Below, in pieces: positions 1 through 31,930 of a DNA stretch of 31,930 bases. The stretch is taken from contig DDSR01000037.1 in the NCBI GenBank assembly GCA_002343455.1, positions 1 to 31,930 on the forward strand, written 5' to 3'. Position numbers and translations under genes: made by a program. How positions within the stretch are numbered: position 1 is the first letter of the stretch; every line of letters starts with the position of its first letter. The DNA is from Deltaproteobacteria bacterium UBA2385. GTDB lineage: Bacteria > Myxococcota_A > UBA796 > UBA2385. A model generated the notes under the pieces. That model searched no databases and was not told the origin of the DNA. It worked only from the letters and a program-made list of their open reading frames with translations.

Positions 1-537
1 GGCTACCTGATCGACCAGTTCCTGACCCCCTCGGTCAACCAGCGCAGCGACGAGTGGGGGGGCCAGGGCCGCCTGCGCTTCGCCATCGAGGCCGCCCGCC
101 GCACGGCCGCGGCCATCGGCGCCGACCGGGTCGGGATCCGCCTCTCGCCCTACGGCGTCTTCAGCGGCATCACGCCCTGGGAGGGCCTGGAGGCCGACTT
201 CATCGAGCTAGCCGGCGAGCTGGGCCGGCTGGGGCTGGCCTGGGTCCACCTCGTCGACCACTCCGCGATGGGCTCGCCCCCGGTCAGCGACTCGGTCAAG
301 GATGGCATCCGCGAGGCCTTCGGCGGGGTGGTGATCCTCAGCGGCGGCTACGACGCCGAGCGGGCCGAGGCCGATCTGCAGGCCGGCAAGGGCGCGCTGA
401 TCGCCTTCGGGCGGCCCTACCTGGCCAACCCCGACCTGGTCGAGCGCCTGCGCAGCGGCGCCGCCCAGAACCCGCCGGACTACGCCACGCTCTACACCCC
501 GGGCGAGGTCGGCTACCTGGACTACCCGCGCCTCTGA
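1..537 (+). CDS. Old Yellow Enzyme family NADH:flavin oxidoreductase (3' part only)
   Basis: The reading frame is open from base 1 and ends at TGA 535-537, so the window holds only the last 178 residues of a protein that is usually about 350-370 residues. The FMN-dependent family reduces activated C=C bonds (alkenals, nitro compounds) with NAD(P)H in the cytoplasm. The visible part starts at the conserved segment [16 protein letters not shown] (residues 6-21), the family's N-x-R-x-D-x-(Y/W)GG signature. The second half of the TIM barrel follows, with the FMN phosphate-binding loops ILSGGYD and [11 protein letters not shown] and the usual C-terminal [12 protein letters not shown]. The His/Asn pair that binds substrate lies upstream of the window. 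The gene converges on the next one with 27 bases between stops. Family is secure; the exact substrate cannot be read from sequence. Confidence 0.93.
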
Positions 538-564
538 CCGCGGCGAGCACCCGGCCTGGGGGCC

Positions 565-1965
565 TCAGAGCCCCAGCAAGCTGGCAGCGCCCCTCAGGTT
601 CGGCATCCGGGCGTTGTCCAACGCCGGGCCGGCCAGCGGTGGGGTCCCGGTCTGGTGGAGCACGTGCCGGAGCAGCAGGGGGGCGAGCGGGGCGCCGTAC
701 CGGGTCCGGCTCATGCCCTGCAGGACGGTGCAGCAGGCGCTGACGATGGCGGAGGCCGAGGAGGTGCCGCTGTACTGGGCGGTGTAGTCGCTCGGATCGA
801 CCGAGGGGCTGGCGGTGTACGCCGAGCGGGCGAGGGTGGCGACGTGCGCGCCCCAGGCGAAGAAGAGGACCGGCGAGCCGTAGCCGGTCGCGCCGACGTG
901 GGACCCGTCCGCCGGCGAGCAGGCGCCGACGATCAAGGAGCCGATGTCCGCGTCGAAGGCCCCCGCGAAGGCGCCGTTCACCGGGGAGAGCTGGCCGAGT
1001 TCGCCGCAGTCGTTACCCGCGGCCTGCACGACGGTCACCCCGGCCAGGGTCCCCAGCAGGATCAACGAGCGGACCGCGGGGTCCACCTGGGGCGGGACGG
1101 CCCGGGTCGAGGTCGCGTCGCCGACCTGGACATCGACGTAGGGGGTCCAGGCGATGTGGACGACATCCCCGGGGCTGGCGATCTTCAGCGTCTTGGCCAG
1201 CGCCGTGTAGACGTCCACCGCGCTCTGGCCGGGCGGGACCAGGCCCATCGGCACGATCTTCGCCCGGTTGGCGATCCCTCGCATGCCCACGTCGTTGCGG
1301 GCGACCGCCGCGAAGATTCCCAGGTCCTTCAGCCCGTGGGCTCTGTACGCGGCCAGGTTCTCGCCCCAGGCCAGCTGCATGCCCGGCGGCAGATCGGTGT
1401 GCAGCCAGGCGCTGCTGCCGTCGGGGATGTCGAAGCCCGCCTCCAGGATGAAGGCCCTGGCGTTGCGGCCCTGTCCGCCGGGTCGGCGCATCACCGCCAG
1501 CGAGTCGACGCCCCAGGCGCTGGTCGACGGTGCCGCCGGGTCGAGCAGCCCGGCCGGCGGCTGGAGGTAGCCCTGCAGGACGACCTTGGGGTCGCGTGGG
1601 CTCAGCGAGGCGAGGCTGAGGGAGGGAGGGCCGACCCGGGGTCGCCGATAGACCCGGCGAACGGTCGCCCCGGCCGCGGCCTCGACCTGCTGGGGATGCA
1701 GATCGGTGAAGACCCGGACGAAGTGCTCCAGCCGCTGCGGCTCGGGCAGGCCGGAGACCGGGACGGCCCGGGCATGGAGGTCATCGACCAGGCCCGGCCC
1801 CAGCTCGATCAGCGGCCGCACCTTGGCCCTTGCCAGCTCGGGCGGCAGCTTGGGCCCCCCCAGCTCCGCGAAGACGGTCGGCCCGTCCAGGAACATCGCC
1901 GGCCGGGCCAGCTCCACGATCAGATCCGGCGGCTCGGGCCCCCGATCGAACGGTTCGGATTTCAC
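565..1965 (-). CDS. Subtilase-like (S8 fold) protein with Glu at the catalytic Asp position
   Basis: 466 residues from a GTG start (1965-1963). The start is supported by GGAAGGAGT just upstream and by a GTGA overlap with the stop of the preceding lipoprotein gene. Residues 1-150 are not recognised. Residues 165-420 follow the subtilisin order: RAFILEAGFD (168-179) where the IDTGID strand would be; AHGLKDLGIFAAV (209-221) where HGTHVAGI would be, with His210; QAAGNDCG (314-321) with oxyanion Asn318; and YSGTSSASAI (398-407) with nucleophile Ser402. Glu175 occupies the position of the catalytic Asp. Glu in the triad is known in sedolisins (S53), so the protein may be active with altered pH dependence, or a binding-only pseudo-enzyme. 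No signal peptide is visible, which is odd for a subtilase. It is last in the kinase-lipoprotein-protease operon. Fold assignment is fairly sure; activity is open. Confidence 0.75.
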   Translation of the reverse strand: MKSEPFDRGPEPPDLIVELARPAMFLDGPTVFAELGGPKLPPELARAKVRPLIELGPGLVDDLHARAVPVSGLPEPQRLEHFVRVFTDLHPQQVEAAAGATVRRVYRRPRVGPPSLSLASLSPRDPKVVLQGYLQPPAGLLDPAAPSTSAWGVDSLAVMRRPGGQGRNARAFILEAGFDIPDGSSAWLHTDLPPGMQLAWGENLAAYRAHGLKDLGIFAAVARNDVGMRGIANRAKIVPMGLVPPGQSAVDVYTALAKTLKIASPGDVVHIAWTPYVDVQVGDATSTRAVPPQVDPAVRSLILLGTLAGVTVVQAAGNDCGELGQLSPVNGAFAGAFDADIGSLIVGACSPADGSHVGATGYGSPVLFFAWGAHVATLARSAYTASPSVDPSDYTAQYSGTSSASAIVSACCTVLQGMSRTRYGAPLAPLLLRHVLHQTGTPPLAGPALDNARMPNLRGAASLLGL

Positions 1966-2885
1966 TGGTACTCCTTCCAGTCCAGCTCGAGCAGCGCGTA
2001 GTCGCAGGTGGTCCCCGGACAGATGTTGCATCCGGTCTGGGCGCCGGTGCAGGCGGCCTTCAGCTCGTCCGCCGCCGTCTTCAGCGAGCGCGGCGTGGTG
2101 CGCGGGTTGCCCGAGCTGTCCAGGATCTCCGTCTTCTCGAACACGAGGTCGATCCTCGTCCCGCTCCCCGAGTCGCAGAGGGTGGGGAAGGCGTAGGCGG
2201 CCGCCGCGTTGGCGTTGTGCAAGAACCAGTGCTGGTTCCACTGCTCCTGGCCGCCGACCACCACCCGCTCCCGGTACATCCAGCCCCGCAGCACGCTGGT
2301 GGTGGACGGGGTCCCGTTGCAGCTGGTGACGATCCGGTTGTACACCTCGTACTCGTAGACCTGGGTCCCGCTGGGGATGCTGGTGGGCAGGTTGCTAGGC
2401 ACCGCGCCGTAGCTGTAGGCGTCCATGGCGACACAGGCCGAGGTCGTCGGCGTACAGTTGCCGGCGCCCACATGGGGATCGTAGTCGGTGCTGTAGGTGG
2501 GCACGGTCGTGCTCGTCTGCATCACCGTCGAGCTGGCGGCCTCGCGGAACCCGGGGAAGTCCGAGACGATGAAGGCCTCGGTGGTCGACGCGCCCGCGTC
2601 CACCAGGATCGACCCGTCCGGGTTGCCGCCCGGGTCGGTGATGCTGACGGTGCCGTCGTCGATCTGGGGGGCCTCGCCCGGCAGGCTGTAGGGGGAGAGC
2701 GCCGCCTGGAGCAGGCCACGGTGGCTCGCCCACTCAGCGGGGTCGACCTCGCCCGGCGCGGGCGTTGGCTCGATGGGGGTCGGCTCGACGGGGGTCGGGA
2801 CCTCGGGCACCTCGACCACCACGGTGGGGGCCGGCGTACAGCCGTTGCAGGCGGCGAGCAGCAGCAGGGACAGGAGAGGCGACAC
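1962..2885 (-). CDS. Outer-envelope lipoprotein of unknown function
   Basis: 307 residues from a GTG at 2885-2883, one base after the TGA of the kinase gene. An ATG overlaps that TGA but is in a different frame and gives no signal sequence, so GTG is preferred. The N-terminus VSPLLSLLLLAACNGC is a short lipoprotein signal with lipobox LAAC (Cys13). A Pro/Glu/Thr linker follows (EVPTPVEPTPIEPTP), then a roughly 250-residue region rich in Ser, Thr, Tyr and Asn with at least eight Cys, including CNICPGTTCDY near the end. This suggests a disulfide-bonded exported domain. I do not recognise a family. Position between a membrane-signalling kinase and a subtilase-like protein, all coupled translationally, suggests a shared task. 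The stop overlaps the next start by GTGA. Confidence 0.82.
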   Translation of the reverse strand: MSPLLSLLLLAACNGCTPAPTVVVEVPEVPTPVEPTPIEPTPAPGEVDPAEWASHRGLLQAALSPYSLPGEAPQIDDGTVSITDPGGNPDGSILVDAGASTTEAFIVSDFPGFREAASSTVMQTSTTVPTYSTDYDPHVGAGNCTPTTSACVAMDAYSYGAVPSNLPTSIPSGTQVYEYEVYNRIVTSCNGTPSTTSVLRGWMYRERVVVGGQEQWNQHWFLHNANAAAAYAFPTLCDSGSGTRIDLVFEKTEILDSSGNPRTTPRSLKTAADELKAACTGAQTGCNICPGTTCDYALLELDWKEYQ

Positions 2886-2886
2886 A

Positions 2887-5511
2887 TCAGGCTCCAGCGT
2901 TTGGGGGGGAGGAGGTGAGGATCTCGTCGAGAGAGAGCAGCTCGAGGCGGACCGAGGGCCCGTAGTCGCTCTGGAGGGCCTGCTCGCGGGCCAGGTCCAG
3001 CAGGTCCGCCCGCCGCCCGGCGCGCCCCAGCAGAAAGAGGACCTGGGCCTGGATGGACGGGTCCTCCAGGACCGAGGCGGCCTGGGCGATGCTGTCGATG
3101 CCATCGAGGTCCACGCCCAGCTCGACGGAGAGGGCCCGGGCCAGCAGGGCGATCTCGGCGCTGCCGCTGCGCGCGGCGAGGCTCCCCGCCGCACGGCAAG
3201 CGACCCGGGCCGGGTCGAGCTGGCCCTGCCTCCAGGAGCTGGCGGCCTGGTGCAGGGCCAGCTGGGCGGCCTCGCGCTCCCGGACCCGCGCCGCCTGCGC
3301 GATCAGCTCGGCGTCGAAGGGACAGTCCAGGCCGATCCGGTACCGGGCCGAGTGCAGCTTGCAGACCAGGCTGAGCTCCAGTCGGGCGCAGCGCAGGGCC
3401 TGCGCTTCGGCGATCTGTGGCGGGAGGAGCTCTGCCGCGCGGGCCGGATCGACCTCCAGCAGCGCGGCGATCGCGTTGGCCCGCGAGCTGAGGCGGCCGA
3501 CCCGGTCCCGCTTGCCCGCGGCCGCGCGCTCATGATGCTCGGCGGCCAGGGCGAACTCCCCGCGCCGGTAGCGGTGAAGGCCCCACCAGCCCTGCAGCCA
3601 TGCCCCCCGCCCGGGAGCCCCCTGGGCCCAGGACTCCAGCTCACGCAGGACCCGCGCCTCCTCGGCGAGGCCCTCGCAGCGGGCCGCGCTGGCCAGGTAG
3701 GCGACCCGGTAGACCTCCAGGGCCTCCTGCGAGAAGGGAGGCAGCGGCGCGAGGAGCTCCCGGGCCAGGGGCAGCGAGCCGGTGACGGCGTGCAGGGCCC
3801 CGCGCAGCAGCGTCTCGACCCGATTCAGCGGCAGACCGGCGGCGATCCCGCGACCCAGCTCGTAGAGGGCGTGGCGCAGCGGGACCGCCGCCTCCATGCG
3901 CAGGCTGAGCGAGGCGCGCTCTCGCAGCAGCTCCTCCTCGACCTCCGGTGCGGCCTCCAGTCGAGCCACCTGCAAGGCCCTCTCCACGACGACGATGGCC
4001 TCCCCCGGGGGCAGATCGGGGTCGACGAGCACCGCCCGGCTCACCAGCAGGAGCTCGTGGGCGCTGGCGCCCGCCTCGGCGAGCAGCCGCACCCGGCCGG
4101 GGTGGCTGTGGGGCAGCGCGGCGGACAGCGTGCGGCGAAGGGCCCGGGTGGTGGCGTCCTGACCTCCTATCAGGGGCTGACAGCCGACTCGACCGTCGGA
4201 GAGGAGCCAGGCGTCGCCGGCCAGGACCTGGGCCTCGACCCGCGCGCGGACCTGGTCCTCCGGCAGGGCCAGGGCCCGGGCGACCCGGGAGACCGTCGCG
4301 TCGGGGAAGGCCAGCGCGAGGGCCAGCGGGACCGGATCCAAGGGGACCGTCGGCTCGCTGCCGACGCGAACGCCGCACAGCAGGCGCTCGACGTCGACCC
4401 GGTCCAGGCGCGCGGCGCCCTGGTCCCAGACCGCCAGGCCCGCCCGCAGCCAGTTGGAGAGCTCCTGGCGGACCCGCTCCGGCTGGCCTCCGGTGCGCTC
4501 CCACAGGGCCCGGGCCGCGTCCTCGCGCAGGTGGAGGAAGAGGTCGGGGCCGTGGAAGAGCTCCATCAGCTCCTCGGGCGAGCTGCTCCGCCCGCTGGGG
4601 AGACGGAGCTGCCCGCACAGGGGCGGCGGCAGGCGGCCCCCCAGGGCGGAGAGCACCTCCCAGGCGCTCTGCGGGCGCTCCTGGGGCTCGCGCAGCAGGA
4701 GCCGGTCGATCAGCGCGGCGATCTCGGGCGGCAGGTCGGGCACCTGGTCCGCCATGGGCGGCGCGGGCTCGCGCAGCCGACGCCCCAACAGGCGCAGCTG
4801 CCCGTCGCTCTGATCGTGGGGGACGCGGCCGGTGAGGGCCTCGAAGAGCATGACGCCCGCGGCGTAGAGGTCCGAGCGCCCGTCCAGCTCCCGGCCCAGG
4901 ATCTGCTCGGGGGAGGCGTAGCGAGGCGTCCCGGCGAACTGTCCGGGGATCGGGCGGCGGTCCATGGGGCGCCCCACCGCCATGCCCAGGTCCACCAGGA
5001 CCAGCCGATCGCTGCCCGGCTCGACCAGCACGTTGGCGGGCTTGAGGTCTCGATGGACGACCCCCGCCGCGTGCATGCCGGCCAGCACCTCCATCAGGCG
5101 GCGAGCCAGCGGAGCCAGGGTCGGCCAGGACAGGGGGCCGGGCCGACCGGGAAAGGCCAACCCGGGGACGAGGTCCATGACCAGGAACCACGCCTCGGGC
5201 AGGCTCCCGTCGTCTCTCAGCCCCACCACCCCTGGCAGGCGCGCCCAGCGCAAGGCCACCACCTCGCGCCGCGCCCGGTCCAGCTCGACGCCCCCGGCCG
5301 CCGCGACCAGCTTGACGGCCACGTCCTCGTCCAGCAGCGTGTCCCGCGCCCGCCACACCTGCCCGCTGCCGCCCTCGCCCAGCAGGTCCACCAGCCGGTA
5401 CCGCCCGGCGATGCTGCGCGATGGCTCAGGGAACACGACATCTCCACGTCTGGCCACCCCGGTCCAGGACCAGGTGTCGGCGGTGGATTCGGAGGCGGGG
5501 GCCGCGGACAC
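2887..5511 (-). CDS. Hanks-type Ser/Thr protein kinase with long helical C-terminal region
   Basis: 874 residues from GTG 5511-5509, with GGAG six bases upstream. The kinase domain spans about residues 37-295: glycine loop GEGGSGQVWRA (45-55), VAVK with Lys67, Glu83, catalytic loop HRDLKPAN (153-160, Asp155), DLG in place of DFG (Asp174), GTPRYASPEQ and SDLYAAGV (Asp214). All catalytic residues are present, so it should be active. Residues 300-874 are Leu/Ala/Arg-rich and helical, like the TPR-type tails of PknK-like kinases. WERTGGQPERVRQEL resembles the end of an AAA/STAND ATPase module ('TGGNP'), but no Walker A is present before it, so the ATPase seems lost. No transmembrane helix is seen, so the protein is probably cytoplasmic. 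First gene of the kinase-lipoprotein-protease operon; 145 bases upstream could hold its promoter. Confidence 0.93.
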   Translation of the reverse strand: MSAAPASESTADTWSWTGVARRGDVVFPEPSRSIAGRYRLVDLLGEGGSGQVWRARDTLLDEDVAVKLVAAAGGVELDRARREVVALRWARLPGVVGLRDDGSLPEAWFLVMDLVPGLAFPGRPGPLSWPTLAPLARRLMEVLAGMHAAGVVHRDLKPANVLVEPGSDRLVLVDLGMAVGRPMDRRPIPGQFAGTPRYASPEQILGRELDGRSDLYAAGVMLFEALTGRVPHDQSDGQLRLLGRRLREPAPPMADQVPDLPPEIAALIDRLLLREPQERPQSAWEVLSALGGRLPPPLCGQLRLPSGRSSSPEELMELFHGPDLFLHLREDAARALWERTGGQPERVRQELSNWLRAGLAVWDQGAARLDRVDVERLLCGVRVGSEPTVPLDPVPLALALAFPDATVSRVARALALPEDQVRARVEAQVLAGDAWLLSDGRVGCQPLIGGQDATTRALRRTLSAALPHSHPGRVRLLAEAGASAHELLLVSRAVLVDPDLPPGEAIVVVERALQVARLEAAPEVEEELLRERASLSLRMEAAVPLRHALYELGRGIAAGLPLNRVETLLRGALHAVTGSLPLARELLAPLPPFSQEALEVYRVAYLASAARCEGLAEEARVLRELESWAQGAPGRGAWLQGWWGLHRYRRGEFALAAEHHERAAAGKRDRVGRLSSRANAIAALLEVDPARAAELLPPQIAEAQALRCARLELSLVCKLHSARYRIGLDCPFDAELIAQAARVREREAAQLALHQAASSWRQGQLDPARVACRAAGSLAARSGSAEIALLARALSVELGVDLDGIDSIAQAASVLEDPSIQAQVLFLLGRAGRRADLLDLAREQALQSDYGPSVRLELLSLDEILTSSPPNAGA

Positions 5512-5656
5512 AGACTACTCCAGGACCCGTAGGGAACGTCCAGGCCCTTCCCCAGGGCACAAGGGATGCGCGAGAGGCTTCGCCGCTGGGACCGCCGCCG
5601 AAGCCGCCCCGCGCACAATGGCATGGGCGCACCCGATGGACTTGTGATGCCGCGGC

Positions 5657-6781
5657 TCAGTTTTTTTGCAGATCCGCCAGGACCTCGGCCAGCCGTCCGT
5701 ACTCCTCCAGCCGGTTGTAGGTCGAGTATGCGGAGATCCGGAACCACAGGCGTCCGCCCCAGGGGATCACCGGGACCTCGACCCGGGCCTGGTGGATGGC
5801 GGCCTGCACCGGGACGAAGTCCGCCTCCGTCTTGCCCGGCAGGGGCAGCGTCAGCATCGCGGCCAGCATCGACTCCGGGGCTGGAGCCGCCAGCCCCAGC
5901 CGCTCGCAGAGCAGGGCCCCGGCCTCGCTGCGCAGCCGCTGGTGGGCCTCGCGCAGGGCGGTCCCGCCGGCCGCCCGGTGCAGGCGGATCGCCTCGGCCG
6001 AGCAGAGCCAGCCGGTAGGATCGTCGGTGCCGGTCCAGTCGAGCTCGGCGTGCAGGCCCAGCCCCAGGCCATGCGAGACGATCGGGTGGTGCAGGCTCCT
6101 TCGCCAGCGCGGCGCGCCCCAGAGCACGGCGGTGCCCTTGGGCGCGCAGAGCCACTTGTGCAGGTTTCCGGTGTAGAAGTCGGCCCCCAGCCCGGCCAGG
6201 TCCACCTCGACCTGCCCCGGCGTGTGGGCGCCGTCGACCAGCACCGGGACGCCCTGAGCCCGGCAGAGGGCCACCAGCTCGTGGACCGGGAAGACCAGGG
6301 CGGTGGGCGAGGTGATCCAGTCCAGGATGCACAGGCGCGTGCGGGGCGAGAGCCCTCGGGCGAGGGCCTCCTGCACCGCGTCGGGCCCCTCGATCGGGAA
6401 GGGCACAGGGGCCACGACGACGCGCGCCCCGCTGCGGCGGGCGAGGTGCTCCACCGCCCGGGCGACGGCCCCGTAGCCGTGGTCCGTCAGCAGGATCTCG
6501 TCGCCGGGCTGCAGCTCCAGGCTGCTCAGGACGACGGCGACCCCGGTGGTGGCGTTGCGCACGAAGGCCAGCCCCTCGGCGTCGGCGCCCAGGAAGGGGG
6601 CGACGACCGCGCGCTGCTCGTCCAGCAGCCCGGGCAGGCGGCGGTGCAGGAAGAGCACCGGCTGGGCCTCCATCTCCTCGCGCCAGCGGGACTGCAGCTC
6701 CAGCAGCGGGCGAGGCGTGGACCCGAAGGAGCCGTGGTTGAGGAAGGTCCAGCTCGGGTCGAGGAGGCGATCGCCGCTCAT
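5657..6781 (-). CDS. Class V aminotransferase, isopenicillin-N epimerase-like
   Basis: 374 residues, the usual length for the family. PLP-dependent fold type I enzyme. It begins FLNHGSFGSTP (residues 13-23), typical of isopenicillin-N epimerase-like and cysteine desulfurase-like class V members. RNATTG (75-80) binds the cofactor, LVDGAHTPG (181-189) carries the PLP-stacking and ring-N ligands (Asp183, His186), and GNLHKWLCAPKG (205-216) has the Schiff-base lysine Lys209. The C-terminus WFRISAYSTYN is also typical. The true reaction (epimerase, lyase or desulfurase) cannot be told; many relatives in non-producers are not beta-lactam enzymes. It starts ten bases after the stop of the upstream lipoprotein gene, so it is probably co-transcribed with the two lipoproteins. 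A seven-A run lies just before the stop. Confidence 0.9.
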   Translation of the reverse strand: MSGDRLLDPSWTFLNHGSFGSTPRPLLELQSRWREEMEAQPVLFLHRRLPGLLDEQRAVVAPFLGADAEGLAFVRNATTGVAVVLSSLELQPGDEILLTDHGYGAVARAVEHLARRSGARVVVAPVPFPIEGPDAVQEALARGLSPRTRLCILDWITSPTALVFPVHELVALCRAQGVPVLVDGAHTPGQVEVDLAGLGADFYTGNLHKWLCAPKGTAVLWGAPRWRRSLHHPIVSHGLGLGLHAELDWTGTDDPTGWLCSAEAIRLHRAAGGTALREAHQRLRSEAGALLCERLGLAAPAPESMLAAMLTLPLPGKTEADFVPVQAAIHQARVEVPVIPWGGRLWFRISAYSTYNRLEEYGRLAEVLADLQKN

Positions 6782-6791
6782 CGGGGGCGAT

Positions 6792-7730
6792 TCACTGCGG
6801 GGAGAGGGCGAAGAGCGCGCTGGGCTGCGAGCCGGCGCAGCTGGAGCAGCTCAGGGCCAGCCACCACCGCCCCTCGCCATCGAAGCCGGAGAAGGCGGCG
6901 CCGGTCGGGTCGGTGAAGCCCTGAAGCTCCAGGCTCTGCCGGCCCGAGAGCGAGGCCGTCCAGACCTGCTCGCTCTGCGAGGCGAGGTCCAGCAGGACCT
7001 CGCTCATATCGGCGGACTCGCCGGTCCTCGCCAGCACCGCCTGGTCCAGGCGCAGGGGCGAGAGGGTCCCGCCCTGGCTGCTGCGGGTCAGCTGGCTCCA
7101 CCCGATGAGGGCGTCGCCGTCCAGGGGCAGCACGACCGAGGCGCTCGGCTCGGTCCAGCCCACCACGCTCAGGCTGCTGTCGGTGTCCAACCAGCTCTGC
7201 TCGGCGGCCCCCTCGTCGCTCGGCTCGACCGCCAGCAGGGCTCGCGGCTCGCCGCCGTCCTCGTCCACCAGCCAGGCCAGCCAGGTGCCGCTGCCCTCCA
7301 GGAAGGTGGCGTTCAGGTCGATCGGGTGGCCGGCCTCGAAGCGGAACTCGGAGAGGGCGCAGCGGCCCTCCGTCGAGCTGCAGTCCACCTGCAAGGTCAC
7401 CGCCTGCTGCGAGAGCGTGCCGCTGACCAGCATCGGCAGGACCTCTTCCAGGCTGAGGTCCTGGAATTGCACCAGCACGACCCGGTGCACATCCATGAGG
7501 GGATCGATGGCCACGCCGCGGGCGTCCTGGCTGAGCCCGGACCAGTCCAGCACGCCGCTGTCGCCGCTGAGCAGGGGCCGGCTCTGGACCGCCCAGGCGA
7601 AGTCCAGGGCGGCGAGCTGCGCGTCGAGGAGCTCGACCTCCAGCTCAGAGGGCTGCCCCGTGTCGGTGTCCACGCCCTTGCCGCCCGAGCAGGCCCCCAA
7701 GCCGAGGAGGATCAGCGTCGAGGTGCCCAT
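6792..7730 (-). CDS. Putative lipoprotein, unknown function
   Basis: 312 residues from an ATG that directly abuts the TGA of the preceding gene (TGAATG), so translation is likely coupled. The N-terminus MGTSTLILLGLGAC is a short lipoprotein signal (lipobox LGAC, Cys14) without the usual basic residues. It is followed by SGGKGVDTDTG, the same 'GKG' plus acidic linker seen in the upstream lipoprotein. The rest is an acidic, Ser/Leu-rich, probably beta-rich domain with paired cysteines (VDCSSTEGRC; LSCSSCAG near the C-terminus). I do not recognise a family. The strict pairing with the arylsulfotransferase-like lipoprotein upstream suggests that the two act together at the cell surface or in the periplasm. 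Confidence 0.82.
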   Translation of the reverse strand: MGTSTLILLGLGACSGGKGVDTDTGQPSELEVELLDAQLAALDFAWAVQSRPLLSGDSGVLDWSGLSQDARGVAIDPLMDVHRVVLVQFQDLSLEEVLPMLVSGTLSQQAVTLQVDCSSTEGRCALSEFRFEAGHPIDLNATFLEGSGTWLAWLVDEDGGEPRALLAVEPSDEGAAEQSWLDTDSSLSVVGWTEPSASVVLPLDGDALIGWSQLTRSSQGGTLSPLRLDQAVLARTGESADMSEVLLDLASQSEQVWTASLSGRQSLELQGFTDPTGAAFSGFDGEGRWWLALSCSSCAGSQPSALFALSPQ

Positions 7731-9155
7731 TCAGTTCTCCGGGAGGCCCAGCGTGGGGCTGTGCTCGACGTAGAGGAATTCCTCGTTCGTGTTCAGACCC
7801 CAGCGCATCACCAGCTCGCCGCTGGCCAGGTCGACCTCGTCCATCACGCCGACCTTCCCGAAGGAGACCAGGGCGTGGTCGCCGGCCAGCGGCTGGGCGT
7901 TGCCCAGGTAGTCGGTCTGGTAGCAGGGGTCCGACTCGTACAGCCAGGAGGCCGTCGCCACCCAGTCCACCAGGTCCAGGCCGATCCGCGAGGCCGTCGA
8001 GCAGCCCCCCAGCTCGGGGATGCCCTGGTTGAAGACCAGGACGCCGCCCTCGACCGGCCAGACGCTATGGGGCCAGGACATCAGCTGCAGCGACCCCCCG
8101 TTGGTGAAGTCCCCCCGCGCGTCGTTGAGGAGCCAGTCGACGGAGCCGTCGCTGCGGTTGATGTTCCAGGCGAGGTTGAGCGCCCGCGAGGTGACCTGGA
8201 TCCTGTCGTCCTCCGGCAGGTAGTGCAGGTAGTTGCTGTGCGACCAGTGGACCATGTCCGACCCGCCGCCCGTGATCGCGGCGGGGTCCTCGACCTGGAG
8301 GTGATCGTAGAGGGTCCAGACCGTCGAGACCTCGCCCTGGGTGGTCAGCTCGATGATCTTGTCGGCGCGGAACTCGATGTCCTCGCCACCCTCGTCCCAG
8401 ACTCGATCGTCGTAGGCCAGGGCGATGAAGGTCTCGTCGTCGACCAGGTCGAAGTCACGGTGGCCTTCCGGGACATCCAGCCGCCAGCGCTCGGTCCCGT
8501 CCCAGTCCATCCGCACCAGCTCCATGTAGGTCTGGGTGATGTCCCGGTTCATGAAGACCAGGCCCGTGCCGTCCTTGGTGAACCGGGCGCGCTGGGTCTC
8601 GAGCTCGGAGCCCCCATACGCCCAGACCATCCGCCCCTGGGCGTCCGCGATCGAGACGTAGCGGGCGAAGACGGCCGCGGTGGGGATCAGGAAGAAGCCC
8701 CCGACGGACTGCTCGGGATCGCCGCCCAGCACGACCGGGCGCGGGATCTCGGCGCCGAGCAGCCCGACGCTGAAGCTGAGCGGGTCCGAGCTGGCCTCCT
8801 CCTGGTCGTTCCAGGCCTCGACCACCAGCGAGCCATCGGCGCCCTCGTACAGGCCGAGCAGCACCGCGCGGTGCTCGGTGGCCAGCGCCGGGCTGTCGGC
8901 GCTGACCAGGCTCAGCTCGCCGCCCGCCTCGCCGAACCGGACCCGACCCAGGGCGGGGTCCGAGGTGCTCCAGGTGACGGTCGTGACCGTCGGGATGAGC
9001 TCGCTGCGGGTGATCTCGATGTCCGCGATGCGCAACGACGTGGGGTCGGAGCTGTCCTCGCCCCCCTTGCCGCCCGCGCAGCCTGTCAGCACGCTCGCCG
9101 CGAGGCCCACCAGCGCGCTGGCTGCGAGGAGGAGGTGTGGGGAAGGTGCCTGCAT
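7731..9155 (-). CDS. Arylsulfotransferase-like (ASST family) lipoprotein
   Basis: 474 residues from ATG 9155-9153, with AGCGGAG upstream. A longer in-frame reading would run into the 15-base tandem repeat and lacks a sensible N-terminus. The signal peptide ends in the lipobox LTGC (Cys26), followed by AGGKGGEDSSD. Residues 40-120 look like a fibronectin III or purple-acid-phosphatase N-terminal type beta domain (TVTTVTWSTSDPALGRVRFG). Residues 140-474 resemble the ASST beta-propeller: GHRDFDLVDDETF (231-243) and DMVHWSHSNYLHY (300-312), with His232, His303 and His306 as candidate active-site residues, then VTSRALNLAWNINRSDG. ASST enzymes transfer sulfate between phenols in the periplasm, but many distant relatives have no demonstrated activity. 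First gene of a probable three-gene operon. Confidence 0.75.
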   Translation of the reverse strand: MQAPSPHLLLAASALVGLAASVLTGCAGGKGGEDSSDPTSLRIADIEITRSELIPTVTTVTWSTSDPALGRVRFGEAGGELSLVSADSPALATEHRAVLLGLYEGADGSLVVEAWNDQEEASSDPLSFSVGLLGAEIPRPVVLGGDPEQSVGGFFLIPTAAVFARYVSIADAQGRMVWAYGGSELETQRARFTKDGTGLVFMNRDITQTYMELVRMDWDGTERWRLDVPEGHRDFDLVDDETFIALAYDDRVWDEGGEDIEFRADKIIELTTQGEVSTVWTLYDHLQVEDPAAITGGGSDMVHWSHSNYLHYLPEDDRIQVTSRALNLAWNINRSDGSVDWLLNDARGDFTNGGSLQLMSWPHSVWPVEGGVLVFNQGIPELGGCSTASRIGLDLVDWVATASWLYESDPCYQTDYLGNAQPLAGDHALVSFGKVGVMDEVDLASGELVMRWGLNTNEEFLYVEHSPTLGLPEN

Positions 9156-9229
9156 GTTCAGCTCCGCTTGTCGTGAGGATGCCTGCGCAAGGGTCGACTG
9201 CCCACGGGGAAGGTGCGCCTTGACCATAG

Positions 9230-9289
9230 CCTTACAACCCGGAGCCTCACAACCCGGAGCCTCACAACCCGGAGCCTCACAACCCGGAG
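9230..9289. repeat. Four tandem copies of a 15-base unit
   Basis: The unit is CCTCACAACCCGGAG. It occurs four times without gaps at 9230, 9245, 9260 and 9275; the first copy has TTAC in place of TCAC. On the minus strand each unit carries an in-frame TGA. The TGA of the copy at 9275-9289 is the stop codon of the DTW-domain gene, and the other three form the non-coding tail between that gene and the ASST-like gene. Copy number changes would therefore not alter the protein but would change the intergenic spacing. Confidence 0.95.
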
Positions 9290-9894
9290 CCGGGGGAGAC
9301 GCCGTGGCCGCCACGGCCCCGGAGGTACCAGACCTGCCGCACCAGCAGCGCGTACAGCTCCAGCAGCTCCTCGGCGGCGGCCTCGCTCTCCAGCAGGGCG
9401 ACGGCCGCTGCCAGGGCCTCTAGCGTGGACATGCCCTCGGGGGTGGTCGGCCGGCGCAGGCGGCTGCGGGCGGGGGGCAGCTCGGGCAGGTGCAGGCGGG
9501 GCAGCTCCAGCAAGCCCGGCACCCGCCGGACCATGCGGCGGGACTGCGCCCAGGTCCCGTCGGGCACCACCAGGCGGCGCACCATGGCGGGATCGGCCAC
9601 CAGCGCGCCCTCCTCTGGCGGGTACAGCAGAGCGGTCCCCTCCCCCAGCAGCGCCTGCGCGTCGAAGCGAGGGCCCTCGACCCCATAGCGATGCACCCGC
9701 AGGCCAGGCAGGGCCAGCGCCGCCACCCGCACGCTGTTGGAGAGCTTGTCCTCCTCCCGCACATGGCGGATCACGTCGATCTGCAGCCGCAGCGGGATGC
9801 GAGGGATGCGATCGCAGAGGCAGGAGCCCGGCGGCATCAGGCAGGCCGCGCAGCGCTTGCTCAACGGCCCCGCGATCGGCTCACCGGCCGTCAT
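9277..9894 (-). CDS. DTW domain protein, probable tRNA-uridine aminocarboxypropyltransferase (TapT-like)
   Basis: 205 residues from ATG 9894-9892, which overlaps the stop of the upstream gene in ATGA. A longer frame exists upstream but runs inside that gene. The family installs acp3U on tRNA from S-adenosylmethionine (TapT in E. coli, DTWD1/2 in humans). Seen here: the N-terminal zinc-type cluster KRCAACLMPPGSCLCDRIP (four Cys), the name-giving motif in VVPDGTWAQSRRM (D-x-T-W), and HLPELPPARSRLRRP, which matches the conserved R-x-P region after it. The C-terminal helices (AVALLESEAAAEELLELY) are also typical. The stop codon lies inside the 15-base tandem repeat. Confidence 0.85.
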   Translation of the reverse strand: MTAGEPIAGPLSKRCAACLMPPGSCLCDRIPRIPLRLQIDVIRHVREEDKLSNSVRVAALALPGLRVHRYGVEGPRFDAQALLGEGTALLYPPEEGALVADPAMVRRLVVPDGTWAQSRRMVRRVPGLLELPRLHLPELPPARSRLRRPTTPEGMSTLEALAAAVALLESEAAAEELLELYALLVRQVWYLRGRGGHGVSPGSGL

Positions 9895-10505
9895 GTGACC
9901 GGCACGGCCTTCACCTTGGCCTTGCCGGCCTCGACCGCGATGCGGAACTTCACCGAGCGGCAGCCGGTCTTGGCCTTGATCGACTCCACCTGGCCCTTGA
10001 GCGCCTGCCGGACCGCGTCGAAGGAGAGGTCGGTGCCCTGCCCGCACTGCTTGCGGGCTTCGAGGTACTTGTCGAAGACCGCCTGGTAGGCGCGGTCCTC
10101 CTTGCGGGCCCGGTCCTGGGCATGCTGCTCGGCCTGCTGCTCGGCCTGGTTGCGGCGCGAGGCGGCTTCGAGGGCCTCGCGCTCCCGGTCCTTGACCGCG
10201 GCGCGGAACTTGAACTTCGGGTGGGTGCCCCGCTCGATCTGGACCAGGTTGCGCTGCCAGTACAGCTCGTAGCTGCTGTAGCGCGACTTGAGCGAGATCA
10301 GCTTGTGGCGCTGGGCGGTGTTGTTGGGGCAGTCCTGCTCCAGCTCCATCAGCTCGCGGCGGGCCCGGTCGCGCTCGGCCGAGGGCTCGATCTTCTCGAA
10401 GCCGTTGAAATACTTGTCGTAGTTGATCTTCAACAGGAAGATCGTCTGCTCGAACTCGTCGAGCCGCCCCTCGTAGCCTCGGTCGACACGAATCCGCTTG
10501 GCCAT
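9891..10505 (-). CDS. MXAN_5187 C-terminal domain family protein
   Basis: 204 residues. The pattern matches what I know as the MXAN_5187 C-terminal domain of Myxococcota: an N-terminal part with INYDKYFNGFEKIEP, then NNTAQRHKLISLKSRYSSYE, YWQRNLVQIERGTHPK, a charged Ala/Glu/Gln coiled-coil linker (about residues 105-135), and a C-terminal part VFDKYLEARKQCGQG and KFRIAVEAGKAKVKAVP. In M. xanthus the domain sits at the end of a larger protein; here it stands alone. No biochemical role is known to me. No signal peptide; probably cytoplasmic. It overlaps the DTW gene by four bases and is divergent from the response regulator gene, with 111 bases between starts. Confidence 0.72.
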   Translation of the reverse strand: MAKRIRVDRGYEGRLDEFEQTIFLLKINYDKYFNGFEKIEPSAERDRARRELMELEQDCPNNTAQRHKLISLKSRYSSYELYWQRNLVQIERGTHPKFKFRAAVKDREREALEAASRRNQAEQQAEQHAQDRARKEDRAYQAVFDKYLEARKQCGQGTDLSFDAVRQALKGQVESIKAKTGCRSVKFRIAVEAGKAKVKAVPVT

Positions 10506-10616
10506 GCGCTCACTCTCGGGTCACTCGGCTTTGGCATCGCCGCTCCACTGCGCTAAGGCCGCGGGGCGGATGAGAGAGAACCTTACCAGAGCTGGCCCCT
10601 GGCCGGGAGTCTCGAC

Positions 10617-11342
10617 GTGAGCATCCTGGTGGTCGACGACGAGGACGCCATCACCGAGGTCGTCTCGGAGTACCTCCGCACCCGCGGGTTGCAGGTCGAC
10701 GTCGCCAGCGACGGTGAGCAGGCCCTGGCGCGCATCCAGCAGGGCGGCGTCCACGTCGTCCTCTCCGACCTGCGCATGCCGGTGCGCGGCGGCATGTCGC
10801 TGCTCGAGTCCATCGTCGAGCACCGCCTGCGGGTCGCCACCATCGTCATGACCGGCTTCGGCACGGTCGAGACCGCCACCCAGGCCCTCAAGCTCGGCGC
10901 CGTCGACTACCTCCTCAAGCCCGTGCGGCTGCGCGACCTCTACGACGCGGTGCTGGAGGCGCTCCAGCTCTACCAGGCCAGGCGCGAGTCCGATCGTGTC
11001 CGCCTCTCCGTCAAGGTCTACGAGCAGCTCCTGGAGCTCCACGGGCCGGTGGACCCCACCGCGGTGCTCCTGGACTTCGCCGAGCTGGCCTGCTTCCTCT
11101 CGCAAGGCAGCGCCTGCCGGCTGGAGCTGCGCGAGGGCGGTCAGTGGCGCGCCGTCAAGGCCGCCGGACACGAGGGGGAGCCCAGCATCGCCGTAGGCGC
11201 CGAGCAGGGCCTGGCCCTCTCCCTCTGGCTGGCCGAGGGCGCCGTCGACGACGAGCAGCTCGCCTTCCTGGAGCGCCTGCTGGCCGAGATCCAGCGGCGC
11301 CTCGTCGAGGCCGGCGCCGACGAGCTGCCCGAACCGGTCTGA
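10617..11342 (+). CDS. Response regulator with receiver domain and unrecognised C-terminal domain
   Basis: 241 residues from GTG 10617. Residues 1-115 form a CheY-like receiver: acidic pair Asp7/Asp8, phosphoacceptor Asp51 in LSDLRMP, Thr79 in IVMTGFG and Lys101 in YLLKPV. The 'MTGFGTVETA...GAVDYLLKP' style is that of NtrC-type receivers, but no AAA+ or DNA-binding domain follows. Residues 116-241 are a mixed region (SACRLELREGGQWRAV, AVGAEQGLALSLWLAEG) that could be a GAF-like sensory fold; this is inferred from layout only. No histidine kinase is nearby, so its partner must be encoded elsewhere. It is 38 bases upstream of the radical SAM gene on the same strand. Confidence 0.92.
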   Translation: MSILVVDDEDAITEVVSEYLRTRGLQVDVASDGEQALARIQQGGVHVVLSDLRMPVRGGMSLLESIVEHRLRVATIVMTGFGTVETATQALKLGAVDYLLKPVRLRDLYDAVLEALQLYQARRESDRVRLSVKVYEQLLELHGPVDPTAVLLDFAELACFLSQGSACRLELREGGQWRAVKAAGHEGEPSIAVGAEQGLALSLWLAEGAVDDEQLAFLERLLAEIQRRLVEAGADELPEPV

Positions 11343-11380
11343 GGTTCCCGAATCGTCCCCACCAGGGTAGGCGGGCGCCC

Positions 11381-13984
11381 ATGAACCTCGCCCGCATCCT
11401 CGACGACCACCTCCTCCCCCGCGTGGAGAAGCCCAGCCGCTACCTCGGCACCGAGCACAACGCCGTGCACAAGCCGCTGGAAGGGGTGGAAGTACGCCTC
11501 GCCCTGGCCTTCCCGGACCTCTACGACCTGGGGCTCGGCAACCTCGGCCTGCACATCCTCTACGCCATCCTCAACGACCTGCCCTGGTGCCGGGCGGAGC
11601 GGGCCTACGCGCCCGGGCTGGACATGGAGGCGATGCTGCGCGAGGGCGGGCTGCCGCTGTTCGCGATCGAGAGCAAGGACTCGCTCGACCAGTTCGACGG
11701 CATCGGCATCACGCTGCAGAGCGAGCTGACCTTCACCAACATCCTCAACATCATCGACCTCGCCGGCCTGTCCCTGCGCACCGAGCACCGCCGCGAGAGC
11801 GACCCGCTGGTCTTCGCCGGCGGCCCGGCCGTCTTCAACCCCGAGCCCCTGGCCCCCTTCGTCGACTTCTTCGTCTTCGGCGACGGCGAGGACGTCATCG
11901 TCGAGATCGCCCAGGTGCTGCGCGAGCACAAGGGCCGCGCCGAGCGACTGGCCGCCATGGCCGCCCTGCCCGGGGTCTACGTTCCGGCGCTGTACCCGAT
12001 GGAGACCCTGCCCGACGGGCGGATCCTGCCCCCGGTCGACGGCCCCAAGATCAGCCGCCGCATCGCCCGCGATCTGAACGGCGCCACCTTCCCCGTGCAG
12101 TACATCGTGCCCTTCACCCGGCAGGTGCACGACCGGATCAGCCTCGAGGTCCTGCGCGGCTGCACCCAGGGCTGCCGCTTCTGCCAGGCCGGCATGGTCA
12201 CCCGCCCGGTGCGCGAGCGCAGCCTGGAGAAGGTCGACGAGCTGCTCCAGCGCACGCTCGACGCCACCGGCTACGAGGAGGTCAGCCTCGTCAGCCTCTC
12301 CACCTGCGACTACAGCAGCGTGCGGACCCTGGTCCAGCAGACCGTCGCCCGGGCCGCCCCGCAGAAGGTCAGCGTCAGCCTGCCCAGCCTGCGCCTGGAC
12401 AGCTTCTCGGTCGAGCTGGCCGATATGGTCGCCGACGTGCGTCGCACCGGCCTGACCGTCGCGCCCGAGGCGGCCAGTCCGCGCCTGCGGGCCCTGATCA
12501 ACAAGTGGATCCCCGACGAGGATCTGCTCCGCATGTGCACCGAGGCGTACGCGCGGGGCTGGGACCACGTCAAGATGTACTTCATGATCGGCCTGCCCAC
12601 CGAGCGGGACGACGACATCCAGGCCATCGCCGACCTCGCCCTGCGCGCCGCCGACGCCGGCCGTGCGCACAACCCCAAGGCCAAGGTGCACACCGGCGTC
12701 AGCACCTTCGTGCCCAAGCCGTTCACGCCCTTCCAGTGGGCCGCCCAGATCGACGCCGAGGAGACCGAGCGCCGACAGGACATCCTCTTCCACGCCTTCC
12801 GCGGCAACAGCCGCATCAAGTTCGGCCGCCACAAGCCCCAGGAGACCTTCCTCGAAGGCCTCGTCAGCCGGGCCGACCGCCGCGGCGCGGACCTGCTCGA
12901 AGCCGCCTTCCGCCTGGGCTGCCGCTTCGACTCCTGGGACGAGCACCGCGACATGCGCCTGTGGAACGAGGCCATCGCCATCTCCGGCTGCGACCCGGCC
13001 TACGAGCTGCGCGAGCGAGAGCTCGACGAGCGCCTGCCCTGGGACCACATCGACATCCACATCCCCAAGGCCTGGTTCCAGGAGGACTACAAGCGCGCCC
13101 TGGAGCTGAAGCACGCCGAGGACTGCCGCCACAGCAAGTGCCACCGCTGCGGCGTCATCGACGTCGAGCGCCCGCTCTGCGCCTCGATGCTGCGCGACTC
13201 GATCGCCGGACGTAAGGCCGAGAAGGACTGGACCCCCGCCCCGCGTCCGCCCGAGCTCGGGCTGCTCAAGCCCGGCCAGCCCCCGGTGCGTCCGGCCGAG
13301 CCTCCTGTTGTCCAGCGGCTCGTGTTTCGGATCGGCGTCACCGGCGTCGCACGCTTCCTGACGCACCTCGAAGCCATGAACGCCTGGCTGCGGGCCCTGC
13401 GCCGAGCCCGCGCCTCGCTCGGCTACAGCGAGGGCTTCCATCCTCACCCGAAGATGGCCTTCTCGGGGGCGAGGCCCATGAACGAGGAGACGCTCGGCGA
13501 CTACCTCGACGTGCTGCTCACCAAGCGAGAGGTGCCCGAGGAGATCCTGGCCCGCCTGCAGGCCGTGCTGCCCGAGGGGTTCTCCGCGCTCTCGGTGGAG
13601 GAGGTGTCGATCTCGGCGGCGTCGCTGATGAGCACGGTCGCCGGGGCCGACTACCGGGTGTTCGTGCCGGGTACCGTGGAGGAGGTCGAGGAGGCTGTCG
13701 CTGCGCTCAATGAGGCGGAGGTGATCGAGGTCCAGCGCAGACAGAAGCAGAAGCGGGATCACCGCGGGCGCAGCAAGCCCGTGAAACACCGGCCGCTGGA
13801 CCTGAAGGAGAACCTGCGCGAGCTGCGGGTCGTCGGCGGCAGCGAGGGCCGCGTCGAGCTGGCGATGAGCCTGGACACCACCGCGGAGGGCCGCGGGGCC
13901 AAGCCGGCGGAGGTGCTGGGGTTGTTGGGGGTGGAGAGTGGCAGCGCGCGGGTGTTACGGACCGAGACGCGGTTTCGGGCGTGA
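11381..13984 (+). CDS. Radical SAM protein, TIGR03960 fused to TIGR03936 (DUF2344)
   Basis: 867 residues from ATG 11381; a longer frame runs back into the response regulator gene and is rejected. Residues 1-230 resemble the B12-binding-like N-terminal domain of this family. The radical SAM core has CTQGCRFC with Cys261, Cys265 and Cys268 binding the 4Fe-4S cluster. SLPSLRLDSFS and TVAPEAASPRLR are further family landmarks. A Cys/His cluster HSKCHRCGVID lies near residue 585. From about residue 640 the TIGR03936 part begins (FRIGVTGVARFLTHLEAM, GYSEGFHPHPKMAFS). In other bacteria the two parts may be separate adjacent genes near rplU and RNase G; the substrate is unknown to me. Its 3' end is present again, degraded, at 16099-16571. 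Confidence 0.93.
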   Translation: MNLARILDDHLLPRVEKPSRYLGTEHNAVHKPLEGVEVRLALAFPDLYDLGLGNLGLHILYAILNDLPWCRAERAYAPGLDMEAMLREGGLPLFAIESKDSLDQFDGIGITLQSELTFTNILNIIDLAGLSLRTEHRRESDPLVFAGGPAVFNPEPLAPFVDFFVFGDGEDVIVEIAQVLREHKGRAERLAAMAALPGVYVPALYPMETLPDGRILPPVDGPKISRRIARDLNGATFPVQYIVPFTRQVHDRISLEVLRGCTQGCRFCQAGMVTRPVRERSLEKVDELLQRTLDATGYEEVSLVSLSTCDYSSVRTLVQQTVARAAPQKVSVSLPSLRLDSFSVELADMVADVRRTGLTVAPEAASPRLRALINKWIPDEDLLRMCTEAYARGWDHVKMYFMIGLPTERDDDIQAIADLALRAADAGRAHNPKAKVHTGVSTFVPKPFTPFQWAAQIDAEETERRQDILFHAFRGNSRIKFGRHKPQETFLEGLVSRADRRGADLLEAAFRLGCRFDSWDEHRDMRLWNEAIAISGCDPAYELRERELDERLPWDHIDIHIPKAWFQEDYKRALELKHAEDCRHSKCHRCGVIDVERPLCASMLRDSIAGRKAEKDWTPAPRPPELGLLKPGQPPVRPAEPPVVQRLVFRIGVTGVARFLTHLEAMNAWLRALRRARASLGYSEGFHPHPKMAFSGARPMNEETLGDYLDVLLTKREVPEEILARLQAVLPEGFSALSVEEVSISAASLMSTVAGADYRVFVPGTVEEVEEAVAALNEAEVIEVQRRQKQKRDHRGRSKPVKHRPLDLKENLRELRVVGGSEGRVELAMSLDTTAEGRGAKPAEVLGLLGVESGSARVLRTETRFRA

Positions 13985-13993
13985 GTGGTGGGG

Positions 13994-14854
13994 TCAGCGC
14001 TTGCCGTAGAGGAATCGCAGAGCCTCCTTGTCAGCAGAGCTGAGGTCGCTGTAGTCGACTGAGTAGTCTTTCGTCATGTAGCTTGTTATTTTTGGAAGCA
14101 TGATCGTGTCAGTCTTTGACAAACTGCCTGTCGGATGGCCAAGACCCATCACATGACCCATCTCATGCGCGAATAGAAACCGCAGACTAACGAACAGCTG
14201 CCGATTGTACCTCCTTTCTTCCCTTACTCTTTCCCCTTCTTCACCACTACCCACTGTAGGAGTAGTCTTCTCTGTGGTGTAGTGAATCGACCAGAGCTCT
14301 GGATCACTTGAACCATCTGAAGCAGGCAAGTACGCAGTGGCGGAGACAATCATGTCGCACTCGTCGGCATCGCACTCCCCTGTTCTGGTAGGCAACCCAA
14401 AACACTCCACTCGTGCGATCGTGTCCCTGCCTTCTTCAATTTCATGGTCGGAGAACGTGATTGACTGACGCTCGTCTTGAACGAGATAGTCATCCGCTGT
14501 GCTGCCAGAAGCGTCTACACCGGTCGCTGATATCACAATAGAGAAATCAGCCTTGCTTGCAATGAGGTCGGACGCGGTGGCCTCCAAGGCTTTGTGTATG
14601 CTCGAAATTGTTAACCCCTGCGCGTTAGACCAGTTGCCGGTTCCGCCAACATCCTTCACGATATTGAAGTTTCTCTCTACGGGCGAGGTTTGGCAATTGA
14701 ATGTCGACCCGAAGAAGCCATATCCGGGTTCGTAGCTTCCATAGTTGGACGAACAGCATTTGGGGAGATGGTCTACAGATTCGGGGTCTCCGTCTCCCTT
14801 CCCGCTGATACAGCCAGCCAGAAGCAATAGAGGAAACGTACGGCTTGGGTTCAT
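13994..14854 (-). CDS. Matrixin-type zinc metalloprotease lipoprotein
   Basis: 286 residues from ATG 14854-14852, chosen because it gives a clean lipoprotein signal: MNPSRTFPLLLLAGC, lipobox LAGC, Cys15, followed by ISGKGDGDPE. The metzincin site is HEMGHVMGLGH (residues 230-240) with ligands His230, His234 and His240 and base Glu231. Met252 in TIMLPKITSYM is the likely Met-turn. It is therefore expected to be an active surface or periplasmic endopeptidase of the matrixin type. Six Cys precede the active site. The gene is visibly lower in GC than its neighbours (AT-rich third positions), which suggests transfer. It is the last gene of a three-gene operon, one base after the preceding stop, and converges on the radical SAM gene with nine bases between. 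Confidence 0.9.
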   Translation of the reverse strand: MNPSRTFPLLLLAGCISGKGDGDPESVDHLPKCCSSNYGSYEPGYGFFGSTFNCQTSPVERNFNIVKDVGGTGNWSNAQGLTISSIHKALEATASDLIASKADFSIVISATGVDASGSTADDYLVQDERQSITFSDHEIEEGRDTIARVECFGLPTRTGECDADECDMIVSATAYLPASDGSSDPELWSIHYTTEKTTPTVGSGEEGERVREERRYNRQLFVSLRFLFAHEMGHVMGLGHPTGSLSKTDTIMLPKITSYMTKDYSVDYSDLSSADKEALRFLYGKR

Positions 14855-14855
14855 T

Positions 14856-15515
14856 TCAGTAGTGCTCGCAGACCTGTTCGATGGCGCGAATCCAGAGATC
14901 AGGTAACAGGGGTAGAAGCCCCTGAGTTGGACGGTTTCCCAAGGAGGCACCGGGAACACAGTGCTCGACCCAGATGGCATTGAGAACTGAGTCGGGGGGG
15001 AGTTCCACGGGTTGCTCCAGCTTGATTTGCTCGATAATCATGACATCAGCGCCGAAGCTCGAGATCTGGCTTCGATGGGTCATGAAGAGGAGGTATTGCT
15101 CTCCCAACCTGAAGTTGGGCGAATCGGAGACCCAAGATCTACTTCCATCAGGAAAGACTCCCCCTGAGTACTTCACCTCGATCACCGACGGAGGCAGCCC
15201 CGTCGCTACCCCGTCCACTAGCACACTGGCCGTAGTCATGATGCTCGCGTTTCGAGCCTTGACCTCCGGTCTCCAGGTCGGAGGCCCGTACTCGAGGTCG
15301 ACCACCGTGCCCACCACAATCAGGTTTGCCGTTCGGCAGATCCGAACCTCCCTCTTTGCATCCCACGGCGACTGCCAATCCGACTCGGCATCCCTCTTCG
15401 CCGCAGGTTGCTTGGGACCGTTGTTGGGCTGTGCCTGGCTGGCCGATGTCAAACACAGCAAGGCGAAGAGGCCCAGCGAACCCACCCGCCTTCCTCCTCG
15501 GCAATTGCTCCTCAC
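14856..15515 (-). CDS. Exported protein, possible NTR/TIMP-like OB fold
   Basis: 219 residues from GTG 15515-15513, overlapping the stop of the upstream gene as GTGA. Residues 1-28 form a signal peptide (basic start, hydrophobic LGLFALLCL, cleavage near ASQA). The mature part contains ICRTANLIVVGTVVDLEYG, IMTTASVLVDGVATG, VIEVKYSGG and FRLGEQYLLFM. This order (Cys-x-x-Ala, 'VVGTV', strand, 'GG', 'GEQYLLFM') recalls bacterial netrin/TIMP-like (NTR) OB folds; that is my inference, not a sure family match. The C-terminal part LPPDSVLNAIWVEHCVPG is shared with the paralogue at 16605-17237. The mature N-terminus is not Cys, unlike true TIMPs. It directly precedes the matrixin gene. Confidence 0.82.
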   Translation of the reverse strand: MRSNCRGGRRVGSLGLFALLCLTSASQAQPNNGPKQPAAKRDAESDWQSPWDAKREVRICRTANLIVVGTVVDLEYGPPTWRPEVKARNASIMTTASVLVDGVATGLPPSVIEVKYSGGVFPDGSRSWVSDSPNFRLGEQYLLFMTHRSQISSFGADVMIIEQIKLEQPVELPPDSVLNAIWVEHCVPGASLGNRPTQGLLPLLPDLWIRAIEQVCEHY

Positions 15516-16009
15516 TGCCCGACCCTCTCCATGGGCTCCACCCGCAACGTGATGTTGCAGAGCTGGATCGCCGATCCGCTATCCTTCTGCACTTGCACGC
15601 CGAACTGGACGAAGGCCATCGGCACGTTACCGCCGCCGAGAGTCAGCAGGTTGACATAGGTGGAGCCCCAGAATGGCCCCGCCGTGGTCTGCCAGGAACC
15701 GACCTCCTTGGAGGTGTCCCAGGCGATTCCGTCGTTGCTGTACCGGACCGCCACCCTCGCCTTGCAGCTCCCCGAGTTCTCCGTCATCTCCCAGGAGAAG
15801 CGGGCTTCGGTCAGCCCCCCGGCCGAAACCGGCTCGCTGAGCGGGTGGAAGACCCAGGTGCTCGTCGAACCGGTGGACCAGACCGCGTGCGGGCCATACA
15901 GCCAGGACCCGCGGGTGCGCGGGATGGTCGCCTCGGACGAGGCCGGGGCCAGGAAGAGCGCCAGGACCAGCGTCGCGGCGGCGAGAGCGAGTCGGCGGGA
16001 AAGGGGCAT
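15512..16009 (-). CDS. Small exported protein of unknown function
   Basis: 165 residues from ATG 16009-16007, with a strong GAGGAGGT seven to eight bases upstream. The signal peptide MPLSRRLALAAATLVLALFL ends near APASSEA. The mature part (about 140 residues) is rich in Ser, Thr, Trp and Gly with predicted beta strands: SWLYGPHAVWSTGSTSTWVF, FSWEMTENSGSCKARVAVRY and FGVQVQKDSGSAIQLCNITL, with two Cys that could pair. It looks like a beta-sandwich adhesive or carbohydrate-binding type domain, but I do not recognise the family. First gene of the operon with the NTR-like protein and the matrixin; its stop overlaps the next start. A (CTG)9 tract lies 25 bases upstream of its start. Confidence 0.8.
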   Translation of the reverse strand: MPLSRRLALAAATLVLALFLAPASSEATIPRTRGSWLYGPHAVWSTGSTSTWVFHPLSEPVSAGGLTEARFSWEMTENSGSCKARVAVRYSNDGIAWDTSKEVGSWQTTAGPFWGSTYVNLLTLGGGNVPMAFVQFGVQVQKDSGSAIQLCNITLRVEPMERVGQ

Positions 16010-16034
16010 CGGGACCTCCTCGGGCCACCCTACA

Positions 16035-16061
16035 CTGCTGCTGCTGCTGCTGCTGCTGCTG
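16035..16061. repeat. (CTG)9 trinucleotide microsatellite
   Basis: Nine uninterrupted CTG units (CAG on the minus strand). The tract is non-coding: it sits between the radical SAM pseudogene fragment and the start of the exported-protein gene (start 16009, minus), immediately upstream of its ribosome-binding site. Slipped-strand change in length would alter promoter or leader spacing of the three-gene matrixin operon rather than a reading frame. Confidence 0.97.
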
Positions 16062-16098
16062 CAACTCCTGGGCCAGATCTCTTTACAAGTGCCCCGTC

Positions 16099-16571
16099 GA
16101 CTCCTGGGACCAGCACCGCGACAAACGCCTGTGGAACGAGGCCATCGCGCGGTCGGGCTGCGATCCGGCCAGCCCCCGGTTCGCCGGGCCCAGGTCCAGC
16201 TCGGCACCAATGTAGAGGCCGTCGCCCCGCGGAACGAGTCCGAGATGAACGAGGTCCAGCGCCGCCAGAAGCAGAAGCGCGATCGGCGAGGCCGCGCCAA
16301 GCCCATCAAGCACCGCGCGCTCGGCCTGCGCGAGAACCTGCGGGAGCTGCGTGTCGTTGGGGCGAGCGAGGGCCGGGGCGAGCTGGTCATGAGTCCAACC
16401 ACCACCGCCGAGGGGCGTGGGGCCAAGCCGGCCGAGTTGCTGGGGCTGCTGGAGGTGGAGAGCGGCAGCGCCGGGGTGGTGCGGACGGAGACGCGCTTTC
16501 GGGAGGTGGGGGTCGCCCGAGGGGAGGTGGACGAGAGCGTCGATGTCGGTGAGGCCGAGGCCAGTATTTGA
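16099..16571 (+). pseudogene. Decayed partial copy of the radical SAM (TIGR03960/TIGR03936) gene 3' region
   Basis: Three collinear pieces of the gene at 11381-13984 can be read here. 16099-16170 gives DSWDQHRDKRLWNEAIARSG (parent about 12929-13000). From 16165 a piece matches the parent from about 13272 (CCAGCCCCCGGT), joined at a CCGGCC shared by both parent sites, as in a short-homology deletion. 16251-16570 gives EVQRRQKQKRDRRGRAKPIK onward to VRTETRFRE, in another frame (parent about 13727-13981), followed by a roughly 25-residue extension before TGA. Across the last piece I count about 16 differences in 85 residues, so it is a diverged allele and not a recent copy. A TAG lies in frame after the first piece. 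No function is expected. Confidence 0.88.
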
Positions 16572-16604
16572 GGCTCGTAGGATCACGCTCTGATCAGGAA
16601 TGCC

Positions 16605-17237
16605 TCAGCGACGCCTCAAGGGGGTCCGCATCTGGTCGTTGACCAAGGGAATGAGGGCGTCGGGAGGGCGTGAGCCTAGAGAGCGACCGGACTTGCAGTG
16701 CTCGTCCCAGTTCGTGCGAAGCACGGAATCGGGCAGCAGGTCGATGTACGTTGGGAACCCATTGTAACTGATTACCTTGACGTTGGACCCAAGCTCGTAG
16801 GGCTTCTCGCGCTCCAACATGAAGAACAGGTACGTATTCCCCACCGTCAAGTCCGGGGACAAGGACCAGGTTTGTGTGTCGTCGCCCCGGTACCGCAGTT
16901 CGATTACATCTCTGGAGTCGCCTGCGATCGTTCCATCGACCAGGATGGTCGCGGTCGTCATGCGGTCCGGCGAACGAAAGGCGACGTCCGCTCTATAGGT
17001 CGCAGGTCCGTAGACTTTGCTCTGCACACGGCCGATAACGATGACCTTCGCGTCCTCGCACATCTGTATGTCCCATGGGCGAGTGTCGGCGGTCCAGTAG
17101 CGCACGCCGCTCGGGCTTACGTCAGGGGAGGGAGATGTGTCCGAAAATCCGGGCTCCTCAGCGAAGCTCGACAGGCTGAACCCCGCGAGTCCAAGCACGG
17201 AGAGCACGGCGGCCAGAGAGGGGCGGGTGGCGGGCAT
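16605..17237 (-). CDS. Exported protein, paralogue of the NTR/TIMP-like protein at 14856-15515
   Basis: 210 residues from ATG 17237-17235 with AGAGGA upstream. The signal peptide is SLAAVLSVLGLAGFSLSSFA, with cleavage before EEPGF. The mature part matches the other copy in order: IQMCEDAKVIVIGRVQSKVYG, MTTATILVDGTIAGD, DVIELRYRG, LTVGNTYLFFM, LLPDSVLRTNWDEHC and SLGSRPPDALIPLV. The matching Cys (MCEDA and EHC) suggest a conserved disulfide. It stands alone, without its own matrixin, between the radical SAM fragment and the first REPIN. A solitary second copy fits either duplication within the island or separate acquisition. Function is unknown; if the matrixin partner idea holds, it could act on the same or another protease. 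Confidence 0.82.
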   Translation of the reverse strand: MPATRPSLAAVLSVLGLAGFSLSSFAEEPGFSDTSPSPDVSPSGVRYWTADTRPWDIQMCEDAKVIVIGRVQSKVYGPATYRADVAFRSPDRMTTATILVDGTIAGDSRDVIELRYRGDDTQTWSLSPDLTVGNTYLFFMLEREKPYELGSNVKVISYNGFPTYIDLLPDSVLRTNWDEHCKSGRSLGSRPPDALIPLVNDQMRTPLRRR

Positions 17238-17324
17238 CGGTCCTCTGTGGGGTAGCATACACGGCTGCGGCAACGCGTGGGCAAGGACCTCTCTGAGGCA
17301 GGTGCCCATCAGCTCGACGAGGGC

Positions 17325-17369
17325 CGGACGTAGCGCGGCGTTCTGATTCACAACGGCCCGCTACGTCCG
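17325..17369. repeat. REPIN-like palindrome 1 (overlaps the 3' end of transposase copy 1)
   Basis: An 11-base arm CGGACGTAGCG (17325-17335), a 23-base spacer containing GATTCACAAC, and the exact inverted arm CGCTACGTCCG (17359-17369). The stop codon of the transposase gene (17350-17348) lies in the spacer. The same 45-base layout occurs at 18438, 18562, 19451 and 19575. Confidence 0.93.
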
Positions 17370-18124
17370 CCGCAGACCTCCCGACTCCGCCACGCCCACT
17401 GCCCCTCCACCGCCCGGCGCATGACCGCCGAGGACTGCCCCGTGCGGAGCCTGCGCACGGCACGGTCGGTCAGCCCCAGCGCCTCAGCCACCGCCACCGA
17501 CTCGAAGCCCTCTCGTGCCAGGGCGACGCCGGCCATCCGCGCTTCGAAGAGCAGCGGGCTCCTCCCCAGCGCACAGGGCTGGCCCGCCGCCGCGGCGACG
17601 GCCTCGGCGAGCGCGGACAGCTCTCGGGTCGGGATGGACCAGGGGTCGACTCTCAAGCGGCCGAGCAGCTCCTCCCGCCCCACCCGAGGGAGGTGTCGCC
17701 GCACCTGGGTCGCCATCCAGGCCCCCAGGGGCCGCAGCCCCAGCAGATCGGGCAGCGCGGTGCCGTCCAGGTAGGGATCGATGCCGCGCAGGCCGTGGTG
17801 GTGGAGCTGACCCAGCACATAGGCGAAAGCATTGGCGAGGTGGGCCTGGTCGCACACCGGGCTGAGGCGGACGGGCTCCCGCTCGATCTCGGGCTGCAAA
17901 CAGGCGTGCAGCGTGCGCCCCAGGCCGCGGGCGAGGCGTCCGGCATCCGACCGATCGCACACGACCAGCAGGTGGCCATGGGTGTCGGCGAGCCCGTGGG
18001 CGAGCAGCGGCTGGCCCACGGCGGCGAGGCCGAGGGTGCGCGACCAGGCGCGGCGCTGGGCGGAGTCGGGAGCGAGCACGCGGCTGTCGCGCGCGCGGAG
18101 GATGAGCTGCCAGGCGATTTCCAT
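17348..18124 (-). CDS. REP-associated tyrosine transposase (Y1/HUH), copy 1
   Basis: 258 residues from ATG 18124-18122. A GTG 18 bases upstream is possible, but this ATG gives the same length as copy 2. HUH motif THGHLLV (His49, His51) and catalytic tyrosine candidate Tyr102 in AFAYVLGQLHHHG are in the order and spacing of TnpA-REP single-strand nucleases. A C-terminal helix-turn-helix (AREGFESVAVAEALGLTD, then AVRRLRTG) could bind the REP hairpin. RAYTs cut and join single-stranded REP DNA and are usually single-copy and vertically kept, so two adjacent copies are unusual. I count about 26 differences from copy 2 (roughly 90% identity). All motifs are intact; it is probably functional. Confidence 0.88.
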   Translation of the reverse strand: MEIAWQLILRARDSRVLAPDSAQRRAWSRTLGLAAVGQPLLAHGLADTHGHLLVVCDRSDAGRLARGLGRTLHACLQPEIEREPVRLSPVCDQAHLANAFAYVLGQLHHHGLRGIDPYLDGTALPDLLGLRPLGAWMATQVRRHLPRVGREELLGRLRVDPWSIPTRELSALAEAVAAAAGQPCALGRSPLLFEARMAGVALAREGFESVAVAEALGLTDRAVRRLRTGQSSAVMRRAVEGQWAWRSREVCGGRSGPL

Positions 18125-18437
18125 GCGGGCGAGCTCCCGCACGATGCGTGCCCCGCGTACCTGCCGGAAACCACGAGCCCCGGGTGCCGGAACTGCCGGA
18201 CCTCCGTCGGCGTGGCGTCAGCGCGGCACGGCACGGCGTCAGGTATTCGCATTCGCCATTTCCGATCGAGAGCCTCCCCGGACCTTCCGCAGCACCCCAA
18301 CTCGGCGGAGCCCCCGGCATGCGATCCGCAGCCACGCGGGGGCTCGCTGAGCTGGCGGGGTGTTGACGGGGCAAGACTCAAGTGACAACGCGCACGTCCT
18401 GACCCCTCAGACCCTCAGTCGCCAGCTTGACGAGACC
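18125..18437. other. Non-coding spacer upstream of transposase copy 1
   Basis: No gene is supported here. The first part (to about 18200) resembles the sequence upstream of transposase copy 2, including GTGCCGGAACTGCCGGA. The rest, up to the REPIN at 18438, has no counterpart in copy 2 and shows no coding signature. It contains a few short inverted repeats but no REP core. Confidence 0.6.
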
Positions 18438-18606
18438 CGGACGTAGCTCGCCGTAGTGAAGCACAACCAGTCGCTATGTCCGCAATCCGGGCCCCAGTCG
18501 GCCCCTCAGGCCGCAAAGAGCCTTCAGAAACCGGCGCTACGTCCGAAACCGACCAGTTCTGCGGACGTAGCGCGGCCTTCTGATTCACAACGACCCGCTA
18601 CGTCCG
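18438..18606. repeat. REPIN A - single REP - REPIN B block
   Basis: REPIN A: arms CGGACGTAGC(T) at 18438 and CGCTATGTCCG at 18472-18482 (one mismatch in the core). Single REP: CGCTACGTCCG at 18535-18545. REPIN B: CGGACGTAGCG 18562-18572 and CGCTACGTCCG 18596-18606. A and B are each 45 bases with a 23-base spacer holding a GAttCACAAC-like sequence. B contains the stop codon of transposase copy 2. Confidence 0.93.
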
Positions 18607-19361
18607 CCGCAGACCTCCCGACTCCGCCACGCCCACTGCCCCTCCACCGCCCGGCGCATGGCCGCCGAGGGCTGCCCCGTGCTGAGCCTGCGCACGGCAC
18701 GGTCGGTGAGCCCCAGCGCCTCGCCGACCGCTACCGCCTCGAAGCCCTCTCGTGCCAGGGCCACGCCGGCCATCCGCGCTTCGAAGAGCAACGGATTCCT
18801 CCCCAGCGCACAGGGCTGGCCAGCCGCTGCGGCGACGGCTTCGGCGAGCGCGGAGAGTTCTCGAGTCGGGATGGACCAGGGGTCGACTCCCAATCGGCCG
18901 AGCAGCCCCTCTCGCCCCACCCGAGGGAGGTGTCGGCGCACCTGGGCCGCCATCCAGGTCCCCAGGGGCCGCAGCCCCACGAGATCGGGCAGCGCGGTGC
19001 CGTCCAGGTAGGGATCGAGGGTCCGCAGGCCGTGGTGGTCGAGCTGACCCAGCACATAGGCGAAGGCATTGGCGAGGTGGGCCTGGTCGCGCACCGGGCT
19101 GAGGCGCACGGGCTCCCACTCGATCTCGGGCTGCAGGCAGGCGTGCAATGTGCGCCCCAGGCCGCGGGCGAGTCGGCCGGCTTGCTGCCGATCGCAGACG
19201 ACGAGCAGGTGGCCGTGGGTGTCGGCGAGCCCGTGGGCGACCAGCGGCTGACCCATGGCGGCGAGGGCGAGGGTGCGCGACCATGCCCGGCGTTGGGCGA
19301 GGTCGGGGGCGAGCACGCGGCTGTCGCGCGCGCGGAGGATGAGCTGGAAGGCGAGGTCCAT
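18585..19361 (-). CDS. REP-associated tyrosine transposase (Y1/HUH), copy 2
   Basis: 258 residues from ATG 19361-19359, the same length as copy 1. The frame stays open upstream to 19601, but that part runs through REPIN repeats and is not protein-like. The motifs match copy 1: THGHLLV (His49, His51), AFAYVLGQLDHHG (Tyr102) and the C-terminal helix-turn-helix AREGFEAVAVGEALGLTD. The C-terminus EGQWAWRSREVCGGRSG is identical in both except near the last residues. Changes are spread evenly and mostly conservative, as expected if both copies are under selection or exchange sequence by gene conversion. Confidence 0.88.
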   Translation of the reverse strand: MDLAFQLILRARDSRVLAPDLAQRRAWSRTLALAAMGQPLVAHGLADTHGHLLVVCDRQQAGRLARGLGRTLHACLQPEIEWEPVRLSPVRDQAHLANAFAYVLGQLDHHGLRTLDPYLDGTALPDLVGLRPLGTWMAAQVRRHLPRVGREGLLGRLGVDPWSIPTRELSALAEAVAAAAGQPCALGRNPLLFEARMAGVALAREGFEAVAVGEALGLTDRAVRRLSTGQPSAAMRRAVEGQWAWRSREVCGGRSGSL

Positions 19362-19450
19362 GGGCCGAGCGCAAGCACGAAACGTGCCTACGTATGTCAT
19401 TGAATCTACGTTCCAAGGGTGCCGGAACTGCCGGACAGCCGGCAGCGGGC

Positions 19451-19619
19451 CGGACGTAGCTCGCCGTTGTGAATCACAGACGGTCGCTACGTCCGCAGTT
19501 TGGGCCGGAATCGGCCCTTCTGGCCAGGAATGGCCCTCAGAAACCGCCGCTACGTCCGAGATTGGCCGATTTCGCGGACGCAGCGCGGCTCTCTGATTCA
19601 CAACGGCCCGCTACGTCCG
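19451..19619. repeat. REPIN C - single REP - REPIN D block
   Basis: REPIN C: CGGACGTAGCT at 19451 and CGCTACGTCCG at 19485-19495. Single REP: CGCTACGTCCG at 19548-19558. REPIN D: CGGACGCAGCG 19575-19585 (one change) and CGCTACGTCCG 19609-19619. The block has the same length and internal spacing as 18438-18606, displaced by exactly 1,013 bases. Confidence 0.93.
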
Positions 19620-19631
19620 CCGCTGCCCAGC

Positions 19632-19693
19632 CCGGGCGCGATGAATCGCGCCCCTACGATGCGGGGTGTAGGGGCGCGATTCATCGCGCCCGG
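19632..19693. repeat. Perfect 26-base inverted repeat, second REP-like family
   Basis: Left arm 19632-19657 and right arm 19668-19693 are exact reverse complements, with a 10-base loop. The core GGGCGCGATGAATCGCGCCC is itself close to palindromic. It differs from the CGCTACGTCCG family next to it. The hairpin could act as a bidirectional transcription stop between the transposase region and the plus-strand gene at 19741, though no T-run follows. Sequences of this type (GGGGCGCGATTCATCGCGCCC) recur in unrelated bacteria as dispersed repeats, as far as I recall. Confidence 0.93.
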
Positions 19694-19740
19694 CCGCAGG
19701 TGGCGAATCTGCTGTTAAGGCCTCCATCGGGAGGCAGTCC

Positions 19741-21240
19741 ATGGCCGATGCCAAGAGCCTGAATATCGCTACCTTCGGCGTGATCGCGCTGGCACTGGGC
19801 TCCGGCTGCTCGTCCCGGGACTGCCACGAGTGGGAGGACATGAAGGTCGAGTTCGCGGCCTCCAGTCTGCCGATCGACTCCTTCGAGGCGGGTCTCGCAG
19901 ACTTTCGGGAGTGGACGGGCCGCGAGCGGACCTGCGTGAAGCGGGTCGAGATCGTGCCCGAGCTGAAGGGAGATGTCGTGGGCAGATACCACTCCCACGG
20001 GCGATGGGTCGAGCTCCACGAGGACGCGTCCGCTTCCGCGACCGTCCACGAGTTCTGCCACGCGCTCGACCATGAGGAGGGAGAACCCAGCCAGGATGCC
20101 CAGGATGTCTTGGGCGCGCTTGCCGAGGAGATCGACCCGGAGAGGTACTCCTCCGAAGGGGCTCGTCTGGGCGAGGCTTTCGCTCGGATCTGCGAGGACG
20201 GCCCCGGAATGGTCCAGCTCCTCAACGAGCTCGCGGAGCTCTGCGGGTCCGAGGGCGCGTCCGAGGCCGCGACCTACGTGGCCTCGATCGCCTTTCCGGA
20301 GTCCAGCACGCTCGATGCCGTGGGGGCCCGGTTCAGCTACGATGTCGACCTCATCGAGGTCCAGGGCGCCGAGTGGACCGACTCTGGCCTGATGGCCGGC
20401 GGGGGCGTGGCGATTGGCTCGGACCTGCTCGCCCTGGTCACCGCCTGGGACGAGTCCGCCTCCGACGAGGCCATGCTGCTGCCCGAGCTCGTACGGATCA
20501 ATGTGGACGATCGGCGCGTCGAAGAGCGGCTCTCGTTGCCGCCGCATGGGGGTCTGCACGACAGCAATGGCAACCCCTTGCTCTCGCCCTACGCCATCAT
20601 CGGGTCGTCGGACCTCCCCATTCTCCAGCAGCTCGCAGGGTCGGGCGCAGGCAGAGCCTGGCGGATCAGCTCCTCGCCCCTCGGCCTGGAAGAGCTGTCG
20701 TGGCCGGCCCTGGGAGAGGACGCCTTCGCAGGCTTCGAGCACGAAGGTCTGGTGATGACAAGCTTTGGGTACGCAGATCCCCTGGTGATCGTGGACCTCG
20801 CCGACGGTTCGTGGCGGGCTGTCGGCGAAGGACAGAGCCCAGACTTCGACCCCTCGCGTACAGATGGGTTCTACGCCGACGAGCAAGGGGGGCTCGGCGT
20901 GTTTCCGTCGGAGTACGGCCTCACCCTGGCAGCCGTCGACTGGAATGGAGCCTGGACCTGGAGCCGGGCCATCCCCGTTCCAGGCAGCCGGGTGCGCTCC
21001 CTGTTCCGCGCTCCCGACGGGTCTATCGTGGTGTCGGTGGTGCTCGCTGTTGCTGGAGGGTCGGGCAGCGCGGTCGTCTCGCTGCGCTACGACCCGACCG
21101 ACGACTCCTGGGCCCTCCCCAGCTACGGCTGCGACGGGCTCGCCGACGATCGCTGGGTCGCGCTGGATGGAGCTGCCTGGGTGGTCTCGTCCACCGGCAC
21201 CGAGACCTTCAGCTTGCAGCTGGTGCGGGCGACGCTGTAG
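19741..21240 (+). CDS. Putative lipoprotein with HExxH metallopeptidase motif
   Basis: 499 residues from ATG 19741, with GGGAGG upstream. The signal MADAKSLNIATFGVIALALG leads to lipobox GSGC (Cys23). Residues 95-150 carry VHEFCHALDHEEGE, an HExxH motif (His103, Glu104, His107), followed about 40 residues on by GEAFARICE, where Glu145 could be the third zinc ligand as in gluzincins. The rest (about 200-499) has repeated short beta-like segments (PLVIVDLADGSWRAVG; SLRYDPTDDSWALPSYG) that look like propeller or WD-like blades. Function is not recognised; a surface zinc peptidase or a non-catalytic relative both fit. It starts 48 bases after the inverted repeat, so it begins a new transcription unit. 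Confidence 0.85.
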   Translation: MADAKSLNIATFGVIALALGSGCSSRDCHEWEDMKVEFAASSLPIDSFEAGLADFREWTGRERTCVKRVEIVPELKGDVVGRYHSHGRWVELHEDASASATVHEFCHALDHEEGEPSQDAQDVLGALAEEIDPERYSSEGARLGEAFARICEDGPGMVQLLNELAELCGSEGASEAATYVASIAFPESSTLDAVGARFSYDVDLIEVQGAEWTDSGLMAGGGVAIGSDLLALVTAWDESASDEAMLLPELVRINVDDRRVEERLSLPPHGGLHDSNGNPLLSPYAIIGSSDLPILQQLAGSGAGRAWRISSSPLGLEELSWPALGEDAFAGFEHEGLVMTSFGYADPLVIVDLADGSWRAVGEGQSPDFDPSRTDGFYADEQGGLGVFPSEYGLTLAAVDWNGAWTWSRAIPVPGSRVRSLFRAPDGSIVVSVVLAVAGGSGSAVVSLRYDPTDDSWALPSYGCDGLADDRWVALDGAAWVVSSTGTETFSLQLVRATL

Positions 21241-21330
21241 GTCGCGCTCAGAGGTGCTCGCCGTGTTCGGCCCCGGTGGCGTTGAGGACGGTGCCGGAGG
21301 GTAGGTCCACGCTCCTCTCGCCCCAAGTAC

Positions 21331-21358
21331 CTGATCTCAGGAAATGGCAATTGATAAT
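21331..21358 (+). promoter_or_regulatory. Weak candidate promoter for the 21444-26465 genes
   Basis: An AT-rich patch in a GC-rich gap. GATAAT at 21353-21358 is one change from TATAAT, and CTGATC at 21331-21336 is a poor -35 at 16 bases spacing. The transcript leader would contain a GC hairpin (arms 21408-21414 and 21420-21426) just before the small gene. Suggestive only. Confidence 0.3.
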
Positions 21359-21443
21359 ACCTGACGCCGGCCTCGCCGCCGGCCCCATCGGTGCGCATAC
21401 TCTTCGTGCGGCGGCTCCCCCGCCGCTCACCCTGGAGCCCACC

Positions 21444-21752
21444 ATGACCACCCCCTCTGACCGCCCCTTCCAGCAGTTCAAGGACGACCTCAAGCTTCAA
21501 GCCTGGCTGGCCCGCGCCGAGCTGCGCAACCCCTCGGTCCACAACGAGGTCAGCGCGCTGGCCCAGCTCCGCGACCAGATCGGCTTGCAGGTGCACCTGG
21601 GCAAGGTCGAGGCCCGCGAGGAGTGGGACAAGGCCGAGGCCCGCTGGCTGCGCTTGCGCGGCCGGCTGGAGGACCTGGCCGAGGACACCGGCGAGGAGGC
21701 CAAGGGCCTGCTGTCCGAGATCCGCGCCTCCTACGAGCGCTTGCGCGGCTGA
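21444..21752 (+). CDS. Small helical protein of unknown function
   Basis: 102 residues from ATG 21444, with GGAG upstream. Highly charged and almost entirely helical by composition: FQQFKDDLKLQAWLARAELR, QIGLQVHLGKVEAREEWDKA, LRGRLEDLAEDTGEEAKGLL. No signal peptide, Cys or membrane segment. A coiled-coil or helical-bundle cytoplasmic protein is likely. No family recognised. It is 49 bases upstream of the LysM protein gene on the same strand and could be co-transcribed with the two large envelope proteins. Confidence 0.78.
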   Translation: MTTPSDRPFQQFKDDLKLQAWLARAELRNPSVHNEVSALAQLRDQIGLQVHLGKVEAREEWDKAEARWLRLRGRLEDLAEDTGEEAKGLLSEIRASYERLRG

Positions 21753-21801
21753 AGCTGGCCGGATCGCCGGGCGCGCGTGAGAACATGCGCCCGGAGGTCC
21801 G

Positions 21802-24219
21802 ATGCTCGGCACCCTGCTCCTCGCCCTGGTGGCGCTCCTGCCCTTCGCTCTCGCGCAGGAGGGCGACGCCACGCTCTCCCTGGACCGCTGGGAGCGCCTG
21901 CTGGCCGAGGCCGAGGCCGCCGCCGAGCGGCCTGGGGCGCCCGTCGCCGTGCTCCAGGTCGACCGCAGCCTGGAGGGCAGCTTCCAGCGCGGCGTCTTCA
22001 CCGGCACGCTGCTGACCCGCTTCCGCATCCCGCCCCAGGCCGACGGCCAGCGCGACGAGCTGCGGGTGCCCGTCCTGGACAGCGACGCCTCCATCGCCAG
22101 CGTCCAGCTCAACGGGCGCACGACCTCGCTGCTGCCGGTCGGCGACCGCTACACCGTCGCGGTGGACGGGCCCGGCGATCACCTCGTCCGGGTCGAGTTC
22201 TTCATCGGCCGGGACGACGAGCGCTTCGCCCGCCGGCTGCAGATGGCCCTGCCGCCCTCGGGCCCGACCCGCCTCTCGATCCAGGTGCCCGAGGTCGGCA
22301 TCAGCGCCGAGCTGGGCCAGGGCGCGGTCACCGCCCTGCGGGAGGAGGCCGACGGGACGAGGATCCTCGGACAGCTCGACGGCCGAGGCGCGCTGGACCT
22401 GAGCTGGAAGGGCCGGGTCCGGGGCGAGGCGCTTCCGGTCAAGGCCGAGGCGCGGGCCACCGCCCTCTTCACCCTGCACGAGGCCCTGGTGCGCGGGGTG
22501 GTTCAGATCGAGACGACCCTGCTGGAGGGCGAGACCGACCGCCTGGCGCTGCGCCTGCCCGAGGGCATCGAGATCGTGGACGTCGAGGGCGACGCGGTCC
22601 TCCAGTGGCGGACCGAGGGCGAGCGGCTGGTGGTGCTGCTGCGCTACCTCGTCGAGGACCAGGCCTCGATCAAGGTCTTCTTCCAGCTCCCCGTCGACCT
22701 GGACCAGCCGATCGCCCTGCGCCTGCCGCTGCCCGAGCCGGGGGTCCCGACCTCGGGCGCGCTGGGCGTGCAGGGGCCGGCCGGCTTGGAGGCGACGGTG
22801 CAGTCGGCGACGGGGACCACCGAGCTGCGGGATCTGCCGCCCGAGCTGGCGGCGCTGACCCCCAACCCGCTGCTGCTGGGCTTCAGCTTCGCCGCGGCCG
22901 AGGATCCCGCCGTGGTGCTCGGCGTGCAGCGGCAGGCCGAGGTCGAGCTGACGACGACCCAGGTCGACGTGCTGGAGGCCTCCACGGTGCTGTTGCAGGA
23001 CGGCGCCCAGGTCAACCGACTGCAGCTGCGGATGCGCAACGAGACCCGCCAGTACCTGGCCGCGCGGCTGCCGGCCGGCGCCGTGCTGACCCACGCGCGG
23101 CTGGACGGTCGGCCGATCCGCCCGGCGACCTCACCCGACGGCAGCACGCTGCTGCTGCCGCTGATCCAGAGCGAGCGCCTCGCCGAGGGACAGACCCAGA
23201 CCTGGCAGGTGCGCGAGGGGGACACGCTCAGCGGCATCGCCGACCGCTTCTACGGCGACCCGAGCCAGTGGGCGCCCATCCTCAACGCCAACCCGAGCCT
23301 GGGCTCCTGGGCCGATCTCGTGCCCGGTCAGACCTTGACGATCCCGCCGTCCAGCGCGGGCCTCGCCCCGGTGAGCCGCTTCAGCATCGAGCTGGCCTGG
23401 ACCCTGCCCGGACCCACGCTGGGCCTGGTCGGCCAGCGCGGCCTGAGCCTGCCCGAGCTGGACGCCGACGTCGCCGAGGCGACCTGGTACGTCTACCTGC
23501 CCCACGCCGTCGTGGGCATGGGCTTCGGCGGGAACCTCAGCGCCTGGTCGCACCTGCGCTACGACCACTTCCGCCGGGTGCGGCAGTACCTGGACCTGGT
23601 CTTCCGGGAGCGCGACGCCTGGGCCAGCGCCGACTTCAGCTCGGACGGCTACGAGAACATCCTCACCCGCCGCAAGTCGATCTACGTCGCCGAGCAGGCC
23701 AAGGACGCCGGCGGTCAGGAGGTCAGCAGCAGCTTCCCCCTGGTGGGCGAGCGGCACCGCTTCCGGCGCTCGCTGATGGGCCGCGAGGTGCCCCAGCTCG
23801 ATGTGCGCTACCTCTCCCGCAGCGCGGTCCCGCCGCTCCGACTGTTCGCGTTGCTCGCCGCCTTCGGCCTCTGCCTCGCCTGGCTGGGCCAGCCCGAGCG
23901 CGGGCGCCGGCTCGCCGTCGGGGCGGGCTTCCTGGGCCTGCTGGTCCTGGCATGGTACGTCGAGGGGGTCCACCGGCGCTTGCTCTGGGGGGTCGACCTC
24001 GCCCTGCTCTACGGCCTCGTACAGACCCTCTGGCCGGATCTGCGCCGACGCTGGGAGCGACCTCCATCGCTGGCCGAGCTGCTCGACGCCTGGACCTTTC
24101 GCCGGGTGGCGCTGGGCTTGGGCCTCTCCATCGCCTTGCTGTTCCTGCTGATGGTGCCCCTGCTTTGGTCCACCCTCGCCCTGATCGCCCTGAGCCTGCG
24201 CCTGCGGAGGTCGGCATGA
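21802..24219 (+). CDS. Large envelope protein with LysM domain and C-terminal membrane helices
   Basis: 805 residues from ATG 21802, with a strong GGAGGT. Signal peptide MLGTLLLALVALLPFALA, cleaved before QEGD. A long beta-rich periplasmic part follows. Within it a segment around residue 414 reads NETRQYLAARLPAGA then LDGRPIRPA, and a LysM domain (467-515, TWQVREGDTLSGIADRFYGD to LVPGQTLTIP) should bind peptidoglycan glycan chains. Residues 680-800 hold about four to five membrane helices (LFALLAAFGLCLAWLG; GFLGLLVLAWYV; LGLSIALLFLLMVPLLW). The protein therefore probably spans inner membrane to cell wall. The next gene encodes a related protein and overlaps it by four bases (ATGA), so the two are likely partners. 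Family not recognised beyond LysM. Confidence 0.87.
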   Translation: MLGTLLLALVALLPFALAQEGDATLSLDRWERLLAEAEAAAERPGAPVAVLQVDRSLEGSFQRGVFTGTLLTRFRIPPQADGQRDELRVPVLDSDASIASVQLNGRTTSLLPVGDRYTVAVDGPGDHLVRVEFFIGRDDERFARRLQMALPPSGPTRLSIQVPEVGISAELGQGAVTALREEADGTRILGQLDGRGALDLSWKGRVRGEALPVKAEARATALFTLHEALVRGVVQIETTLLEGETDRLALRLPEGIEIVDVEGDAVLQWRTEGERLVVLLRYLVEDQASIKVFFQLPVDLDQPIALRLPLPEPGVPTSGALGVQGPAGLEATVQSATGTTELRDLPPELAALTPNPLLLGFSFAAAEDPAVVLGVQRQAEVELTTTQVDVLEASTVLLQDGAQVNRLQLRMRNETRQYLAARLPAGAVLTHARLDGRPIRPATSPDGSTLLLPLIQSERLAEGQTQTWQVREGDTLSGIADRFYGDPSQWAPILNANPSLGSWADLVPGQTLTIPPSSAGLAPVSRFSIELAWTLPGPTLGLVGQRGLSLPELDADVAEATWYVYLPHAVVGMGFGGNLSAWSHLRYDHFRRVRQYLDLVFRERDAWASADFSSDGYENILTRRKSIYVAEQAKDAGGQEVSSSFPLVGERHRFRRSLMGREVPQLDVRYLSRSAVPPLRLFALLAAFGLCLAWLGQPERGRRLAVGAGFLGLLVLAWYVEGVHRRLLWGVDLALLYGLVQTLWPDLRRRWERPPSLAELLDAWTFRRVALGLGLSIALLFLLMVPLLWSTLALIALSLRLRRSA

Positions 24220-26465
24220 GCGCCCTGCTCCTCACCCTGTTCGCCCTGCTCCTCCTCCACCCCGCCCGGGCCCAGGACGACGCCCGGCAGACCTTCGCCG
24301 ACGACAACTTCAACTCGCTGATGCAGCAGAACGAGTTCGCCGCCAAGGGCAGCCAGGCGCCGGCCGCCGTTGCTGAACAGAGCGCGGCCCATGCCGACGA
24401 CGGCCCCGCCCTCCTGCCGTCGGTCCAGGACGGCGAGGTCGAGGTGCCCCTGCGCCGCTACGAGGCCCTCCGCGCGCAGATCCGCGCTGGAGAGGAGGCC
24501 GCCCGGCGCTCCTACGCGACCCTGGTGGTGCTGGGCGAGTCGACCTACAGCGGCCGAGCCGTGGACGGAGGCCTGCAGCTCCGCCTGCAGCTGCGCGCCA
24601 CCCTGCGAGGGCCGGGGCTGTGGAAGTCCGTGCCCCTGGTCGGCGAGGAGGTCGCCATCGTGGCCGCCCGCGTCGGCGGCCAGCCCATCGCGGTCACCAA
24701 CCAGAACGGCTACCAGGTCTGGGTGACCGACCAGGTCGGCGAGGTCAGCCTGGAGCTGGACCTGCTGGTCCCCGCCCGCGGGCCCCGCGGCTCGCTGGAG
24801 TACGACTTCCTGGTCGCCCGCACCCCTGTCACCCGCTTCGACTGTTTCTTCCCGGAGACCGGCCTGGAGCCCCGCCTGCGCCGGGCCGTGCGGGCCACGG
24901 TCGCCTCCGAGGCGGGAGGCACCGCGCTCTCGGCCTGGCTGGAGCCGACCAGCCGCATCCACCTCGTCGGCTACAAGGACCTGGGGGCCGAGGAGGGCCG
25001 CGCGGCCAAGGTCTACGTCGAGACCCTCTCCCTGCTCTCGGTCGAGGAGAGCAGCGCCGATCTGTTCACAGTGCTGCGCTACGACATCCTGCAGGCGGGC
25101 ACCAACCGCTTCGACATCTTCGTCCCCGCGGGGCTGAGCATCGTCTCGGCCGACGGGGCCGGCGGCTTCCGCTACACGACCGAGGCGAGCGCGGAGGGCA
25201 CGATCATGCGGGGCGAGACGGCCTACCCGATCCGCGATCGGTACGAGGTCTCCTTGCGGCTCTCGCGCAGCCTGGACGGGGAGCCGGTCGAGGTGGTGCC
25301 GCCGCGGGCCATCGGCGCCGAGCGGGAGCACGGCTGGCTGGGGGTCGAGGTGCTGGGCACCATCCAGCTGGCCGAGCTGTCGCGGACCGAGGCGCTGGCC
25401 GTGGACGCCAACCAGCTCCCCGCCGAGCTGCTGGGCAACGCGGTCAGCCCGGTGCTGCTGGGCTGGCGATACCACTCCAGCGGCGCCGCCGTACGCCTCA
25501 GCGCCACCCGCCTGCCGGAGACCGAGCCGGTCGCCGGCTCGATCGACGAGGTCGTGGCCACCACCCGCATCACGGCCGAGGGCCTGGCGACGACCGAGCT
25601 CTCGATCACCCTGCGCAACCGCCTGCGCCACAGCCTGCGGCTGCGCCTGCCCGAGGGCGTGGTGGTGCGCACCAGCCAGCTCGACGGCGAGGCCGTCAAG
25701 CCCTCGCGCGACCGCGAGGGCAACCTGCTGCTGCCGCTGAAGCGCTCCTCGGGCACCGAGCGCCCCCGCCCCTTCACCTTGCGCCTCAGCCTGGAGAGCG
25801 ACGTCGGACGGATGGGGGTGCTGGGCCTGCGCCGGCTCTCGCTGCCCTCCTTCGAGCTGCCCGTCTCGACCCTGCGCTGGGAGGTGGAGGCGCCGGCGGC
25901 CCATCGCTACTCCCGCCTCTTCGGCGACATCGCGCCGCAGGGCGAGGAAGAGAGCCAGACCTCGATCTTCGCCTCGGCCACCCCTCCCCTGCGGTACACG
26001 CGCTTCTGGCTGCAGGCCGATCAGCCGCTCAGCGTGCGCTTCGCCCACCTCCGCGGCTGGGTCAAGGCCCCGCTGGCCTTGGGGGCGGCCATCGCCCTGG
26101 CCATGACCGCCCTGGGCGCGCGCCGCCGCTGGCCGGCCTGGTCGCGGGCTGCGCGGAGCGTGGCGGGCCTCGCCCTGGTGTGCGCCGCGCTCGCGCTGGC
26201 CTGGGCCGCCGGAGACGGGATCCTGCTCTTCGCGATCTTCGTCGCGGCGGCGGCGGGGGGCCTCTTCGGCGAGGCCCGGGCGCTGCTGCGGCGCCTGTGG
26301 AGCGCCCTGCGACGCCCGGCCGAAGGAGAGCCGACCCCGGGCTCCTGGCGGGCGGCCAGCTTCGTCGGCCGCGCCGGCCTGCTGCTCTCCACCGGCTTCG
26401 TCGCCCTGCTGCTGCTGGTCGGTCTGCTGCGCCTGCTCGACGTGCTCGGCAGCCCCCTGGGCTGA
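24216..26465 (+). CDS. Large envelope protein related to the LysM protein upstream
   Basis: 749 residues from ATG 24216, overlapping the upstream stop. Signal peptide MSALLLTLFALLLLHPARA, cleaved before QDD. The periplasmic part is beta-rich and shares with its neighbour a segment near residue 468 (NRLRHSLRLRLPEGVVV, then LDGEAVKPSRD and NLLLPLKRS). The neighbour has NETRQYLAARLPAGAVL, LDGRPIRPA and TLLLPLIQS at the equivalent place. No LysM is present. Residues 610-749 hold four hydrophobic helices (KAPLALGAAIALAM; AGLALVCAALALAWAA; ILLFAIFVAAAAGG; LLLSTGFVALLLLVGLLRLL). The pair looks like an ancient duplication in which only one member carries the wall anchor. Unrecognised family. It converges on the photolyase gene with three bases between stops. 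Confidence 0.86.
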   Translation: MSALLLTLFALLLLHPARAQDDARQTFADDNFNSLMQQNEFAAKGSQAPAAVAEQSAAHADDGPALLPSVQDGEVEVPLRRYEALRAQIRAGEEAARRSYATLVVLGESTYSGRAVDGGLQLRLQLRATLRGPGLWKSVPLVGEEVAIVAARVGGQPIAVTNQNGYQVWVTDQVGEVSLELDLLVPARGPRGSLEYDFLVARTPVTRFDCFFPETGLEPRLRRAVRATVASEAGGTALSAWLEPTSRIHLVGYKDLGAEEGRAAKVYVETLSLLSVEESSADLFTVLRYDILQAGTNRFDIFVPAGLSIVSADGAGGFRYTTEASAEGTIMRGETAYPIRDRYEVSLRLSRSLDGEPVEVVPPRAIGAEREHGWLGVEVLGTIQLAELSRTEALAVDANQLPAELLGNAVSPVLLGWRYHSSGAAVRLSATRLPETEPVAGSIDEVVATTRITAEGLATTELSITLRNRLRHSLRLRLPEGVVVRTSQLDGEAVKPSRDREGNLLLPLKRSSGTERPRPFTLRLSLESDVGRMGVLGLRRLSLPSFELPVSTLRWEVEAPAAHRYSRLFGDIAPQGEEESQTSIFASATPPLRYTRFWLQADQPLSVRFAHLRGWVKAPLALGAAIALAMTALGARRRWPAWSRAARSVAGLALVCAALALAWAAGDGILLFAIFVAAAAGGLFGEARALLRRLWSALRRPAEGEPTPGSWRAASFVGRAGLLLSTGFVALLLLVGLLRLLDVLGSPLG

Positions 26466-26468
26466 ACC

Positions 26469-27884
26469 TCAGCCCCAGCGCTCCAGGTACTCCCGCAATC
26501 GAAGCTTCCTGGCAGTGTTCTCCGAGCTCATGTAGCGGACGGTGCCGAAGATCGGCCGCCTGGGGCCCCAGGGGCGGTCGTAGCGGCCGAAGACCCAGCC
26601 GACGCCGGCGAGGGTGTTCGGGTCGCGGCCGTCGAGGGCGTAGCGGTCGTTGAGGTGGACCAGGATCTCGAAGGCGCGGCGCGGGTCCTCGCTCCACTCC
26701 AGCACCCGCTTGCCCCAGAGCATGCGCAGGTAGTTGTGCATCCGGCCGCTCTCGCGAAGCTCGGCCTGGGCGGCGTTCCAGAGGGGGTCGTGGGTGAGGC
26801 CCGCGTCGAGCTCTTCGAGGCTGTACAGGGCCGGGCGGGGGTCGGCCCGGTGCTCCTCCAGGCTCTGCTGCGCCCAGGCGGGGGTGGCCTCGTAGGACTC
26901 GTAGCCAGGCAGAAAGGCGGCGCCGTTCAGCGCCAGCTCCCGCCAGGTGATGAGCTCGTCGAGGAAGGACTCAGCGGCCTCCGGCAAGCCCCACCAGCCC
27001 TCGCGGCTGGCGTTCACCTTGCCGAAGGTGGGCGGGCCAACCCGGTCGAGCAGGGCGGCGTAGACCTCGCCGGCGCCGACCTGGCCGTAGTGCAGGTATG
27101 GCGAGAGGCCGCTGCCACCGCCGCCGTCGGGCTGATTGCGCTCCAGGTAGGAGGGCAGGCGGTCGAGGAAGCGGTCGAGGCGAACGCGACCGGCGACCGA
27201 GCCGCCGCGCTCGGCGACGGGCGAGACGCTGTGGTCGATCGGCAGGTCCTCGACCCGGCCGGCGAGGCGCTCGGCCGAGGCGGGGCGCAGCCAGGCGGGG
27301 ACGGTGGCGGGCGGCAGGTCGACGCCGGCGAGGGGATCGGCCTGGGGCAGATGCGCGAGGTGGGTGGGCAGCGTCTTCTGCAGGAAGCGTCGGAAGTCGA
27401 CGGCGCGGCCGTAGGCCTTGTCGGCAGCGCGGACGGGCAGCAGGCCGGCGCTGTCGACGGCCTCCATTCGGATCGGCAGGCGGGCGGCGGCGGCCAGCAT
27501 CCGCGGGTGGAAGAAGCCCGGCCAGTCGTCGGTGACCAGCAGGGCCGCGTCCTGCGCGAGGCGGGCCAGCAGGCCCTTGCCCTCTCCCGGGCGGGACTCG
27601 ACCCAGGGCAGGTAGGTGACCGCGCTGTCGGCGAAGGCCCGGGCGTTGTCGGCCATGCCGTCCAGCACGAAGCGGTGGTGGCGGTCGCTGGCGTGGGGGT
27701 ACTGCAGCCGCAGGCCCTCCAGCACGAGCAGCGGCGCGCCGAGCTCCCGCGCCCGAGCGACGGCGTGCTGCAGGGCGTGGTTGTACCGGCGGCGGCGGTT
27801 GGCCGTCATCCAGTAGAGGACGTAGCGGCCCGGGCGAGGGGGCAGCGGGTTGAGGAGGCGCAAGCGGGCGGGGTCGAGGGCCAT
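26469..27884 (-). CDS. phr: Class II CPD photolyase (deoxyribodipyrimidine photo-lyase)
   Basis: 471 residues, the usual length. Light-driven, FADH-dependent repair of cyclobutane pyrimidine dimers in DNA. Class II hallmarks are clear: the start YVLYWMTANRRRRYNHAL (residues 21-38), the FAD/DNA-binding LSPYLHYGQVG and LITWRELALN, DPLWNAAQAELRESGRMHNY, LRMLWGKRVLEWS, HLNDRYALDGRDPN and the final GVGWVFGRYDRPWGPR. This distinguishes it from class I (E. coli type) enzymes. Start ATG 27884 has no strong ribosome-binding site. It lies 30 bases after the stop of the TIGR04552 gene on the same strand, so it is probably second in an operon. Confidence 0.96.
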   Translation of the reverse strand: MALDPARLRLLNPLPPRPGRYVLYWMTANRRRRYNHALQHAVARARELGAPLLVLEGLRLQYPHASDRHHRFVLDGMADNARAFADSAVTYLPWVESRPGEGKGLLARLAQDAALLVTDDWPGFFHPRMLAAAARLPIRMEAVDSAGLLPVRAADKAYGRAVDFRRFLQKTLPTHLAHLPQADPLAGVDLPPATVPAWLRPASAERLAGRVEDLPIDHSVSPVAERGGSVAGRVRLDRFLDRLPSYLERNQPDGGGGSGLSPYLHYGQVGAGEVYAALLDRVGPPTFGKVNASREGWWGLPEAAESFLDELITWRELALNGAAFLPGYESYEATPAWAQQSLEEHRADPRPALYSLEELDAGLTHDPLWNAAQAELRESGRMHNYLRMLWGKRVLEWSEDPRRAFEILVHLNDRYALDGRDPNTLAGVGWVFGRYDRPWGPRRPIFGTVRYMSSENTARKLRLREYLERWG

Positions 27885-27914
27885 GGCCGCGGCTAACGGC
27901 GCCGGCGGGGCGGG

Positions 27915-29093
27915 CTACTCCTCGCCGGCCGAGGCGGGCTCGCGGGCCGGGCGGTGCCGCCGGTAGCGGCCCCCCTTGCGCAGGCGGCTGGCGACGATCT
28001 CGCGCTGGCGCTCCTTGTACAGCTCGTGGGCGGCGTCGCCCTGCTCGTTGGACTCGGCGGTGCGCACGTCGACCAGCTGGAACTCGACCAGCACGAAGAC
28101 CACCCTGCCAAGCATCGCCCCGTGCCGGGCGTGGCCGAGGTGGTCGATGCGCACCGGGAAGTCGGCGATGAAGTTGACCACCCGGTAGCTCTTGCCCGAG
28201 AAGGGGTTCTCCTCGGACAAGAAGGGCGGATCGGCCTCGGCCGTGAAGGCCTGCAGCTGCGCGGCGATGTCCCGGTAGCCAGGCTTGGAGAGCTCCTGCT
28301 GCAGGTCGAGCAGGTTGTTGTGGCTCTCGCCGGGGATGACGTAGTTGAAGGCGAGCAGGTTGCGGGTCAGCCAGGCCAGGGCCGGCAGGATGTGGGCCCG
28401 CTCCTGGGTGACGATGCGAAAGCGCAGCTTGTCGAAGACCGTCGCCGCCGTGGCCTCCTTCTTGGCCAGCAGCTTGGTGATGATCGAGTTGCGGGGCTTG
28501 CGGTTGCCGTAGAAGCTGACGATCGGGAAGCCCTCGGCGCGCATGCGCTCGGCCGCGTCGTAGATGCGGCGCTCGGCCAGCTCCAGCAGGTCGGCCTCGG
28601 ACAGCGCCGACTGGAAGCGCAGCTCGGCGGCTTCGAGGTGGGCGATCGTGTGCATCAGCTTGAGCACCACGCAGGCCAGGATCTGCCGCCGCCGGAAGCC
28701 GCCGGTCTGGCTGGCCATCAGGAAGATCTCCCGCACATCGGCGGGGTCCTTGATCTCGGCCGGGAAGCGCAGGTGCAGGTGCTCTTCCAGGTAGCCGATG
28801 GCCTGCCGGTGGACGTAGTCGATGCGTCGCCGGTCCTCGGGATCCGACCAGTCCAGCCGGTGAAGCCGCAGGTAGTGCTCGACCGCGGGCAGGTCGGCGA
28901 AGACCGCGCGGTTCCAGTCGATGACGCTGTTGCCGCGCAGGACCAGCCGGACCGCCTCGAGGTCGGCGAGGTCCAGCTTCATCCCCGCGGGGAGGCCCTG
29001 CACGCTGGCGTGGAGGTCCAGCTGGCCAGGCTCGTCATTGGCAGCGTCGCTGCTGGCATCGATCTTCTGCGCGGACGAGCGGCTCTCGGTCAC
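27915..29093 (-). CDS. TIGR04552 family protein with RelA/SpoT synthetase-like signatures
   Basis: 392 residues from GTG 29093-29091, with GGAGGGAG six to seven bases upstream. LEAVRLVLRGNSVIDW, REIFLMASQTGG and FNYVIPGESHNN match what I know as TIGR04552, a family with no assigned function. The second half carries residues at RelA/SpoT synthetase spacing: NRKPRNSIITK (Arg198, Lys199, Ser203, Lys207), FDKLRFRIV (Asp221, Arg226), GKSYRVVNF (Tyr303), VEFQL (Glu337, Gln339) and, nineteen residues after Glu337, AAHELYK ending the motif (His356). In RelA these are R-x-K-x3-S-I-x2-K, D-x4-RIV, GY-x-SxH, E-x-Q-x-R-T and AAHxxYK. The catalytic Asp and Glu are present, while RT after Q-x is V-D here. 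No HD hydrolase, TGS or ACT domain. Family sure; nucleotide chemistry inferred. Confidence 0.85.
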   Translation of the reverse strand: MTESRSSAQKIDASSDAANDEPGQLDLHASVQGLPAGMKLDLADLEAVRLVLRGNSVIDWNRAVFADLPAVEHYLRLHRLDWSDPEDRRRIDYVHRQAIGYLEEHLHLRFPAEIKDPADVREIFLMASQTGGFRRRQILACVVLKLMHTIAHLEAAELRFQSALSEADLLELAERRIYDAAERMRAEGFPIVSFYGNRKPRNSIITKLLAKKEATAATVFDKLRFRIVTQERAHILPALAWLTRNLLAFNYVIPGESHNNLLDLQQELSKPGYRDIAAQLQAFTAEADPPFLSEENPFSGKSYRVVNFIADFPVRIDHLGHARHGAMLGRVVFVLVEFQLVDVRTAESNEQGDAAHELYKERQREIVASRLRKGGRYRRHRPAREPASAGEE

Positions 29094-29205
29094 TTCGACT
29101 CCCTCCCCTTCCCATAGCCCACCTCTCCCATAGCCCGGCGCCTCTCGCGCTGTACACGAGTTCGGTCGCTTGCCCCGAGCCGAGCGGATCGTTAGCGGCC
29201 AGCCC

Positions 29206-29970
29206 ATGGCCAAGACCAGCACCATCGGCAATGTCGTCAGCGCGGTAGGCGGTGCCTTCGGGGCGGCCTTCTCAAGCATCACCGTGACCATCCCGGTGGT
29301 GCTGCTGATGGGCTTCGTGGCGGCCTCGGCCGACTATGCCCTCTTCCACTACCTGGGCGGCGGCGCCACCAACGACCAGGGCACCCTGATCAAGGTGATG
29401 CTGGCCTGGACCGGCGTGGCCCTGCTGCAGGAGATCTTCCTGGGCCCGCTGGTGGGCGCCATCGCCGTCTACCTGGGGCGCCTGCACAGCGCCGGGCAGT
29501 CCGCTGGGCTCTACGACGCCGTCAACTTCGGCATCGGCCGCTACGGCCGCCTCTTCGTGCCGCGGCTGATCGCCCAGCTCAGCATCCAGATCGGCCTCGT
29601 CCTGCTGCTCTTCCCGGGCATCATCTACATCAGCATGTACGCCTTCGTGGACTCGGTCGCCTGCCTCGAACAGAAGGTCTGGCCGCTGGATCGCAGCAAG
29701 GCCCTGACCCGCGGCCGCCGCGGCAGCATCGTGCTGATCTACCTGCCGGTGGCCATCGCCATGCAGGCGGTGGCCCTGCTCGAGCTGTGGGCGCTGGAGC
29801 ACGGAGTGCTGGCGCTCGGCCTGGTCTTCTCCGGCGTCTACCTGGTCTTCTTCTTGATCAACATCAGCTTCTACAAGCTGTACGAGGGCCGCACGGTCGC
29901 CCTGGCCGCCTCGAAGGCCGAGCAGCCCGCCGCCGCGCCGCCCGCCGCGGCGCCCGCCACCGACACCTGA
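29206..29970 (+). CDS. Multi-pass inner-membrane protein
   Basis: 254 residues from ATG 29206; a TTG at 29170 in frame is possible but less likely. About five to six membrane helices: SITVTIPVVLLMGFVAASAD (24-43), KVMLAWTGVALLQEIFLGPL (63-82), QLSIQIGLVLLLFPGIIYIS (124-143), IVLIYLPVAIAMQAVALLEL (175-194) and VLALGLVFSGVYLVFFLINI (201-220), then an Ala/Pro tail. The stretch FPGIIYISMYAFVDSVACLE followed by DRSKALTRGRRG resembles the membrane domain found in YciC-like and glycerophosphodiesterase-associated proteins ('PG...E...AL.RS..LTRG'); this is a weak similarity. No function assigned. It diverges from the TIGR04552 gene with 112 bases between starts, and mfd follows at once. Confidence 0.85.
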   Translation: MAKTSTIGNVVSAVGGAFGAAFSSITVTIPVVLLMGFVAASADYALFHYLGGGATNDQGTLIKVMLAWTGVALLQEIFLGPLVGAIAVYLGRLHSAGQSAGLYDAVNFGIGRYGRLFVPRLIAQLSIQIGLVLLLFPGIIYISMYAFVDSVACLEQKVWPLDRSKALTRGRRGSIVLIYLPVAIAMQAVALLELWALEHGVLALGLVFSGVYLVFFLINISFYKLYEGRTVALAASKAEQPAAAPPAAAPATDT

Positions 29971-29984
29971 GGTAGCCGCAGCTG
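29968..29984 (+). promoter_or_regulatory. Ribosome-binding site and CTG start of mfd
   Basis: TGAGGT at 29968-29973 overlaps the stop of the membrane protein gene and is eight bases before CTG 29982. In the mfd frame there is an upstream TAG at 29973, and no ATG, GTG or TTG until well inside the conserved N-terminal domain (a GTG near residue 49). CTG 29982 is therefore the best-placed start. Confidence 0.6.
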
Positions 29985-31930
29985 CGCGCTCCACCCGCTG
30001 CCTTCCTGCCCCAGCTCGCCTCGCTGCTGAGGCCGGGGCGCACCCTGGCCGGCCTGCCCGAAGGCGCCGCCGCCTACGGCCTCGCCCTGGCCGCCCGCCA
30101 GCACCGCCGCCTGCTGGTCGTCGTGCCCGGCCGCGACGACGTCGAGCGCCTTCGCCAGGACCTGGCCTTCTACCTGGACCAACCCGGCGATCCGCCCGTG
30201 CTGGACCTGCCCGCCGACGATGTGCGCACTTGGGACGGCGTCTCGCCTCACCCCGACATCCCGCGCCGCCGCCTCGCCCTGCTCGCCGCCCTCGACGCGG
30301 GCGCCCGGGCCCCCGAAGGGGCAGAGAGGGGAGCCGTCGTCGTCGCCTGCGCCCGCTCCTTGATGCACCGGGTCCTCCCCCCCTCGCTGCGGGCCTCGCT
30401 GCGGCTGGAGCTGCGCCCCGGCGCCCAGCTCGACCCGGTCGCCCTCTCCCGCACCCTGGCCGACTGGGGCTACCTCGCCGTCCACCAGGTCGAGGAGCCC
30501 GGCACCTTCGCCCGCCGCGGCGATGTGCTCGACGTCTGGGCCCCCGGTGGGGCCGAGACCGGCGGAGGCCCGCTGCGCCTGGACTTCTTCGACCAGGAGA
30601 TCGAGGAGCTGCGCGAGCTGCTGCCCGCCTCTCAGCGCTCCGGCGCCCGCCGCGCCCGCGCCACCCTCATCCCCGCCCGCGAGGCGATCATCAGCCCCGA
30701 GGCCCTCGCCCGCGCCTCCGCCCACATGGCCGAGGCCGTCGACCGCCTGGGGGGCGGCCAGGCCACCCGCCGCCGGGTCCTGGCCGAGCTGAAGGAGGGC
30801 CTCTGGTTCCCCGGGGCCGAGGACTACCTCGGCGCCCTGCACCCGCTGGTCCCCTTCCTCAGCGGCTGGCCGGCGCAGGCCCCGATCGTCCTGCTCGACC
30901 CGGTCGGCGTGGACGGCGAGCTGGAGCGCTTCCAGGCCCTCTACGAGAGCCGCTTCGAGGCCATCCCGGTCGAGCAGCGCCCCCCCGTCCTGCCCGAGGC
31001 CCGCTTCGTCGCCGCCTCCCTGGTGCGGACCGACCTCTCCCGCGCCGTGCGCGTCGAGCCCCTGGCCATCGACGACGCCCCCGACCTGCAGTGCCAGGAC
31101 AACGCCTCGCTGCGCGCCAGCCACGGCGAGCTCGCCCCGGTCGTCGCCCGCCTCTACGCCATGCTCGACGAGGGCTTCACGCTCGCCCTGGTCTGCGACG
31201 GCCGCTCCCGGGCCGAGCGCCTGCTGGCCCTCTTCGAGCCCCACGGCATCCGCCCGGCCGAGGCCCCCGTCGGACAGTTCGGCCCCCCCGGCACCGTCCG
31301 GCTCTGGCTGGGCGATCTGCGGACCGGCTTCCAGGCCCCCCGCGAGCGCCTCGCCGTCATCACCGCCGACGAGATCTTCACCGTCAAGGAGCGCAGCCGG
31401 GCCACCAAGGTGCCCGCCAACCTGCGCGAGGCCGTGCTCAGCAGCCACACGCAGCTCAAGCAGGGCGACCTGGTCGTCCACGTCCGGCACGGCATCGGAC
31501 GTTTCTTACGTCTGCGGCGCCTGGACCAGGGAGAGGTCGCCCAGGACTACGCCGAGCTGGAGTACCGCGACGGGGCGCGGATGTACCTGCCGGTCACCCG
31601 GCTCGACCAGCTCTACCCCTACCGGGCCGCGGGCGACATCCAGCCCCGCCTGGACCTCCTCGGCGGCGAGAGCTGGGCCCGGCGTAAACAGAAGGTCCGC
31701 GACCAGGTCCTGGCCATGGCCCACGAGATCCTCGAGATCCACGCCATGCGCCAGGTCGCGCAGGGCCACGCCTACGAGGGCGAGCCCGAGAGCTACCGCC
31801 TGTTCGTCGAGGCCTTCCAGTGGGTCGAGACCCCCGGCCAGCAGCAGGCCATCGACGAGGTCATGGCCGATCTGGCCGCACCCCGCCCGATGGACCGCCT
31901 GCTGGTCGGCGACGTCGGCTTCGGCAAGAC
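29982..31930 (+). CDS. mfd: Transcription-repair coupling factor Mfd (N-terminal part, cut by window end)
   Basis: About 649 of the usual 1,150 or so residues, open to the last base. Mfd removes RNA polymerase stalled at DNA lesions and recruits UvrA. Residues 1-480 are the UvrB-like N-terminal module (GLPEGAAAYGLALAARQHRR; VLDLPADDVRTWDGVSPHPD; VEEPGTFARRGDVLDVWAPG; LRLDFFDQEIEELR). Residues 492-550 form the CarD-like RNA polymerase-interaction domain (KQGDLVVHVRHGIGRF; YAELEYRDGARMYLPV; LDQLYPY). The helicase begins with FQWVETPGQQQAIDEVMADL and PRPMDRLLVGDVGFGK, where the window ends inside Walker A. The start appears to be CTG (see the separate entry). It is probably co-transcribed with the membrane protein gene upstream. 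Identity is secure. Confidence 0.94.
   Translation, partial: MRAPPAAFLPQLASLLRPGRTLAGLPEGAAAYGLALAARQHRRLLVVVPGRDDVERLRQDLAFYLDQPGDPPVLDLPADDVRTWDGVSPHPDIPRRRLALLAALDAGARAPEGAERGAVVVACARSLMHRVLPPSLRASLRLELRPGAQLDPVALSRTLADWGYLAVHQVEEPGTFARRGDVLDVWAPGGAETGGGPLRLDFFDQEIEELRELLPASQRSGARRARATLIPAREAIISPEALARASAHMAEAVDRLGGGQATRRRVLAELKEGLWFPGAEDYLGALHPLVPFLSGWPAQAPIVLLDPVGVDGELERFQALYESRFEAIPVEQRPPVLPEARFVAASLVRTDLSRAVRVEPLAIDDAPDLQCQDNASLRASHGELAPVVARLYAMLDEGFTLALVCDGRSRAERLLALFEPHGIRPAEAPVGQFGPPGTVRLWLGDLRTGFQAPRERLAVITADEIFTVKERSRATKVPANLREAVLSSHTQLKQGDLVVHVRHGIGRFLRLRRLDQGEVAQDYAELEYRDGARMYLPVTRLDQLYPYRAAGDIQPRLDLLGGESWARRKQKVRDQVLAMAHEILEIHAMRQVAQGHAYEGEPESYRLFVEAFQWVETPGQQQAIDEVMADLAAPRPMDRLLVGDVGFGK

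Follow-up and report, generated by a model that had tools for sequence, protein, structure and literature searches.

The TIGR04552 protein family as a probable divergent branch of the RelA/SpoT-type synthetases

The main result of this analysis is that the TIGR04552-family protein encoded in the window (the entire stretch of 31,930 nucleotides analysed here, from Deltaproteobacteria bacterium UBA2385) is, as judged from profile comparisons and a predicted structure, a divergent RelA/SpoT-type (RSH) synthetase-domain protein, though it scores under the Pfam cut-off itself. We consider it probable that the protein is an active enzyme of the synthetase (SYNTH) superfamily, which would use ATP to pyrophosphorylate the 3'-OH of an acceptor. 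A sequence-only reading had proposed a divergent family of the RelA/SpoT nucleotidyltransferase fold, without HD, TGS or ACT domains, and this proposal is supported by sequence homology and by the predicted fold, with no match to any of the three domains. A family of myxobacteria and their relatives that had no assigned function gains a testable enzyme class.

Family assignment and predicted fold

The gene lies on the minus strand (27915..29093), with a GTG start at 29093 and a stop codon ending at 27915 (coding part 27918-29093), and specifies 392 aa comprising an N-terminal helical domain and a SYNTH domain. The protein scores 328 bits with TIGR04552 (cut-off 125) and almost as well, 306 bits, with TIGR04562 (cut-off 140); the NCBIfam descriptions of both read merely "TIGR04552 family protein". 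Its score with Pfam PF04607 is 18 bits, below the cut-off of 27, and a PDB search with the protein as a single sequence gave no match, both of which weigh against our explanation. Pfam showed no HD domain at E<=10 and no TGS or ACT domain in this protein, and the chain stops about 20 residues past the SYNTH core.

Most comparisons are based on an alignment of 65 diverse members, 26-85% identical to the window protein, which comprises 52 of 59 locus proteins, the window protein and 12 of 120 listed database proteins (L008, L015, L018, L020, L022, L027 and L042 were omitted as fragments or near-duplicates). Nearly all of these members (63 of 65) match PF04607 RelA_SpoT at E<=1, the best at 1.9e-7, while no other Pfam family is matched by more than two of them; two members, G036:C15 and G006:C25 (= L033), exceed the Pfam cut-off. 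A family profile retrieved RSH synthetases in 9 of its 10 PDB matches at E<=10 (best 1.9e-4). Another family alignment contained 54 of the 120 listed proteins and the window protein. When the family was compared by hhalign with 20 long RSHs (from 30 RSH loci, leaving out six in which the longest ORF was on the wrong strand and four near-duplicates), the probability was 94.9%, and 95.9% against their SYNTH part (E 5.9e-9), compared with 0.2% for the N-terminal part, which served as negative control. Two results weigh against the assignment: the family profile did not pick up the long RSH of the protein's own genome, and a distant branch typified by L041 (aligned from 6 loci plus 19 of 120 proteins in a second family listing) is weak when taken alone, with an hhalign probability of 16.5% (E 0.0015) and a best PDB match at E 0.07. 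Three members of this branch were scanned, and each scored higher with TIGR04562.

The predicted fold is RSH-like, and its closest folds are RelP, RelQ and Rel. Against this stand low whole-chain TM-scores (0.18-0.28) in one structural comparison and pLDDT values below 50 at residues 200-220 and 285-287, which are regions that matter. The RSH link of TIGR04552 and TIGR04562 is already latent in the databases, via a precomputed Pfam RelA_SpoT label on some members (6 of 120 and 0 of 120 among the matches listed in two family listings); in the literature searched, we found no paper stating it.

Predicted active site

The SYNTH motifs are strongly conserved. The donor-site motif R-K-x3-S-x3-K (residues 198-209, 28467..28502, minus strand) reads R198-K199-P-R-N-S203-I-I-T-K207 in the window protein, and its K199, S203 and K207, which align to Rel K243, S247 and K251, are invariant (65/65). 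The same holds for Asp221 and Arg226 of the D-x4-R motif (residues 221-228, 28410..28433, minus strand; D221-K-L-R-F-R226-I-V), aligned to Rel D264 and R269, and for E337, Q339, D342, H356, Y359, K360, R362 and Q363 in the last block (residues 337-363, 28005..28085, minus strand; E337-F-Q339, and A354-A355-H356-E-L-Y359-K360), where E337, Q339, H356, Y359 and K360 align to Rel E323, Q325, H342, Y345 and K346. Tyr303, in the segment G300-K-S-Y303, and Arg198 are near-invariant (62/65 and 60/65). Because of this degree of conservation, the motif match is not due to chance. All 25 aligned members of the L041-like branch, six of which are also among the 65, likewise share these motif residues without exception.

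The residues named in the earlier reading are all present at their positions, and the spacings that it compared (K to S, 4; S to K, 4; D to R, 5; E to H, 19) are exactly those of Rel from S. equisimilis (1vj7) in a profile alignment. The catalytic Asp221 and Glu337 do not vary freely, and of the four residues whose invariance was to be checked Lys207, Asp221 and Glu337 are invariant but Arg198 is not. Two points of that reading need correction. The first arginine of the canonical R-x-K is out of register: the sequence here reads R-K, and N197 stands where Rel has Arg241 (S in 28, G in 23 and N in 8 of 65). The tyrosine of the GYxSxH loop is kept, but its His column holds N in 34, H in 22, Q in 7 and S in 2 of 65 and its Ser column V in 33, M in 12, I in 11 and S in 5, so that SxH is mostly replaced by (V/M/I)-x-(N/H/Q). 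The E-x-Q-x-R-T pattern is kept only in its E and Q: at the R position 62 of 65 members have I, L, V or M, and at the T position all have Asp342, leaving a mostly hydrophobic pair and an invariant aspartate in place of I-R-T.

In RelP (PMC5794853), Lys80, Lys88 and Arg91 hold the ATP phosphates and Ser84 the alpha-phosphate, Asp107 and Glu174 bind Mg, His190 contacts the ribose, adenine is stacked by Arg78 and Arg112, and the guanosine substrate is bound by Tyr151 of the G-loop. By motif equivalence K199 corresponds to Lys80, S203 to Ser84, K207 to Lys88, D221 to Asp107, R226 to Arg112, Y303 to Tyr151, E337 to Glu174 and H356 to His190; since these RelP-equivalent donor and metal residues are present, the ATP/Mg side of the site looks intact. 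Arg78, one of the two adenine-stacking arginines, has no in-register counterpart, which weighs against our explanation.

The putative acceptor side is more strongly altered. From P-G255 to Y303 there are 48 residues, compared with 14 in the Rel consensus, an extension of the G-loop by about 34 residues. Residues 259-303 (28185..28319, minus strand), ending at Tyr303, make up most of this enlarged loop and are in part poorly predicted. The family has a second insert ahead of the E-x-Q strand. PMC12226406 distinguishes adenosine enzymes (R-Y-T, G-x-N, Y-H) from guanosine enzymes (A-V-R, S-x-H, I-R), and reports that swapping these motifs failed to switch acceptor specificity. Compared with the Apk signatures of this source (syn2 RYT, syn3 GxN, syn4 YH) the family shows R-F-R, (V/M/I)-x-(N/H) and a mostly hydrophobic pair, which is a partial agreement at best. 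As the family has R-F-R and N or H, the acceptor-side signature, read against these published motifs, is mixed between the adenosine and guanosine types.

We favour a mechanism in which ATP-Mg would be bound via K199, S203, K207, D221, R226, E337 and H356, and pyrophosphate would then be moved to the 3'-OH of an acceptor that Tyr303 and the much enlarged G-loop would keep in place. The roles of single residues are inferred by analogy from the RelP, RelQ and Rel structures. With less confidence, we suppose that acceptor binding departs from the canonical GTP/GDP mode, and that an adenosine 3'-OH (in ATP or ADP, giving (p)ppApp, or at the 3' end of tRNA or another RNA) may be about as likely an acceptor as guanosine. 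Control or placement of the enzyme might fall to the helical N-terminal domain and, in lineages that have it, to a membrane peptide, although this part is a guess.

N-terminal domain, upstream peptide and genomic setting

The N-terminal domain (residues 36-187, 28533..28988, minus strand) was all helical when modelled alone, with a mean pLDDT of 82. Among the 65 members S56, D59, C141 and H152 are invariant and H148 is found in 64; C141, H148 and H152 share one predicted helix (135-161), at i, i+7 and i+11. Comparisons with Pfam, PDB sequences and structures yielded no worthwhile match for this domain, the structural comparison being weak throughout, also with regard to HD. A metal or redox sensor is our guess.

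In many lineages, a small gene lies directly upstream of the enzyme. A profile built from 7 short ORFs and iterated over 1.1 kb upstream of 98 loci matched on the gene's strand in 48 of them and on the opposite strand in none; after removal of duplicates, 82 distinct loci remain, of which 39 have the peptide immediately upstream and 43, the window included, give no match with the profile. The product has about 47 aa (range about 30-65), and its core closes with a sequence resembling G-I-F-F-G-T-L-S-L-G-R; longer forms have a first hydrophobic segment, often with a lipobox-like A-G-C at its end. Among ten copies aligned over 40 codons, the 45 pairwise comparisons gave 464, 225 and 1051 differences at the first, second and third codon positions, respectively, which is the pattern of a translated gene. 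Seven of 8 copies had no Pfam match at E<=1 and one matched a lipid-attachment motif at 0.0064, so the peptide is apparently undescribed in Pfam. Examples upstream of the enzyme are found in L090, L094, L099, L102 and L142 (2075-2254), and genes standing alone in L139 (2939-3169), L140 (2896-3087) and L143 (389-670).

With 8 copies chosen by eye from the profile matches as query, the peptide was found in 46 of the same 282 genomes in which the enzyme was sought, one copy each, and 41 of the 46 start 48-460 bases upstream of a TIGR04552 match on the same strand. In the others (G036, G006, G061, G249 and G201) it lies elsewhere than beside the enzyme: the two genes are on different contigs in G036, G006 and G061, and G201 does not belong to the genomes in which TIGR04552 was detected. 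The position of the peptide gene directly upstream in many lineages suggests that the enzyme there is coupled to a membrane peptide acting as anchor, switch or antitoxin. In the window and its clade the profile finds no peptide and the next gene upstream, divergently transcribed, encodes a YciC-like membrane protein; the peptide therefore cannot explain the family as a whole. Other small membrane-like ORFs were seen by eye at that place in L025/L028 and L041.

Of 282 genomes sampled from the phylum, 168 carry the family, six of them in two copies, and the family comprises at least 2396 database proteins. Its members are mostly single chromosomal copies, and none was found on the plasmids of PLSDB. 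The sole "phage" match is GenBank MW495066 (Microcystis phage MaAM05; 1-45000 = L111, 117486-130583 = L110), a 274-kb record which, because it carries rpsA, rplU, rpmA, rplK, rplA, secE, nusG, trpS, glyS and secF, looks like a piece of bacterial chromosome that was submitted under a phage name. According to PMC9888234, a small indel in the TIGR04552 gene of Bdellovibrio sp. NC01 was among 20 high-frequency mutations; it exceeded 75% in one evolved line out of six, which suggests that this strain can do without the gene.

An adjacent photolyase had raised the idea of a role linked to DNA damage, which is not supported: a photolyase adjoins the gene in just 2 of 62 non-redundant loci. That of the window (26469-27884, minus strand) starts 30 bases downstream of the family gene and is possibly co-transcribed with it; it scores 324 bits with TIGR00591 (phr2), well under the cut-off of 550, and is of a divergent type. 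More frequent neighbours are mfd/TRCF, also a repair gene (15 of 62 loci, divergent in 13 of those), and a YciC-like gene (14 of 62). The divergent YciC-like gene and mfd/TRCF are upstream of the family gene in the window (29170-31930) and 14 other loci, the mfd/TRCF neighbourhood being confined to loci with a family protein at least 46% identical to that of the window; in L109 and L130, mfd is downstream of the family gene on the same strand. Elsewhere lon or a Ser/Thr kinase is nearby. A member of a Ser/Thr protein kinase cluster adjoins in L007, L011, L013, L017, L019, L023, L024, L026, L029 and L090 (Pfam-checked for L007, L011, L017, L023 and L029), a raw tally to be read in view of the many myxobacterial kinases and the shared ancestry of the loci. 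Contig L001 opens (about 1-240) with repeats some 37 bases long, separated by short spacers, that appear CRISPR-like by eye.

Alternative explanations and relation to known systems

Of the possible explanations for the altered acceptor side, an ordinary (p)ppGpp synthetase with GTP or GDP as acceptor, in which the loop changes only tune the enzyme and which would add to the small alarmone synthetases a member with additional regulatory parts, has a real if less than even chance. It fits the closest folds, the G-loop tyrosine, the canonical histidine in 22 of 65 members and the G-V-R form of motif 2 in L041-like members, as in YwaC, but against it stand the lengthened G-loop, a serine of SxH in only 5 of 65, the exchange of its histidine for N or Q in 41 of 65, the loss of I-R-T to a mostly hydrophobic pair with invariant Asp342, and the PF04607 protein already held by 54 of 57 sampled genomes, the own genome having one separate long RSH. 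A tRNA or RNA 3'-pyrophosphokinase or (p)ppApp synthetase acting on an adenosine 3'-OH, similar to translation-targeting toxSAS or Apk enzymes but a chromosomal regulator, has a similar chance; R-F-R (R224 in 59/65) and the asparagine at the His column (34/65) point to it, being near the R-Y-T and G-x-N given in PMC12226406. A more far-reaching proposal, which we regard as doubtful, is that TIGR04552/TIGR04562 form a separate membrane-coupled RSH branch whose enlarged G-loop would read a 3'-OH other than that of GTP or GDP (such as that of an adenine nucleotide or at the end of a tRNA or other RNA), the enzyme being tethered or switched by the upstream peptide of about 47 residues, lost or replaced in some lineages, and by a helical metal or redox sensor domain with invariant Cys141, His152 and Asp59 and near-invariant His148.

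The upstream peptide could also be an antitoxin that silences the enzyme as a toxin, and its same-strand position, often less than 100 bases away as is common for antitoxins, and its adjacency in 41 of 46 genome matches are in keeping with this. In the proposed model for Phrann gp29/gp30, a synthetase is kept silent by a partner protein, according to PMC9262239. We do not favour such a pair, and consider it unlikely, given the 43 of 82 distinct loci without the peptide by profile, its location on a different contig in three genomes, and the mostly single chromosomal copies with none on plasmids. The chromosomal, mostly single-copy distribution fits one of the cell's own signalling or RNA-modifying enzymes better than it fits a mobile toxin-antitoxin module. 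An RSH-fold protein without catalytic activity that serves for binding or as a scaffold would agree with the out-of-register adenine-stacking arginine and with the apparent dispensability of the gene in one Bdellovibrio evolution line, yet Asp221, Glu337 and the Lys/Ser/Lys residues are present in 65 of 65 members, which an inactive site would not preserve, and we think it quite improbable. It is very unlikely that the motifs arose by convergence in an unrelated nucleotidyltransferase-like fold, such as the polymerase beta type, as the top 22 rows of the structural comparison are RSH and sequence profiles retrieve RSH proteins, not polymerases.

The predicted enzyme differs from RelP/RelQ (YwaC, YjbM) in its helical N-terminal domain of about 150 residues, the longer G-loop, the second insert before the E-x-Q strand and the loss of SxH and I-R. 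It resembles the SYNTH domain (PF04607) of long RSHs (Rel/RelA/SpoT) in the hhalign match and in identical motif spacings, but is without an HD match, lacks TGS and ACT, and coexists with a separate long RSH. The toxSAS (CapRel, FaRel2) and Apk (p)ppApp synthetases belong to the same superfamily, and adenosine-like residues at two of the three signature places and a small gene upstream in some lineages are common ground; unlike these, TIGR04552 is mostly a single chromosomal copy not found on PLSDB plasmids, the small gene beside it encodes a membrane peptide and is missing from many loci, and other signatures differ.

RSH enzymes govern growth and development decisions in many bacteria, and changes of acceptor within this fold have yielded tRNA-modifying toxins and (p)ppApp synthetases. 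If our interpretation is true, the family would be a chromosomal RSH branch whose acceptor loop has changed and which has a new domain and, in many lineages, a membrane-peptide gene beside it; such a branch would bear on stress sensing in social and predatory bacteria. If the membrane-coupled proposal is also true, an envelope-linked pathway resembling the stringent response would exist beside Rel in myxobacteria and Bdellovibrio.

Further RSH-related proteins were seen among the sequences collected. L119 (198-1454) and L120 (188-1405) encode a protein, likewise uncharacterised and about 410 aa long, in which the motifs G-V-K, E-V-Q and S-H-x-S-F-K are found; that of L119 matches PF04607 below threshold (20.7 bits, E 5.3e-4), and these are possibly a further cryptic RSH branch. 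L112-L115 encode short SYNTH-only proteins, two of which were scanned and score 118 and 124 bits with PF04607; the N-termini of L112-L115 look hydrophobic by eye, and they are possibly exported alarmone synthetases like those in PMC12691689.
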